Assembly: GCF_020510425.1 (NCBI RefSeq) | Contig: NZ_JAHBAH010000001.1 | Location: 2,275,001 to 2,339,000 of the forward strand | Direction of reading: 5' to 3' | Length of the DNA stretch: 64,000 nt | DNA from: Quatrionicoccus australiensis | Lineage (GTDB): Bacteria > Pseudomonadota > Gammaproteobacteria > Burkholderiales > Rhodocyclaceae | In this document: piece after piece, positions 1 through 64,000 of the stretch | Layout: the number at the start of each line of letters is the position of its first letter | Numbering within the stretch: the stretch's first letter is position 1 | Notes under the pieces: model-generated | The model's database searches: none | Told to the model about the DNA's origin: nothing | What the model saw: the letters and a program-made list of their open reading frames with translations, nothing else | Translations under genes and position numbers: made by a program

Positions 1-261
1 CTGGATCAGCGTCTCGACCGCCTGTCCGGCGGCCAGCGCCACTATCTTGCCTTGTGGGCCATCCTGCAGGCGCCGGCCGACCTGGTGCTGCTCGACGAAC
101 CGACCAACAACCTTGATGCGGCCGGTGTCGCGCACCTGACGGTCAACCTGCGCCAGCGGGCAAAAACCGGCGCCGGCATCGTTGTCGTCAGCCACGATGC
201 AGCCTTCGTTGCCGACGTCTGCGATCGCGTCGTTGTTCTGGGAGCCTGCGATGTGGAGTGA
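1..261 (+). CDS. Metal ABC transporter ATP-binding subunit, 3' part only
   Basis: This is the C-terminal part of an ABC transporter ATPase; the gene begins before the window. The visible 86 residues contain the ABC signature LSGGQ, a Walker B stretch with LLDEPTNNLD, and the H-loop VVVSHD, so the nucleotide-binding core is intact on this side. The next gene is an ABC-3 type permease overlapping it by 11 bases, the usual arrangement of zinc or manganese uptake systems (ZnuCB-like). The substrate is inferred from the permease family and not shown by the sequence. A periplasmic binding protein gene may lie upstream, outside the window. Confidence 0.9.
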   Translation: MDQRLDRLSGGQRHYLALWAILQAPADLVLLDEPTNNLDAAGVAHLTVNLRQRAKTGAGIVVVSHDAAFVADVCDRVVVLGACDVE

Positions 262-1015
262 GCTTTTCCTGATTCCCTTCCTGACCGGGCTTGTCCTGGC
301 CGTGCTCTTGCCCTTGCTCGGTTGCTACCTGCGCCTGCGTGACGAATGGCTGGCGGCTCTCGCCTATTCGCATGTCGCGGCAGCCGGTACCTTGCTCGCC
401 CTGGTCGCCGCTTTGCCTCCGGCCCTGGGGGGCTTGGGGGCGGCTGCGGCGGTCGGTGCAGGCAAGCGTTTTTTTGCCCGCCGTCTGGCCGGCGGGGCGA
501 GTTATGCGCTCCTGCTGCTGGCGGGCTGGGCCGTCGCGGTACTGGTTGCCGCCAACCAGCCGAGCGCGGAACGCCTCGGGCATGCCTTGTTTGACGGTCA
601 GCTCTACTTTGCCGACAGTCAGCAACTGTGGCTGGTCGGCGTATTTTCTGTTCTCGCCTTGCTGGTGTTGCGTCTCTTGTCGCAGCACCTGTTGCTCGCC
701 CATCTTTACCCCGATTTCTTCCGGGTACGTGGCTTGCGCACCTGGCCGATCCAGACCGGATTCGATGTCCTGGCCGCGCTGGCGCTGGCTTTGGCGACGA
801 TGAGCCTCGGTGTGATGGGCGCCTTCGCCCTGGTTTTCATCCCGCCCTGGCTCGCCTTCCGGCGTGCTGCCAACTGGCGGCGGGGCTTGCTGCTGGCCGT
901 GCTGATCGGCGTGCTGGCCTATGTTGCCGCTTTCCTCGGTGCGCTGGTGCTGGACCAGCCATTCGGACCAATGCTGGCTCTCGTCTTGATCACTGTCGGC
1001 CTGGTGATTGCATGA
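251..1015 (+). CDS. Zinc/manganese ABC transporter permease (ABC-3 family)
   Basis: A 254-residue, very hydrophobic protein with about seven or eight membrane segments and the look of the ABC-3 (ZnuB/MntB) permease family. It would form the inner-membrane channel for the ATPase encoded just upstream. The ATG at 251 is chosen because it starts directly before the first membrane helix (MWSELFLIPF) and overlaps the ATPase stop by 11 bases, which suggests translational coupling. An in-frame start further upstream at 182 would only add residues overlapping the ATPase. Metal specificity (Zn, Mn or Fe) cannot be read from the sequence. Confidence 0.88.
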   Translation: MWSELFLIPFLTGLVLAVLLPLLGCYLRLRDEWLAALAYSHVAAAGTLLALVAALPPALGGLGAAAAVGAGKRFFARRLAGGASYALLLLAGWAVAVLVAANQPSAERLGHALFDGQLYFADSQQLWLVGVFSVLALLVLRLLSQHLLLAHLYPDFFRVRGLRTWPIQTGFDVLAALALALATMSLGVMGAFALVFIPPWLAFRRAANWRRGLLLAVLIGVLAYVAAFLGALVLDQPFGPMLALVLITVGLVIA

Positions 1016-1060
1016 CATTCGGCGGCGTGCTAAAACACTGGTTCTGTGTGCGGAGCAGTT

Positions 1061-2335
1061 ATGGTCTTTTCCTTTTTCAAGAAGCAACCCCAAAAAATGC
1101 CGGAACGGCCGGCGGCTCGTCCCAAGGCGCCGGTGGAGTTGCCAAGGGAGGCCTTGCCTGACATCGCACTGCCACCACTGGAGGATCTGGAGTTCTCGGT
1201 CAGCGAATTGCCTGCTGCCGTAGCCAGGCCAAAAGCCGCGCCAGCCGCAGCCGCGCCGGAAAAGCCAGCCAAGCCGCTGGCCGTCGATGCGGATCTGGAT
1301 TTCACGATGGAAGAGTTCGATCGTGACTTCACCGAGTCCAGTGTCATGGCGATCGACGTCGATCACGATCTCGATCCCTTGCAGGCCGATCTCGAGCAGG
1401 CCGTCGTTCTCTTCGCCAACGGCCAGGATGCGGCCGCCCGTTCCCTCCTCGAAGTCCTGATCCGCGCCTATCCGGGCAGCGAGGGCAAGCGTTTCTGGCA
1501 ACTGCTGTTCGATCTGCTGCAGGTTGTTGGCGACCGCGCCGCCTTTGACAAATTCGGCGTCGAATTCGCCGAGGCCTGTGAAACCTCGCCGCCGGCGTGG
1601 CGTCTCGAGCAGCCGGTAGTAACCACGACCCAGGAAGGCGCCAAGCTTTTTACCCTGCAGGGCGTGTTGACCGATGAATGCATCGCGCCGCTGACCGAAC
1701 TGGCCAATCTGATCGCCGCCAAGCAGGCCGCGATGGTCGATTGCGGCAAGTTGATCGGCTGCGATGACGAAGTGGCCGGGCGTTTGGCTGCTCTGCTGGC
1801 CAGTGCCCGCAAAAATGGTGTGGCGATCACGCTGCTCCAGCCCGAGGCCTTCCAGCGGCGGCTGAATGACCGGCTGGTGGTGGGGGAGGCGGTGCATGCA
1901 CCGTCCTGGTTGCTGTTGCTCGAACTGTTGCAGCGGCACGGCACGCAGGAGGCCTTCGAAGAGCGGGCGGTCGACTACGCGGTGACCTTCGAATTGTCGC
2001 CGCCATCGTGGGATGTCCGGCCTGCGGCTGCGGCCGCCAAGGCTGCAGCCCCGCAGACCTTGCGTGATGACGCGCATTATCTGGCGGGCGATCTGAAGAG
2101 CTGCCGTTTCGAAGACCTGATCCCGATCATTGAGGAGCAGGAGACGCCGATTCTCGATTTCTCCGGCGTGCGCCGCATGGATTTTTTCTCGGCCGGGCAA
2201 CTGGTCAACCGCCTGGCACCGTTCAAGGCGGCCGGGCGCGAAGTCATCGTGCGTAGCCCGAACCATCTGGTCGCCGAGCTGATGGCCGTGGTCGGCCTCA
2301 ACAAGCAGGCGCGCATCATCGTTCCCAAGTCTTGA
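1061..2335 (+). CDS. STAS-domain protein with duplicated helical-STAS unit
   Basis: A 424-residue soluble protein. Residues 1-110 are a Pro/Ala-rich, acidic, probably disordered region. Residues 145-180 and 283-317 are two copies of a helical segment, each with a LLQ...G...AF pattern and ending in SPPAW or SPPSW. Each is followed by a STAS-like alpha/beta domain (about 196-265 and 337-420); the second has the clear [15 protein letters not shown] core. STAS domains typically serve as anti-sigma antagonists or as lipid or ligand sensors; no partner gene is visible here. It lies 11 bases upstream of hslV and may be cotranscribed with hslVU. A GTG at 1046 is an alternative start; ATG 1061 gives a compact N-terminus ([10 protein letters not shown]). 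Confidence 0.75.
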
Positions 2336-2346
2336 GGTAGGAAAAC

Positions 2347-2883
2347 ATGGAGCAATATCACGGCACGACGATCCTGTCGGTGCGCCGGGGCAGTGTCGTC
2401 GCCATGGGCGGCGACGGCCAGGTGACCTTGGGCAATATCGTCATCAAGGCGACCGCCAAGAAGGTCCGGCGCCTCTATCAGGGCCGCATCCTGGCCGGTT
2501 TTGCCGGCGGCACGGCCGATGCCTTCACGCTGTTCGAGCGTTTCGAAGCCAAGCTGGAAAAGCACCAGGGCAACCTGACGCGCTCGGCAGTCGAGCTGGC
2601 CAAGGACTGGCGTTCCGACCGCGCCCTGCGCCGCCTCGAAGCCATGCTTTCGGTGGCCGACAAGGATGTTTCGCTGATCATCACCGGCAACGGCGATGTG
2701 CTCGAGCCGGAGCATGGCATCGTCGCCATCGGCTCGGGCGGCTCCTACGCGCAGAGCGCGGCACGGGCGCTGCTCGAAAATACCGATTTGTCGCCGCGCG
2801 ACATCGTCACCAAGTCGCTGGAAATCGCCGGCGACATCTGTATCTACACCAACCGCAACTTCACCATCGAGGCGCTCGAATGA
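2347..2883 (+). CDS. hslV: ATP-dependent protease proteolytic subunit HslV
   Basis: A 178-residue proteasome-beta-like threonine protease. The N-terminus reads [15 protein letters not shown]; the short propeptide is expected to be removed so that Thr7 becomes the catalytic N-terminal nucleophile, as in the E. coli enzyme whose mature form starts TTIVSVRR. The conserved glycine-rich GSGGSYA segment and the C-terminal CIYTN region are present. HslV forms a double hexameric chamber capped by HslU and degrades unfolded or regulatory proteins in the cytoplasm. The GGTAGG stretch ahead of ATG 2347 is a good ribosome site. The gene overlaps hslU by four bases (ATGA). Confidence 0.97.
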
Positions 2884-4220
2884 CGACTATGACGCCGCAG
2901 GAAATCGTTTCCGAACTCGACAAGCACATCGTCGGCCAGAAGAACGCCAAGAAGTCGGTCGCCATTGCCCTGCGCAACCGCTGGCGGCGTTCGCAGGTCG
3001 CCGAGCCGCTGCGCCAGGAAATCACGCCCAAGAACATCCTGATGATCGGCCCGACCGGCGTCGGCAAGACCGAGATCGCCCGCCGTCTGGCGCGCATCGC
3101 CAACGCGCCCTTCATCAAGATTGAGGCGACCAAGTTCACCGAAGTCGGCTATGTCGGGCGCGATGTCGAGACCATCATCCGCGATCTGGTCGAGATGGCC
3201 ATCAAGTCGCACCGCGAGCGCGCCATGAAGCTGATGCGGGCGCGTGCCGAGGATGCCGCCGAGGATCGCATCCTCGACGCCTTGTTGCCGCCGGCGCGCA
3301 GTCCGGGCTTTTTTGCCGAAAACAGCGAGTCGACCGCTACGGATAACACGACCCGCCAGAAATTCCGCAAGAAGCTGCGCGAAGGTGAACTCGACGACAA
3401 GGAAATCGACATCGAGCTCGCCGCGCCGAGCATGCAGGCCGAAATCTTCGCGCCGCCGGGCATGGAAGACCTGACGCAGCAGATCCAGGGCATGTTCCAG
3501 AACATGGGCCAGGGCCGCAAGAAGTCGCGCAAGCTGAAAATCAAGGAAGCCTTGAAGCTGCTTACCGACGAGGAAGCCGGCAAGCTGGTCAATGACGAGG
3601 ACGTCAAGCTGGAAGCGGTCAAGGCCGTCGAGCAGAACGGCATCGTCTTCCTCGACGAACTCGACAAGATCGCCAGCCGTTCCGACGCACAGGGCGCCGA
3701 CGTCTCGCGCCAGGGCGTGCAGCGCGACCTGCTGCCGCTGGTCGAGGGCACCACGGTGTCGACCAAGTACGGCATGATCAAGACCGATCACATCCTGTTC
3801 ATCGCCTCCGGTGCCTTTCACCTGTCGAAGCCGTCCGACCTGATTCCGGAACTGCAGGGCCGTTTCCCGATCCGCGTCGAGCTGGATTCGCTGTCGGTGG
3901 CCGATTTCGAATGCATCCTGACCCAGACCGATGCCTGCCTGACGCGGCAGTACCAGGCGCTGCTCGAAACCGAGGGCGTGCAGTTGCAGTTCGCCGACGA
4001 CGGCATCCGCCGCCTGGCCGAGATCGCCTTCCAGGTGAACGAGAAGACCGAGAACATCGGTGCGCGGCGTCTGCACACGGTCATGGAAAAGCTGCTCGAG
4101 GAAATCTCCTTCGAAGCCGGCAAGGCCGGGCCGCAAAGCATCGTCATCGATGCGGCGGCGGTTAACGAACGTCTCGGCGAACTCGCCGCCGACGAGGATC
4201 TGTCGCGTTACGTGCTGTAA
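2880..4220 (+). CDS. hslU: ATP-dependent protease ATPase subunit HslU
   Basis: A 446-residue AAA+ unfoldase that feeds substrates to HslV. Visible landmarks: Walker A GPTGVGKT (57-64), pore loop GYVG (90-93), the inserted I domain (about 110-240, charged and helical), Walker B VFLDE (256-260), the arginine finger region ending GRF near 328, and the C-terminal tail DLSRYVL that inserts into HslV to activate it (E. coli DLSRFIL). Length matches the family. The start overlaps the hslV stop, so the two are translationally coupled. Expression in relatives is heat-shock linked; I did not identify a sigma-32 promoter here. Confidence 0.97.
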
Positions 4221-4316
4221 GCGGCTGCGGCCGGGCTCAGGGTCATCCCTGATCGCCCGGCCGCGCCAACTGCGCCGATAATCGGCGCCTCATTTCCAAA
4301 TTTTCAAGGTGCCCGC

Positions 4317-5204
4317 GTGGACGAACAAAGCCTGAGTTTTCGCCTGCTGGCCATCCTTTTCCCGATTTTCGCGATCGTTGCCGCCGGCTTTTTCTACGCG
4401 CGCAAGCACAAGCCGGAAATGGCCGTCGCCAACCGGCTGAACATGGATGTCTTCGTGCCGGCCCTGGTCTTTGCCGCGATGGCCGGCAAATCCTTCGATC
4501 TCGCCGCCTACGCGCCGCTCGCCCTCGGCGGCTTCCTGGTGCTGGCGACCTGCGGCCTGCTCGCCTGGCCAATTGCCAAACTGTTCGGCATCCAGCCCAA
4601 GACACTGGTGCCGCCGATGCTGTTCAACAATTCCGGCAACATCGGCCTGCCGCTCGCGGTGCTGGCCTGGGGCGAAAACGCGCTGCCGGCGGCGGTGATC
4701 CTGTTCATGGTCGAGAACACGCTGCATTTTTCCTTCGGTGCGCGCCTGCTTGATCCGACGACGCGCTTGCTCACCCTGTGGCGCATTCCGGTGGTTTTTG
4801 CCGCCATTGCGGGGTTGACCGTCGCGCTTCTCAAAGTGCCGGTCTGGCAGCCGGCGGTGATCGCCATCAAGATGCTCGGCGACGTCTCGGTGCCCCTGCT
4901 GCTCTTCTCGCTGGGGGTGCGCATGACCGACGTGACTTTCGGCGAATGGAAGCTGTCGCTGGGCAGCGCGCTGCTGCGGCCGTTGGCCGGCATGGCGGTG
5001 GCCTACGGGGTGATCGCCCTGCTCGGCCTGCACGGACGCGATGCGGCCATGCTGCTGGTGTTCGGTGCCTTGCCGCCGGCCGTGCTCAACTTCCTGTTTG
5101 CCGAGCGCTACAAGCAGGAGCCGCAGCGGGTCGCCTCTATCGTTCTGGTCGGCAACATGGCAGCGCTGATTTTCCTGCCGCTCGCCCTGGCGCTGGTTTT
5201 GTAG
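4317..5204 (+). CDS. AEC-family (auxin efflux carrier-like) permease
   Basis: A 295-residue integral membrane protein with about ten hydrophobic segments and the family motif NNSGNIGLP in the middle. AEC-family members in bacteria transport organic acids such as malate or malonate, or are of unknown substrate; nothing here settles the substrate. The start is a GTG preceded by AAGGTG about 8 bases upstream. The gene is probably a single unit, separated from hslU by 96 bases, and converges with the Hsp15-like gene; the junction carries a CGGTCGACCG palindrome. Confidence 0.85.
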   Translation: MDEQSLSFRLLAILFPIFAIVAAGFFYARKHKPEMAVANRLNMDVFVPALVFAAMAGKSFDLAAYAPLALGGFLVLATCGLLAWPIAKLFGIQPKTLVPPMLFNNSGNIGLPLAVLAWGENALPAAVILFMVENTLHFSFGARLLDPTTRLLTLWRIPVVFAAIAGLTVALLKVPVWQPAVIAIKMLGDVSVPLLLFSLGVRMTDVTFGEWKLSLGSALLRPLAGMAVAYGVIALLGLHGRDAAMLLVFGALPPAVLNFLFAERYKQEPQRVASIVLVGNMAALIFLPLALALVL

Positions 5205-5211
5205 GTTTTTG

Positions 5212-5221
5212 AGCGGTCGAC
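5212..5221. repeat. CGGTCGACCG palindrome in a convergent junction
   Basis: A 10-base perfect palindrome lies between the stops of two convergent genes. The same palindrome recurs at two other convergent junctions (around 50911 and 62533). It is not followed by a T run on either strand in canonical terminator form. Confidence 0.6.
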
Positions 5222-5243
5222 CGTCCGGAACAGGCAAAAACGC

Positions 5244-5615
5244 CTAGCGCAAGCGATCCATCTGGCGGCGATCGCGCTTGGTCGGGCGACCGTGGATTTC
5301 GGTGGCGGGTTCGTGTTCGAACTTGCGTCTGGCCTGTTCGGCTTCGCGGGCGGCGACGCTTTCGGCGGTTTCTTCGTAGAGCAGGCGAGCTTCGGCGGCC
5401 GGGCCGCGCTTTTCGGCAAGGGCCAGTACGACGACGCTCCAGCGCGTCTCGCCATTGAAGACGTCGAGCTTGTCACCGATCTTGACGTCACGCGCCGGCT
5501 TGGTCGGCGCCCCGTTCAGCTTGATCTTGCCGCCGCTGACGGCATCGGTGGCGAGGCTGCGCGTCTTGAAAAAACGCGCCGCCCACAGCCACTTGTCGAT
5601 GCGGATGCCGTTCAT
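5244..5615 (-). CDS. hslR: S4-domain RNA-binding protein, Hsp15-like
   Basis: A 123-residue protein beginning MNGIRIDKWLWAARFFKTRS, the classical opening of the Hsp15 S4 domain, followed by a basic C-terminal tail rich in Arg and Glu. Hsp15 binds free 50S subunits carrying nascent peptidyl-tRNA and helps ribosome rescue after heat shock. The internal ATG at 5615 is chosen because the S4 domain starts right there; a longer in-frame reading to 5645 has no family support. Its neighbours on the same strand (lysA and the lipoprotein gene) are 160 bases upstream. Confidence 0.88.
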   Translation of the reverse strand: MNGIRIDKWLWAARFFKTRSLATDAVSGGKIKLNGAPTKPARDVKIGDKLDVFNGETRWSVVVLALAEKRGPAAEARLLYEETAESVAAREAEQARRKFEHEPATEIHGRPTKRDRRQMDRLR

Positions 5616-5686
5616 CGGTGGTCTGCTTCGCAACAGGCAAAACATGGAAGCTTGCCTTTGCGTCCCTGGGGTTGTTGCTCATCCTC

Positions 5687-5706
5687 GCGATAGCGATGGC
5701 TATCGC
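5687..5706. other. Short perfect inverted repeat
   Basis: GCGATAGC and GCTATCGC are separated by four bases, in the 162-base gap between the Hsp15-like gene and lysA. There is no T run. It may be a weak terminator for lysA or have no function. Confidence 0.35.
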
Positions 5707-5777
5707 TGCGGTTCGCGCCTAGCCAGGACCACAAATTCATCGCTTTCATTGCGTTTCGCCAATGACGAAACAGATCA

Positions 5778-7037
5778 CTACGGCAGAACCTGCTCGCCGG
5801 CGTAGAGTTGTTCGACGGTTTCGCGCTGGCGAATGACGTGCACCGTCTCGCCATCGACCATCAGTTCGACGGCGCGCGGCCGCGTGTTGTAGTTCGAGGC
5901 CATCGCCATGCCGTAGGCGCCGGCCGACATCACGGCGAGCAGGTCGCCGGCTTCGATGGCGAGCGGCCGGGCCAGACCGAGGAAGTCGCCGGATTCGCAG
6001 ACCGGGCCGACGACGTCGTAGTCGCGGGTGGCACCGCTACGCGGCACGACCGGCAGGATGTCGTGCCAGGCTTCGTAGAGCGCCGGGCGCATCAGGTCGT
6101 TCATGGCGGCATCGATGATCGCGAAGTTCTTGCCTTCGCCCGGCTTCAGGAATTCGACGCGGGTCAGCAGCAGGCCGGCATTACCGACCAGGCGGCGGCC
6201 CGGTTCGAGCACGACCTTGAGGCCGCGCCCGGCCAGCTTGTCGAGCAGCGGCGTCAGGTAGGAAGCGACGGTCGGCTGGACCTGGTCGTCCTTGTACTTG
6301 ATGCCAAGGCCGCCGCCGAGGTCGAGGTGATGCACGTTGATGCCTTCGGCGGTCAACTGGTCGATCAGGGCCAAAACGCGGTCAAGTGCTTCGACGAAGG
6401 GCGCTGGGTCGAGCAGTTGCGAGCCGATGTGGCAGTCGATGCCGGCGACTTCGATGTTCGGCAGCGCAGCGGCGCGGCGATAAAGGGCCAGCGCATCGTC
6501 GTAGGCAACACCGAACTTGGCTTCCTTGAGACCGGTCGAGATGTAGGGATGGGTCTTCGGATCGACATTCGGATTGACGCGCAGGCTGACCGGCGCCTTC
6601 TTGCCGCACTGGCCGGCAACCGCGTTGAGGCGCTCCAGTTCGGGGGCGGATTCGATGTTGAAGCAGAAAATGCCGACGTCGAGCGCCAGCTTCATTTCAG
6701 CGGCCGTCTTGCCGACGCCGGAGAACACGACCTTTTGCGGATCGGCGCCGGCGGCCAGCACGCGCTGCAGTTCGCCGCCGGAGACGATGTCGAAACCGGC
6801 GCCGAGACGGGCGAACAGGTTGAGGATGGCGAGGTTGGAGTTGGCCTTGACGGCGTAGCAGACCAGCGCGCCAGCGCCGGCCGGGTGAGCGGTCAGGACG
6901 TCGAGGAATTCGCGCAGCGAGCCTTCGAGGGCGGCGCGCGAATAGACATAGGCCGGCGTGCCGAATTGTTCGGCGAGGGCGGGCAGGGCGACGGATTCGG
7001 CGTGCAGGACGCCGTTCTTCAGGCTAAAGGAGCTCAT
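5778..7037 (-). CDS. lysA: Diaminopimelate decarboxylase
   Basis: A 419-residue fold-type III PLP enzyme that decarboxylates meso-diaminopimelate to L-lysine, the last step of lysine synthesis. The PLP lysine lies in CYAVKANSNLA (K64), the phosphate-binding GGGLGIKY motif is in the middle, and EPGR and CESGDFLG (substrate-binding Cys of the partner subunit) follow. Length is normal. The start ATG overlaps the stop of the upstream small lipoprotein gene by four bases, an arrangement known from other proteobacteria in which a YifL/LptM-type lipoprotein precedes lysA or dapF. Confidence 0.97.
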   Translation of the reverse strand: MSSFSLKNGVLHAESVALPALAEQFGTPAYVYSRAALEGSLREFLDVLTAHPAGAGALVCYAVKANSNLAILNLFARLGAGFDIVSGGELQRVLAAGADPQKVVFSGVGKTAAEMKLALDVGIFCFNIESAPELERLNAVAGQCGKKAPVSLRVNPNVDPKTHPYISTGLKEAKFGVAYDDALALYRRAAALPNIEVAGIDCHIGSQLLDPAPFVEALDRVLALIDQLTAEGINVHHLDLGGGLGIKYKDDQVQPTVASYLTPLLDKLAGRGLKVVLEPGRRLVGNAGLLLTRVEFLKPGEGKNFAIIDAAMNDLMRPALYEAWHDILPVVPRSGATRDYDVVGPVCESGDFLGLARPLAIEAGDLLAVMSAGAYGMAMASNYNTRPRAVELMVDGETVHVIRQRETVEQLYAGEQVLP

Positions 7038-7225
7038 TGGGGATTCGCGGTGTTGGTTTTGGTGGCCGTGCTAACATTCGGCGCATTCGTTGCCGGCTGA
7101 CTGGCAGCGGGTTTGGCGTTGCCGAGCAAGGGTTCCGGGGTTGGTCTGTCCGGCATCCGGAGCGGGGCTTTCGTGCCACAGGCTGCGAGGCACAAGGTCA
7201 GCAAAACGGTGACAACTCTGGACAT
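7034..7225 (-). CDS. Small lipoprotein, LptM/YifL-like
   Basis: A 63-residue lipoprotein: MSRVVTVLLTLCLAACGTKAPL has a signal peptide, the lipobox LAAC and the CG-KAPL pattern typical of the YifL (LptM) family; the rest is Pro/Thr/Asn-rich and probably disordered. In E. coli LptM promotes oxidative maturation of the LPS translocon protein LptD; that role is transferred by family resemblance only. The start at 7225 is chosen for the signal peptide. A longer in-frame reading up to 7474 would overlap cyaY and has no signal sequence. It sits in an operon with lysA and is divergent from cyaY with 42 bases between them. Confidence 0.8.
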   Translation of the reverse strand: MSRVVTVLLTLCLAACGTKAPLRMPDRPTPEPLLGNAKPAASQPATNAPNVSTATKTNTANPQ

Positions 7226-7267
7226 TGGTGACGAACCGGTCAGCAAAGAGCGGGATGGTAGCATACG

Positions 7268-7585
7268 ATGGAAGACAAGGAATTTAACGCGCTGGCCGAC
7301 CTTGCGTTGACCGCGATAGATGCAGCACTTGAGGCCAGCGGTGCAGATGTCGATTGTGAACTTGCAGCCGGCGGCGTGCTCGAAATCGAGTTTGCCGATG
7401 GCAGCAAGATCATTGTCAATCGGCATGGTGTGGCAAAGGAAATCTGGGTCGCGGCCCGTGCCGGCGGTTTCCATTTTCGCTGGGACGGCGCCGCCTGGCG
7501 CGATACGCGAGATGGCACCGAACTGATGGAAAAGCTGTCAGCTCTCGCCACTCAGCAAGCAGGTGAGAGCATTCGTTTCAACTGA
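7268..7585 (+). CDS. cyaY: Frataxin-family iron-binding protein CyaY
   Basis: A 105-residue acidic protein of the frataxin family, beginning MEDKEFNALADLALTAIDAA. The acidic first helix (iron binding), the beta-sheet strand with NRHGVAKEIWVAA and the FHFRWDGAAW segment are the family hallmarks. CyaY binds iron and IscS and tunes Fe-S cluster assembly in the cytoplasm. It is divergent from the lptM-lysA operon, as in gammaproteobacteria. Its stop codon directly abuts the stop codon of the convergent PBP1A gene (TGA next to TCA), so the two transcripts must overlap at their 3' ends. Confidence 0.95.
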   Translation: MEDKEFNALADLALTAIDAALEASGADVDCELAAGGVLEIEFADGSKIIVNRHGVAKEIWVAARAGGFHFRWDGAAWRDTRDGTELMEKLSALATQQAGESIRFN

Positions 7586-9895
7586 TCAGTCGCTCGGCGG
7601 CTTGTCGAGCTCCGGCTTGGGCAAGGGGGTTGCCTCGGCTTCTTCGGCCGGGCGTTCCTTGGCTGCATTTTCAGCGTAGATGTAACTGCGCTCGCGTCCC
7701 TCGCCGTAGCTGACGATGCCTTCCGGCGCCTGTGGCGTCTGGATGGGAACATCCTTGAGCGCCCGGTTCATGTAGCCGACCCAGATCGGAAGCGCGGCGG
7801 CACCGCCGGTTTCCTTGTCGCCGAGTTTTCTGGGCTGGTCGAAGCCTATCCAGGCGCAGCCGGCAACCGTCATTTGATAGCCGCAGAACCAGGCGTCAAT
7901 GTATTCATTGGTGGTGCCGGTCTTGCCGGCGAGATCCTGCCGTTTCAGCGTAACGGATGCCCGCGCGGCCGTGCCGTAGATGGTGACGTCACGCAGCATG
8001 GCATCCATCATGAAGGCATTGCGCGGGTCTATGGCGCGGATCGATTCGTCGCCGGCTTCAACTTCGGCTGAACGGGCGAGTACCTGATTTTTCTCGTCGC
8101 GAATCTCGCGTACGACAAAGGGATTGATCTTGAAGCCGCCGTTGGCGAATACCGAGTAAGCCGTCACCATCTGCCATGGCGTCACCGAGCCGGCACCTAG
8201 CGCCATGGTCAGGTAGGGCGGATGCTTCTCCGGATCAAAGCCGAAACGTCCGGCGTAGTCCTGGGCGTAGTGCGTGCCGATCGACTGCAGGATGCGGATC
8301 GAGACCATGTTTTTCGACTTGGCCAGCGCCGTGCGCATTTTCATCGGCCCTTCGTATTTGCCGTCGTAGTTGTGCGGTTCCCAGGCCTGTGCGCCAGTCT
8401 GGCTGGCCGGAATGACGATCGGCTCGTCGGCGATCACGCTGTTCGGGCTGAACCCCTTTTCCAGCGAGGCCGAATAGATGAAGGGTTTGAAGCTGGAACC
8501 CGGCTGGCGCCACGCCTGTGTGACGTGGTTGAACTTGTTGCGGTTGAAATCGAAGCCGCCAACCAGGGCGCGAATGGCCCCGTCCCTTGGGTCGACCGCC
8601 ACGAATGCCGACTCGACCTCCGGCAACTGGGCGATTTGCCAGCTACCTTTATCGTCCTTCTGCACACGAATGATGGCGCCACGTTTGATGCGCTTGTTGG
8701 GCGGAGCCTTGTCGTCAAGCATTTTGGTCGCAAATTTCATCGCATCGCCGGTCAGCGTGATGCTTTCACCCCCTTTGCGATAGACGCGAATCTGTTTGGC
8801 GTCGGCGGCGAGAACCAGGGCCGGGATCAGGTCGCCGGCGTCGGCAATGTCCTGCAGGGCTTCGTCAATCGCTTCATCCTGATCCGACTTCATGTCCTGC
8901 ATGTCGAGATAGGATTCTGCCCCGCGGTAACCATGGCGCCGGTCGTAATCCATGACGCCCTTGCGCAGGCTGGTGTAAGCCGCTTCCTGTTCGGCCTTGA
9001 TCAGGGTGGTGTAGATGCGCATGCCGCGTGAATAGACGTCCTCGGGGAAGCGTTCGGCGGCGATCTGGCGGGCCATTTCGGCAGCGAATTCGGCGTGGAC
9101 CGCATAGTCGCCGAGTTCCCGTTTGACGATCAGGGGCTCCTTTAGTGCGCTCTCCTGCTGGGTATCCGTGATGAATCCCAGTTCATGCATCCGGCGCAGG
9201 ACATATTGCTGGCGCAGTCTGGCCCGTTTGGGATTGACGATCGGGTTATAGGCGGAAGGAGCTTTCGGCAGGCCGGCCAGCATCGCGGCTTCGGCAATCG
9301 AAATGTCTTTCAGGGGCTTGCCGAAATAGATTTGTGCAGCGGCAGCAAAGCCATAGGCACGTTGGCCAAGGAATATCTGGTTGATGTAGAGCTCGAAAAT
9401 CTGGTCCTTGGAGAGATTGTTTTCAATCTTGAAGGAGAGCAGTGCCTCGTAAAGCTTGCGGGTGTAAGTTTTTTCACCGGTCAGGAAAAAGTTTCGCGCA
9501 ACCTGCTGGGTGATCGTCGATGCGCCCTGACGCTTGCCTCCGCCCAGCAGGTTTGCCCCGGCCGCGCGCATGATTCCCAGATAGTCGATTCCGCCGTGTT
9601 TGTAGAAGCGATCGTCTTCTGCCGCCAGAATCGCCTGCTTCATGACATCCGGGACATCGTGTATGTTGACCACCGCCCGTCGTTCCTCACCAAATTCGCC
9701 GATCAGGAAACCATCCGCCGTGAAGATGCGCAGCGGAATTTTCGGACGATAGTCAGTGAGGACTTCCAGTGATGGGAGATTGGGGTAGGCGAGCACCAAT
9801 ATGATCAATCCGATGGCAATTCCCATGGCAATCAAACCGGCGATTATGAGAAACGGATAAAGAAGGATGCGGATCGGCAAGGGCAAGGAAGGCAA
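7586..9895 (-). CDS. mrcA: Penicillin-binding protein 1A (bifunctional murein synthase)
   Basis: A 769-residue class A PBP. One N-terminal membrane helix (about 8-37) is followed by the glycosyltransferase domain with catalytic Glu93 in EDDRFYKHGGID and the GASTITQQ motif (124-131). A linker/OB-like region follows, then the transpeptidase domain with SSFK (467-470), SKN, and KTGTT. It polymerises and crosslinks peptidoglycan at the inner membrane. It is divergent from pilM, the arrangement seen across beta- and gammaproteobacteria. The C-terminus is charged and Pro/Glu-rich. Confidence 0.97.
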   Translation of the reverse strand: MPSLPLPIRILLYPFLIIAGLIAMGIAIGLIILVLAYPNLPSLEVLTDYRPKIPLRIFTADGFLIGEFGEERRAVVNIHDVPDVMKQAILAAEDDRFYKHGGIDYLGIMRAAGANLLGGGKRQGASTITQQVARNFFLTGEKTYTRKLYEALLSFKIENNLSKDQIFELYINQIFLGQRAYGFAAAAQIYFGKPLKDISIAEAAMLAGLPKAPSAYNPIVNPKRARLRQQYVLRRMHELGFITDTQQESALKEPLIVKRELGDYAVHAEFAAEMARQIAAERFPEDVYSRGMRIYTTLIKAEQEAAYTSLRKGVMDYDRRHGYRGAESYLDMQDMKSDQDEAIDEALQDIADAGDLIPALVLAADAKQIRVYRKGGESITLTGDAMKFATKMLDDKAPPNKRIKRGAIIRVQKDDKGSWQIAQLPEVESAFVAVDPRDGAIRALVGGFDFNRNKFNHVTQAWRQPGSSFKPFIYSASLEKGFSPNSVIADEPIVIPASQTGAQAWEPHNYDGKYEGPMKMRTALAKSKNMVSIRILQSIGTHYAQDYAGRFGFDPEKHPPYLTMALGAGSVTPWQMVTAYSVFANGGFKINPFVVREIRDEKNQVLARSAEVEAGDESIRAIDPRNAFMMDAMLRDVTIYGTAARASVTLKRQDLAGKTGTTNEYIDAWFCGYQMTVAGCAWIGFDQPRKLGDKETGGAAALPIWVGYMNRALKDVPIQTPQAPEGIVSYGEGRERSYIYAENAAKERPAEEAEATPLPKPELDKPPSD

Positions 9896-9962
9896 GGCGT
9901 TATTCGCTCGGGTTTGAGTTGTTTCGATTATACGCTGTCGCTGGATGCCTCTGCGAAAGTGC

Positions 9963-9991
9963 TTTACATGCCGGGGGCTTGTTGCTAGGAT
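9963..9991 (+). promoter_or_regulatory. Sigma-70-type promoter for pilM operon
   Basis: TTTACA (9963-9968) and TAGGAT (9986-9991) are separated by 17 bases, in the 158-base gap between divergent mrcA and pilM. The spacing is ideal and both boxes match at most positions. It would start the pilMNOPQ transcript roughly 55 bases before the GTG start. Confidence 0.6.
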
Positions 9992-10053
9992 TTCAAGTGG
10001 ATTATTGGTTGTTTAGCTAACTTCGCATTCTGTAAGGACTTTTTGGGGGTCTG

Positions 10054-11139
10054 GTGCGCTTCGATATCTCTGCTTTATTAAATCCCAAGGCGCGTTCCTT
10101 GCTCGGGCTGGACATCAGTTCGTCCGCTGTCAAGATGGTCGAATTGACCGCCAATGGGAAGGATGGCTACCGTGTCGAGCGCTACACCATAGAGGTGTTG
10201 CCGAAGGATGCGGTTTCCGATGGCAATATTGCCAACTTGGATGGTGTGGTCGATTGTGTAAAGCGCGCCTGGAAGCGTTTGGGGACTTCCACGCGCAACG
10301 TGGCAATGGCTTTGCCTGGGTCGGCTGTCATTACCAAAAAAATCATTGTTCCGGCGGGTTTGCGGGATGAAGAACTCGAGGTTCAAGTCGAGTCAGAAGC
10401 TAATCAATACATTCCTTTTTCGATTGAAGAAGTCAATCTTGATTATCAGGTTTTGGGGCCCGCGCCTTCTGTGCCTGATGAGATCGAGGTATTGATCGCT
10501 GCGTCAAAAAAAGAGCGCGTTGAAGATCGTGTTGCGGTCGCCGATGCAGCCGGCTTGAAGGCAGTGGTTGTCGATGTCGAGTCGCTTGCCTCTCTGGCTG
10601 CTTTCGAATTGATTGAGCGTCAGCTGCCTGACGGCGGCAAGAATCAGATCATTGCCTTGATCGATGCGGGTGCGCATGTCATGAATCTGACGGTCTTGCG
10701 CAACGGGCAGCAGGTTTATGCGCGCGAGCAGGCTTTTGGTGGTGGTCAGCTGACTCAGGATATTGCGCGGCATTACGGCATGAACTACGAAGACGCCGAA
10801 GCCGCAAAGCGCAGTGGCAATTTGCCCGAAGGTTATGAGGCTGAGTTGCTCAACCCGTTCATGGAGAATCTGGCCCTTGAGGTGTCGCGAGCACTCCAGT
10901 TCTTCTTTACCTCGACTCAGTACAATCAGGTCGACCATCTGATTCTGGCTGGCGGATGTGCCGTTATCCCCGGAATTGATGAAGTTGTGGCAACGCGTAC
11001 GCAGGTGAATACATTGATTGCCAATCCTTTTGCCAACATGGTGCTTTCTGACCGTGTGCGGGCGAAGAGCCTGCTGGCTGATGCCTCTTCATTGATGGTG
11101 GCGTGTGGTCTGGCTCTGCGGAGGTTTGATCCATCATGA
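10054..11139 (+). CDS. pilM: Type IV pilus assembly protein PilM
   Basis: A 361-residue actin-like cytoplasmic ATPase-fold protein. It carries the LGLDISSSAVKMVEL phosphate-1 motif near residue 19, a central LIDAGAH phosphate-2 motif and LILAGGCAVIPG adenosine motif. PilM binds the N-terminal tail of PilN and forms the inner ring of the pilus machine. The start is a GTG at 10054. It is the first gene of a five-gene operon in which every following gene overlaps its neighbour by four bases. Confidence 0.96.
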   Translation: MRFDISALLNPKARSLLGLDISSSAVKMVELTANGKDGYRVERYTIEVLPKDAVSDGNIANLDGVVDCVKRAWKRLGTSTRNVAMALPGSAVITKKIIVPAGLRDEELEVQVESEANQYIPFSIEEVNLDYQVLGPAPSVPDEIEVLIAASKKERVEDRVAVADAAGLKAVVVDVESLASLAAFELIERQLPDGGKNQIIALIDAGAHVMNLTVLRNGQQVYAREQAFGGGQLTQDIARHYGMNYEDAEAAKRSGNLPEGYEAELLNPFMENLALEVSRALQFFFTSTQYNQVDHLILAGGCAVIPGIDEVVATRTQVNTLIANPFANMVLSDRVRAKSLLADASSLMVACGLALRRFDPS

Positions 11140-11705
11140 TTCGCATTAACCTCCTGCCTCATCGTGAAGAGGCAAAAAAAGAGAGACGGCAGCAGTTTTT
11201 TGTCTTGTCAGGCTTGGTTGCCGTGCTTGGGGTGCTTATCGTTTTTGCCGTTTATACGTCAATCGCCGGTTACATTGGTGCGCAGGAAGGCGCCAACGAT
11301 TTTCTGAAAAAGGAAATTGCCGTTCTTGACAAACAACTGGATCAGATCAAGCGCTTGAAGGAGCAGACGCAGGCCCTTCTGGCGCGTAAGCAAGTGATTG
11401 AGGATCTGCAGCGCGACCGAGGTGAAACCGTCTATTTGCTGAGTGAAATGGTCAAGCAGGTGCCGGAGGGTATCTACTTGAAGTCTTTGAAGCAGGATGG
11501 TCTTAGCGTAAATATCACCGGTTATGCTCAGTCGAATGCTCGAGTTTCTGCATTGATGCGAAATTTGGAGTCTTCGCCCTGGTTGGAGTCTCCGCAACTG
11601 GTTGAGGTCAAGGCAATTGTTCTTAATGGCCGCCGCAGCAACGAGTTTGCGATGAATGTGGTCTTGACGCGAGCCAAAGCGGATGATGTGAAGGTGAGCA
11701 AATGA
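11136..11705 (+). CDS. pilN: Type IV pilus assembly protein PilN
   Basis: A 189-residue bitopic inner-membrane protein. Its cytoplasmic tail MIRINLLPHRE is the PilM-binding motif. A transmembrane helix follows (about 22-45), then a coiled-coil region (55-95) and a periplasmic ferredoxin-like domain. It pairs with PilO to form the alignment complex between the cytoplasmic motor and the secretin. It overlaps pilM and pilO by four bases each. Confidence 0.95.
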   Translation: MIRINLLPHREEAKKERRQQFFVLSGLVAVLGVLIVFAVYTSIAGYIGAQEGANDFLKKEIAVLDKQLDQIKRLKEQTQALLARKQVIEDLQRDRGETVYLLSEMVKQVPEGIYLKSLKQDGLSVNITGYAQSNARVSALMRNLESSPWLESPQLVEVKAIVLNGRRSNEFAMNVVLTRAKADDVKVSK

Positions 11706-12367
11706 GCGCCAAATCCGTAAGTCTTCCCAATATCGATTTCCAGGCAATTGCTGACGATTTCCGTTACATGAATCCGAATGATCCGGGGGCTTGGCCTCTG
11801 GTTCCGAAAATCACGGTTCTTGTCGGCATGCTGTTGCTTCTGCTACTCGGTGGTTGGTGGTTCTTCTGGAGTGATCAGTTGGCTGAACTCGAAGCCAAGC
11901 AGCACGAAGAAGAGTCTCTGCGCCAGCAGTATCTCGAAAAAAAGCGGCAGGCGATTAATCTGGATTTGTATACCCAGCAACTGGCAGAGATTGACCGTTC
12001 GTTTGGTGCCCTGCTCAAGCAATTGCCTGACAAATCTGAAGTTGAGGCATTGCTGATTGAAGTCAACCAGGCTGGCTTGGGACGAGGGCTGCAGTTCGAA
12101 CTTTTCCGTCCGGGGGCTGAGATCGTGAAGGATTTCTATGCTGAGCTGCCGATCTCGGTAAAGATCAACGGGGCATATCATGACCTGGGCGCTTTTGCTG
12201 CCGACATTGCCAAGTTGCCGCGCATCGTTACCCTGAACAATATTTCCATTGCTCCAATCAAGGATGGCGGGGGGTTGACGCTTGACGCAACCACCAAGAC
12301 CTTCCGCTATCTGGATGAAGAGGAAATAGCCAGGCAGAAGAAACCTGCTAAAGGAGCCGCGAAGTGA
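11702..12367 (+). CDS. pilO: Type IV pilus assembly protein PilO
   Basis: A 221-residue protein with a short cytoplasmic tail, one transmembrane helix (about 37-60), a coiled coil rich in Glu/Gln (60-100) and a periplasmic domain. It forms heterodimers with PilN and contacts PilP. The C-terminus is charged (KKPAKGAAK). The four-base overlaps on both sides indicate tight translational coupling and near-equal expression with PilN. Confidence 0.95.
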   Translation: MSAKSVSLPNIDFQAIADDFRYMNPNDPGAWPLVPKITVLVGMLLLLLLGGWWFFWSDQLAELEAKQHEEESLRQQYLEKKRQAINLDLYTQQLAEIDRSFGALLKQLPDKSEVEALLIEVNQAGLGRGLQFELFRPGAEIVKDFYAELPISVKINGAYHDLGAFAADIAKLPRIVTLNNISIAPIKDGGGLTLDATTKTFRYLDEEEIARQKKPAKGAAK

Positions 12368-12909
12368 AACGACTGTTTCTCATCGCCATGTGTGGAGCCT
12401 TGGCGGCTTGCTCGGGTGGCGATCACGAAGACCTGAAGCAATGGATGGAAGAAAGCGCCAAGGATATGCGGGGGAATATCCCGAAATTGCCTGAAGTGCT
12501 TCCTTATCAGCCTGTTCCTTACGATGTTGAAGCGCTGCTGGATCCGTTCAAGCCTAGCAAGATCGAGCCTGAGTCGAAATCTCGGCAAGGTGGTGGCAAG
12601 GGAGGTGCATTCCAGCCTGACTTTGAAGCCAGGGAGTTGCGCAATAGTCTGCTTGAAAAATATCCCGTTGAATCACTGAAAATGATTGGCTATTTGAATG
12701 TTAACAAGCAGCCGCTTGCAGTCATTCAGGTTGAGGACAAGGTAAAGCAGGTCAAGGTGGGGGATTACATTGGCCTGGATTTCGGGATGGTTACGAAAAT
12801 TACCGACAAGGACGTCGAATTGCGTGAGTTGATTCAGGATTCTGCTGGTGACTGGAGCGAGCGAAAGAGTTCGTTGTTCCTGCAGAGCAAGGAGGGAAGC
12901 AAAAAATGA
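12364..12909 (+). CDS. pilP: Type IV pilus assembly lipoprotein PilP
   Basis: A 181-residue lipoprotein with signal peptide and lipobox (LAACSGG, acylated Cys16). An unstructured linker leads to the C-terminal beta-rich HR domain (about 95-170) that binds the N-domains of the PilQ secretin. It bridges the inner-membrane PilMNO complex and the outer-membrane pore. It is fourth in the operon and overlaps pilQ by four bases. Confidence 0.95.
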   Translation: MKRLFLIAMCGALAACSGGDHEDLKQWMEESAKDMRGNIPKLPEVLPYQPVPYDVEALLDPFKPSKIEPESKSRQGGGKGGAFQPDFEARELRNSLLEKYPVESLKMIGYLNVNKQPLAVIQVEDKVKQVKVGDYIGLDFGMVTKITDKDVELRELIQDSAGDWSERKSSLFLQSKEGSKK

Positions 12910-15083
12910 AATTGGTTAACTATGTCTCGGTTGCCGTAGCAGCGACCTGCCTTGCCTTTTTTTCGTCTGTCCAAGCGCAGACAGCAGAAAATTCGATTGA
13001 TGCTATCAATGTGGCCCAGCAGGGCACGGAGATCGCTGTAAAAATTGATTTGAAAGATGCGCTGAGCTTGCCGCCAGCCGGGTTTAGTGTTGCCAATCCG
13101 GCGAAGGTTGCGTTTGACTTTCCCGGAACGGTCAATGGCTTGGGTAAGACCACTCAGGTCGTTAATACTGGTGATTTGCATAGTTTGAATGTTGTTCAGG
13201 CCGGGGGGCGGACGCGGCTTGTCCTGAATCTTGTCCGTGCCATGAATTACAGCACGCGTCTGGATGGCAAATCTCTGTATGTTGTCCTTGCCCCGATTGC
13301 GCGTCTTGGTGGTTCTGCTGCGGAGAAGGTGACTCGCTTTGCCGAGGAAAGTGCTGTTGGTCAAAAGCATGCTGTACGCGATGTGGTGTTTCGGCGCGGC
13401 AAGGATGGCGAAGGCCGGATAGTTGTTGACCTGAGTGATGCCGGGACCGGCATTGACATTCGTCAGCAGGGTTCGAATCTGATCGTTGATTTCGTCAAGA
13501 CAAGCGTTCCTGATCACTTGCGTCGCAAACTGGATGTCAATGATTTCGCGACGCCGGTTAGTTCGGTTGAAACAAAGGCCATCGGTGACAATGTTCGCAT
13601 GACCATTTTCCCCAAGGGGTTGTGGGAGCACAATGCTTACCAGAGCGATAGTCAATTTATTGTTGAAGTCAAAAAAATCATAGAAGATCCCAATAAACTG
13701 GTTCAAAGTAGCAAAGTCGGCTATCAGGGGCCGCGCGTAAGCATAAATTATCAGAATGGCGATGTAAGGGCCTTGTTGCGTCTGATGGCAGAAGAGTTGA
13801 ATTTGAATGCTGTCATTAGCGAGACTGTCACTGGCACAACGACGTTGGTTCTTAAGGATGTTCCTGCTGATCAGGTGATTGACATCATCTTTCAGCAAAA
13901 AGGTTTGGATATGCGCAAGAAGGGAAACATTATCCTGATTGCGCCGCGTGACGAGATATCGACTCGCGAGAAACTGGAGTTTGAGTCCAAGCAGCAGATT
14001 GGAGACCTCGAGCCGCTTCAGTCAGAACAATTTATTCTCAGCTACCAGAAGGCCGTAAACGTCGCCAAGTTGTTGGCGGGTTTGTCACCTTTGCCAGGGG
14101 TGCCAGTCAATACTGGAACGAATAACAACACTGCGCTAAAAATGCTCAGCAAACGCGGTTCGGTGATTGCAGACGATCAGTCGAATATTGTTTTTGTTAA
14201 TGACGTTCCTTCGAAACTTGACGAGATTCGTAATTTTATCAAGGCAATCGATACTGGGGCGAGGCAGGTTTTGATAGAGGCGCGTGTTGTCGAAGCAACT
14301 GATGATTTCAACAAACAGTTGGGGGCGAAACTTAATTTCATCAACTCAAAGTCTATAAATTTGGGTGGTGGCGTGAATGTGGTGGGCGGAAGTTATGCTC
14401 CTGCTACAAGTAGTTCTACTACGACCGGCGGGGTTACGACCATAACAAGCACCCCCGCAACTCTGACGCAAAGCTCGAATATTGGGGTGAATCTGCCTTC
14501 TTACTCATCCAAGGGCGGGACGGTGGCACTGTCGTTGTTCAACTCGGCTTTGAGTCGTATTCTTAACTTGGAAATTGCGGCTCTTGAGGCTGACGGTATA
14601 GGTAAGATTATTTCCAGTCCCCGCGTCATCACAGCGAACAATGTGAAAGCGAAAATCGAGGATGGTACGGAAATTCCTTATGTCACGACCACAAATAGTG
14701 GGGGCGTAGTGACCCAGACGGTGAGCTTCAAGCCTGCAAAGCTTTCTCTGGAAGCAACTCCGCAGATAACGCCCGAGGGGACTGTGAAGATGGCGTTGCT
14801 GATCAAGAAAGAAGATCCCGACTGGACGAATGCAGTACTGGGTAATCCCCCTATCAAGAGTTCAATTGTGGAAACCAATGTCGTAGTGGACAATGGTGGC
14901 ACGGTCGTGGTCGGTGGCGTGTACATCACAAACAACCAGTCCACTGTTGAGAAGGTCCCGTTGCTTGGTGATATTCCCTACCTCGGCGCGCTGTTCCGCT
15001 ATAAGTCTGATGTGGGCAAACGCCGCGAGTTGTTGATTTTCATTACGCCACGCGTCATCTCGGAAAAAGTTCGTTTCGATTAA
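12906..15083 (+). CDS. pilQ: Type IV pilus secretin PilQ
   Basis: A 725-residue outer-membrane secretin. It has a signal peptide (cleavage near VQAQ), two AMIN-like domains (about 30-110 and 140-240) expected to bind peptidoglycan, a secretin/TonB N0-type short domain (about 290-340), an N1/KH-like domain, and the C-terminal secretin homology domain with a VPLLGDIPYLGALF motif. It forms the channel through which the pilus crosses the outer membrane. A low-complexity Ser/Thr stretch near residues 495-520 is probably a surface loop. Coding of the pil genes is visibly less GC-rich than the flanking genes. A terminator follows at once. Confidence 0.97.
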   Translation: MKLVNYVSVAVAATCLAFFSSVQAQTAENSIDAINVAQQGTEIAVKIDLKDALSLPPAGFSVANPAKVAFDFPGTVNGLGKTTQVVNTGDLHSLNVVQAGGRTRLVLNLVRAMNYSTRLDGKSLYVVLAPIARLGGSAAEKVTRFAEESAVGQKHAVRDVVFRRGKDGEGRIVVDLSDAGTGIDIRQQGSNLIVDFVKTSVPDHLRRKLDVNDFATPVSSVETKAIGDNVRMTIFPKGLWEHNAYQSDSQFIVEVKKIIEDPNKLVQSSKVGYQGPRVSINYQNGDVRALLRLMAEELNLNAVISETVTGTTTLVLKDVPADQVIDIIFQQKGLDMRKKGNIILIAPRDEISTREKLEFESKQQIGDLEPLQSEQFILSYQKAVNVAKLLAGLSPLPGVPVNTGTNNNTALKMLSKRGSVIADDQSNIVFVNDVPSKLDEIRNFIKAIDTGARQVLIEARVVEATDDFNKQLGAKLNFINSKSINLGGGVNVVGGSYAPATSSSTTTGGVTTITSTPATLTQSSNIGVNLPSYSSKGGTVALSLFNSALSRILNLEIAALEADGIGKIISSPRVITANNVKAKIEDGTEIPYVTTTNSGGVVTQTVSFKPAKLSLEATPQITPEGTVKMALLIKKEDPDWTNAVLGNPPIKSSIVETNVVVDNGGTVVVGGVYITNNQSTVEKVPLLGDIPYLGALFRYKSDVGKRRELLIFITPRVISEKVRFD

Positions 15084-15097
15084 GTGCTTATCTGCGC

Positions 15098-15126
15098 AAA
15101 AAAGCCGGCGATGCCGGCTTTTTTTT
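15098..15126 (+). terminator. Rho-independent terminator of the pilMNOPQ operon
   Basis: AGCCGGC and GCCGGCT stem with a three-base loop, preceded by an A run and followed by eight Ts, 15 bases after the pilQ stop. It is symmetric enough to act on both strands. It implies that aroK has its own promoter or relies on readthrough. Confidence 0.9.
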
Positions 15127-15159
15127 CGGCTTCGACCTGGCTTCGGATAAAATTGGCGG

Positions 15160-15687
15160 GTGAATAATCGTACGAATATCTATCTGGTCGGCTTGATGGG
15201 GGCTGGCAAGACGACTGTTGGGCGTCAGTTGGCGCGACGACTCGGGCGGGTCTTTTATGACTCGGATCATGAGATAGTCGAGCGAACGGGCGTGCCCATT
15301 CCCACCATTTTCGAGATCGAGGGCGAGGATGGCTTTCGCCGTAGAGAGGCGCAGACCATTGCCGAGCTCTCGATCAATGACAATATCGTCCTGGCAACGG
15401 GCGGGGGGGTTGTTCTGAACCCCGAAAACCGTCGCCGGTTACACGACACTGGCTGGGTGGTCTATCTGAATGTCCCGCCGGTCATGCTCTTCGAGCGGAC
15501 GCGGCATGACAGGAATCGTCCGTTGTTGCGAGTGCCTGATCCTTTGGCCAGGCTGGAAGAGTTGCACGCCCTGCGTGATCCGCTTTATCGCGAGACGGCG
15601 CATTTGGTGGTGGACGGCTCGCATCTGATCGCGTCCGGTATCGTGCAGCATCTGCTGAGGGAGTTTGGTCTTTTATGCAAGAAATGA
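15160..15687 (+). CDS. aroK: Shikimate kinase
   Basis: A 175-residue P-loop kinase that phosphorylates shikimate at the 3-hydroxyl, step five of the chorismate pathway. Walker [10 protein letters not shown] (11-19), the shikimate-binding DSDHEI segment, GEDGFRRRE and the GGGVV motif are all present. The start is a GTG at 15160, chosen because the P-loop begins at residue 11 as in relatives. It overlaps the start of aroB by 13 bases; the aroKB pair following pilQ is a conserved proteobacterial order. Confidence 0.96.
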
Positions 15688-16769
15688 TGCAGACATTGCA
15701 GGTGGCGCTGGGTGATCGTTCTTACCCGATTCATATTGGTAGTGGCGTGTTGTCCCGCCACGAGCTTTTTTTGCCGCATATCCGGCAGAAAAAAGTGGTT
15801 GTAGTCAGCAATGCAACCGTGGCACCGTTGTATCTTGATCTGTTGCGGTCAACGCTGGAAAAAGCAGGAATTTCGGTTCTCCCGGTCATCTTGCCGGATG
15901 GCGAGCAATACAAGACTTGGGAAACGCTGAATCTGATTTTTGATGCCTTGCTGGGCTCCCATTGTGAGCGGAGCACGACATTGATTGCCCTCGGTGGTGG
16001 TGTGATCGGCGACATGGGTGGATTTGCCGCCGCCTGCTATCAGCGCGGCATGCCCTTTATCCAGGTACCGACGACCTTGCTTTCCCTGGTCGACTCCTCG
16101 GTTGGAGGGAAGACCGCAATCAATCATCCGCTGGGAAAGAACATGATAGGGGCGTTTTATCAGCCCAAATTGGTGATGGCTGATATCTCGACGCTGGCTA
16201 CCCTGCCGGAGCGTGAGTTGAAAGCAGGCTTGGCCGAGGTGATCAAGTACGGTTTGATTCGTGATCCGGAATTTTTTGTCTGGCTGGAAAATAATCTGGA
16301 CAAGCTTCTGGCGCGCGATAAAGCCGCTCTGGTGTATGCAGTGCACCGTTCCTGTACCAACAAGGCGGAAGTGGTTGCTGCTGACGAGCGGGAAACTGGT
16401 GAGCGGGCTCTGCTTAATCTCGGGCATACGTTTGGACATGCGATCGAAACCGGCCTGGGTTATGGCGAATGGTTGCACGGAGAAGCAGTTGCGGCCGGCA
16501 CGCTAATTGCTGCTGAACTTTCCTGCAATTTGGGTTGGTTGTCGCGGGAAGCGATGCAAAGAGTTGAGGCGATATTTGTTCGGGCCGGTTTGCCGGTACG
16601 GGGGGCACCTCTTGGTGCGGCGCGTTATCTTGAGTTGATGCGGCACGACAAGAAGGTCCTGGATGGAAAGTTGCGCCTGGTGTTGCTCAAGGATATCGGT
16701 CGGGCAGTTGTTTCGGACGAGGCAAGCGAGGCGCAGATGGCGGACGCTATTGACGCCAGATGCACCTGA
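15675..16769 (+). CDS. aroB: 3-dehydroquinate synthase
   Basis: A 364-residue NAD- and metal-dependent cyclase that makes 3-dehydroquinate from DAHP, step two of aromatic amino-acid synthesis. The NAD motif [11 protein letters not shown], the segment [13 protein letters not shown], and the metal ligands in LAEVIKYG and [12 protein letters not shown] are visible. Three Met codons occur within the first five residues (15675, 15684, 15687); the first is preceded by a GAGGGAG ribosome site and overlaps aroK. The exact start is therefore uncertain by a few residues. Confidence 0.96.
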
Positions 16770-16823
16770 ATAGTGATGGCCCGGCTATTTTGGGCCGTAT
16801 TGGTGCGTTGCAGCATCTTGAAT

Positions 16824-16850
16824 TGACAGGGGTTTACCAGTATATTTGAT
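16824..16850 (+). promoter_or_regulatory. Possible sigma-70 promoter for gltBD
   Basis: A perfect TTGACA (16824-16829) is followed after 15 bases by TTTGAT (16845-16850). The spacer is short and the -10 box only moderate. If real, transcription would begin near 16857, upstream of the terminator-like hairpin at 16874. Confidence 0.4.
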
Positions 16851-16873
16851 GGTTGCCTCTAATTTTCGTACAG

Positions 16874-16907
16874 GCCGACGCAAGAAATAATGCTGCGCGG
16901 CTTTTTT
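16874..16907 (+). terminator. Terminator-like hairpin upstream of gltB
   Basis: GCCG-a-CGCA pairs with TGCGCGGC (one bulged A) and is followed by six Ts, ending 40 bases before the gltB start. It could end the aroKB transcript. If the promoter at 16824 is used, it lies inside the gltB leader and could attenuate gltBD. Confidence 0.7.
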
Positions 16908-16946
16908 CATCATTGGTCTTTGTTCACCGGCCAAGTTATTTAAGGA

Positions 16947-19900
16947 ATGCGTGTGATGGAACCGGCAGTACCTGAGCAGCAGGGTTTGTACGACCCCGCG
17001 AACGAGCACGATGCTTGTGGTGTGGGCTTTGTAGCCCATTTTAAGGGCCAGAAAAGTCATAGCATTGTCGAACAAGGTTTGTTGATCCTGAAGAATCTGG
17101 ATCACCGTGGCGCCGTGGGCGCCGACCCGTTGCAGGGTGACGGTGCCGGTATTCTGATCCAGATTCCCGACCAGTTTTATCGCGAAGAAATGGCCAAGCA
17201 GGGCGTGAACCTGCCGCCGCTTGGCGAATACGGTGTCGGCATGGTTTTCCTGCCGCAGGAGGCTGCTTCGCGCCACGCCTGTGTCGAGGAAATCGAGCGT
17301 TCGGTCAAGGCTGAAGGCCAGGTCGTCCTCGGCTGGCGCGATGTGCCGGTCAATGCCGAAATGCCGATGTCGCCGACTGTGCGCGCCAAGGAGCCGGTGA
17401 TTCGCCAGATCTTCGTTGGTCGCGGTCCGGATGTCTTCGTGACCGATGCCCTCGAGCGCAAGCTGTATATCATCCGCCGTCGTGCTGCCAATGCCATCAA
17501 GTCGCTGAAGCTCAAGCACGGCCAGGAGTTCTACGTGCCGTCCTTCTCGGCGCGTACCGTGAACTACAAGGGCCTGCTGCTCGCCGATCAGGTTGGTGTG
17601 TACTACCTCGACCTGCAGGACAAGCGCACGACTTCCGCCCTTGCGCTGGTACACCAGCGTTTCTCGACCAACACCTTCCCGACCTGGGATCTGGCGCACC
17701 CGTTCCGCTACATCGCCCATAACGGTGAAATCAATACCGTACGCGGCAACGTCAACTGGTTCAAGGCGCGTGAACAGGCGATTTCTTCGCCGATTCTCGG
17801 TGAAGACCTGAAGAAGGTCTGGCCGCTGCATTACCCGGGGCAGTCCGACTCGGCATCCTTCGACAATGCGCTCGAGCTGCTCGTCATGGGGGGCGGTTAC
17901 TCGCTCGCCCAGGCCGTCATGCTGATGATCCCGGAAGCCTGGGAAAAGCACACGACGATGGACGAAAACCGTCGCGCCTTCTACGAATACCATGCTGCCA
18001 TGATGGAGCCGTGGGACGGCCCCGCCGCCGTGGCCTTCACCGACGGTCGCCAGATCGGCGCGACGCTCGACCGTAACGGTCTGCGTCCGGCCCGCTATCT
18101 GGTCACCGACGACGACCTCGTGGTCATGGCTTCGGAATCCGGCGTGCTGCCGATTCCGGAAAAGAAGATCGTCAAGAAGTGGCGCCTGCAGCCGGGCAAG
18201 ATGTTCCTGATCGACATGGAACAAGGCCGCATCATCGACGACAAGGAACTCAAGGATTCGCTGGCCAAGGCCAAGCCTTACCGCGAATGGATCGAAAAGA
18301 TCCGCATCAAGCTCGACGAAATTCCGGCGCCGGCCGAAACCTGCGACGAAGCCACGGCTTCCCTGCTCGATCGCCAGCAGGCCTTCGGCTACACCCAGGA
18401 AGACATCAAGGTCATCCTGGAGCCGATGGTTCAGACCGGTGAAGAGGCCAGCGGCTCGATGGGCACCGATTCGGCATTGCCGGTTCTGTCTGCCAAGAAC
18501 AAGACGCTTTACACCTACTTCAAGCAGTTGTTTGCGCAGGTGACCAACCCGCCGATCGATCCGATCCGTGAAGAACTGGTCATGTCGCTGGTGTCCTTCG
18601 TTGGTCCGAAGCCGAACCTGCTGAATACCGCCGACATCAATCCGCCGATCCGTCTCGAAGTCTCGCAACCGGTACTGACCAAGGGCGACATCGAGAAGCT
18701 GCGTCACATCGGCAAATACACCTCGGACAAGTTCAAGTCCTTCGAACTGGATATCTGTTATCCGGTGGGCTGGGGCAAGGCCGGTGTCGAGGCTCGTCTC
18801 GCTTCCCTGGCGGCCGATGCCGAGGATGCAGTACGTTCCGGTGCCAACATCCTGATCGTCTCCGACCGCAAGCTCGATGCCGATCACGTCGCCATCCCGG
18901 CGCTGCTGGCAACCTCGGCGATTCACCAGCACCTCGTCAAGAAGGGCATGCGCACCAGCACCGGTCTCGTCGTCGAAACCGGTTCGGCACGCGAGGTCCA
19001 TCACTTCGCGCTGCTCGGTGGCTATGGTGCCGAAGCGGTCCACCCCTACCTGGCGCTCGAAACCATCGAAGGTTTCGCCAAGGGCGACGCCGAGAAGGCC
19101 GAGAAGTACGTCAAGAACTTCGTCAAGGCAATCGGCAAGGGCCTGAACAAGGTCATGTCCAAGATGGGCATCTCGACCTACATGTCCTATACCGGTGCCC
19201 AGATTTTCGAAGCGATCGGCCTGCAGAAGGACTTCATCGAGAAGTACTTCACCGGCACGCCGTCCAACGTCGAAGGTATCGGCCTGTTCGAAGTTGCCGA
19301 AGAAGCCATTCGTCTGCACACCGAAGCTTTCTCGGCCGACCCGGTGCTCTCGAGCATGCTCGATGCCGGCGGTGAGTACGCTTACCGCACGCGTGGCGAA
19401 GAGCATATGTGGACACCGGATTCGATCGCCAAGCTGCAACACTCGACCCGCTCCGGCAAGTACGAGACCTACAAGGAATACGCCAAGCTGATCAACGATC
19501 AGACCAAGCGTCACCTGACCCTGCGCGGCCTGTTTGAATTCAAGCCGCAAGGCGCGCCGGTGCCGCTGGAAGAAGTCGAATCGGCCAAGGAAATCGTCAA
19601 GCGTTTCGCAACGGGCGCCATGTCGCTCGGTTCCATTTCGACCGAGGCCCACACCACGCTCGCCCTGGCGATGAACCGCATCGGCGGCAAGTCGAATACC
19701 GGCGAAGGTGGCGAGGATGCCAAGCGTTTCGCGCCGGTCAAGGCGGGTACGATGCTCTCCGAGATCATCGGCAAGAGCCGCATCGAGCGCGACATCGAGA
19801 TGAAGGAAGGCGATTCGCTGCGTTCTGCCATCAAGCAGGTTGCTTCCGGCCGCTTCGGTGTGACCGCCGAATACCTGGTCAATGCCGACCAGATCCAGAT

Positions 19901-21590
19901 CAAGATGGCACAAGGCGCCAAGCCGGGTGAAGGCGGCCAGTTGCCGGGTCACAAGGTTTCCGAGTACATCGGCTTCCTGCGTCACTCGGTACCGGGCGTC
20001 GGTCTGATTTCGCCGCCGCCGCACCACGATATCTACTCGATCGAAGACTTGGCACAACTGATTCACGATCTGAAGAACGCCAATTCGCGCGCTTCGATCT
20101 CGGTCAAGCTGGTTTCCGAAGTCGGTGTCGGCACCGTGGCTGCCGGTGTTTCCAAGGCCAAGGCCGATCACCTGGTGATCGCCGGCTTTGACGGCGGTAC
20201 GGGCGCTTCGCCGCAATCGTCGATCAAGCATGCCGGTACGCCGTGGGAACTCGGCCTGTCCGAAACCCAGCAGACTCTGGTCCTGAACCGCCTGCGTTCG
20301 CGTATCCGCGTCCAGGTCGATGGCCAGATCAAGACCGGTCGCGACGTCGTCATCGGTGCACTGCTCGGCGCCGACGAATTCGGCTTCGCCACGGCACCGC
20401 TGGTCGTCGAGGGTTGCATCATGATGCGCAAGTGTCACCTCAACACCTGTCCGGTCGGCGTTGCGACGCAGGATCCTGAGCTGCGCAAGCGCTTTACCGG
20501 TCAACCGGAACATGTCGTCAATTATTTCTTCTTCGTTGCCGAAGAAGTTCGCGAAATCATGGCCGAGCTGGGCATTCGCAACTTTGACGATCTGGTCGGC
20601 CGTGCTGACCTGCTCGATACCCGTCCCGGCATCGAGCACTGGAAGGCCAAGGGTCTCGACTTCTCGAAGATTTTCTACCAGCCGAACGTTCCGGCCAGCG
20701 AGCCGCGTCGTCATACCGAGACGCAGGATCACGGTCTGGCCAAGGCACTCGACCACAAGCTGATCGAGCAGGCCAAGCCGGCGCTGGAAAAGGGCCAGAA
20801 GGTCCAGATCGAAACCTCGATCATCAACGTCAACCGCACCTGCGGCACCATGCTCTCGGGCGAAGTTGCCAAGCGCTATGGTAACGATGGCCTGCCGGAC
20901 GACACCATCCACGTCAAGCTGACCGGCACCGCTGGTCAGGCCTTCGGTGCTTTCCTGGCCAAGGGCGTGACGCTGGAATTGTCCGGCGAAGGTAACGACT
21001 ACGTTGGCAAGGGTCTCTCCGGTGGTCGTCTGATCATCAAGCCGAGCCCGGATTTCCGCGGCAATACACAGGAGAACATCATCGTCGGCAACACCGTGCT
21101 TTACGGTGCGACGACCGGTGAAGCCTTCTTTGCGGGTGTCGGCGGCGAACGTTTTGCCGTGCGCAACTCCGGCGGCACGGCGGTTGTCGAAGGTGTTGGC
21201 GACCACGGGTGTGAATACATGACTGGCGGTACGGTGGTGGTTCTTGGCATGACCGGTCGTAACTTTGCGGCCGGCATGTCGGGCGGTATCGCCTACGTGC
21301 TGGACGAGGATGGCAGCTTCAAGCAGCGTGCCAACCTCGCCCAGGTCGCCCTGGAAAAGGTTCTGCCGGCCAGCCGTCTGGCTGCTGGCGAGCCGCTGCA
21401 TCAGGGCGTCGCCGACGAAGTTCAGCTCAAGGAACTGATCACGCGTCACGCCGAATACACCGGCAGTGCCACCGCCAAGGCTCTCCTGGCCGACTGGGAC
21501 GTCAGCCGCGAGAAGTTCGTCAAAGTTTATCCGCATGAGTACAAGCGGGCGCTCACCGAGCAGGCCGCTGCACAGAAGGAGGCCGCATAA
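16947..21590 (+). CDS. gltB: Glutamate synthase (NADPH) large subunit
   Basis: A 1547-residue multidomain enzyme. After a short propeptide, Cys24 in [10 protein letters not shown] is the N-terminal nucleophile of the class II glutaminase domain (about 24-430). Central and FMN-binding synthase domains follow, including the 3Fe-4S cysteines in [13 protein letters not shown], and then the C-terminal beta-helix GXGXG domain. It converts glutamine plus 2-oxoglutarate to two glutamates together with GltD. The start may be M1 or M4; both precede the propeptide. Length is normal. The stop overlaps the gltD start by one base (TAATG). Confidence 0.97.
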
Positions 21591-23056
21591 TGGGCAAGCC
21601 GACTGGCTTTATGGAATTCGAGCGCCTGTCCGAGGGTTACGATCCGGTTGAACAGCGCCTGAAGCACTACAAGGAATTCGTTCATACCCTGAACGACGAC
21701 GATGCCAAGACCCAGGGCGCACGTTGCATGGATTGCGGCATCCCGTTCTGCAACAACGGCTGCCCGGTGAACAACATCATTCCCGACTGGAATGATCTGG
21801 TTTATCGCGGCAACTGGAAGCAGGCCCTGGACGTGCTGCATTCGACCAACAACTTCCCGGATTTCACCGGCCGCATCTGTCCGGCACCCTGCGAAGCTGC
21901 CTGTACGCTGGGCATCAATGCAGCGCCGGTGGGCATCAAGTCGATTGAGCATTTCATCATCGACAAGGGTTGGGAAATGGGCTGGGTCGTGCCGCAGCCG
22001 CCGAAAGCGAAGACTGGCAAGAAGATTGCCATCGTCGGTTCCGGCCCGGCCGGTATGGCAGCAGCGCAGCAACTGGCACGCGTCGGTCACGATGTGACGG
22101 TGTTCGAGAAGAGCGATCGCATCGGCGGCCTGCTCGGCTACGGCATCCCTGACTTCAAGCTGGAAAAGACGGTGATCGATCGCCGTGTCGCCCAGATGGA
22201 AGCCGAAGGCGTGACCTTCAAGACCAAGGTGGTTGTTGGCAACAAGGATGTGCCGGCGGGTATCAACAATGATGCTGCCGCCTTTGTTTCAGCCGATCAG
22301 CTGACCAAGGAGTTCGACGCGGTGATTCTCGCCGCCGGTTCCGAAGTGCCGCGCGACCTGCCGGTGCCGGGCCGCGAACTCAAGGGCATCCATGCCGCGC
22401 TCGAGTTCCTGATTCCGCAGAACAAGGAAGTCCAGCAGGGCAAGGCCAACCCGATCAACGTCAAGGGCAAGCACGTCATCGTCATCGGTGGCGGCGATAC
22501 CGGTTCCGACTGCGTCGGTACCTCGAATCGCCATGGTGCTGCCTCGGTGACCCAGTTCGAACTGATGCCGATGCCGCCGGAACAGGAAAACAAGGCGCTG
22601 ACCTGGCCGTACTGGCCGTACAAGCTGCGTACTTCCTCTTCGCACGACGAAGGCTGCACCCGCGATTTCGCGGTGGCGACCAAGGGCTTCGTCGATGACG
22701 GCAAGGGTAACGTCAAGGCCCTGAAGGCCGTGCGTCTGGACTGGAAGGACGGCAAGATGAGCGAAGTCGCCGGTTCGGAATTCGAGCTGCCGTGCGACAA
22801 CGCCTTCCTGGCGATGGGCTTTACCAACCCGGTCGGTGGCCTGCTCGAAGCTTTCGGCGTCGAGAAGGACAATCGCGGCAACGCCAAGGCAACGACGGAT
22901 GGTGCCGGCTGTTACGCCACCAACGTCGGCAAGGTTTTTGCCGCCGGTGACGTGCGCCGCGGTCAGTCGCTGGTGGTCTGGGCGATCCGCGAAGGCCGTC
23001 AGGCTGCACGTGAAGTCGATGCATTCCTGATGGGTGGCACGACGCTGCCGCGTTAA
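21590..23056 (+). CDS. gltD: Glutamate synthase small subunit
   Basis: A 488-residue flavoprotein that passes NADPH electrons to GltB. The N-terminal Fe-S region has [14 protein letters not shown] and CPAPCEAAC, the cysteines that bind two 4Fe-4S clusters. An FAD Rossmann motif follows ([12 protein letters not shown]), then an NADPH Rossmann motif ([11 protein letters not shown]) and a C-terminal FAD segment with [16 protein letters not shown]. Length matches the family. It is coupled to gltB by a one-base overlap and followed by a strong terminator. Confidence 0.97.
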
Positions 23057-23071
23057 TTCGCCCTCGTGCGC

Positions 23072-23116
23072 AAAAAGGCCCTGCCGACGACAGTCCGCAG
23101 GGCCTTTGTTTTTTCC
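23072..23116 (+). terminator. Rho-independent terminator of gltBD
   Basis: AAAGGCCCTG pairs with CAGGGCCTTT around a 13-base loop, followed by GTTTTTT, starting 16 bases after the gltD stop. The A-rich 5' side makes it potentially bidirectional. Confidence 0.9.
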
Positions 23117-23166
23117 ACCAAGCGCCGGATCGTGGGAAAATAAACAGTATTACAGGGGGAAACAAT

Positions 23167-23901
23167 ATGTCGGCAGAACTGCAAACCGCTTTCCAGGTCA
23201 CCTCGCCAACCGGCGCGCTCGATGGGCACATGCTGCTCATACTGCTGATCATGGTTTGTGCCGGTGTGCTTGGCGGCGCAGCCAATTACTTTCTCGCTGA
23301 CCGGCAGGCCGCGCCCTCCCGGCACGACTGGATCAAATATCCGGTTTTGGGCATTGTGGCGGCGTTGACCGTACCGCTCTTCCTGAACATGATTGCCAGT
23401 ACCTTGCTCGAAGGGGCACGTACCAAGCCGGTCGATTTCTTCACCTTTGCCGGGTTTTGCCTCATTTACGTGATCGCATCCCGCCGTCTGCTGGAAAATG
23501 TCGCGCAGCGCCTGATGGGACAACTCGATTCGGTCAAACGCGAAGTCGGTCATCTGAAACAGCAGAAGCAGGCCGAGCAGATGGTCCTGACCAGCCGCGA
23601 AGAGACTCCGGTGGCCAATGATCAGCGCCCGGAGCCGCGGGAAGTGCTTTCCTACAACGACGTCGAAATCCTGCGCGCCCTGGCCGAGGAAAGTTTCGTC
23701 TACGGCAATCTGGCAGCCCTTTGCGACCGTACCGGCCTGGCGCGTGATTTCATCAGCCAGCGCCTGACCGTGATGAAAACCATGGGCGTCATCGAAACCC
23801 GCATCAATGACAAGAATGTCCTGCACTGGGGCGTCTCCGGGCGTGGCAAGGCCTTGCTCGGCGAAATCCTGACCGGTCAGGACGAAAAGAAAGCCGGCTG
23901 A
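23167..23901 (+). CDS. Three-TM membrane protein with C-terminal winged helix (YLATT-like)
   Basis: A 244-residue protein. Hydrophobic segments at about 21-43, 57-80 and 91-107 form a three-TM unit with motifs VLGGAANYFL, VPLFLNMIASTLL and FAGFCLIYVIASRR. It resembles, from memory, the YEATS-like-associating three-TM (YLATT) family described in nucleotide-centred conflict systems; this is unverified. A short charged helix follows (110-140), then a winged helix-turn-helix (about 160-235; NLAALCDRTGLARDFISQRL would be the HTH). The layout suggests a membrane-anchored regulator. The neighbours are housekeeping genes (gltD, glmU). A GGGGGAAAC ribosome site precedes ATG 23167. Function unknown. 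Confidence 0.7.
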   Translation: MSAELQTAFQVTSPTGALDGHMLLILLIMVCAGVLGGAANYFLADRQAAPSRHDWIKYPVLGIVAALTVPLFLNMIASTLLEGARTKPVDFFTFAGFCLIYVIASRRLLENVAQRLMGQLDSVKREVGHLKQQKQAEQMVLTSREETPVANDQRPEPREVLSYNDVEILRALAEESFVYGNLAALCDRTGLARDFISQRLTVMKTMGVIETRINDKNVLHWGVSGRGKALLGEILTGQDEKKAG

Positions 23902-23943
23902 TTCGCGCCGGCAAGGCGCCGGCCGCAACCTGAAGAGAAATCC

Positions 23944-25302
23944 ATGAATATCGTCATCCTCGCTGCCGGCCAAGGCAAGCGCATGCATTCCAATTCCCCC
24001 AAGGTCTTGCACCCGATTGCCGGCAAGGCTCTCGCCCAGCATGTCATCGATACGGCACGCTGCCTGGCGCCGGAAAAGCTGATCGTCGTCTACGGTCATG
24101 GCGGCGATATCGTCAAGGCGACGCTGGCAGCACCCGATGTCGCCTGGGCCGAGCAGGCACAACAATTGGGTACCGGCCATGCCGTCGCCCAGGCCGTGCC
24201 GGCATTGGGATCGGCCGCGCAGACCCTGGTGCTTTACGGCGATGTGCCGCTGACCAGTGTTGCGACCCTGAAGCGCCTGTTGCAGGCAGCCAAGGATGGA
24301 TTGTCGATTCTTACGGTCGACCTTGCCAATCCGGTCGGTTATGGTCGTATCGTCCGCGATGCTGCCGGCAACGTTCAGTGCATCGTCGAGGAAAAGGATG
24401 CGACACCCGAGCAGAAGGCGATCCGCGAGGTCAATACCGGGATCATGGCGATGCCGACGGCGCGCCTGGCCGACTGGCTGGGGCGTCTGAAAAACGACAA
24501 CGCCCAGGGCGAGTACTACCTGACCGATATCGTTGCACTGGCGGTTGCCGAAGGCCTGCCCGTACGCACAGCGCAGCCCGAGGGCGAGTGGGAAGTCCTT
24601 GGCGTGAACAGCAAGGTGCAACTGGCCGAACTGGAACGGCAGCATCAGCGCAATATTGCCGACCAACTGCTGGTTGCCGGCGTGCGCCTGGCCGACCCGG
24701 CCCGTATCGACGTGCGCGGCGAGTTGAAGCATGGTCGCGATGTCGCCATTGATGTCGGTTGCGTGTTCGAAGGGCAGGTTGAGTTGGGAGATGCCGTCGA
24801 AGTCGGTCCCTACTGCGTGCTGAAGAACGTCAAGGTCGGTGCCGGGACGCGGATCGCCGCCTTTTGCCATTTCGAGGACGCGGTGATCGGCCCGGATGGC
24901 GTGCTTGGTCCGTATGCCCGCCTGCGCCCTGGTACCGAACTCGGGCCTGAGGTGCATATCGGCAACTTTGTCGAGGTCAAGAAGAGCCGCATCGGCGCCC
25001 AGTCGAAGGCCAATCACCTAGCCTATATCGGTGATGCCGAGATCGGTCAGCGCGTGAACGTCGGGGCCGGCACCATCACCTGCAACTACGATGGCGCCAA
25101 CAAGTTCAAGACCATCATCGAAGATGACGTGTTTATCGGTTCCGATACCCAACTGGTCGCGCCGGTGACGGTTGGACGCGGTGCGACGCTCGGTGCCGGT
25201 ACGACCCTGACCAAAAATGCCCCGCCGGATGCGTTGACCGTATCGCGGGCCAAACAGATCACGCTCAGCGGCTGGGTACGGCCACAGAAGGTCAAAAAAT
25301 AA
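23944..25302 (+). CDS. glmU: Bifunctional GlcNAc-1-P uridyltransferase/GlcN-1-P acetyltransferase
   Basis: A 452-residue enzyme making UDP-GlcNAc for peptidoglycan and LPS. The N-terminal pyrophosphorylase domain has [19 protein letters not shown] (residues 7-24) and the YGDVPL metal-binding motif. The C-terminal half is a left-handed beta-helix of hexapeptide repeats, with the acetyl-CoA site near [13 protein letters not shown]. Length is typical. Its stop overlaps the next small membrane-protein gene by one base (TAATG), indicating cotranscription. Confidence 0.97.
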
Positions 25303-25604
25303 TGGATATCTGGTTCACGCTGTTTGTCATGCTTGCCGCCTTGCTGGTGGCGGTTGGTGGGGCCTTGTTGCTGGTCGGCTATGTCCAGACCTTGCCCGCC
25401 TCGCTCTCATACGGCTGGCGGGTCTGGCTGCCGACGCTGATCCTGCCGGTCGTCGGACCGCTGCTCTTCGCCCGGCAGCATGCCGAATACGCCCGTCCGG
25501 GCAAGCAATTGCTGGCTGGTCTGCTGCTGGTCCTGCTCGCCGCGGCGCTGCTTTTCGGTGCCGGCCCCTATTTTGTCGAGCGCATGGCGCTGGGGGCGAA
25601 ATAA
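25302..25604 (+). CDS. Small three-TM membrane protein of unknown function
   Basis: A 100-residue hydrophobic protein with about three membrane segments (4-27, 40-56, 68-91) and a conserved-looking LPVVGPLLFARQHAEYARPG stretch in the middle. I do not recognise the family. The one-base overlap with glmU (TAATG) argues that it is a real, translated gene in the glmU operon; the EF-G-like gene follows 38 bases later. Confidence 0.65.
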   Translation: MDIWFTLFVMLAALLVAVGGALLLVGYVQTLPASLSYGWRVWLPTLILPVVGPLLFARQHAEYARPGKQLLAGLLLVLLAAALLFGAGPYFVERMALGAK

Positions 25605-25642
25605 CTTGTTGTAGATTCGTTCATAAGCTCAGGGAGAAGAAG

Positions 25643-27694
25643 ATGTCCAAGTACACCACCGAGGCTATTCGTTCCGTTGCACTGGTTGGTCACGGCTCCG
25701 CCGGCAAGACCAGCCTCGCCGAGGCATTGCTCTTTGCCACCGGCGCCATCCAGGCCAAGGGCACGATCGAGCGTGGCAGCACGGTCTGCGATTTTGATGT
25801 CCAGGAAAAGGAAGCCGGCCACTCCCTGAACTCGGCGATCGTCAATTTTGGCCATGAAGATCGCCACGTCCATCTGATCGATACACCGGGTTACCCTGAC
25901 TTTGCCGGGCAGGCGGTTGCTGCGCTGGCCGGTGTCGATACGGCGCTGATCGTGGTCAATGCGCAGAGCGGTGTCGAGCTGATGACCGAGCGCATGATGC
26001 GTCACGCAGCCGAACGCAATCTGTGCCGGATGATCGTCATCAACAAGATCGATGCCGATAATCTCGACCTGCCCGGCCTGGTCGCCGACATTCGCGAACG
26101 TTTCGGCAAGCAGTGCATGTTGCTCGACCTGCCGACGCATGGTGCGGCCGAGGTCGTCGAAGTGCTCGAACACGCTGCCGGCGATGCCGATTTCGAGTCG
26201 GTTGCCGCCGCGCACCGCGCGCTGATCGACCAGATTGTCGAAGAAGATGAAGATCTGCTCGCCCAGTATCTGGAAGACGGTGCCGATCCGACGGCTGCCG
26301 CATTGCATGCCCCGTTCGAGAAGGCCCTGCGCGCCGGTCACCTGATTCCCATCCTCTTTGTTTCTGCCAAGACCGGTGCCGGCATCAAGGAGCTCCTGCA
26401 TGTCCTGGCAAGCCTGGCACCGAGTCCGGCCGAAGGCAACCCGCCGCCGTTCTACAAGGGCGAGCCGGGCGACCGGACCGAGCCTTTCCAGGCCGAGCCG
26501 GATGCCGGCAAACATGTGCTGGCGCATGTTTTCAAGGTGGTGGCCGATCCCTACATGGGCAAGATCGGCATCTTCCGCGTGCACCAAGGCACGATTCGCA
26601 AGGATGCCCAGCTTTTTGTCGGCGACGGCAAGCGCCCGTTCAAGGTCGCCCACCTCTACCAGTTGCAGGGCAAGGACAGTGTCGAAGTTGATGAACTGGT
26701 CGCTGGCGACATCGGCGCCATTGCCAAGGTCGAGGAAATCGACTTCGACAGCGTGCTGCACGACTCGCACGATGAAGATCTCATTCACCTCGTGCCGCTC
26801 GAGTTCCCCAGGCCGATGGCCGGGCTGGCGGTCGAGACGAAGAAGAAGGGCGACGAGCAGCGTCTGTTCGACATTCTCAACAAGCTGGCCATGGAAGATC
26901 CGACCTTCATCGTCGAACGCCATCCGACCAGCAACGAAACGGTGATCCGCGGTCTCGGCGAAATCCATCTCAAGGCCAAGCTCGACAAGATGGCGGCGCA
27001 ATTCAAGCTGGAAGTCGATACCAAGCCGCCGCGCATTCCTTATCGCGAAACCATCACCGGTGCTGCCGAAGGCATCCATCGCCACAAGAAGCAATCGGGC
27101 GGCGCCGGCCAGTTCGGTGAAGTGCATCTGCGCATCGAGCCGAAAGGCCGTGGCGAGGGTTTTGAATTCGTCGATGCGGTCAAGGGCGGCGTCATTCCCG
27201 GCGTCTTCATGGCGGCGGTCGAGAAGGGCGTGCGGCAAGGCTTGGAAGGCGGTGTCGTTGCCGGCTATACGGTCGACGACCTGAAAGTGACCGTTTTCGA
27301 CGGCAAGACGCACGCCGTTGACGGCAAGGAGGTGGCTTTTGTCACCGCCGGCCGCAAGGCGGTCATCGAAGCGATCCGCGCCGCGAAGCCGATCGTGCTC
27401 GAGCCCATCGTCAATATCGAAATCGTCGTGCCGGAAACGGCAATCGGCGACCTGACCGGCGATCTCGCCGGCCGTCGCGGTCACATCACCGGTACCGACG
27501 GTCGCGGGCATGGCATGGCCGCGATCAGTGGCGAAGTGCCGCTGGCCGAACTCAACGACTACCAGTCGCGCCTGAAGTCGCTGACCGGCGGGCAGGGCAG
27601 CTACACCATCGAGTTCGCCCGCTATTCGGCGGTGCCGCCCAACGTGCAGCAGCAACTGGCAAGCAAGTTCCAGTTGCATGATGAAGATGAGTAA
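25643..27694 (+). CDS. Elongation factor G-like translational GTPase (EF-G2 type)
   Basis: A 683-residue GTPase with the five-domain layout of EF-G. The P-loop is GHGSAGKTS (16-24) instead of the canonical AHIDAGKTT, followed by DTPGYPDF (80-87) and NKID. The switch I region (45-65, STVCDFDVQEKEAGHS) is clearly diverged from the RGITI type of housekeeping EF-G. C-terminal domains IV and V are present (RIPYRETITG onward). It belongs to the EF-G-like proteins often annotated FusA2. The genuine fusA normally sits in the str operon, not next to glmU. The role is unknown: ribosome recycling, stress translation or other. A GGGAGAAG site precedes the ATG. Confidence 0.85.
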   Translation: MSKYTTEAIRSVALVGHGSAGKTSLAEALLFATGAIQAKGTIERGSTVCDFDVQEKEAGHSLNSAIVNFGHEDRHVHLIDTPGYPDFAGQAVAALAGVDTALIVVNAQSGVELMTERMMRHAAERNLCRMIVINKIDADNLDLPGLVADIRERFGKQCMLLDLPTHGAAEVVEVLEHAAGDADFESVAAAHRALIDQIVEEDEDLLAQYLEDGADPTAAALHAPFEKALRAGHLIPILFVSAKTGAGIKELLHVLASLAPSPAEGNPPPFYKGEPGDRTEPFQAEPDAGKHVLAHVFKVVADPYMGKIGIFRVHQGTIRKDAQLFVGDGKRPFKVAHLYQLQGKDSVEVDELVAGDIGAIAKVEEIDFDSVLHDSHDEDLIHLVPLEFPRPMAGLAVETKKKGDEQRLFDILNKLAMEDPTFIVERHPTSNETVIRGLGEIHLKAKLDKMAAQFKLEVDTKPPRIPYRETITGAAEGIHRHKKQSGGAGQFGEVHLRIEPKGRGEGFEFVDAVKGGVIPGVFMAAVEKGVRQGLEGGVVAGYTVDDLKVTVFDGKTHAVDGKEVAFVTAGRKAVIEAIRAAKPIVLEPIVNIEIVVPETAIGDLTGDLAGRRGHITGTDGRGHGMAAISGEVPLAELNDYQSRLKSLTGGQGSYTIEFARYSAVPPNVQQQLASKFQLHDEDE

Positions 27695-27712
27695 GCACTT
27701 TCGTTGCTGAAT

Positions 27713-27740
27713 CAAAAAGGGGCTGATCAGCCCCTTTTTT
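27713..27740. terminator. Bidirectional terminator between EF-G2 and response regulator genes
   Basis: AAAAAGGGGCTGATCAGCCCCTTTTTT is almost a perfect palindrome with an A run on one side and a T run on the other, placed between convergent genes. It should terminate both transcripts. Confidence 0.92.
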
Positions 27741-27765
27741 CATGTGTCGCCAGCCTTGCCGCGGT

Positions 27766-28521
27766 TCAGCCGGCAGCGGTGTCGGTATTTTCTTCCGCCG
27801 GCCATTTGACGGTGGCGAGAAAGAGATAGCCGGCACCATAGACGGTCTTGATGAAGGCCGGACCGAGCGGGTCGGGTTCAAGCTTGCGGCGCAGGCGCGA
27901 AATGCGGACATCGATGCTGCGGTCGGTCGGTGCCAGATCGCGGGTGCCCATCAACTGTTCGCGTTGCAGGATGCGGTTCGGATGGCTGACAAAAACCTTG
28001 AGCAGTTCGGCTTCCGAGGTGCTGAGCAGAAGCTCCTCGCCATTGCTGGCGTGCAGCGTGTTATTGCCGAGGTTGAAACGCCAGTTGCCGAATTCGGCAA
28101 TTTCCCGGGCTGGCGTGGCGGCGCCATGGCCGGTTTCCCGGCGCCGCAGGATGCTGCGCACGCGGGCGACCAGTTCGCGCGGCTCGAAGGGTTTCAGCAC
28201 GTAGTCGTCGGCGCCCAGTTCAAGGCCCATGACGCGGTCGCTGACATGGGCGCGTCCGGTCAGGATGACGATGCCGCACGCCGACTGGGCGCGCACGCGC
28301 TGCATCACTTCGAGGCCGTCCATATCGGGCAGGCCGAGGTCGATGATGCACAGGTCGGGGGTCAGAGTGCGCAGGCGGCGCAGCAGATCGGCCGCACTGC
28401 GGCACCAGACGGTGCGGAAGGAAAAATCGCCGAGCACCTGTTCGATGATGCGGGCAACATCCGGGTCATCCTCGACAATGGCGATCAGTTTGCTCAAGTC
28501 GGCATCGGTCGCTGGTTTCAT
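27766..28521 (-). CDS. OmpR-family response regulator
   Basis: A 251-residue two-component regulator. The receiver domain (about 10-125) has the acidic pocket EDD (17-19), phosphoacceptor Asp61 in IIDLGLPDMDG, and the conserved Thr and Lys (ILTGRA, KPFEP). The C-terminal winged-helix DNA-binding domain (about 145-240) has DVRISRLRRKLEPDP and TVYGAGYLF. The ATG at 28521 is chosen because it overlaps the stop of the upstream kinase gene by four bases and gives the standard length. It is the likely phosphorylation target of that kinase; target genes are not known. The nearest divergent gene set is the acyl-CoA catabolic cluster. Confidence 0.92.
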   Translation of the reverse strand: MKPATDADLSKLIAIVEDDPDVARIIEQVLGDFSFRTVWCRSAADLLRRLRTLTPDLCIIDLGLPDMDGLEVMQRVRAQSACGIVILTGRAHVSDRVMGLELGADDYVLKPFEPRELVARVRSILRRRETGHGAATPAREIAEFGNWRFNLGNNTLHASNGEELLLSTSEAELLKVFVSHPNRILQREQLMGTRDLAPTDRSIDVRISRLRRKLEPDPLGPAFIKTVYGAGYLFLATVKWPAEENTDTAAG

Positions 28522-30539
28522 GCTTTGCCTCGATTCACGCGCTGCAGGGCGCGGGCCAGATCCTGCCGGACAAAGGGTTTGGCAAGCAGCGGCAGGTCGC
28601 TGGTGCCTTGATCGTCGTTTTCGTCGGCATAGCCACTCATCAGCAGGATCCTGATCGGGTGGCGATGTTGCCTGACCCATTCGGCCAATTGGCGACCATC
28701 GATGCCGCCGGGCATGATGATATCGCTGACGATGATGGCGATGTCGGGAATATGTTCGATCATTTCCAGCGCCTGGGCGCCGTTTTCGGCTTCGATCACC
28801 GGGTAGCCGAGATCGATCAGCTGTTGCCGGACGACGCGGCGGACATTCGGCTCATCCTCGACCAGCAGTACCAGTTCGCCGCCCAGCAACAGCGGCGCAT
28901 CGTCGAGCGGCGCATCGCTGTCCTGTTCCGGCGCAGTCAGCGGCAGCACCATCAGCACGGTCGTGCCCTGGCCGGGCTGGCTCTGGATCAGCACGCCGCC
29001 GCCCGATTGCTTGGCAAAGCCATAAGCCATCGACAGGCCCAGGCCGCTGCCCAGTCCGAAGCGCTTGGTCGTGAAAAAGGGTTCAAAGACGCGAGCCAGG
29101 GTCGCCGCATCCATGCCGCTGCCGTTATCGACCACCTCGATCATGGCGTAGGCGCCAGGCGGAACGTCAAAGGCAGCAGCATCGGTCGACAACTCGACCG
29201 GGCGTGCCGCGATGTGCAGGCGACCGCCGGCCGGCATCGCGTCGCGCGCATTGAGGGCGAAATTGAGCAGGGCGCTTTCCAGTTGTCCCGGGTCGACCAG
29301 GGCGTGCAAGGCAGATGGCAGGTCGGTCGATACGGCAATCGACTCCGGCAGCGAACGGCGCACCAGTTTGGCCAGGCTGACGATCAGCTGGCCGATATCG
29401 ACGGCTTGCGGCTCCAGCGGCTGTTGCCGCGAAAAGGTGAGCAGGCGCTTGATCAGCTGAACGCCGCGGCGGGCCGATTGCAGCGCCGGTTCGACGAATT
29501 CGTTCACTTCGCTGTCGCCCGGGCGATGATCCTGCAGGGCGGCGAGATTGCCGATGATGACGGTGAGCAGGTTGTTGAAGTCGTGCGCCAGGCCACCGGT
29601 CAACTGCCCGATAGCCTCCATTTTCTGGGCCTGGACGAGGGCGGCCTGCATGCGCTTCTGCTCGGTGATTTCGTGCGAGAAGACGAAGAAGCCGAGGGTT
29701 TCGCTTTCCGGGCCGACTTCCGGCACCAGCGTGCTGCGGGCAAAAACCGTCTGCCCCAGGCGGTCCATCTGGTATTCGTAGGTTACCTGCTGTCCGGCCA
29801 ACGCCCGGCGTACCGAGTCGCGGACTTGGCCATAGACCTGTTCGCCGATCACTTCGCGTACCCCGCGGCCGGTGACGCCGCCTTCCGGGTGGCCGTACCA
29901 GTCGGAATAGCCCTTGTTGGCGTACTGGTAAACCTCGTTGGCGTCGACGTAACCGATCAGGATGGGAATGGTGTCGTTGATCAGGCGCAGGCGTTCCTCG
30001 CTGCGGCGCAGGGCGGCGGCGATGCGGGTGTTTTCGGTGTTGGCGCGGGTCAGGTTGGCGTTGGCATTTTCGAGCTGGGCGGTACGGCGCCGTACGCGTT
30101 CTTCGAGCTGGATATTCTGGTATTCGGCCAGGTTCTCGATGTAGCGCTGTTCGGTGACATCGCTGTACAAAGTGACGAAACCCTTGTCAGCGAGCGGCTC
30201 GCCGCGCAACAGCAAAACGCGACCGTTCGGGCGCTGGCGTTCGGTGACATGCGCCGCAAAGCTGCCGGCGGCGGCAATCCGTTCGGTAATCTGACTTTCG
30301 CTGTCGCCCGGGCCGTATTCGCCACGCGCGGCGTTGAAGCGGATGAAACTCTCGAAGGGGGCACCGACGTAAGCCATCGCGGCAGGGAAATCGAGCAGGC
30401 GCAGGAAGGGTTCGTTCCACGCCACCAGGCGCAGACCGGCATCGAACACGGTGAGGCCCTGGTCAAGCAAGTCGAGCCCGGCCTGCAGCATTTCGTAACG
30501 TTGTGCGGTGTCGGGAGGTGGCGCAGAAAGATTCATCAA
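28518..30539 (-). CDS. Cytosolic hybrid PAS histidine kinase
   Basis: A 673-residue kinase without membrane segments. Two PAS-like domains (about 15-130 and 180-295, the second ending SHEITEQKRMQAAL) are linked by a coiled coil. The dimerisation domain has the phosphoacceptor His319 in GLAHDFNNLL, followed by the ATPase domain (NALN-type box near 430, DNGSGM at 471) and a C-terminal receiver domain with Asp607 in SDIIMPGGIDG. It senses an unknown intracellular cue, perhaps redox or a small ligand. It is cotranscribed with the response regulator by a four-base overlap and is divergent from the acyl-CoA synthetase gene. Confidence 0.92.
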   Translation of the reverse strand: MMNLSAPPPDTAQRYEMLQAGLDLLDQGLTVFDAGLRLVAWNEPFLRLLDFPAAMAYVGAPFESFIRFNAARGEYGPGDSESQITERIAAAGSFAAHVTERQRPNGRVLLLRGEPLADKGFVTLYSDVTEQRYIENLAEYQNIQLEERVRRRTAQLENANANLTRANTENTRIAAALRRSEERLRLINDTIPILIGYVDANEVYQYANKGYSDWYGHPEGGVTGRGVREVIGEQVYGQVRDSVRRALAGQQVTYEYQMDRLGQTVFARSTLVPEVGPESETLGFFVFSHEITEQKRMQAALVQAQKMEAIGQLTGGLAHDFNNLLTVIIGNLAALQDHRPGDSEVNEFVEPALQSARRGVQLIKRLLTFSRQQPLEPQAVDIGQLIVSLAKLVRRSLPESIAVSTDLPSALHALVDPGQLESALLNFALNARDAMPAGGRLHIAARPVELSTDAAAFDVPPGAYAMIEVVDNGSGMDAATLARVFEPFFTTKRFGLGSGLGLSMAYGFAKQSGGGVLIQSQPGQGTTVLMVLPLTAPEQDSDAPLDDAPLLLGGELVLLVEDEPNVRRVVRQQLIDLGYPVIEAENGAQALEMIEHIPDIAIIVSDIIMPGGIDGRQLAEWVRQHRHPIRILLMSGYADENDDQGTSDLPLLAKPFVRQDLARALQRVNRGKA

Positions 30540-30576
30540 GCGATTCTAGTGCAGGCCGGGAGCGGACTTCCGCGAC

Positions 30577-30591
30577 GTAACGATTCGTTAC
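30577..30591. promoter_or_regulatory. Perfect 15-base palindrome, candidate operator
   Basis: GTAACGATTCGTTAC, two seven-base arms around one central base, lies in the 155-base gap between the divergent kinase and acyl-CoA synthetase genes. It has the size and symmetry of a TetR- or similar dimer site. The regulator is unknown. Confidence 0.55.
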
Positions 30592-30607
30592 ATTCGACCA
30601 ATAGTTT

Positions 30608-30633
30608 TGCAAGAGTGTTTTGCGATTCTTGCA
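30608..30633. promoter_or_regulatory. Second inverted repeat, candidate operator
   Basis: TGCAAGA and TCTTGCA are separated by 12 bases, 16 bases downstream of the first palindrome and about 60 bases before the acyl-CoA synthetase start. It could bind a regulator on two DNA turns. Confidence 0.4.
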
Positions 30634-30694
30634 TAAAAACAAGATGCCCCAAAAAAGAGAACAGCACTTTCAATAGCATCGTGAGGAGATCGTT

Positions 30695-32335
30695 GTGGCT
30701 GCAAATCCGTATGCAGTTGGCCTGGAACAGAATCAGGCCAACTATGTTCCGCTTTCCCCGTTGAGTTTTCTTGAACGCTCGGCTTTCATTTATCCGAAGC
30801 GTATTTCCGTCATCCAGGGCGCGCGTCAGTACACCTGGAAGGAATCCTACGACCGTTGTCGCCAGCTTGCCTCGGCGCTGACCAATCGCGGTATCGGCAA
30901 GGGTGACACCGTGGCAGTGATGCTGCCCAATTCGGCGCCGATGTTCGAGTGCCATTTTGGCGTGCCGATGACCGGTGCCGTGCTCAATACCCTGAACACC
31001 CGTCTCGACGCCGAAGCCATCGCCTTCATGCTGACCCATGGCGAAGCCAAGGTGCTGATCACCGATCCGGAATTCTCCGCCATCGTCAAACCGGCCCTGG
31101 CCCTGCTCGAAGGTCCGAAGCCGCTGGTCATCGATACCCTCGATCCGGAGTTCACCGGTGGTGAAGCACTGGGTGAAAAGGACTACGAGGCTTTCCTGAA
31201 CGAAGGCGAGCCCGACTTTGCCTGGCAACTGCCGGCAAGCGAGTGGGACGCCATCGCGCTCAACTACACCTCGGGCACGACCGGCAATCCGAAGGGGGTC
31301 GTTTACCACCATCGCGGTGCCTACCTGAATTCGGCGTCGAACATCATTTCCTGGGGCATGCCGCAACACGCGGTTTACCTGTGGACCTTGCCGATGTTCC
31401 ATTGCAACGGCTGGTGCTTCCCGTGGACCATGGCGGCCAATGCCGGCACCAGCGTCTGCCTGCGCAAGATCGATCCGGCCCTGATCTTCGGTCTGATCAA
31501 GGAACACAAGGTCAGCCACATGTGCGGCGCGCCGATCGTGTACGGCATGATGATCAACGCCCCGGCCGAACTGAAGGAAGGCATCACCCACCAGGTCAAT
31601 GGCCTGATCGCCGGTGCCGCGCCTCCCGCCGCCATCATCGAGGGCTGCGAGCAGATGGGTTTCAACATCACCCACGTCTATGGCCTGACCGAAACCTATG
31701 GTCCGGCTTCCGTGTGTGCCAAGCATCCGGAATGGGACAAGCTGCCGATCGACCTGCGCGCGGCGCGCAACGGCCGTCAGGGCGTGCGCTATCACATGCA
31801 GGAAGCGATTGCCGTGCTCGACCCGGTGTCGATGGAGCCGGTGCCATGGGATGGCGAAACCATGGGCGAGATCATGTTCCGCGGCAACCTGGTGATGAAG
31901 GGTTACCTGAAGAACGAGAAGGCGACGACCGAAGCCTTTGCCGGCGGCTGGTTCCACACTGGCGACCTGGCCGTGGTGCACAGCGACGGCTACGTCAAGA
32001 TCAAGGATCGCTCGAAAGACATCATCATTTCCGGTGGCGAGAACATCTCCTCGCTGGAAGTCGAAGACGTGCTCTATCGCCATCCGGCGGTGGTGGCTGC
32101 GGCGGTTGTCGCCAAGCCCGACGAGAAGTGGGGCGAAGTCCCGGCAGCCTTCCTCGAATTGAAGGCCGGTGCAGTCTGCACCGAGGCCGAGATCATCGAG
32201 CATTGTCGTGCGCATCTGGCCCGTTTCAAGGTGCCGAAGCAGGTCGTGTTCGGCGAATTGCCGAAGACCTCCACCGGCAAGATCCAGAAATACGTCCTGC
32301 GCCAGCACGCCAACTCCGCGCTCGCCATCGAGTAA
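30695..32335 (+). CDS. Acyl-CoA synthetase (AMP-forming)
   Basis: A 546-residue adenylate-forming ligase. It has the P-loop YTSGTTGNPKGV (191-202), a YGLTETYG motif, the GWFHTGDLA hinge-proximal motif and the C-terminal catalytic Lys529 in KTSTGKIQK. It resembles the medium-chain/short-chain fatty-acyl-CoA ligase group; the exact chain length is not readable. It activates an acid to its CoA thioester for the acyl-CoA dehydrogenase encoded downstream. The start is a GTG preceded by GTGAGGAG. It opens a cluster with etfBA, the dehydrogenase and ETF-quinone oxidoreductase, but a terminator follows it, so etfBA may be separately expressed. Confidence 0.93.
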   Translation: MAANPYAVGLEQNQANYVPLSPLSFLERSAFIYPKRISVIQGARQYTWKESYDRCRQLASALTNRGIGKGDTVAVMLPNSAPMFECHFGVPMTGAVLNTLNTRLDAEAIAFMLTHGEAKVLITDPEFSAIVKPALALLEGPKPLVIDTLDPEFTGGEALGEKDYEAFLNEGEPDFAWQLPASEWDAIALNYTSGTTGNPKGVVYHHRGAYLNSASNIISWGMPQHAVYLWTLPMFHCNGWCFPWTMAANAGTSVCLRKIDPALIFGLIKEHKVSHMCGAPIVYGMMINAPAELKEGITHQVNGLIAGAAPPAAIIEGCEQMGFNITHVYGLTETYGPASVCAKHPEWDKLPIDLRAARNGRQGVRYHMQEAIAVLDPVSMEPVPWDGETMGEIMFRGNLVMKGYLKNEKATTEAFAGGWFHTGDLAVVHSDGYVKIKDRSKDIIISGGENISSLEVEDVLYRHPAVVAAAVVAKPDEKWGEVPAAFLELKAGAVCTEAEIIEHCRAHLARFKVPKQVVFGELPKTSTGKIQKYVLRQHANSALAIE

Positions 32336-32343
32336 TCCGTCTT

Positions 32344-32386
32344 CCCCCTGCCGCGCCACATAGGCGAGTGGCAGGGGGCTTTTTTG
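32344..32386 (+). terminator. Rho-independent terminator after acyl-CoA synthetase gene
   Basis: CCCCCTGCC pairs with GGCAGGGGG across a 17-base loop, followed by CTTTTTTG. It lies between the synthetase stop and etfB, close to the etfB ribosome site, so some readthrough into etfB is possible. Confidence 0.85.
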
Positions 32387-32404
32387 TCCGGAACAGGAAT
32401 ACCC

Positions 32405-33160
<756 letters not shown>

Positions 33161-33175
33161 GCTACCAAGCAGGGG

Positions 33176-33264
33176 CCCCGCGTGCGGGGATGCGCGTAAA
33201 GCGAATCGCGATACGCCGCCGAACCCCTGGTCTTCAATCAAGCACTGGCCGCACTGAGGCGGCC
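33176..33264 (+). other. Two hairpins in the etfB-etfA spacer
   Basis: The 118-base gap between etfB and etfA holds CCCCG-cgtg-CGGGG (33176-33189) and GGCCGC-actgag-GCGGCC (33247-33264). Neither has a T run. They may set mRNA stability or the ratio of the two subunits. Confidence 0.4.
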
Positions 33265-33278
33265 TGAGGAAGAATCGA

Positions 33279-34208
33279 ATGCCAATATTAGTTATCGCTG
33301 AACACGACCAGCAAAGCCTGAAGGCGGCCACCCTGAACACCGTCGCCGCTGCCGCCAAGATCGGTGGCGACATCCACGTGCTGGTCGCCGGCAGCAATTG
33401 TGCCGCCGCCGCGCAGCAAGCCGCCGGCCTGCAAGGCGTCGCCAAGGTCAAGGTCGCCGATGCCGCGCAATACGCCAGCCAGACGGCCGAGAACCTGACT
33501 GCGCTGGTCATCGCCAACGCCGCCGGCTACAGCCATATCCTGGCGCCGGCCACGACCTTCGGCAAGAACCTGCTGCCGCGCGTCGCCGCGCTGCTCGACG
33601 TTGCCCAGATCTCGGAAATCACCGGCGTCGAAGCCGCTGACACCTTCGTGCGCCCGATCTACGCCGGCAACGCGCTGGCCACGGTAAAGAGCGCCGATGC
33701 GGTCAAGGTGATCACCGTGCGTACCACCGCCTTCGACGCCGTCAACGCCGGAAACAATGCCGAAATTGAAAGCATCGCTGCTGCCGCCGATACCAACCAG
33801 ACGCAACTGACCCACCGCGAACTGACCAAGTCGGAACGCCCGGAACTCGGCGCCGCCAAGATCATCGTCTCCGGCGGGCGTGGCCTGGGCAGCGGCGAGA
33901 ACTATCACCAGCTGCTCGAGCCGCTTGCTGACAAGCTCGGCGCTGCGCTCGGTGCCTCCCGCGCCGCGGTCGATGCCGGCTTCGTACCGAACGACTATCA
34001 AGTCGGCCAGACCGGCAAGATCGTCGCGCCGCAGCTCTACATCGCGGTCGGCATCTCGGGTGCGATCCAGCACCTGGCCGGCATGAAGGATTCGAAGGTG
34101 ATCGTTGCGATCAACAAGGATCCGGATGCGCCGATCTTCCAGGTCGCCGATTACGGCCTGGTCGGTGACCTGTTTGAAGTTGTGCCGCAACTGGCGGCTG
34201 CTGTTTAA
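33279..34208 (+). CDS. etfA: Electron transfer flavoprotein alpha subunit
   Basis: A 309-residue ETF alpha subunit. The N-terminal domain starts [14 protein letters not shown]. The C-terminal FAD-binding domain has the signature [34 protein letters not shown], and [17 protein letters not shown], ending in the conserved DPDAPIF...[14 protein letters not shown]. It binds FAD and forms a heterodimer with EtfB. GAGGAAG lies ahead of ATG 33279. It is followed 27 bases later by the acyl-CoA dehydrogenase gene, its probable electron donor. Confidence 0.97.
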
Positions 34209-34235
34209 ACCAATAAATATCCAGGAGATAAACCC

Positions 34236-36014
34236 ATGAGTATCTATACCGCCCCGCTGCGCGACATGCAGTTCGTCCTCAATGAAGTCGCCGGTCTCGA
34301 AGAGATCTGTGCGCTGCCCGGCAACGAGGAATGCTCGGTCGAACTGGTCGAGTCCATTCTCGACGAAGCCAGCAAGTTCGCCACCGGCGTGCTCGACCCG
34401 ATCAACCGCGTCGGCGACCGTACCGGTCACGTCTGCAAGGATGGCGTCGTGACCACGGCGCCCGGCTTCAAGGAAGCCTACAAGCTGTTTATCGAAACCG
34501 GCTGGAACTCGATGCCTTTCTCGCCCGAGTTCGGCGGTCAGGGTCTGCCGGCTGTCGTCTCGATGGCGGTCAACGAAATGTGGAAGGGCGCCAACATGGC
34601 CTTCGGCCTGTGCCCGATGCTGACCGGCGGCGCCATTGAAGCGATCGCCCACCACGCCTCCGAAGAACTGAAGCAGAAGTACCTGCACAAGATGGTCGAA
34701 GGTACCTGGACCGGTACCATGAACCTGACCGAGCCGGCTGCCGGCTCCGATCTGGCGGCCATTTCCACCAAGGCCAAGCCGGCTGGCGATGGCAGCTTCC
34801 TGGTCACCGGCACCAAGATCTTCATCACCTGGGGCGAGCATGACGTCGCCGAGAACATCATTCACCTCGTGCTGGCCCGCCTGCCGGATGCGCCGCCGGG
34901 ACTGAAGGGCATCTCGCTGTTCATCGTGCCGAAGTTCCTGGTTAACGAAGACGGCTCGCTCGGCAAGCGCAACGACCTGATCTGTTCCTCGATCGAGCAC
35001 AAGCTCGGCATCCACGGCAGCCCGACCGCCGTCATGTCCTATGGCGACAACGAAGGCGCCGTCGGCTACCTGGTCGGCGAAGAGAACAAGGGTATCGGCT
35101 ACATGTTCACGATGATGAACCATGCTCGCGTCAATGTCGGCCTCGAAGGCGTCGGCATCGCCGAGCGCGCCTACCAGCATGCGCTGTGGTACGCCCGTGA
35201 GCGCGTCCAGGGCAAGATCATCGGCGACAAGTCGGCCGACAAGAAGACCATCCTGCATCACCCGGATGTGCGTCGCTTGCTGATGGAATGCAAGGCCCGT
35301 ACCGAAGCCATGCGCACGCTGGCTTACTACGCCGCCGCCAATATCGACAAGGCCCACGCCGGCGATGCCGCCGCCCAGTCGCGCGTCGATCTGCTGACGC
35401 CGGTCGTCAAGGGCTGGAGCACGGAGCAGGGCGTCGAGCTGTCGTCGACCGCGCTGCAGGTGTTCGGTGGTGTCGGTTTCGTCGAAGAAACCGGTGCCGC
35501 GCAGTACTACCGCGATTCGCGCATCACCACCATCTACGAAGGTACGACGGCCATTCAGGCCAACGACCTGGTCGGTCGCAAGCTGGCCCGCGAAAAGGTG
35601 CCGGGTGCAGCGATGAAGACCTTGATTGCCGAAATGTCGGCAACGGTTGAAGAAATCGCAGGTGATGCACAGTTGGCCGGCATTGCCGCCAATCTGAAAA
35701 ACGGCATTGCAGCACTGTCGACCGCTACCGACTGGATCATCGCCAACTACGAGAGCGCCCCGGCCGCCGTGCATGCCGGTTCCGTGCCCTTCCTGAAGCT
35801 GACCGGCATTGTCGTCGGCGGCTGGCTGATGGCCAAGTCGGCCGCGATTGCCGTCAAGCACATTGCTGCCGGCAGCACGGATGACTTCTACAAGGCCAAG
35901 CTGGCCACGGCGACTTACTTTGCCGCGCACCAGCTGCCGTTCGCCGCCGCTTACTCGGCCGAAATGACCGGTGGCAGCGACTCGGTCTTCGCCCTGCCGG
36001 AAAACCTGTTCTAA
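34236..36014 (+). CDS. Acyl-CoA dehydrogenase (long, DmdC/FadE-like type)
   Basis: A 592-residue FAD enzyme, longer than the standard 380-400 residue acyl-CoA dehydrogenases because of a C-terminal helical extension (about 455-592). It has the flavin-binding MNLTEPAAGSDL (162-173), TGTKIFITWGEHD, and the catalytic base Glu435 in TTIYEGTTAIQ. It introduces the alpha-beta double bond in acyl-CoA and passes electrons to the ETF encoded just upstream. The substrate is not identifiable; relatives act on fatty acyl-CoA or 3-methylmercaptopropionyl-CoA. CAGGAGAT precedes the ATG. Confidence 0.93.
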   Translation: MSIYTAPLRDMQFVLNEVAGLEEICALPGNEECSVELVESILDEASKFATGVLDPINRVGDRTGHVCKDGVVTTAPGFKEAYKLFIETGWNSMPFSPEFGGQGLPAVVSMAVNEMWKGANMAFGLCPMLTGGAIEAIAHHASEELKQKYLHKMVEGTWTGTMNLTEPAAGSDLAAISTKAKPAGDGSFLVTGTKIFITWGEHDVAENIIHLVLARLPDAPPGLKGISLFIVPKFLVNEDGSLGKRNDLICSSIEHKLGIHGSPTAVMSYGDNEGAVGYLVGEENKGIGYMFTMMNHARVNVGLEGVGIAERAYQHALWYARERVQGKIIGDKSADKKTILHHPDVRRLLMECKARTEAMRTLAYYAAANIDKAHAGDAAAQSRVDLLTPVVKGWSTEQGVELSSTALQVFGGVGFVEETGAAQYYRDSRITTIYEGTTAIQANDLVGRKLAREKVPGAAMKTLIAEMSATVEEIAGDAQLAGIAANLKNGIAALSTATDWIIANYESAPAAVHAGSVPFLKLTGIVVGGWLMAKSAAIAVKHIAAGSTDDFYKAKLATATYFAAHQLPFAAAYSAEMTGGSDSVFALPENLF

Positions 36015-36029
36015 GAAACTGCTTCACCT

Positions 36030-36057
36030 CGCCCCGTCCGCAGCAGCGGTCGGGGCG
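36030..36057 (+). other. Stem-loop between acyl-CoA dehydrogenase and ETF-QO genes
   Basis: CGCCCCG-t-CCG pairs with CGG-t-CGGGGCG around a six-base loop; there is no T run. It probably influences mRNA processing or stability inside the operon. Confidence 0.45.
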
Positions 36058-36083
36058 GTGGTGGCGACAAGCAAGGAGAAAGC

Positions 36084-37721
36084 ATGCGCACTGATCGCGA
36101 TGCAATGGAATACGACGTCGTGATTGTTGGTGGCGGCCCCTCCGGGCTGTCGTCGGCGATCCGCATCAAACAGTTGGCCGAGCAGGCCGGCAAGGAAGTC
36201 TCGGTCTGTCTGCTGGAGAAAGGTTCCGAGATTGGCGCCCACATTCTGTCCGGCGCCGTGCTCGAACCGCATGCGCTGGCCGAACTCTTCCCGGACTGGC
36301 AGGAACGCGGTGCGCCGCTCAACACGCCGGCCGGTGAAGATCGCCTGCTGTTCCTGACCGAAAGCGGTTCGTACAAGCTGCCGACGCCGCCGCAGATGGG
36401 CAATCACGGCAACTACATCATCAGCCTCGGCAACCTCGCCCGCTGGCTCGGTGAACAGGCGGAAGCGCTTGGCGTCGAGATCTATCCTGGCTTCGCCGCC
36501 GCCGAAGTGCTCTACCACGAGGATGGCTCGGTCAAGGGCGTCGCCACCGGCGATCTCGGCATCGGCAAGGATGGCCAGCCCGGCCACAATTTCCAGCCGG
36601 GCATGGAACTGCACGCCAAGCAAACCATCTTCGCCGAAGGCTGCCGCGGTTCGCTGACCAAGACGTTGTTCGAAAAATTCAGTCTGCGCGATGGCGTCGA
36701 TCCGCAAACCTACGGCATCGGCATCAAGGAACTGTGGGAAGTCGATCCGGCGAAACACCAACCGGGGCTGATCGTGCACTCGGTAGGCTGGCCGCTGACC
36801 TCGGACACTTACGGCGGCTCCTTCCTCTATCACCTGGAAAACAACCTGGTCGCCATCGGCATGGTGGTCGGTCTCGACTACAAGAATCCGTGGCTGTCGC
36901 CCTACGAGGAATTCCAGCGCTACAAGACGCATCCGGCGATCCGCGGCTTCTTCGAAGGTGGCCGCCGGATTTCCTACGGCGCCCGTGCGCTGTCGGAAGG
37001 CGGCTTCCAGTCGGTGCCGAAACTGAGCTTCCCGGGCGGTCTGCTGATCGGCGATACCGCCGGCTTCCTCAACGTGCCGAAGATCAAGGGCACGCACATG
37101 GCGATGAAGTCGGGCATGGTCGCGGCCGAAGCCGTCTTCGAACATCTCGGCAAGGAAAATGCCGGCAGCGAAGCCACGGAATATTCGGAGCTGATCAAGA
37201 AGTCGTGGCTGTGGGACGAGCTCTACAAGGTGCGCAACATCCGTCCGGCCTTCAAGTGGGGCCTGTTCGGCGCGCTCGCCTATGGCGCCGTCGATACTTT
37301 CCTGTTTGGCGGCAAGGCACCGTGGACGCTGCATCACCACGACGACCACACGCAGCTCGCCGACAAGAACAGCCAGCCGAAGATCGTCTATCCGAAGCCG
37401 GACGGTCAACTCACTTTTGACCGCCTTTCTTCGGTCTTCCTCTCGGCCACCAACCACGAGGAAAACCAGCAGTGCCATCTGCGCCTGAAGGATGAAAGCG
37501 TCGCGATCAGCGTCAATTACGCCAAGTACGGTTCGCCGGAAACGCGTTATTGCCCGGCCGGCGTCTATGAAATCCTCGGCGAGGATGAAGGCAAGCCGCG
37601 CCTGCAGATCAACGGGCAGAACTGCCTGCACTGCAAGACCTGCGACATCAAGGACCCGACCCAGAACATCAACTGGACGGTGCCGGAAGGTGGCGGCGGG
37701 CCGAACTACCCGAACATGTAA
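36084..37721 (+). CDS. Electron transfer flavoprotein-ubiquinone oxidoreductase
   Basis: A 545-residue membrane-associated flavoprotein that moves electrons from reduced ETF to the quinone pool. The N-terminal FAD motif is [11 protein letters not shown], with a second conserved [21 protein letters not shown] block. Four C-terminal cysteines bind the 4Fe-4S cluster: Cys490, Cys514, Cys517 and Cys520 ([13 protein letters not shown]). Length and domain order match the ETF-QO family. Its position after etfBA and the dehydrogenase completes the route from acyl-CoA oxidation to respiration. AAGGAGAAAGC lies before the ATG. Confidence 0.97.
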
Positions 37722-37841
37722 ATGTGATCTGGACTGGCGGGCGACCTTTCGCGCATTGAGGCGACCCGGCAGCCAGATGAAATACGAACGCGAGAACAGC
37801 ACTCAGCATCGTTTCAACCACTTATGTTCCCTGGAGGGGTC

Positions 37842-38156
37842 ATGTCACAAAATACTATCCAGACAAAGATTCGGGCCAACCCGAAATTTGCCGAACTTGT
37901 CGGCAAGCGCACCCGCTTCGCCATCATTCTGTCGCTTATCGTGCTGGTGCCTTACTACACCTTCATGTTCCTCGTCTCCACCCAGCCGCAATTGTTTGCG
38001 AGCAAGCTGGCTGAAGGCGGCGTCATGACCATTGGTTGGCCGATTGCTGCACTGATCATCGTTGGCGGCTGGCTGCTGACCGGTGTTTACGTCAACCGTG
38101 CCAACGGCGAGTTCGACAGCATTACCGAAGAAGTGCTCAAGGAGGCCCGCAAATGA
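37842..38156 (+). CDS. DUF485 membrane protein, ActP partner
   Basis: A 104-residue protein with two membrane segments (about 25-47 and 62-84) and the DUF485 (YjcH) layout, including the N-terminal [15 protein letters not shown] helix. DUF485 genes almost always precede actP and probably support the acetate transporter. The ATG at 37842 is chosen for the GGAGGGG site six bases upstream. It overlaps actP by four bases (ATGA), so the two are translationally coupled. Confidence 0.9.
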
Positions 38157-39826
38157 AGCGCTCCCTTATCGCACTGATCGCCGGCAGCCTGCTGGCGGTC
38201 TCTTTTACCGTCTTTGCTGCCGGCGGCGCCATCGAAGGTGTCGAAAAGCAGCCGATCAACGTCAGCGCCATCGCCATGTTCATGATCTTCGTGCTGGCCA
38301 CGCTCGGCATCACCAAGTGGGCGGCCGGCAAGACCAAGACAACGGCTGACTTCTACACGGCTGGCGGCGGCATCACCGGCTTCCAGAATGGCCTGGCTAT
38401 TGCCGGTGACTACATGTCGGCGGCGACCCTGCTCGGTATTACCTCGATGGTCTACTTCAAGGGCTACGACGGTTTTGTTTATGCCGTCTGCTTCTTCGTT
38501 GGCTGGCCGATCATCCTGTTCATGATGGCGGAACGCCTGCGTAATCTCGGCAAGTTCACCTTTGCCGATATCGCCTCCTACCGCCTCGACCAGAACCGCA
38601 TCCGCACTTTCGCGGCCATCGGTTCGCTGACTGTCGTCTGCTTCTACCTGATCGTCCAGATGGTCGGTGCCGGCCAGTTGATCCAGCTGCTCTTCGGTCT
38701 GGAGTACAACTATGCCGTGGTGGTGGTTGGCCTGCTCATGATGGTGTACGTCACCTTCGGCGGCATGACGGCAACGACCTGGGTGCAGATCATCAAGGCC
38801 TGCCTGCTGCTCGGCGGCGGTATCACGCTGATGCTGCTGACCTTGTCGCAATTTGGCTGGTCGCTGGACAACCTGTTCTCGAAGGCTATTGAATCGCACA
38901 AGCTGGGCGAAAAGATGATGGCGCCGGGTTCGCTCATGGCTGATCCGGTCTCTGCCTTCTCACTGTCGCTTGGCCTGCTTTTCGGTACTGCCGGCCTGCC
39001 GCACATCATGATGCGCTTCTTCACCGTGCCGAACGCCAAGGAAGCCCGCAAGTCGGTGTTCTACGCGACCGGCTTCATCGGCCTGTTCTTCCTCGTCACC
39101 ATCATTCTCGGTGCCGGGGCGATCACCATCGTCGGTACCAATGGGGCCTTCTTCGAAGGCGGCCAGGTCGGTGGCAAGCTGATCGGCGGCAACAACATGC
39201 CGGTCATGCACCTGGCCAAGGCCGTCGGCGGTGACATCTTCCTCGGCTTCCTGTCGGCTGTCGCCTTCGCCACCATCCTGGCCGTTGTGTCCGGTCTGGC
39301 CCTGGCTGGCGCCTCGGCGATCTCGCATGACTTGTATGCCCGCGTGATCAAGAAGGGTACGGCGACCAGTGCGCAGGAAATGAAGGTCACCCGCTTTGCT
39401 TCCGTTGGCCTGGGTCTCACCGCCATCGCGCTCGGCATCGCCTTCAAGGATCAGAACGTGCTGTTCCTCGTCGCGCTCGCCTTCGGCGTCGCCTCGTCGG
39501 TCAACTTCCCGGTCCTCATCCTGTCCATGTACTGGAAGGGTCTGACCACCCGTGGCGCGCTGTGGGGCGGTATTGCCGGCCTGGTGTCGTCGGTTGGTCT
39601 GGTTGTCCTGTCGCCGACCGTGTGGGTCAAGATTCTCGGCAACAAGGCCGCGATCTTCCCGTACGACCACCCGGCCATCGTTTCGATGACGCTCGCCTTC
39701 TTTGTCACCTGGCTGCTGTCGGTTACCGACAAGAGCGTGCGTGCCAACAAGGAGAAGGAAGCCTACGAAGAGCAGTACATCCGTGCCCAGACCGGTCTTG
39801 GCGCTTCGGCCGCATCGGATCACTAA
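38153..39826 (+). CDS. actP: Cation/acetate symporter ActP
   Basis: A 557-residue sodium:solute symporter family protein with about 13 membrane helices. It opens with a cleavable-looking leader ([25 protein letters not shown]) like E. coli ActP. The [23 protein letters not shown] sequence near residue 65 and the long [11 protein letters not shown] helix are family marks. It takes up acetate and other short monocarboxylates. The start overlaps the DUF485 stop. It follows the acyl-CoA oxidation cluster, which fits carbon scavenging, though it is likely an independent unit. A strong terminator follows. Confidence 0.94.
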
Positions 39827-39880
39827 GCCACTCTGCGGGTAAGACTTCGGAGAACAGCAATCCGTTGTCTTTATCCTTTC

Positions 39881-39907
39881 GGGAGCCTTCGGGCTCCCTT
39901 TTTTTTT
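39881..39907 (+). terminator. Rho-independent terminator after actP
   Basis: GGGAGCC and GGCTCCC with a TTCG tetraloop, followed by nine Ts, 54 bases after the actP stop. It is a textbook strong terminator and insulates the next promoter. Confidence 0.95.
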
Positions 39908-39923
39908 GTCTACGGTGGACTGC

Positions 39924-39937
39924 TTGATTTGCATCAA
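39924..39937. promoter_or_regulatory. FNR/ANR-type binding site
   Basis: TTGAT-TTGC-ATCAA is a perfect match to the FNR/ANR consensus. Its centre (39930.5) lies 41.5 bases before the start point predicted from the -10 box TAAAAT, the exact class II activator position. It predicts oxygen-responsive activation of the chemoreceptor gene downstream. Confidence 0.8.
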
Positions 39938-39959
39938 ATTCACAAAAGTAACATTAGTG

Positions 39960-39965
39960 TAAAAT
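39960..39965 (+). promoter_or_regulatory. -10 box of the FNR-dependent promoter
   Basis: TAAAAT, with no good -35 hexamer upstream, as expected of an activator-dependent class II promoter. Predicted transcription start is near 39972, directly at the 5' edge of the riboswitch. Confidence 0.65.
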
Positions 39966-39974
39966 ACGCTGAGC

Positions 39975-40078
39975 AATAAGCCGCGAAAAAGGCAACCCCG
40001 GTGCGAAAGCCCGGGGGCGCAAAGCCACCTGTCTAACGTCTCGCCGAGACCATGAAAGAGGGGCTGCCGTAGCAGGAG
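39975..40078 (+). ncRNA. c-di-GMP-I (GEMM) riboswitch aptamer
   Basis: The leader matches the GEMM-I aptamer: GGCAACCCC at the 5' side, a GC-rich helix with a CGAAAG loop (GTGCGAAAGC), the highly conserved GGCGCAAAGCC core (40016-40025), CTGTCTAA, and the closing 3' segment GAGGGGCTGCCG. By alignment with the Vibrio Vc2 aptamer, the base corresponding to the ligand-discriminating G20 appears to be G, favouring c-di-GMP over cGAMP. There is no terminator between aptamer and gene. Instead 40085-40093 can pair with 40114-40122 and cover the Shine-Dalgarno sequence, suggesting translational control. Confidence 0.9.
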
Positions 40079-40084
40079 TGCTTT

Positions 40085-40122
40085 GGCATCTTCGCGAACC
40101 GATCATCCGTTGTGAAGGTGTC
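40085..40122 (+). promoter_or_regulatory. SD-sequestering stem, riboswitch expression platform
   Basis: GGCATCTTC (40085-40093) can form nine pairs with GAAGGTGTC (40114-40122), including two G-T wobbles. The 3' arm contains the GAAGG ribosome site of the chemoreceptor gene (ATG 40125). It lies directly after the aptamer, so ligand-dependent folding could open or close it. Confidence 0.55.
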
Positions 40123-40124
40123 CC

Positions 40125-41324
40125 ATGAGTCTCCCGGCCAACAAAGCCAGCGTTTACAGCACCCTGTTGTTCGGCATCACGCTGGTCGTGACCCTGCCGC
40201 TGATCTATTTCACCAATCCCTGGTTCATCCGCGAACTGCTGCCCGCCCTTGGCTTGTCCGAACAGGCCGGCACGACGATAGGCATCGGCTTGATCCTGAT
40301 TTCGGTCTATTTCGGGCAGCAGATTCTGTCCTTCGTGATCTTTCGTGACGGCTCGGCCGGTCAGGCCAGACGCGAGGCGGCCTTGAACGAGCGGATGCGC
40401 CTGGTCGAGCAGGCCGAGGCCGATGTGCGCCGCCAGTTGCAGGCGATGCCGGCGCAGCTCTCTCATGCCCACGCGCGCCTGGCCGACGTGGTGACGGTGG
40501 CCGATGCTGCTGCGCAGCGCCTGGGCAGCCAGTTGGCAAGCATCGATGCCAGTCTGGGCGAGATGGATCAGGTGGTGACGGCCTCGCTCGATGCCGCCAC
40601 CGATGATGCAAGCCTGTCCGAAGACTCGGCCCGCAACAATGGCGAGTTGATCGCCGCCATGCACGGTTACGTCAAGGAACGGATTGCCGACAATGCGGCG
40701 AGTCACAACAAGATCCAGCGCGTTGTTGCCGAAACGCGTGCTCTCAACGAGATCACCGGGCTGATTTCCAACATCTCCAAACAGACCCGCCTGCTCGCCC
40801 TGAATGCCGCTATCGAGGCGGCGCGGGCGGGCGATGCCGGGCGCGGCTTCTCGGTGGTGGCCGACGAAGTCAGCAAGCTGTCGGGCGACACCGACAAGGC
40901 TGTCGAAAAGATTTCGGCCGGCATTTTCCGGGTCGCCGATTCGATCGAGAGCGAATTCTCTTCGCGCCTTGCGACCGAGCAGGCGGCCAAGGAACAGCTC
41001 GTGCTCGAACGTTTCGCCGGTCAGTTGAGCGGTCTCGGGCAAAGCTACAGCGAGCTGGTGGCGGCGCAGCGCGCAATGGCCGGGCGTATCCATGCGGCAA
41101 CCGGGATGCTCGCCGGCAACTGTGCCGAGGCGTTGAATGGCATCGGCTTTGCGGCAACGATCAAGGGCGAGGTCGGCACGGTCGAGACGCTGTTGCATGA
41201 CCTGGCGGCTCAGGTCGGACAGCTGGCCGCGAGCTCAGCCGAGCGCCCGGTGCCGGGCCATGCCTATGGCGCAAGGGCCGAGGCTAGCAGTTTTCCGGGC
41301 AAACTGGCCCTGCGCGCCGCCTGA
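40125..41324 (+). CDS. Methyl-accepting chemotaxis protein without periplasmic sensor
   Basis: A 399-residue chemoreceptor. Two TM helices (about 11-30 and 51-73) are separated by only about 20 residues, so there is no periplasmic ligand domain. The cytoplasmic coiled coil carries the conserved signalling tip (about 205-250) with [18 protein letters not shown] and [15 protein letters not shown], the CheA/CheW contact region. It is short for the family, and I see no HAMP or PAS domain; it may sense via the membrane, the tip or another receptor. Expression appears controlled by an FNR-type site and a c-di-GMP riboswitch, linking it to oxygen and to the motile-sessile switch. Confidence 0.92.
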
Positions 41325-41326
41325 TT

Positions 41327-42205
41327 TCAGCCGGCTCGTTTGGCCGCGGCGCAGATGGCGTCAGCGAATCGCGCGCTGAGTGCGACCGGAAAGTCGTGCC
41401 CCATGCCGGCGATGATACGCAGTTCGGCGCCGGGTATGCCGGCTGCCACGTCTTCGCCGCAGGCCGCCGGAATCAGCTGGTCGGCAGCGCCGTGCAGGAC
41501 GACGCAGGGCACCTTGATGCTTTGCAGCAGCGAGCGGCGGTCGCCGCTGGCGATGATCGCGGCGAGCTGGCGGCCGACGCCGCGCGGGTCGAAGTTGCGG
41601 TCGAATTCATTTTCGAACATTTTTTGCAGTTGACCGCGTGGCGTCGGAAAGTCCGGGCTTTCCAGCGTCGCGTAGCGGGCAATGCTGTCGGCAACGATGC
41701 TGTCGCGGTCGCGCACCCTGGGCAGCGGGGCGAACAGCGCCGCGGCAGCGGCCGGCGTCGGGGGCGGCAGGGCCGGGTTGCCGCTGCTCGACATGATGCT
41801 GGTCAGCGACAGCACGCGTTGCGGGTAACGCGCCGCGGCGATCTGCGCGATGGCGCCGCCCATCGACGCACCGACCAGATGCGCCCGCTCGATGGCGAGT
41901 GCGTCGAGCAGGCCGATGCAGTCGGCTGCCATGTCATCGAGCGTGTACGGCACGGCAACCGGCTCGCCGCGCTGCAGGGCGCGCAGGTCGGGTACCGGCT
42001 GCTCGCTGAAATGCGTCGATAGTCCGCAGTCGCGGTTGTCGAAGCGGATGACGCGGTAGCCGCGATCGACCAGCAATTCGCACAGCGCGCCATGCCAGCG
42101 CGTCATCTGGCCGCCCAGACCCATGACGAGCAGCACGGCGGGGGCGGTCGACGGTCCGAAACTCTCGAATTCCAGCGTGATGCCGTTGGCCGTGAGCTGG
42201 CTCAT
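41327..42205 (-). CDS. Alpha/beta hydrolase
   Basis: A 292-residue alpha/beta-hydrolase-fold protein. It has an oxyanion region MGLGGQ, the nucleophile elbow GASMGG with Ser114, an acid in HGAADQLIP and the catalytic His in GMGHDFP. It resembles esterases and haloperoxidase-like hydrolases; the substrate is unknown. The start overlaps the stop of the ClpX-like gene by four bases, so it is the last gene of the min operon transcript. It converges with the chemoreceptor gene with only two bases between stops. Confidence 0.88.
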   Translation of the reverse strand: MSQLTANGITLEFESFGPSTAPAVLLVMGLGGQMTRWHGALCELLVDRGYRVIRFDNRDCGLSTHFSEQPVPDLRALQRGEPVAVPYTLDDMAADCIGLLDALAIERAHLVGASMGGAIAQIAAARYPQRVLSLTSIMSSSGNPALPPPTPAAAAALFAPLPRVRDRDSIVADSIARYATLESPDFPTPRGQLQKMFENEFDRNFDPRGVGRQLAAIIASGDRRSLLQSIKVPCVVLHGAADQLIPAACGEDVAAGIPGAELRIIAGMGHDFPVALSARFADAICAAAKRAG

Positions 42206-43200
42206 GCGCTGGCGATCAGCGGCGGCTCGAACAGCGAGCGGATGCTGACGCTGCGGATCGCCGGGTTGTCCGGGATCGCATACAGAATGTCGGCCATCAT
42301 TTCCTCGAAGATGCCGCGCAGGCTGCGCGCCCCGGCCTTGTATTCGATCGCCAGTTCGGCGATCTGCTCGAAGACGAGCGGCGCGATTTCCAGCGAGACG
42401 CCGTCGGCCTGCAGCATGGCGGTGAACTGCTTGGCGATGGCGTTTTTCGGTTCGGTCATGATGCGCACCAGCATTTCCTGCGACAGGTCCTGCAGACGGG
42501 TGACGATCGGCAGACGGCCGGCGAATTCCGGGATCAGGCCGAACTCGAGCAGGTCGGTCGGCTTGATGCGGGCATTCAGGCGCTCGAGGATGTTGCGGTC
42601 GTCGTCGCCCGAGGTCGAGATGAAGCCGAAGCTGTGCGTCTTGGTCAGGATCTTGTCGAGGCCGACGAAGGCGCCGCCGCAGATGAACAGGATGTGCGTG
42701 GTATCGATGTGACGGCCGTCGCGCAGGCGCACCGGTGCGCCTTCCATGATCTTGAGCAGGGCATGCTGGACGCTCTCGCCCGACGTGGCGCGCGCGTCGC
42801 CGCCGGCCGCCTTGAGCTTGTCGACCTCATCGACGAAGACAATGCCGCGCTGGGCGCGTTCGAGATCGTCACCGGCGCGGTCGAGCAGGCGGTGCAGGAT
42901 GGCTTCGATCTCGTCGCCGACGAACTGCGTCTGGGCGAGCGAGGTGGCATCGGCGGTGACGAAGGGCACGTCGAGGATGCGCGCCAGGGTTTCGCAGAGC
43001 AGGGTCTTGCCGGTGCCGGTCGGGCCGATCAGCAGGATGTTGCTTTTGCTCAGTTCGACGCTGTCGACCGTGTTGGCCGCCATGCGGCGAAAGTGGGCGT
43101 AGATGGCGACGGCCAGTGTCTTCTTGGCGGCGTCCTGGCCGACCACGTGCTCGGAGAGCCGCTGGAAGATTTCGCTGGGTTTGAGCAGGGTGGGCATCAC
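42202..43200 (-). CDS. ClpX-like AAA+ unfoldase lacking the zinc-binding domain
   Basis: A 332-residue protein colinear with the AAA+ core of ClpX. It has Walker A GPTGTGKT (59-66), Walker B VFVDE (121-125), sensor 1 ILFICGGAF, arginine finger in EFAGRLP (R229) and sensor 2 GARSLRG (290-296). Differences from ClpX: no N-terminal zinc-binding domain (translation starts right at PTLLKPSEI), pore loop QFVG (92-95) in place of GYVG, a shortened loop where RKH should be, and FGF (191-193) in place of the ClpP-binding IGF. It could still dock on ClpP. The start is GTG 43200 or ATG 43197; both lie inside a strong hairpin. Probably cotranscribed with minCDE. The substrate is unknown. Confidence 0.88.
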   Translation of the reverse strand: MMPTLLKPSEIFQRLSEHVVGQDAAKKTLAVAIYAHFRRMAANTVDSVELSKSNILLIGPTGTGKTLLCETLARILDVPFVTADATSLAQTQFVGDEIEAILHRLLDRAGDDLERAQRGIVFVDEVDKLKAAGGDARATSGESVQHALLKIMEGAPVRLRDGRHIDTTHILFICGGAFVGLDKILTKTHSFGFISTSGDDDRNILERLNARIKPTDLLEFGLIPEFAGRLPIVTRLQDLSQEMLVRIMTEPKNAIAKQFTAMLQADGVSLEIAPLVFEQIAELAIEYKAGARSLRGIFEEMMADILYAIPDNPAIRSVSIRSLFEPPLIASA

Positions 43201-43230
43201 AGCCTCCGGGGATTGCCGAAGGCTGTGATG
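43195..43230 (-). promoter_or_regulatory. Hairpin hiding the start of the ClpX-like gene
   Basis: On the minus strand, a 15-base arm (43230 to 43216) pairs with a second arm (43209 to 43195) through 14 Watson-Crick pairs and one G-U, with a six-base loop. The second arm contains the Shine-Dalgarno GGAGG and both possible start codons (GTG, ATG). The minE stop codon is 9 bases upstream of the first arm, so terminating ribosomes could help melt it. It may act as a translational gate or RNA thermometer. Confidence 0.8.
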
Positions 43231-43239
43231 CTAGTCGTG

Positions 43240-43497
43240 TCAGCCCTTTTCGGGAAGCACGATATTGACTTCGAGGACCTCGTAGCGGTCCTGCTTTTCC
43301 AGCGAGACGCGGATGTCGTCGGGATTGACCTTGACGTACTTGGAGATCACGGCGATCAGTTCGCGCTGCAGGTCGGGCAGGAAATTGGCGCTGCTGCCGC
43401 CGCCATCGCGTTCGTGCGCGATGATCAGTTGCAGGCGTTCCTTTGCCAGGTGGGCGGTTTTCGGCTGGTTGCCGAAGAGTTTCTGGAGCCAGGACAT
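43240..43497 (-). CDS. minE: Cell division topological specificity factor MinE
   Basis: An 85-residue MinE. The N-terminal MSWLQKLFG is the membrane-targeting/anti-MinCD helix, followed by [13 protein letters not shown] (MinD-binding region) and the C-terminal dimerisation domain ending in NIVLPEKG. It stimulates MinD ATPase and drives pole-to-pole oscillation so that the Z ring forms at midcell. It starts one base after the minD stop and is third in minC-minD-minE. Confidence 0.97.
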
Positions 43498-43498
43498 G

Positions 43499-44314
43499 TC
43501 ACTTGCCTCCGAACAGGCGCTTCAACAGGCCCGGCTTGACGTAATCGACGAAGCGCAGCGGCTTGTCTTCACCGAGGAAGCGGGTAATCACGTCGTGATA
43601 GGCCTCGGCCGCATCGGTTTCCTTCTGGTGGATGACCGGCGAGCCCTGGTTGGAGGCCTGCAGGACTTCTTCCGATTCCGGGATGACGCCGATGATGGGC
43701 ACCCGCAGGATTTCCTGGATGTCCTTGTACGACAGCATTTCGCCGGCTTCGACGCGGCTCGGGTTGTAGCGGGTGATCAGCAGGTGTTCCTTGACCGGCT
43801 CGCGGCCTTCGACGGCGCGCCGCGACTTGGCTTGCAGGATGCCGAGGATGCGGTCCGAGTCGCGCACCGAGGAGACTTCCGGATTGGTCACGACGAGTGC
43901 TTCGTCGGCGAAGGTCAGGGCCATCACGGCGCCCGATTCGATACCGGCCGGCGAGTCGCAGACGATGTAGTCGAAGCCCTGGTGTTCCAGTTCCTTGATG
44001 ACCTTCTCGACGCCTTCTTCGGAAAGAGCATCCTTGTCGCGCGTCTGCGAGGCGGGCAGCACGTAGAGGTTGTCACAGTGCTTGTCCTTGATCAGGGCCT
44101 GGGTCAGCGTCGCTTCGCCGTTGATGACATTGATCAGGTCATAGACGACGCGGCGTTCGCAACCCATGATCAGGTCGAGATTGCGCAGGCCGACGTCGAA
44201 GTCGATGACGGCGGTCTTGAAGCCGCGCATCGCGAGGCCGGTGGAGAAGCTGGCGCTGGTGGTGGTCTTGCCGACCCCGCCCTTGCCGGAAGTTACGACG
44301 ACGATTCTGGTCAC
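43499..44314 (-). CDS. minD: Septum site-determining ATPase MinD
   Basis: A 271-residue ParA-type ATPase. It has the deviant Walker A KGGVGKT (11-17) with the signature lysine, switch I/II regions with [12 protein letters not shown] and CDSPAGIE, and the C-terminal amphipathic membrane helix [12 protein letters not shown]. It recruits MinC to the membrane and is released by MinE. The start is a GTG at 44314, set by the family N-terminus [13 protein letters not shown]. It is 33 bases after the minC stop. Confidence 0.97.
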
Positions 44315-44347
44315 GGTGATTTCTCGCTGGATGATGTTGGAATGATT

Positions 44348-45139
44348 TTAACGCAGCGCCAGGGGCGCGATGTTGAGGCGGGCCTGGCCGGCTTCTTCGA
44401 GCAGGCTGACGGTGGCCGGCAGGCGCGCCATGTCGGCCGGCACGCCGGCCTCGAAAGTGCGATACAGGCCGGCGACCGACACCAGTTCGGCCTCCAGGCT
44501 GGTGGTGAAGATGCGCGCGTTCTTGTCGCCGCTGGCGCCGGCCAGGGCGCGGCCGCGCAACGGCGCATAGACGTGGATGTTGCCGTCGGCGATCACTTCG
44601 GCGCCGGCGCTGACCATGGCGGTGACGATCAGGTCGCAGCCCTTGGCGTAGAAGCGCTGGCCGGAGCGCAGCGGCTTGTCGAGGGTGATCGTGCGCGGCG
44701 CCGGTTCGGGCGCGGGCGCCGGGGCGGCAACGGCTTGCGGCTGGGCAACCGGTTCGGGAGCCGGCGCAGGCGCTGCTGCGGGTTCGGCGACAGGGGCCGT
44801 TTTGGCGCGCGGCGGTCGGCTCAGCGCACTGTCGGCGAGGGCGGGCAGGCCGGCATTGGCGGCTTCGGCCGCCAGCGTTTCGGGCAGGCCGTGGGTCGCC
44901 ACCGCATGCAGGCCGGAGCCGCGCAGCAATTCGCGGATGGCCTTCCAGTCGGCGCTCTCGGCCAGGTTCTCGGCGCTGCTGAAATCGAGGACGGCCAGTT
45001 CGTTCTCGAAGAAGTCCGGACTGTTGCCGGTCAGTTCGCCCAGCGCCGCGTGCAGGGCAGCGAGGTCGGTCGTCCGGAGAAGGGTCTGGATGATCTTGAG
45101 CGAGGTGCCCTTGAACTGGATCGGTGCGTCTTTTGCCAT
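44348..45139 (-). CDS. minC: Septum site-determining protein MinC
   Basis: A 263-residue FtsZ-assembly inhibitor. The N-terminal domain (about 1-105, starting [19 protein letters not shown]) acts on FtsZ; the C-terminal beta-helix (about 155-263), starting near [15 protein letters not shown], binds MinD and dimerises. They are joined by an unusually long linker (about 110-150) of Pro/Ala/Glu repeats, a low-complexity insert. ATG 45139 matches the family start; longer in-frame readings run into the intergenic region. First gene of the min operon. Confidence 0.94.
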
Positions 45140-45210
45140 GCCTGCTGCGTGTCTTGCGAAAGGGTGTGGATTATCCCACAGGCGGGCTGCGGCGAAATGA
45201 AATCCGCTGC

Positions 45211-45239
45211 TTTTCCGGCGTCGACCGGTGGCCGGAAAA
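45211..45239. repeat. Inverted repeat containing a 17-base dispersed repeat
   Basis: TTTTCCGGC and GCCGGAAAA flank an 11-base loop with a GTCGAC core, in the gap between minC and the divergent kinase. Its first 17 bases (TTTTCCGGCGTCGACCG, 45211-45227) recur exactly at 49993-50009. Confidence 0.55.
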
Positions 45240-45246
45240 ATGCCGC

Positions 45247-45269
45247 AAAAAGCCCTGTCGGCGGGCTTT
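45247..45269 (-). terminator. Terminator-like hairpin upstream of minC
   Basis: On the minus strand AAAGCCC, a seven-base loop, GGGC and TTTTT form a terminator-like structure. It points toward minC, 108 bases before the minC start, so it might be an attenuator or stop stray transcription. Confidence 0.45.
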
Positions 45270-45302
45270 ACATCGACTTCCGCTGAGCGGATAGTTGACT
45301 GA

Positions 45303-48158
45303 TTGAAGTCGTTCCTGATTGGCATGAACAAGATATTCGTATGGTTTGCTTCGGCGCGCCCCCTGCGCTGGCGTTTCGTCCTCGGGCTGGTCATTGTTTT
45401 CGTGTTGATCGGCAGCCTGTCCAACGTCTTTTTCGAATATTCGACCGGTCGCATCGTCGACCATCTGGGCCGTGGTTTTGCGGAGCGCCAGGCGCAGTTC
45501 GACCGCGAGCGCATCCTGTCGCCCCTGCTCACCGAAATCGCGCTGGCCCGCAAGCTGGCCGACTCGCCGCTGCTGAAAAAATGGGCGGTCGCTGAAAACG
45601 ATCCGACACTCAAGCGCGCCGCCTTGGACGAGCTGGAAAGCTATCGCACCCACTTTCGCGACGGCAGCTATTTTTTCATTCCGGTGCAGTCCGGCAACTA
45701 CTACACCAACGACAAGGCCAATCGTTACCCGGATGGCCTGGTCAGCCAGGTGGTGAAAGCCGGGCTGGAGGAATACTCCTGGTTCTTCGCCGCGATTCGC
45801 AGCCCGGACGCCCTGCAGCTCAACGTCGATGCGAATCCGGTGCTCGCTTCGACCAAGGTCTGGATCAATGTCCAGGTTCGCGTTGACGGCGAAGTGGTGG
45901 CGATGGCCGGAACCGGCATCGAGCTCGACGAGTTTACGCGCGCCGTTGCCGCTTCGGCAACGCCCGGCGTCTACGGCATCCTGCTCGATGCGCAGGGCGC
46001 GATCCAGGTGCATCCGGATGCGGCGCTGATCGATTTCAATTCGCGCGCCAAACGCGCCGAGGAAAGACACACGATCTTCGACCTGCTCGCCGATGACGGC
46101 GAGCGGCAGCGCCTGCGCCAGAGCCTGGCACGTGTGGTCGCCGGCACACATGCCGTCGAGGTCGAACAACTGACCGTCAATGGCAAGCCGGAACTGGTGG
46201 CGATGAGCTATCTGAAGGAAATCGGCTGGGTCAATCTGGCGGTGGTCGATACGACGCAACTGGTCAACCGTGGCGAATTCTCGACGCTGGGCTTGCTGGT
46301 CGGCGCCGCCATGTTGCTCACCATCCTGGTCGTGCTGGTGCTGCTCGAGCGCATGGTGATCCGGCCGTTGCGCCAGCTCGTTTCCGGAACGCGGGCGATT
46401 GCCGGCGGCAATTACAAGGTGCGGGTGGCGGCTGCCGGTTCGGCCGAATTCGATGAACTGGCCGGCAATTTCAACCGCATGGCGGAAACGGTCAGCGATT
46501 ACACCGGCCACCTTGAACGCCGCGTTGCCGAAAGAACCAGCGAACTGGCCGGCACCAACCATGCCCTGCTGCTCGCCCGCGATGCCGCCGAGTCCGCGAA
46601 CAAGGCAAAAAGCGAATTCCTCGCCAACATGAGCCACGAAATCCGGACGCCGATGAACGGCGTGATCGGCATGACCTCGCTGCTGCTCGATACCGAACTC
46701 GATGAAGAACAGCGCGAGTACGCCAATGTCGTCAACAGCAGCGCCGGCTCGCTGCTCGGCGTGATTAACGACATTCTCGATTTTTCCAAGGTCGAGGCCG
46801 GCAAGCTCGACATCGAGGTGATCAACTTCGACTTGCGGGCGCTGGTCGATGACGTGATGTCCATCGTCGCCTATCGTGCGGTCGAGAAAAACCTGCAGCT
46901 GGCCGCGCTGGTCGGGCCGGATGTGCCATCCTTGCTCAAGGGCGATCCGGGCCGCTTGCGCCAGATCCTGACCAACCTGCTCGGCAATGCGATCAAGTTC
47001 ACCACGCAGGGCGAGGTCAGTCTGCAGATCAGTCAGCTCGCCATCGACGATGCCGGCGTGACGCTGCATTGCGAGATCCGCGATAGCGGCATCGGCATTG
47101 CTCCCGAGCAGCTCGAACGCCTGTTCAAACCGTTCAGCCAGGCCGACGCCTCGACCACCCGGCGTTTTGGCGGCAGCGGTCTGGGTCTGGCCATTTCGCA
47201 ACGCCTGGTCGAATTGATGCATGGCCAGATCGGTGTCGATAGCGCGCCGGGCAAGGGTTCGACCTTCTGGTTCGAACTGCGCCTGGCACGCCAGCCGAAA
47301 GGCGCCGGCAACGATTATCAGCCGGCGCGTGACCTGGTCGGGCGGCGCGTGCTGGTCGTCGACGACAACGCGACCAACCGGCGCGTGCTGCAGTTGCAGC
47401 TCGAAGACAACGGTTGCGATGCGGTCTTTGCCGAGAGCAGTGCCGCCGGTCTGGCTGCCATGCGCGCCGCGCAGGCGGCCGGTGCCGCCTTTGATGTCGC
47501 GATCATCGATCTGCAGATGCCCGAGGTCGACGGCCTGTCGATGGCCCGCCACATCCGCGCCGATCCGCTGCTCGCGGCAACGCCGCTGATGATGCTGACC
47601 TCCCTGACCAGCCGCGGCGATGCCCGCCTGACGCAGGAAGCCGGTTTCGATGCCTACCTGACCAAGCCGGTGAAAAAGGCGCTGCTCGAACGCGGCCTGC
47701 GTCAGTTGCTGGGCAAGCCGGAGCAGGCCGGGGCGCCGTCCGAACTGATCACCCGGCATTCGCTGGCCGAGTCGGTACGCCAGGGGCGCATCCTGCTGGT
47801 CGAGGACAATCCGGTCAACCGCCAACTCGCGCTGAAACTGCTCGAACGCATGGGCATGCAGGTCGAGGTGGCGGAGAACGGGCAGCAGGCCCTCGATAGC
47901 CTGGCCAGGAGCCGCTTCGACCTGGTCCTGATGGACTGTCAGATGCCGGTCATGGATGGCTTTGCGGCGGTGGCGGCAATTCGTTCGGGCAGCGTGCCGG
48001 GCGTTGATGCCGCGGTTCCGGTGATCGCGATGACCGCCGGGGCGCTCGACAGCGACCGTGAGGCTGCGCTGGCGGCCGGCATGGACGATTACCTGGCCAA
48101 GCCGATCGATGTCCAGGCTTTCAGCGCCTGCCTGCAACGCTGGCTGGCGCTGCAGTAG
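45303..48158 (+). CDS. Membrane hybrid histidine kinase with two receiver domains
   Basis: A 951-residue sensor kinase. TM1 (about 25-45), a large periplasmic Cache-like sensor (about 50-325), TM2 (about 328-350), HAMP, and a coiled coil precede the dimerisation domain with phosphoacceptor His445 in [11 protein letters not shown]. The ATPase domain follows ([23 protein letters not shown]). Two receiver domains come last, with phosphoacceptors Asp736 and Asp878. No Hpt domain is present, so a separate phosphotransfer protein is expected. A TTG at 45303 is taken as start; an in-frame ATG at 45324 is an equally plausible choice. Neither has a clear ribosome site. Confidence 0.9.
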
Positions 48159-48243
48159 CCGGCCGTTCAAAGTAAAATTACGCCTTTGCTGACCGGTAAC
48201 GCCAGTTGCCCGTCATGATCAATCCTTTGCCGGAACCCTTGCC

Positions 48244-49884
48244 ATGCTCGAGAAGCTTTCCTCATTCGCCGGAGTCCCCGGCCCGGTCGTCATCATCGTC
48301 ATGGACGGCTACGGCCTGCCCAAGACCGAGGCGGGCAGCGCCATTGCCGCCGCCCGCAAGCCGGTGCTCGACCGCCTGTTCGCGGCTTACCCGAACATCC
48401 GCCTGCGCGCGCACGGCACCGCGGTCGGCATGCCGTCCGACGACGACATGGGCAATTCCGAAGTCGGCCACAACGCCATCGGCGCCGGTCAGGTTTACAG
48501 CCAGGGCGCGGCGCTGGTCGCCAATGCCATTGCCGACGGCGCCCTCTGGCAGGGCGAGGCCTGGCAGCAGATCGTCGCCGGCGCCAAAGCAGGTCGCGGT
48601 GTAATCCATTTTCTCGGCCTGTTCTCCGACGGCAACGTGCACAGCCATATCGATCACCTCAAGGCCATGGTCGTCCAGGCCAGGGCCGAAGGCGTGCCGA
48701 CCGTGCGTATCCATGTCCTGCTCGACGGTCGCGACGTGCCGGAAACCAGTGCGCTGGAATACGTCGTGCCTTTCGAGGCCTTCCTCAAGGAAGTCAGCGT
48801 TGATGGCTTCGACGCCCGCATCGCGTCCGGCGGTGGCCGCCAGAACATCACCATGGACCGTTACGACGCCAACTGGCCGATGGTCGAAGCCGGCTGGAAG
48901 ACGCATGTGCTCGGTCTCGGCCAGCAGTTCCCGGATGCGGTCGCAGCGGTCAACGGCCTGCGCGAGCAGAATCCCGGCACCATCGACCAGGATCTGCCGC
49001 CCTTCGTGATTGCCGATCAGGGGCAGGCGATCGGCAGCATCGAGGATGGCGACTCGGTCGTCTTCTTCAATTTCCGCGGCGACCGCGCCATCGAGATCAC
49101 GCGCGCCTTCGAGGAAGCGGTTTTCGACAAATTCGACCGGGTCCGCGCCCCGAAAGTCACCTACGCCGGCATGCTGCAGTACGACGGCGACCTTAAGCTG
49201 CCCGCCCGCTTCCTGGTTGCGCCGCCGGCGATCAAGGACACCACCGGCGAATGGTTTAGCAAGGCCGGCATCGCCCAGTTCGCCTGCTCGGAAACGCAGA
49301 AATTCGGCCACGTCACCTATTTCTGGAACGGCAACCGCTCCGGCAAATTCGACGGCGAAACCTGGCTGGAAGTGCCGAGCGACGTCGTTCCCTTCGAGCA
49401 GCGGCCGTGGATGAAGGCCGCCGAAATCGCCGACGCGATGATCGCGGCCTTGAAGAGCGGCCAGTACAAGACCCTGCGCTGCAATTTCGCCAATGGCGAC
49501 ATGGTCGGTCATACCGGCAATTTCCGCGCCGCGACGATGGCGGTCGAAGCGGTCGACCTCGCGCTCGGCCGCATTTTGCCGGTCATTGATGCCATGGGCG
49601 GCGTTGCGCTGATCACCGCCGACCACGGCAATGCCGACGAGATGTACGAACTCGACAAGAAGACCAAGGCGCCGGCGCAGAATGCCGACGGCAGCTTCAA
49701 GGCGAAGACGGCGCACACGCTGAACCCGGTGCCGCTGATCCTTTACGACAACGTCAGCGGCGGCAAGCTGGCCCTCAAGCAGACCGAAAAGGCCGGCCTG
49801 TCGAACATCGCGGCGACCGTCGCCAATCTGCTCGGGCTGGAAAAGCATGCGGCCTGGGACGAGAGTCTGCTGGAAGTGCGCTGA
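48244..49884 (+). CDS. gpmI: 2,3-bisphosphoglycerate-independent phosphoglycerate mutase
   Basis: A 546-residue metal-dependent mutase of the alkaline phosphatase superfamily interconverting 2- and 3-phosphoglycerate in glycolysis and gluconeogenesis. The catalytic Ser72 lies in DDDMGNSEVGHN. The metal ligands appear in IVMDGYG, in the NGDMVGHTGN segment and in TADHGNADEM. Length is slightly above the usual 510-515 because of small insertions. It is a single gene followed by a strong terminator. Confidence 0.96.
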   Translation: MLEKLSSFAGVPGPVVIIVMDGYGLPKTEAGSAIAAARKPVLDRLFAAYPNIRLRAHGTAVGMPSDDDMGNSEVGHNAIGAGQVYSQGAALVANAIADGALWQGEAWQQIVAGAKAGRGVIHFLGLFSDGNVHSHIDHLKAMVVQARAEGVPTVRIHVLLDGRDVPETSALEYVVPFEAFLKEVSVDGFDARIASGGGRQNITMDRYDANWPMVEAGWKTHVLGLGQQFPDAVAAVNGLREQNPGTIDQDLPPFVIADQGQAIGSIEDGDSVVFFNFRGDRAIEITRAFEEAVFDKFDRVRAPKVTYAGMLQYDGDLKLPARFLVAPPAIKDTTGEWFSKAGIAQFACSETQKFGHVTYFWNGNRSGKFDGETWLEVPSDVVPFEQRPWMKAAEIADAMIAALKSGQYKTLRCNFANGDMVGHTGNFRAATMAVEAVDLALGRILPVIDAMGGVALITADHGNADEMYELDKKTKAPAQNADGSFKAKTAHTLNPVPLILYDNVSGGKLALKQTEKAGLSNIAATVANLLGLEKHAAWDESLLEVR

Positions 49885-49907
49885 TTGGCGCTTTGCCGAC
49901 ACGCCGG

Positions 49908-49938
49908 GGCGTCGGGCCGCAAGGCCGGCGCCTTTTTT
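49908..49938 (+). terminator. Rho-independent terminator after gpmI
   Basis: GGCGTCGG-g-CC pairs with GGCCGGCGCC (one G-T pair, one bulge, GCAA loop) and is followed by six Ts, 24 bases after the gpmI stop. Confidence 0.85.
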
Positions 49939-49992
49939 CATGCGGCGCCCGCTTTTGCCGGGTTGGTAACGGTTGACCGGCATTTTTACCCG

Positions 49993-50009
49993 TTTTCCGG
50001 CGTCGACCG
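49993..50009 (+). repeat. Second copy of the 17-base TTTTCCGGCGTCGACCG repeat
   Basis: Exact match to 45211-45227. This copy lacks the second inverted arm. It lies in the 154-base gap between gpmI and the YihY-family gene, about 30 bases before the start codon. Confidence 0.55.
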
Positions 50010-50038
50010 CTGGCGCGCTGAACAGCAAGGGAAGCAGC

Positions 50039-50926
50039 ATGTTCTACCCGACTGAATCGATGCGTCACGTTCTGCTGCACCCGGCCGGCTTCGCGCTGCA
50101 GGTGCTGCGCGGTTTCGGGCGCAACCAGGGGCTGCTGCTGGCCGGCGCGATCGCCTATTACGCGCTGCTCTCGGTGGTGCCGCTGCTCATCCTGTCGGTA
50201 ATGGCGCTGTCCAGCCTGGTCGAGCAGGCAAGCTTGCTCGACACCGTCGGTCGCTACCTCGAATGGCTGGTGCCCAGCCAGTCGCAGGCGGTGCTCGCCG
50301 ATGTCCGGGGCTTTCTCACCAACGGGCTGGGCCTCGGGGTCGTGCTGCTCGGCACGATGCTGTTCTTCAGTTCGCTCGCCTTCTCGGTGCTGGAAAAGGC
50401 GCTGGCGGTGATCTTCGAGCACCGGGGTTGCGACGACAAGCGGCACTTCCTGGTCTCGGCCGTGCTGCCTTACTGCTTCGTCGTGCTGCTCGGTATTGGC
50501 CTGCTGCTGCTCACCTTCGCGTCGGTCGCGTTGCAGACGCTGGCCCGCGAAAGCATCCATTTTCTTGGTCACGACTGGTCGCTGCGCGGTATCTCCGGCG
50601 GCCTGCTCTACCTGTTCGGCTTTGCCATCGAAACCCTGGTCATGACCACGCTCTACCTGGTCATCCCGGTCGGTCGCCTGCGCCTCAGCCACGCCTTGAT
50701 CGGCGGCGTCACGGCGGCGGCACTCTGGGAAATCCTGCGCCACATCCTGATCTGGTATTTCACGACCCTGTCGAAAGTCAGCGTCGTCTATGGCTCGCTG
50801 AGCACGGCTGTGGTTGCGCTGTTCAGCATGGAACTCGCTGCCACTGTCTTCCTGCTCGGCGCGCAGGTCATCGCCGAATACGAGCGGCTGGACGAAAAAC
50901 CGCCTGCCGCAGCGGTCGACCGCTAG
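50039..50926 (+). CDS. YihY/BrkB-family inner-membrane protein
   Basis: A 295-residue membrane protein with about six helices and the family pattern AGAIAYYALLSVVPLLIL near residue 37 and GGVTAAALWEILRH near 220. Family members were once called RNase BN, wrongly; their function is unknown, though some are linked to envelope traits. ATG 50039 is preceded by AAGGGAAG. It converges with the tandem flavoprotein gene across 13 bases; its last codons overlap a 14-base palindrome (AGCGGTCGACCGCT). Confidence 0.88.
   Translation: MFYPTESMRHVLLHPAGFALQVLRGFGRNQGLLLAGAIAYYALLSVVPLLILSVMALSSLVEQASLLDTVGRYLEWLVPSQSQAVLADVRGFLTNGLGLGVVLLGTMLFFSSLAFSVLEKALAVIFEHRGCDDKRHFLVSAVLPYCFVVLLGIGLLLLTFASVALQTLARESIHFLGHDWSLRGISGGLLYLFGFAIETLVMTTLYLVIPVGRLRLSHALIGGVTAAALWEILRHILIWYFTTLSKVSVVYGSLSTAVVALFSMELAATVFLLGAQVIAEYERLDEKPPAAAVDR
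50911..50924. repeat. 14-base palindrome AGCGGTCGACCGCT
   Basis: Perfect palindrome overlapping the last codons of the YihY-family gene at a convergent junction. It contains the same CGGTCGACCG core as 5212-5221 and 62534-62543. Confidence 0.6.
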
Positions 50927-50939
50927 GAAAGGGCATTTT

Positions 50940-52283
50940 TCAGCCGGCTTCGTTCACCTTGCTGCTGGCTGCCGCGGCGAGCGGCCGGGCGTGCAGATGG
51001 TGCCAGGCGACGCCGTGCCGGCGCGCCATCCACCACCATTTGAGCGGCGCGACGAGGCGGAACAGCCAGGCCGGCAGCAGCGGCCGCGCCATGTCACGGC
51101 TGGCTTTTTGCGAAATGCCGCAGCCGCCGGCAAGATCGGCGGCGGCCAGGCGCAGGGCGCGGATCTGGGCGCGCGCGACGAAACGCGCCTGGTGTAGTGG
51201 CTGACCGTGGATGATTTCGCCGGCGCCCATCGCCAGACCGCCGGCCCAGACCAGTCCGTTGGCGTGCGCGAAAGCGCGCAGGATGCGCAGCGCACTGCGA
51301 TTGTGATCGGCCTCGGGAAAGCCGCAATTGAGCAGTCCGACCACCTGGCGCAGCGGTGAAACATCGTGCGCGAGGTGCGCGCCGAGCTGCTCCAGCGCCC
51401 GTCCGACCAGGGCCGGCAAGGCGTCGACGTAGAGCGGCGCGGCGACGATCAGCAATTCGGCGCCGGCCAGTTCGGCGAGCGCGTTTTCGGCCATGTGGCC
51501 GTCCTTGACGAAGCTGATCGCGTAGACCAGTTTGCTGGCGATGCCGGCTCGTTCGAGGTCGGCGGCCAGCGCCCGGGCCAGCGATTCCGAGGTGCTGGTT
51601 CCTTTCGGGCGGGCGCTGCCGATCAGGATGGCGGCGCTGCGCGGTGGCGGGCTGTTTGCCGTCACCGGGTCGGGCGCGCAGGCGCGGGCGAGGGTGCGCC
51701 TGTCGAGTGCGGGCAGCGCTGCACCCTCCGTCGCGGTCAACCCGGCGCGGATGGCACTTTCTATCTGCGGCTGTGCCATCGCATCCTGCGGCGTCAACAG
51801 CAGGCTGCGGAACCACGGCGTCTGCAGGTTGATCGCGTTGCCGCCGGCCAGCTCGGCGAACAGGCTGCGCGTTTCGGCGTCCGGCTGCTCGGCGAGGCCG
51901 ATGAACAGCATCGCCGGATAGCGTGCGTAGCGGCGTTGGTGCCGCGTCACGCCGGCCTGTTCGTGAAAGAAGGAATCAGTTAGCGGGATCAGGCGGTCGA
52001 CCAGCTTTTTCAGGGTAAAAGCGTAGCCGCCGAAAACGACCGGCGTCAGGAAGACGACCAGGTCGGCGTCGTGGATGGCCTGCGTGATGTCTGGTGCGGC
52101 GTCGCGCGTGCGGCAGCGGCCGGGTGTTTTCGTCCAGCACTCGAAGTCGCCGAGGCAGGGGGCGAGGGCGATGTCGGCCAGCGCGTAGTGCGTGATGTCG
52201 GCGCCGAGCGCCCGGCCGGCCAGGGCGATGTGCTGGACGATGGCCGGCTGGTCGGCGCTGCCGTCGAGAATGACCACTTGCAT
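50940..52283 (-). CDS. Fused tandem flavodoxin-fold oxidoreductase
   Basis: A 447-residue protein made of two flavodoxin-like domains. The first (about 1-185) looks like an NAD(P)H-dependent FMN reductase/iron-sulfur flavoprotein-type domain: MQVVILDGSA start, cysteines at 43, 49 and 57 (CLGDFECW...GRC), and FLTPVVFGGYAFTLKKLVDR. The second (about 216-400) begins again with AAILIGSARPKGTSTSESLA and has APLYVDALPALVGRALE, the same fold elements. A helical C-terminal tail rich in Trp (WWWMARRHGVAW) follows. Most relatives are single-domain. The cofactor is presumably FMN; the substrate is unknown. It is next to an AraC-type regulator on the same strand. Confidence 0.8.
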   Translation of the reverse strand: MQVVILDGSADQPAIVQHIALAGRALGADITHYALADIALAPCLGDFECWTKTPGRCRTRDAAPDITQAIHDADLVVFLTPVVFGGYAFTLKKLVDRLIPLTDSFFHEQAGVTRHQRRYARYPAMLFIGLAEQPDAETRSLFAELAGGNAINLQTPWFRSLLLTPQDAMAQPQIESAIRAGLTATEGAALPALDRRTLARACAPDPVTANSPPPRSAAILIGSARPKGTSTSESLARALAADLERAGIASKLVYAISFVKDGHMAENALAELAGAELLIVAAPLYVDALPALVGRALEQLGAHLAHDVSPLRQVVGLLNCGFPEADHNRSALRILRAFAHANGLVWAGGLAMGAGEIIHGQPLHQARFVARAQIRALRLAAADLAGGCGISQKASRDMARPLLPAWLFRLVAPLKWWWMARRHGVAWHHLHARPLAAAASSKVNEAG

Positions 52284-52386
52284 GCTGTCTGCCTCCCGCT
52301 GTGCGCTGTTGCCGGGCAGGAGCCGGCGGGCGCGGAATTCGGAGAGTATCGGCGAGTCGACCGCCGGCGGTCAATGCTAAATGGAT

Positions 52387-53439
52387 TTACTTGCCGCGCA
52401 CCAGTTGCTGCCGGTAATGCAGCGGCGCCATGCCGGTCCATTCGACGCAGGCGCGGTAGAAGGCCGAGGTGTCGGCATAGCCGAGGTCGGCGGCGATGCG
52501 GGCGATCGCGTCGTCGCTCTTGGCCAGGCGGGCGAGCGCCATGTCGCGGCGCAGCGCATCCTTGATCGCGCGAAAGCTCGAACCCTCTTCTTCGAGACGG
52601 CGATGCACGCTGCGCGGCGACAGATAGAGACGCTCGGCGACGGCATCCAGGCTCAGCGTGTCGGGCAGCGCGGCGCGCAACAGGTCGCGGATGCGGGTGA
52701 CCATTTCGCGGTCGCGCCGGTAGAGGGTCGTGATCTTGCCCGGCGCACCGTCGAGAAAGCGGTTGAGCGCTGCCTCGTCGCGGCGCACCGGCAGGTCGAG
52801 CAGGTTGGCATTGAAGGCGGCGACCAGCGTGCCGTTGCCGCCCGGCACGGTCGGCGCGAAGCGCGAATCGGCGGTGAAGATCAGCGCGTAGTCGGCAAAG
52901 TGGGCCGGCTTGCGGTAGGGAAAAATGACGCTGTCGAGGGCGATGCCGCGCCCGGCCAGCCAGCAGGCCAGCCCGTGCAGCAGGCGGAGCAGCCATTCGA
53001 AGGCGAAGATGCGGCCGGGGTCGTCCGGCTGCTCGGCGAGCTTGCGCGTTTCGCTGATCACCAGCTCGGCATGCTCGTGCGAACGCCGCACGCTGACCGC
53101 CAGATCGGGCAGCACGACGTGCAGGAAACGGCTTGCCCGCTGCAGTGCTTCGGCTAGCGTCGGTGCCGACAGGCAGCCGCGGCAGAGGAATTCGAAACTG
53201 CCGACGCGCATCGGCTGCGCGAACAGGCCGAAGCCTTCGTCATCGAGCTGGCGGTTGAGCAGATTGTAGAGCGCGGCGTAATCAGCGACCGGAATCCGGC
53301 TGGCGGGGTCTGCAAGATCGATGTTGCCGGCAGCCAGCAAGGGGCCTGGGTCGATGCTGCGCCGTGCCAGGCCGGCCAGCATCCCGGTAACAAAACCCAT
53401 TGCAACAGTAGCTTGCGTACGACCCGGTGAATTTGGCAT
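52387..53439 (-). CDS. AraC-family transcriptional regulator
   Basis: About 350 residues. The N-terminal part (about 15-190) is the arabinose-binding-like sensory domain of the OruR/ArgR-like group. The C-terminal double HTH (about 245-345) has LSLDAVAERLYLSPRSVHRRL and IARIAADLGYADTSAFYRAC followed by the typical FxRxF-like W-G-PLHYRQQ. Start uncertain: ATG 53439 (MPNSPG) or ATG 53454 (MLQCTM). It is divergent from icmF (about 140 bases), so it may regulate icmF, the adjacent flavoprotein gene 103 bases downstream, or itself. Confidence 0.9.
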   Translation of the reverse strand: MPNSPGRTQATVAMGFVTGMLAGLARRSIDPGPLLAAGNIDLADPASRIPVADYAALYNLLNRQLDDEGFGLFAQPMRVGSFEFLCRGCLSAPTLAEALQRASRFLHVVLPDLAVSVRRSHEHAELVISETRKLAEQPDDPGRIFAFEWLLRLLHGLACWLAGRGIALDSVIFPYRKPAHFADYALIFTADSRFAPTVPGGNGTLVAAFNANLLDLPVRRDEAALNRFLDGAPGKITTLYRRDREMVTRIRDLLRAALPDTLSLDAVAERLYLSPRSVHRRLEEEGSSFRAIKDALRRDMALARLAKSDDAIARIAADLGYADTSAFYRACVEWTGMAPLHYRQQLVRGK

Positions 53440-53594
53440 GGTGCATTGCAGCATTTTGGCTGCTGTTGGCGCGTGGACCGCTGCAGCTTATCACCTTGGC
53501 GGAATTTGCACGATAGTCGTCAGGCGCGGCAATGGCAGGGCCGGCAAAGCGGCCTACCATGGGCGCCTTACCGTATTTTGCCGAGGCAGATGTC

Positions 53595-56500
53595 ATGACC
53601 GATCTTTCCGTTGCCAAGAAGCTGATGCCCTACAAGCCGAAAAACAAGGTGCGTTTCGTCACCGCCGCCTCGCTGTTCGACGGCCATGACGCCTCTATCA
53701 ACATCATGCGCCGCATCCTGCAGTCGACCGGTTCGGAAGTGATCCACCTCGGCCACAACCGTTCGGTGCAGGAAATCGTCAATGCGGCGCTGCAGGAAGA
53801 CGCGCAGGGCATCTGCATCACCAGTTACCAGGGCGGCCACGTCGAGTTCTTCAAGTACATGATCGACCTGCTCAAGGCCAATGGCGGCGAGCACATCAAG
53901 GTCTTCGGCGGTGGCGGCGGTGTCATCGTGCCGTCCGAAATCAAGGAACTGCACGCCTACGGCGTGACCCGCATCTACGCGCCGGAAGACGGCGTGCACA
54001 TGGGCCTGCAGGGCATGATCAACGAAGTCGTCGAGAAATCCGACTTTGATGTCGCCGATGAAGGCGTGCCCGGCGTCGAGCAGGTTCTCGCCGGTCTGCA
54101 GGCCGGCGACAAGCGTCTGCTGGCGCGCGTCATCACCCTGCTTGAAAACGGCGAAGCGCCGGCCCTCAAGGAGCCGCTGCTCAAGGCCGCCGCCGCACTG
54201 AGCGTACCCGTGCTCGGCATCACCGGCACCGGCGGCGCCGGCAAGTCGTCGCTGACCGACGAGATCGTGCGCCGCTTCCGCCTCGATCAGGGCGATACCG
54301 TCAAGATCGGCATGGTTTCCATCGATCCGTCGCGCAAACGCACCGGCGGCGCGCTGCTTGGTGACCGCATCCGCATGAACGCCATCGAGCATCCGAACAT
54401 CTTCATGCGTTCGCTGGCTACCCGCGATACCGGCAGCGAAATCTCGGTGGCGCTGCCCGAGGTCATCGCCGCCTGCAAGCTGGCCGGCTTCGACCTGGTC
54501 ATTGTCGAGACTTCCGGCATCGGCCAGGGCAACGCGGCGATCGTGCCTTTCGTCGATCTGTCGCTGTACGTGATGACGCCGGAGTTCGGCGCCGCCTCGC
54601 AACTCGAGAAGATCGACATGCTCGACTTCGCCGATTTCGTCGCGATCAACAAGTTCGACCGCAAGGGCGCCGAGGATGCGCTGCGCGATGTGCGCAAGCA
54701 GTACCAGCGCAACCGCGAAGCCTTCACGACGCCGACCGACGACATGCCGGTGTTCGGCACGCAGGCCGCCCGCTTCAACGACGACGGCGTCACCGCGCTG
54801 TACCAGGCGCTGGTCCCGGCGCTCAGCGAAAAGGGCCTGAAACTGGCCCAGGGCAAGCTGCCGCTGGTTACCGTCAAACAGTCTTCCAGCCAGCGTGCCA
54901 TCGTGCCGGCCCAGCGCGTGCGCTATCTGGCCGAAATCGCCGATGCTGTACGTGGCTACCATGCGCACACCGACGAGCAGGTCAAGATTGCCCGCGAGCG
55001 CCAGTCGCTGCGCATCTCGCAGGGCATTTTTGCCGCCTGCGACAAGTCGACCGCTGATTTCGCCGAGATGCTGTCCTTCAAGGACGGTCAACAGGATCCG
55101 AAGGCCAAAAAGCTGCTCGACATGTGGCCGGCCACCGTCGAAGCCTATGCTGGCGACGAATATGTCGTGAAAATCCGCGACAAGGAAATCCGTACCAAGC
55201 TGGTCTCGGAATCGCTGTCCGGCACCAAGATCAGGAAGGTCATCCTGCCCAAGTTCGGCGATGACGGCGAAACCCTGCGTTTCCTGATGCGCGAGAACGT
55301 GCCCGGCTCCTTCCCCTACACCGCCGGCGTCTTCGCCTTCAAGCGCGAGGGCGAAGATCCGACCCGGATGTTTGCCGGCGAAGGCGACGCCTTCCGCACC
55401 AACCGCCGCTTCAAGCGCGTCTCCGAAGGCATGCCGGCGCACCGCCTGTCGACGGCTTTCGACTCGGTGACGCTGTACGGCTGCGACCCGGACGAACGTC
55501 CGGACATCTACGGCAAGATCGGCAATTCCGGCGTTTCGATCGCGACACTCGACGACCTCAAGGTGCTCTACGACGGCTTCGACCTGCTGGCGCCCAGCAC
55601 TTCGGTGTCGATGACCATCAACGGCCCGGCACCGATCATCCTGGCCTGCTTCTTCAACACCGCCATCGACCAGCAGATGGTCAAGTTCGAACAGCAGAAC
55701 GGTCGCCAGCCGACCGAAGACGAAGCCGAGAAAATCCGCGAATGGACGCTGTCGACCGTGCGCGGCACGGTGCAGGCCGACATTCTCAAGGAAGACCAGG
55801 GCCAGAACACCTGCATCTTCAGCACCGAATTCGCGCTCAAGATGATGGGCGACATCCAGGAATTTTTCGTCCACAACCAGGTGCAGAACTTCTACTCGGT
55901 GTCGATCTCCGGCTATCACATCGCCGAAGCCGGCGCCAACCCGATCAGCCAGCTCGCCTTCACGCTGTCCAACGGCTTCACCTACGTGGAAAGCTATCTG
56001 GCCCGCGGCATGAAGATCGACGACTTCGCGCCCAACCTGTCCTTCTTCTTCTCTAACGGCATGGACCCGGAATACTCGGTGATCGGCCGCGTCGCCCGCC
56101 GCATCTGGGCCGTCGCCATGAAGAACAAGTATGGCGCCAATGAGCGCAGCCAGAAGCTGAAGTACCACATCCAGACTTCCGGCCGTTCGCTGCACGCGCA
56201 GGAAATGGACTTCAACGACATCCGCACGACGCTGCAGGCGCTGATCGCCATCTACGACAACTGCAACTCGCTGCACACCAACGCCTACGACGAAGCGATC
56301 ACGACGCCGACCGAGGAAAGCGTGCGCCGCGCCATGGCCATCCAGCTCATCATCAACCGCGAATGGGGCGTCGCCAAGAACGAGAACCCGAACCAGGGCG
56401 CCTTCGTCATCGACGAACTGACCGACCTCGTGGAAGAAGCCGTGCTCAAGGAATTCGAAGCCATCGCCTCACGCGGCGGCGTGCTCGGCGCCATGGAAAC

Positions 56501-56858
56501 CGGCTACCAGCGCGGCAAGATCCAGGAAGAGTCGATGTACTACGAGCACAAGAAGCACGACGGCTCCTACCCGATCATCGGCGTGAATACCTTCCTCAAC
56601 CCGAAGGGCATGGCGCAGCAGGAAATCGAACTGGCGCGTTCGACGGAAGAGGAAAAGCAGTCGCAGATCAGCCGCCTGCGCGATTTCCAGGCGCGCAACG
56701 CGTCGACCGCGCCGGCCATGCTGGAAAAGCTCAAGCAGACCGTGATCGAGGACGGCAACGTCTTCGCCGTGCTGGTCGAGGCGGTTCGCCACTGCTCGCT
56801 GGGTCAGATCAGCTCGGCGCTGTACGAAGTGGGCGGCCAGTACCGGCGCAGCATGTAA
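53595..56858 (+). CDS. icmF: Fused isobutyryl-CoA mutase IcmF
   Basis: A 1087-residue B12-dependent mutase with its own G-protein chaperone. The order is the cobalamin-binding domain (about 18-145; base-off ligand His31 in LFDGHDAS), the MeaB-like GTPase (P-loop GTGGAGKS at 211-218, NKFDRKG base motif), and the substrate-binding TIM barrel (about 560-1087). It interconverts isobutyryl-CoA and n-butyryl-CoA and may accept related acyl-CoAs. The barrel has GVFAFKRE and [12 protein letters not shown], carrying the Phe and Gln that I associate with isobutyryl rather than pivalyl specificity. ATG 53595 is preceded by GAGGCAGA. It is divergent from an AraC-type regulator. Confidence 0.95.
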
Positions 56859-56917
56859 GGACTTCTCAGGGGAGAACAGCAACCCCGCAAACCCGCAAGG
56901 GTGGAGGAGAAAAAACG

Positions 56918-56944
56918 ACGGCGGGGCCAAGACCCCGCCGTTTT
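56918..56944 (+). terminator. Terminator after icmF
   Basis: ACGGCGGGG and CCCCGCCGT with a six-base loop, an A run before and TTTT after, 59 bases after the icmF stop. Two smaller hairpins precede it at 56869-56886 and 56891-56902 (the latter with a GCAA tetraloop). Confidence 0.85.
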
Positions 56945-57010
56945 CATTGGCATGACAGACGCGGATGTTTTGGCGGAAAATTGGGTCAATGTCCTTTTTC
57001 GGAGCCTGCC

Positions 57011-58336
57011 ATGAACATTGATGAACTTGCCCTCAGCCTGCAACGCAATCGCCTGACCCGGCGCCAGGTGCTCGGCCTGTTCGGTGCGGCGGCACTGTCC
57101 GGTTGCGCCAGTTCGCCGGTCGGCGGCGGCTCCATCCTGGTCGGCATGGACGAGGACGAGGAAAAGGCGGTCGACAAGAAGGTCGCGCCGCAGCAGTTCT
57201 CGCAGGATCTCGGGGCGGTGCAGGATGCCCAGATCAACGACTATCTGGTCAGCGTCGGCCGCCGGCTGGACGCCAACGTACATCGGCCGCAGATGCCTTA
57301 TTCCTACCGCGTGCTCAATGCCAATTACGTCAATGCCTACACCTTTCCGGGCGGGGCGATGGGCGTGACGCGCGGCATCCTGGTCGAGCTCGACAATGAG
57401 GCCGAACTGGCCGGTCTGCTCGGGCATGAACTCGGCCACGTCAATGCGCGGCATGCGGCGCAGCGCCAGGGCAAGGCGATGGTGGCGCAGGTCGCGATGA
57501 GCGGTGCCAACCTGATCGGTACGGCAGCCGGCTATGGCGGCCTGGTCGATCTCGGCACGCAGCTCGGGGCCAGCGTGCTGCTCTCGAGCTATTCGCGCGA
57601 CAACGAGCGCGAGGCCGACCAGCTCGGCCAGGACTACATGGTCCGCGCCGGTTATCCGGCGAGCGGCATGGTCGGTCTGCAGGAGTTGCTGGTCGAGCAG
57701 CAGAAAAGCTCGCCCGGCATGTTGCAGACGATGTTTTCGACGCACCCGATGAGCAGCGAGCGGCGCGACACCGCCCGCCAGCTGGCCGAGGAAAAATACG
57801 CCGCGAGCAACAAGCGCGATCCGGGGCGCGAGCGTTTCATGGACAGTACGGCCGCCCTGCGCCGCATCAAGCCATGCATCGATGCGTGCCAGAAGGGCGA
57901 AACGGCGATGGCCGGCAAGCAGTACGGCAAGGCCGAGGAACAGTTCCGCACGGCGCTGAAAGCGACGCCGCGCGACTATGCTGCCAACCTGCTGCTGGCG
58001 AAATCCTTGTCGATGCAGGACAAGGATGCGCAGGCGCTGGAGTATGCGCGCGCCGCAACCAAGATCTATCCGCAGGAAGCGCAGGCGCAGAAGCTGGTCG
58101 GCGTGCTGGCGCTGCAGCAGCGCGATCCGGCAAGCGCCTACGCGCATCTCGATCAATACGACCGTCTGCTGCCGGGTGACGTCGGCGTCACCTTCCTGAA
58201 AGGCGTGTCACAGGAAGGCATGGGCAATCGTCAGGAAGCGGCCCGTTTCTACGCGGCCTACCTGCGCCAGAACCGCCAGGGCAAGGCGGCCGAGTATTCG
58301 CAAAGCCGCCTGCAGAGCTGGGGTTATCTGAAGTAG
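57011..58336 (+). CDS. M48-family metalloprotease lipoprotein with TPR region, BepA-like
   Basis: A 441-residue envelope protease. The N-terminus RLTRRQVLGLFGAAALSGC has a twin-arginine pattern (RR at 17-18) and a lipobox (acylated Cys32), suggesting Tat export and lipid anchoring. The zinc site is HELGH (139-143), with the third ligand expected in the NEREADQLG segment. The C-terminal third (about 295-441) is TPR-like helical repeats. The layout matches BepA/YfgC, which assists or degrades outer-membrane proteins, but the family is broad. It is alone between icmF's terminator and a convergent esterase gene. Confidence 0.9.
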   Translation: MNIDELALSLQRNRLTRRQVLGLFGAAALSGCASSPVGGGSILVGMDEDEEKAVDKKVAPQQFSQDLGAVQDAQINDYLVSVGRRLDANVHRPQMPYSYRVLNANYVNAYTFPGGAMGVTRGILVELDNEAELAGLLGHELGHVNARHAAQRQGKAMVAQVAMSGANLIGTAAGYGGLVDLGTQLGASVLLSSYSRDNEREADQLGQDYMVRAGYPASGMVGLQELLVEQQKSSPGMLQTMFSTHPMSSERRDTARQLAEEKYAASNKRDPGRERFMDSTAALRRIKPCIDACQKGETAMAGKQYGKAEEQFRTALKATPRDYAANLLLAKSLSMQDKDAQALEYARAATKIYPQEAQAQKLVGVLALQQRDPASAYAHLDQYDRLLPGDVGVTFLKGVSQEGMGNRQEAARFYAAYLRQNRQGKAAEYSQSRLQSWGYLK

Positions 58337-58361
58337 CCGGCTCGCCAGGCCGGCTCGCTGT

Positions 58362-59480
58362 TCAGGGGCGGGCGCCGGCGCCCAGGCGATCGACCATCGC
58401 CTTCAGGGTCTGGATCTGCACGCCATTCTGGTTGGCGTAATCGGCGCCGCTGTAACCCCACCAGTCCCAGCAGCCATTCGGATTCTGCAGCGGGATCGAG
58501 ACGGCCTGCGGGTAGAGGATGACCAGGTGATTGTTGTCGGCCCAGCGGTTGTAGCCGCTGTTTTTGACGAAGGTCGTGCCGTAATAGAGGCCGCCGCCGG
58601 CCGGCGCCTGCAATGGCAGGTAACTCTGACCCTGTTTGCAGCCGTGCAGGGCGATGTGCAGGCGGCAGGGTTCGCCCTTGGCGCAACTGTTCGGGACGTA
58701 GAGCCAGCCGCTGTTGTCCATGCCGCCATGCCAGGAGAACAGGCCTTGCTGTCCGGCCGGCAGGTAGCTGCGCTGGTCGAATTCGATGAGGCGCCCCTTG
58801 GCCTTCGTTGACGCCGCCTTGAGCGGACCGTAGATCCAGCTCAGGATGTTCCGGGCGCTGTCGTAGCGGCATTTGCCGATGTAGGGCTCATCCTGCCTGG
58901 CGCAGGCGATGCCGTAATCGGGCGTCGGCATGGTGTGGGCCGCATTGTCCAGCGTGACGCGTGACAGATTGGCGGCGGGCAGGCCGAGGGCTGTGTAATA
59001 GGCGGCGAGTTGGTCGGCGATGGCGAGCGGGACGAGGGTGTCCTTGCGGCCGGCCAGAATCAGCACCTTTTGACCGGTCAACCGTGCGGGCGGGTCGATT
59101 TTGTTCTGTTCGGCCAGCCGCCGCGTCGCTTCGACCAGTTCCGGGACCTGGGCGCTGTCGGCATCGACCTGGCAGCGCACGCTCGGCTCGCCGGTGCATG
59201 AACACTTGGCAACGGCGGTCAGCACGTTGTTCTGCGCACAGGCATAGGGACCGCCGGCGACGATGCCGGCACCCTTGACGGTCGACGCGTGCGCGACCTG
59301 GAATTGCACGGCCATGAAACCGCCCGAGGAAATGCCGGAAACCGAGGTCTGGCTGACGTCGATATTCAGGGCCGGCAATGGCGCTGCTGCCATGGTCAGG
59401 CTGGTACTGCCGGCCAGGATGAGGAGAAGGCCGCGGCGCAAGGGCGCGACCAGGGGAGTGAAGGCGAGATGACGCGACAT
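58362..59480 (-). CDS. Secreted PHB depolymerase-like esterase
   Basis: A 372-residue protein with an N-terminal signal peptide (cleavage near MAAAP). The lipase box is GISSG with Ser51 close to the N-terminus of the mature protein. The acid lies in LAGRKDTLVP and the His in LHGCKQG; several Cys pairs fit a periplasmic or secreted protein. It resembles the poly(3-hydroxybutyrate) depolymerase (PhaZd/periplasmic type) family. There is no substrate-binding extension, so it may act on oligomers or intracellular-type granules released outside. It is divergent from the hybrid kinase across 248 bases. Confidence 0.85.
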   Translation of the reverse strand: MSRHLAFTPLVAPLRRGLLLILAGSTSLTMAAAPLPALNIDVSQTSVSGISSGGFMAVQFQVAHASTVKGAGIVAGGPYACAQNNVLTAVAKCSCTGEPSVRCQVDADSAQVPELVEATRRLAEQNKIDPPARLTGQKVLILAGRKDTLVPLAIADQLAAYYTALGLPAANLSRVTLDNAAHTMPTPDYGIACARQDEPYIGKCRYDSARNILSWIYGPLKAASTKAKGRLIEFDQRSYLPAGQQGLFSWHGGMDNSGWLYVPNSCAKGEPCRLHIALHGCKQGQSYLPLQAPAGGGLYYGTTFVKNSGYNRWADNNHLVILYPQAVSIPLQNPNGCWDWWGYSGADYANQNGVQIQTLKAMVDRLGAGARP

Positions 59481-59525
59481 GGGTTTCTCCTGTGCTCGTT
59501 ACCGATACGCGGTCGCATCGGGGGC

Positions 59526-59539
59526 GGCTGCATGCAGCC
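59526..59539. promoter_or_regulatory. 14-base palindrome GGCTGCATGCAGCC
   Basis: Perfect palindrome 46 bases upstream of the esterase start, in the divergent 248-base gap. Candidate operator; regulator unknown. Confidence 0.45.
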
Positions 59540-59728
59540 TAATTGTCCGCTGTGTTCATGTCAAAGTCATTTCGGTGGCGGCGGCCAGTTCCGTGTCGAG
59601 CTGGTATTTGCAGTGCCGTTGCCAGGCATGGGGGACAAGCCGCACGCCAGATCTTCACAAGTCGTGATGGGGGCGGAAAAGGCGCCTACAATGGCGAAAC
59701 TATTACTAAAGTATTAGCCAAGGATACC

Positions 59729-62515
59729 TTGCAACTGACCGCTGACGAGAAGACTGTACCGCGTATCCATCTGCTGGGGACTCTGCTGATCGTCCTCGTG
59801 CTGACGGTGGGTTTGAGTGCATTTTTTTCCTGGCAATACCTTGGTGAGCAGCGCGCCTCGCTGGGGCGCATCGAGCAGCGTGCGACGGCACAGGTGCACG
59901 GCCGCTTGACGGCGGAGATGGCGAGCGCCCAGAGCTTCATCGAGTTCACGCGTTTGCGGACTGAAGCGGTGTTGCGCAAGAGCATTACCGAGCAGGTCGA
60001 CACGGCAATGCAGATGGTCGAGGCGATCTACGCCCGCGAATCGAAGACCCGCTCGCCGGCCGAGATCAAACGCCTGATCATAGAAGCGCTGCGTCCGGTG
60101 CGCTTCTATGACGGGCGTGGCTATTATTTCATCGACGACATGCAGGGCCAGTTCATCCTGCTGCCGACTGCGCCGCAGCTGGAGGGCAAGACCCTGCTCG
60201 ACAATCGTGATGATACCGGGCACTACATCATGCGCGGCCTGATCGAGGCGGCCCAGAAGCCGCGCGGCGAAGGCTTCTCGCGCTACCGCTGGTATCGCCC
60301 CGATGATCCGAAGCAGATGGCGGAAAAGCTGGCCTATGTCCGTTATTTCGCACCTTACGGCTGGCTGATCGGCGCCGGTGATTACACCTATCAATGGGAA
60401 CTGCTGCAGCAGAAGGAAGCGATTGCCCGGTTGCGTACTCTGCGCTTCGGCAGCAGTGGCTACATCGGAGTGCTCGACCGGGAGGGGCGCAGCCTGCTGT
60501 CGCCGGCAAACCCCGAACTGGAAGGCCTGAGTTACAAGGACATGCCGGCACCGCATGGCGCCAGCCTGGAAAAGCTGCACCAGTTGGCCCAGGCGGGCGG
60601 TGGTTTTGCCAATTACGAATGGCTGAATCCGGAAACCGGGGCTCTGGCACCCAAGACGGCGTTGGTGAAAAGCGTCGAGCCCTGGGGCTGGACGCTGGTT
60701 GCCACGACCTTTGATGACGAGTTGCAGGCCATCGTTGCCAGCGAAAAGAGCCGTTATGAAGAAGGTGGCAGCGAGCGTCTGTTGCGTTTCCTGCTGGTGA
60801 CCCTGGGGGCGCTGCTGCTCGGGGTGATCGGTTCTTTCCTGTTCTCGCGCTGGTCGAACAAGCTGTTCCTCAGCTACCACCGGCAAAACCTGCTGCAGGC
60901 CGAGATCCTGCGGGAAAGCGAGTATCGCCAGGGCGTCATCCTCGACAGTGTCGAAGCCTATATCTACATCAAGGGCACCGACTATCGCTATCAGTACGCC
61001 AACGGCTCGGTGCGCCAGTTGTTCGGCAAGTCGATGGAGGAAATTGTCGGCCACGATGACTCGAGCTTTTTTGATGCAGCGACGGCCGCCAATATTCGAA
61101 GCAATGATCAGCGGGTGCTCGAAAATGGCGAGCGCGTTGTCGAGGAAGAGGTTAACACCACGGTCGACGGGGCAATCACCAGCGCCTTTCTCTCGATCAA
61201 GGTGCCGCTGCGTGAGCCGGATGGGCGTATCTATGCGTTGTGCGGCATTTCCACCGATATCACGCCTCGCAAGCAGGCCGAGGCCGAGCTTGAGCACTAC
61301 CGCCATCATCTCGAAGCGCTGGTCCAGTCGCGCACGGCCGAACTTGCCCTGGCCCGGGATGCCGCCGAGGCCGCCAGCCGGGCGAAGAGTTCCTTCCTGG
61401 CCAACATGAGCCATGAAATCCGCACGCCGATGAATGCCATCATCGGCCTGACGCATCTGTTGCGCCGCGATGTTGCCGATCCGAAGGCGCAGGACCGGCT
61501 GGCCAAGGTCAGCGATTCGGCGCGGCATTTGCTCGATGTCATCAACGACATTCTCGACCTGTCGAAAATCGAGGCGGGCCGGCTGGCGCTGGAAGAGCGC
61601 GAGTTCTCGCCGGCCGAGGTGCTGGCGCAGACGCTGTCCATGCTCGATGAGCGGGCGGGCAGCAAGGGGCTGCGTCTGACTTCCTCGATCGCTCCCGACG
61701 TGCCGGCCTTGTTGCGCGGCGACTCGGTACGCATTGGCCAGGCGTTGCTCAATTTTGTCGGCAATGCGATCAAGTTTTCCGAGCATGGTGAAATTGCCCT
61801 GCGTGCGACGGTCGACCGGGATGAAGGCAGTCACGTCATGCTGCGTCTGGAGGTCCAGGATCAGGGCATCGGCATGAGCGAGGAGCAGCAGGCGCAGTTG
61901 TTCCAGGCCTTTACCCAGGCGGACGGTTCGATTACCCGGCGCTACGGCGGCACCGGCCTTGGTCTGGCGATCAACCGTCACCTGGCCCGGCTGATGGGGG
62001 GCGATGTCGGCGTGATCAGCAGCGAAGGCGGCGGCAGCCTGTTCTGGCTGACTGCCCGCCAGGAAAAATGTCTGTCGCAGCCGGCCAATCTGGATGGTGC
62101 TGCGGCGCAGGTGCCACTTGAGGATCAGATCACCCGGCGTCATGGTGGGCGTTGTGTCCTGCTCGTCGAGGATGAGCCGATCAATCAGGAAGTGGCTGAG
62201 GAATTGCTGCTCACTGCCGGCCTGCGCGTCGAACTGGCGGCCAATGGCGCGGAAGCCGTCGAGCGTGTGCGCAGCGAGGATTTTGCGCTGGTCCTGATGG
62301 ATATCCAGATGCCGGTTCTGGGCGGTCTGGACGCCACCCGGCTGATTCGCCGGATGCCGGGCCGGGCGGCTTTGCCGATCCTGGCGATGACCGCCAATGC
62401 CTTTGCCGAAGACCGGCAGGCCTGTCTCGATGCCGGCATGAACGACCACATCGGCAAGCCGGTTGATCCGGATGTGCTTTACACCGCCTTGTTGAACTGG
62501 CTCGACAAGAACTGA
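59729..62515 (+). CDS. Hybrid histidine kinase with double Cache sensor and PAS
   Basis: A 928-residue sensor kinase. TM1 (about 14-34), then two periplasmic Cache-like modules (about 75-225, with [12 protein letters not shown] and [12 protein letters not shown]; and about 235-345), TM2 (about 360-380), a PAS domain (about 400-525), the dimerisation domain with His562 in [11 protein letters not shown], the ATPase domain ([23 protein letters not shown]) and a receiver with Asp858 in LMDIQMP. The TTG at 59729 is chosen because AAGGA lies five bases upstream and TM1 follows naturally; ATGs at 59543 or 59558 would add about 60 residues of implausible basic leader. Ligand unknown; Cache sensors often bind organic acids or amines. 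Confidence 0.88.
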
Positions 62516-62532
62516 TTTTTGCCCTTTCGGGC

Positions 62533-62544
62533 CGGTCGACCGGT
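62533..62544. repeat. Palindrome CCGGTCGACCGG in a convergent junction
   Basis: A perfect 12-base palindrome between the kinase stop and the Crp/Fnr gene stop, with the same core as 5212-5221 and 50911-50924. Confidence 0.6.
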
Positions 62545-62549
62545 GGGAA

Positions 62550-63224
62550 TCAATCGCCGAAGCTGCGCAGGCCTTCGAGGTCGAGCACGTTGATACCGCC
62601 GTATTCGCTGCGTACCAGACCGGCATCTTCCAGTACCTTGAGCGCCTGATTGGCGCGCTGGCGCGAGACGCCGGCCAGGTAGCCGAGTTCCTCCTGGGAA
62701 ATCTGCAGCAGGCGGTTGGTACCCGGGTAGAGCACCGGGTTGAACAAGGCGGCCAAACCGCGCGCGATGCGTGCGTCGGTATCGAGCATGCGCTCGTTTT
62801 CGATCATGCCGATGAACTGGCCGAGGCGTTCGTTCAACTGGGCGATCATGTAGCGATTGAACGGAATGCTGTGATCGAGCAGCCACAGGAAAGTGCTGCG
62901 GCTCATGAAGGCAACACGGGTTTCGCGAATGGCCATGACGTCGTAGCGACGTGCTTCGCTCTTGAGCAGCGAACCTTCGCCGAACCAGCCGCCACTGCTG
63001 ATGCCGGTCAGCGAAGTCGTCTTGCCGGTAGTCCAGTGGCTGGCCATCTTGCCCAGGCCGTCGACGATGCCCATCCAGTAATCGACCGGTTCGCCCTTCA
63101 TGCAGATGAAGGCGCCCGGAGCGAAGGTACGTTCGAAGGTGCCGGCAAGTGCCTTGGCCATTTCTTCCGCACTCAGCGACGGCCCCCAGACGGAGGTGCG
63201 CAGCAGTTCCTCGGCATTTTTCAA
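62550..63224 (-). CDS. Crp/Fnr-family transcriptional regulator
   Basis: A 224-residue regulator. The N-terminal cyclic-nucleotide-binding-like beta-roll (about 25-140, GEPVDYWMGIVDG, GGWFGEGSLL) is followed by the long dimer helix and the C-terminal winged HTH (about 170-224, QEELGYLAGVSRQRANQAL). Only one cysteine (Cys41) is visible, so it is not an Fe-S FNR. The recognition helix reads SRQRANQ; compared with CRP SRETVGR it lacks the conserved Glu and second Arg, so its DNA site probably differs from both CRP and FNR boxes. Effector unknown. It is divergent from an acyl-CoA ligase gene it may regulate. Confidence 0.9.
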   Translation of the reverse strand: MKNAEELLRTSVWGPSLSAEEMAKALAGTFERTFAPGAFICMKGEPVDYWMGIVDGLGKMASHWTTGKTTSLTGISSGGWFGEGSLLKSEARRYDVMAIRETRVAFMSRSTFLWLLDHSIPFNRYMIAQLNERLGQFIGMIENERMLDTDARIARGLAALFNPVLYPGTNRLLQISQEELGYLAGVSRQRANQALKVLEDAGLVRSEYGGINVLDLEGLRSFGD

Positions 63225-63254
63225 TTTATTTTCCGGATTGTCCGCAGGATGACA

Positions 63255-63260
63255 ATTATA
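63255..63260 (-). promoter_or_regulatory. Perfect -10 box for the Crp/Fnr gene
   Basis: TATAAT on the minus strand, 30 bases before the start codon. No good -35 hexamer is visible, so the promoter may need an activator. Confidence 0.5.
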
Positions 63261-63401
63261 CGTCGGGGGCTTGCATACACTGGCTCGCGACTATCGGAGC
63301 ACTGACCGCCTTGTTGCAAGGTCTGCGTAAGGCAGCAGTAGCCCAATGAGTCAAACGAACGTTAGACCGCGAACAATGAGTCGCGGCGGAGGAGACAAGA
63401 A

Positions 63402-64000
63402 ATGCCCAAGCAGGCGAATTTCGCCGCAGTGGACGGTTTGCATACCTTCCCGCGGCTGTTGTTTCATCATGCCCTGGTCCGTCCGCAGGCGCCGGCGATG
63501 CGCGAGAAATATCTCGGCATCTGGCAAACGTGGACCTGGCTCGACGTCGCCGAGCGCGTGCGTGCGCTGGCCTGCGGCCTGGCGGCGCTCGGCTTCAAGC
63601 GCGGCGACAACCTGGCGATCATCGGCGACAACCGGCCGCATCTCTACATGATGATGAGCGCTGCCCAGTGCCTGGGTGGCGTGCCGGTACCGCTCTACCA
63701 GGATGCAGTGGCCGGCGAGATGCTGTTCGTGCTGCAGGACGCCGGCATCCGCTTCGTCGTCGTCGAGGATCAGGAGCAGGTCGACAAGATGCTCGAAGTG
63801 CGCGACCAGGTGCCCGATCTCGCCCACATCATCTACGACGATCCGCGCGGCATGCGCCACTACAACCAGCCCTTCCTGCACGACATCCACGAACTCATGG
63901 AAATGGGCCGCGTGCATGATCGCAACCATGCCGACTTCCTCAATGCCGAAGTCGAGCAGGGCCATTACGACGACGTCTCGGTGATGCTCTACACCTCGGG
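63402..64000 (+). CDS. AMP-forming long-chain acyl-CoA ligase, 5' part only
   Basis: The first 199 residues of an adenylate-forming ligase that runs off the window. It starts MPKQANFAAVDGLHTFPRLL. The N-terminal domain features are visible (TWTWLDVAERVRALACGLAALG, GDNRPHLYMMM, GGVPVPLYQD), and the window ends exactly at the beginning of the P-loop (VMLYTSG). The group resembles FAA1-type/branched-chain or aromatic acyl-CoA ligases. GCGGAGGAGAC is a strong ribosome site nine bases before the ATG. It is divergent from the Crp/Fnr gene. Confidence 0.9.
   Translation, partial: MPKQANFAAVDGLHTFPRLLFHHALVRPQAPAMREKYLGIWQTWTWLDVAERVRALACGLAALGFKRGDNLAIIGDNRPHLYMMMSAAQCLGGVPVPLYQDAVAGEMLFVLQDAGIRFVVVEDQEQVDKMLEVRDQVPDLAHIIYDDPRGMRHYNQPFLHDIHELMEMGRVHDRNHADFLNAEVEQGHYDDVSVMLYTS

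Follow-up and report, generated by a model that had tools for sequence, protein, structure and literature searches.

The ClpX-like gene behind minE in the window (the whole 64,000-nucleotide stretch of Quatrionicoccus australiensis DNA that was analysed) starts within a stable RNA hairpin that covers its ribosome binding site, and a conserved promoter-like motif overlaps the 5' arm of this hairpin. Computation on the related sequences found a stable start-codon hairpin at 28 of the 28 tandem minE-clpX-like junctions in the genus (dG about -18 to -31), with conserved and covarying arms, and confined the stem to the arrangement in tandem with minE. We consider it probable that this hairpin is a translational insulator, which would block the read-through mRNA of minCDE and spare the gene's own mRNA. 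The features on which the argument draws are as follows, in window coordinates:

41327..42205, minus strand: alpha/beta hydrolase gene, with a 4-base overlap with the ClpX-like gene and on the same putative transcript
42202..43197 (stop codon included), minus strand: gene for a 331-aa ClpX-like AAA+ ATPase that lacks the N-terminal region of ClpX
43194..43209, minus strand: 3' arm of the hairpin, CCGGAGGCTGTGATGC, containing GGAGG (43207-43203), GTG (43200-43198) and ATG (43197-43195)
43216..43231, minus strand: 5' arm of the hairpin, GCATCACAGCCTTCGG, in the same register in 21 distinct tandem junctions
43219..43223, minus strand: predicted transcription start region, in the 5' arm, placed by the usual -10 spacing (10-14 nt downstream of the first T of TAGCAT)
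43228..43233, minus strand: TAGCAT, putative -10 element from its conservation across loci, overlapping the foot of the 5' arm
43240..43497, minus strand: minE
43251..43256, minus strand: TTCCCG, putative -35 element from conservation and a synonymous codon pattern, in the 3' end of minE and 17 bp from TAGCAT
43499..44314, minus strand: minD

At the window locus, GCATCACAGCCTTCGG (43231-43216) pairs with CCGGAGGCTGTGATGC (43209-43194) in a 16-bp stem with one G-U pair around the six-nucleotide loop CAATCC. An initial annotation, made from the letters of the window, had described this hairpin with the same single G-U and six-base loop but with arms one base too short (15 rather than 16 bp). Its placement of the Shine-Dalgarno GGAGG, the GTG and the ATG in the downstream arm agrees with our map, where all three lie inside 43209-43194, and the nine bases it counted from the minE stop (43242-43240) to the first arm are right for the 15-bp stem and become 8 nt for the 16-bp stem. 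The start is indeed sequestered as it had proposed, the whole ribosome site lying in the 3' arm of a stable stem. The fold of 43150-43260 (111 nt) reached -43 kcal/mol; shuffled sequences averaged -28.9 (sd 3.27), and none of 200 was as stable. The core dG, computed from -37 to +8 of the ATG, was -31.1 kcal/mol in the window. A background set of 337 other gene starts, called with a home-made script in the fetched loci, had a mean core dG of -8.9 and a minimum of -23.8, with 15 of the 337 reaching -18 and none reaching -24. Folding predicts that the Shine-Dalgarno and start codon are paired in the long transcript, both in the window and at the tandem junctions. A DNA search of the window's own genome returned, beyond the locus itself, matches of 14-24 bases only (E 0.99 or worse), and Rfam had no match in 42100-45300 at E up to 1. 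No T run follows the stem at the window locus, which rules out an intrinsic terminator.

The protein is a ClpX-type AAA+ ATPase, 48% identical to the other ClpX match of the same genome (at G000:C1:479913). The label ClpX-like given in the initial annotation is borne out by the AAA+ core, residues 4-319 of which align to solved ClpX chains. Because residue 5, which four residues precede, aligns with residue 65 of ClpX chain 8e91_A (424 residues), about the first 60 residues of ClpX are missing, and with them the N-terminal region that we take to be the zinc-binding domain. Of the NCBIfam cut-offs, NF003745 was passed (380 against 359 bits) and TIGR00382 missed (346.1 against 370.75 bits). F-G-F is kept where ClpX has I-G-F, presumably the ClpP-docking loop, and Q-F-V-G stands at G-Y-V-G, which we assume to be the pore loop of ClpX. 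The stretch matching ClpX GGRKHPQQEF is shortened. Of the 76 genomes of the genus, 57 have the gene (E up to 1e-110), and in a family-wide sample of 395 genomes it was found in 128 (E up to 1e-120). Its neighbours vary by site and include glnE, a phytochrome-type protein, an AraC-type regulator, a phosphoglycerate mutase, a peroxide-stress YaaA homologue, DUF2863, and competence and UvrD-type proteins (10 proteins at 6 loci), with no obvious mobility gene among the neighbours checked. Within the one genus the gene occupies many genomic sites (e.g. loci L144, L152, L168, L180, L181, L186 and L189).

Sixty loci were compared, the window and 59 relatives, of which 44, the window among them, share at least 70% identity; the stem comparison covers these 44 and omits the 16 loci below 70% identity, most of which have no clear common start. 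We call tandem the 26 loci in which the gene stands behind minE on the same strand, either tightly (16 loci, gap 42-45 nt) or spaced (10 loci, 78-141 nt). In the other 18 places the gene is elsewhere or minE is at least 559 nt away. Two further tight junctions were reached via minE loci, in genomes G072 (gene cut by the contig end) and G073 (no protein match). Core dG ranged from -18.0 to -31.1 kcal/mol at the 26 tandem loci, 20 of which lie at -24 or below, and was -26.5 and -26.7 in G072 and G073. At 17 of the 18 other places it ranged from -2.1 to -15.0, the exception being L188 at -19.4, where minE is 1137 nt off with an opposite-strand gene called between. The difference between the 26 and the 18 gave a Mann-Whitney p of 3e-8, uncorrected for kinship. 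None of 200 shuffles per locus was as stable in 23 of the 26 tandem loci; L147 and L187 had one such shuffle each and L182 had 11, and in L182 the lowest-energy fold deviates from the common pairing. The gap from minE to the start varies from 42 to 141 nt across the tandem loci, and the hairpin stays fixed at the start codon.

The arms of the stem covary. Among 21 distinct tandem rows, two-sided changes were seen in 8 of 16 pairs and three pairs were invariant, with the innermost pair of the stem holding in the window only. Across these rows 85.0% of cells were paired, compared with 29.0-45.8% in slid registers; the covariation score was reached by 0 of 500 shuffles and the percentage paired by 1 of 500. 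Arm letters differ while their partners match (ACAGCC in the window, GGGACT in L166 and usually GGGGCA), and the loop and mid-arm positions are variable among tandem loci. The initial annotation had staked its hairpin on the arms being conserved in relatives, and since they are conserved with compensatory changes, its own sequence test was passed.

Tandem and other-place loci are interspersed in the trees. Among supported independent pairs in the protein tree (52 rows), the stem follows adjacency to minE in four, opposes it in none and shows no difference in one (sign test p 0.125); the DNA tree (44 rows) gave three with, none against and one without difference (sign test p 0.25). The association of stem and adjacency thus appears consistent on the trees, with pairs too few for significance and with gain and loss indistinguishable. 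A model of the stem region, R1, matched the gene start in 32 genomes when run over all 76, and its four matches elsewhere were weak (E 0.013-0.028). A repeat element or a regulon was ruled out by the single copy and by the position of all strong R1 matches at the ClpX-like gene start. In an outside set of 18 further loci with 1.5 kb flanks (16 from other genera of the family and two from the genus) and three remote ones, no minE and no matching stem covering the Shine-Dalgarno were recognised; the lowest nearest-start dG there was -21.6 (L247), start codons being uncertain in this set. Three of these loci from another genus of the family (L245, L246 and L247) have CTAGAGTAT before the ortholog starts, and a stem of the form CGGGGC...GCCCCG lies immediately ahead of the Shine-Dalgarno.

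The promoter-like motif, TTnnCn-N17-TAG[CG]AT, was defined after the loci had been seen. All 26 tandem loci have it, as do 10 of the 18 other places, and it is absent from all 337 background gene starts. In 37 of the 44 loci the distance from TAGCATC to the start codon is 33-39 nt, and no background start has TAGCATC within 80 nt. Although unpaired, the TA of TAGCAT shows no variation across the 21 aligned tandem rows; it is also invariant in 11 aligned other-place loci, which were picked for having TAGCATC. L167 carries the version TTTACC-N17-TAGGAT. The window motif matches the E. coli sigma-70 consensus at 7 of 12 positions, and a consensus promoter scan with a threshold of 9/12 found no promoter at this motif.

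At tight loci the upstream half of the motif, TTnnCn, falls in the last minE codons, and the Leu codon there is CTT in 18 of 18 genomes. The same codon is CTT in none of the 10 spaced tandem loci, which have a separate CTTTACC upstream of the start, and in 3 of 22 non-adjacent minE genes (L159, L188 and L215). These counts come from the 51 of 76 genomes in which minE was found, with the partial match in G091 left out, and part of the pattern could come from the end of minE being inherited together with the gene. The stretch around L177 yielded no minE, yet the final codons of minE persist there, and CTTCCCG and TAGCATC keep their usual distance from each other. This 3'-end fossil of minE lies about 60 nt before the ClpX-like start; in the sister locus L152 the putative -35 part is kept as CTTTCCG and the rest of the fossil is decaying. 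Several spaced loci (e.g. L151, L157, L165 and L183) contain a further short inverted repeat, GCCGG...CCGGC, in the interval from TTTACC to TAGCAT; it is possibly an operator or a pause site. The initial annotation had the gene locked to minE translation or to opening by heat or a protein. Its account of the sequestration stands, and it had overlooked the promoter-like motif over the 5' arm, by which the hairpin more likely excludes the gene from translation as part of the min operon than ties it in.

From these sequences we infer how the motif, acting as a promoter with its start point inside the stem, and the stem itself, acting as a ribosome block, would deal with read-through from min. Transcripts begun upstream in the min operon and running past minE would carry both arms. 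In these transcripts the stem would form immediately and conceal the Shine-Dalgarno and start codon, leaving the ClpX-like gene untranslated. The gene's own promoter, TTnnCn-N17-TAGCAT, would start transcription inside the 5' arm; an mRNA begun at the predicted point would thus be unable to form the stem and, without most of the 5' arm, would leave the ribosome site open for translation. Predicted opening costs of the start region follow the same division (medians over the 26 tandem loci). RNA from 60 nt upstream of TAGCAT needed 20.5 kcal/mol and RNA starting at TAGCAT needed 20.9 kcal/mol, and for starts at +6, +8, +10, +12 and +14 after the first base of TAGCAT the cost was 14.8, 10.8, 9.2, 6.0 and 5.8 kcal/mol, respectively. 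These costs predict silence for transcripts from outside and an open start for the gene's own, provided that transcription does not begin too early; a start point at +6 would still leave the gene's own mRNA with a median cost of 14.8 kcal/mol.

The tandem arrangement may expose the gene to read-through. A home-made terminator finder detected nothing between minE and the gene at 28 of 28 junctions (45-141 nt scanned), where the gene follows minE directly on the same strand, and found a terminator behind 10 of the 22 non-adjacent minE genes (150 nt scanned). In the 18 other places the nearest upstream gene, according to home-made gene calls, points away in 11 cases and in the same direction in five, and is uncalled in two. 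L168, L180 and L181 have a co-directional upstream gene at 96, 170 and 82 nt with weak stems (-10.5, -11.3 and -6.7, respectively), so read-through as such is not always accompanied by a hairpin. In L189 the gene lies 32 nt behind glnE, with AGGAG exposed and the motif absent. From these four loci the insulator seems to be linked to the min operon rather than to any upstream gene. The broader picture, in which a chromosomal gene that moves between sites carries, only behind minE, a hairpin grown around its own -10 that mutes outside transcripts and none of its own, is one to which we give even chances. If true, a strategy of the phage or transposon type would have been selected in a gene that is neither phage nor transposase, and the losses after relocation would serve as natural controls.

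The conserved promoter-like motif also bears on two readings that keep the gene within the min operon. A trans-acting switch, by which a small RNA or protein would open the stem in the long min transcript and make the gene an on-demand member of the operon, accounts for the strength of the stem, which with the entire ribosome site hidden would need help to open; the motif would make such opening unnecessary, however, and because the loop and mid-arms vary, no conserved binding sequence is apparent besides TAGCATC and the start region. We regard this switch as unlikely. Translational coupling, with ribosomes that end minE opening the stem so that the output of ClpX-like protein tracks that of MinE, would suit the 16 of 26 tandem loci that have only 42-45 nt between the minE stop and the start codon (in the window, the stop is 8 nt before the stem) and the failure to find a terminator between the two genes. 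In the other 10 loci, however, 78-141 nt separate the two genes with the hairpin still at the start codon, and a ribosome ending at minE would not be expected to span such long gaps, which leaves the initial proposal that minE translation opens the stem poorly supported. A strong conserved promoter-like motif would moreover be superfluous under coupling, and we find this explanation rather unlikely.

It is also quite improbable that the stem serves the min mRNA, by protecting the 3' end of minCDE mRNA or pausing polymerase, with the hiding of the start codon as a side effect. The stem is present behind minE and missing in most other places, and the tandem junctions have no detected intrinsic terminator, both as expected of such a role, but its register follows the start codon instead of the minE stop and it is not followed by a T run. 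An inverted repeat over a putative promoter is the classical layout of an operator, and a repressor might bind this one as DNA over the -10 region. An operator is nonetheless very improbable here, as the arm letters change with pairing kept (ACAGCC in the window, GGGACT in L166, GGGGCA in others) and the repeat decays in loci that retain the promoter motif. The initial annotation had further suggested that heat opens the stem. A sequestered ribosome site would suit an RNA thermometer, but folding at several temperatures predicts a closed stem from 10 to 80 C, with a mean unpaired probability from the Shine-Dalgarno to the ATG of 0.064 at 37 C and 0.096 at 80 C. The thermometer, which also has no Rfam match, is unsupported by these values; predicted closure to 80 C rules it out, and the chance that it applies is practically negligible. 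The insulator is thus the reading that we carry forward.

Downstream of minE in L204, L205, L206, L208, L217, L232 and L233, whose genomes do not have the ClpX-like gene behind minE, there is a conserved TTTGCTGAGATGCATCAAAC with the inverted repeat ATGCCGGCA...TGCCGGCAT. By its appearance this stretch is a promoter region that serves some other gene.

How an inserted gene keeps its own expression within an active operon is seldom visible in sequence. The present family offers many natural replicates, with the hairpin behind minE and mostly absent elsewhere, and with the motif retained in over half of the latter places. If the promoter start is confirmed, a T4-type block of read-through would be at work on a bacterial chromosome, and a start-codon hairpin with a promoter in its 5' arm would be a signature for which other genomes could be scanned. 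Operon-level RNA-seq would in that case wrongly count the ClpX-like gene as co-expressed with minCDE.

Several known systems hide a start site in comparable ways. In thermometers of the ROSE and fourU types the Shine-Dalgarno is likewise held in a stem, which melts in the physiological range, whereas the stem described here is predicted not to melt physiologically. Transcripts from outside IS10 and IS50 fold over the transposase start and inside ones do not; the genes concerned encode transposases and lie in the terminal repeats of an insertion sequence, and no such element was seen here. For T4 gene e, the review PMC3014915 describes long early transcripts in which a helix covers the start, and late transcripts that originate in the 5' strand, lack the helix and are translated. 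In soc and gene 49, as in gene e, transcripts from upstream promoters hide the Shine-Dalgarno and/or AUG (PMC3014915). The late promoters of these phage genes are read by a phage sigma factor, and their start points are mapped and an effect of about 100-fold has been measured. The start hidden in long transcripts and, as we propose, the promoter in the 5' strand are shared with these three genes; our case differs from gene e in being a bacterial chromosomal gene behind minE with a sigma-70-like motif, known from sequence alone. According to the review PMC2988022, the ribosome sites of I-TevI, I-TevII, I-TevIII, segB and Aeh1 mobE are also hidden in outside transcripts and free in those from their own promoters. 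Lodging in another transcription unit would be common to both, but those genes are phage homing endonucleases, and ours is an AAA+ unfoldase gene whose site varies among species and for which no mobility gene was identified. In the accessible portions of the open-licence literature, including PMC3014915, PMC2988022, PMC8450116, PMC4265352, PMC11774165 and PMC3196728, we met no account of the minE-ClpX-like junction, nor of any gene on a bacterial chromosome arranged in this way. By analogy, we propose that the ClpX-like junction may work like, and belong with, the T4 e and I-TevI type, its new aspect lying in the bacterial chromosome setting, the host operon and the loss of the hairpin in relocated copies.
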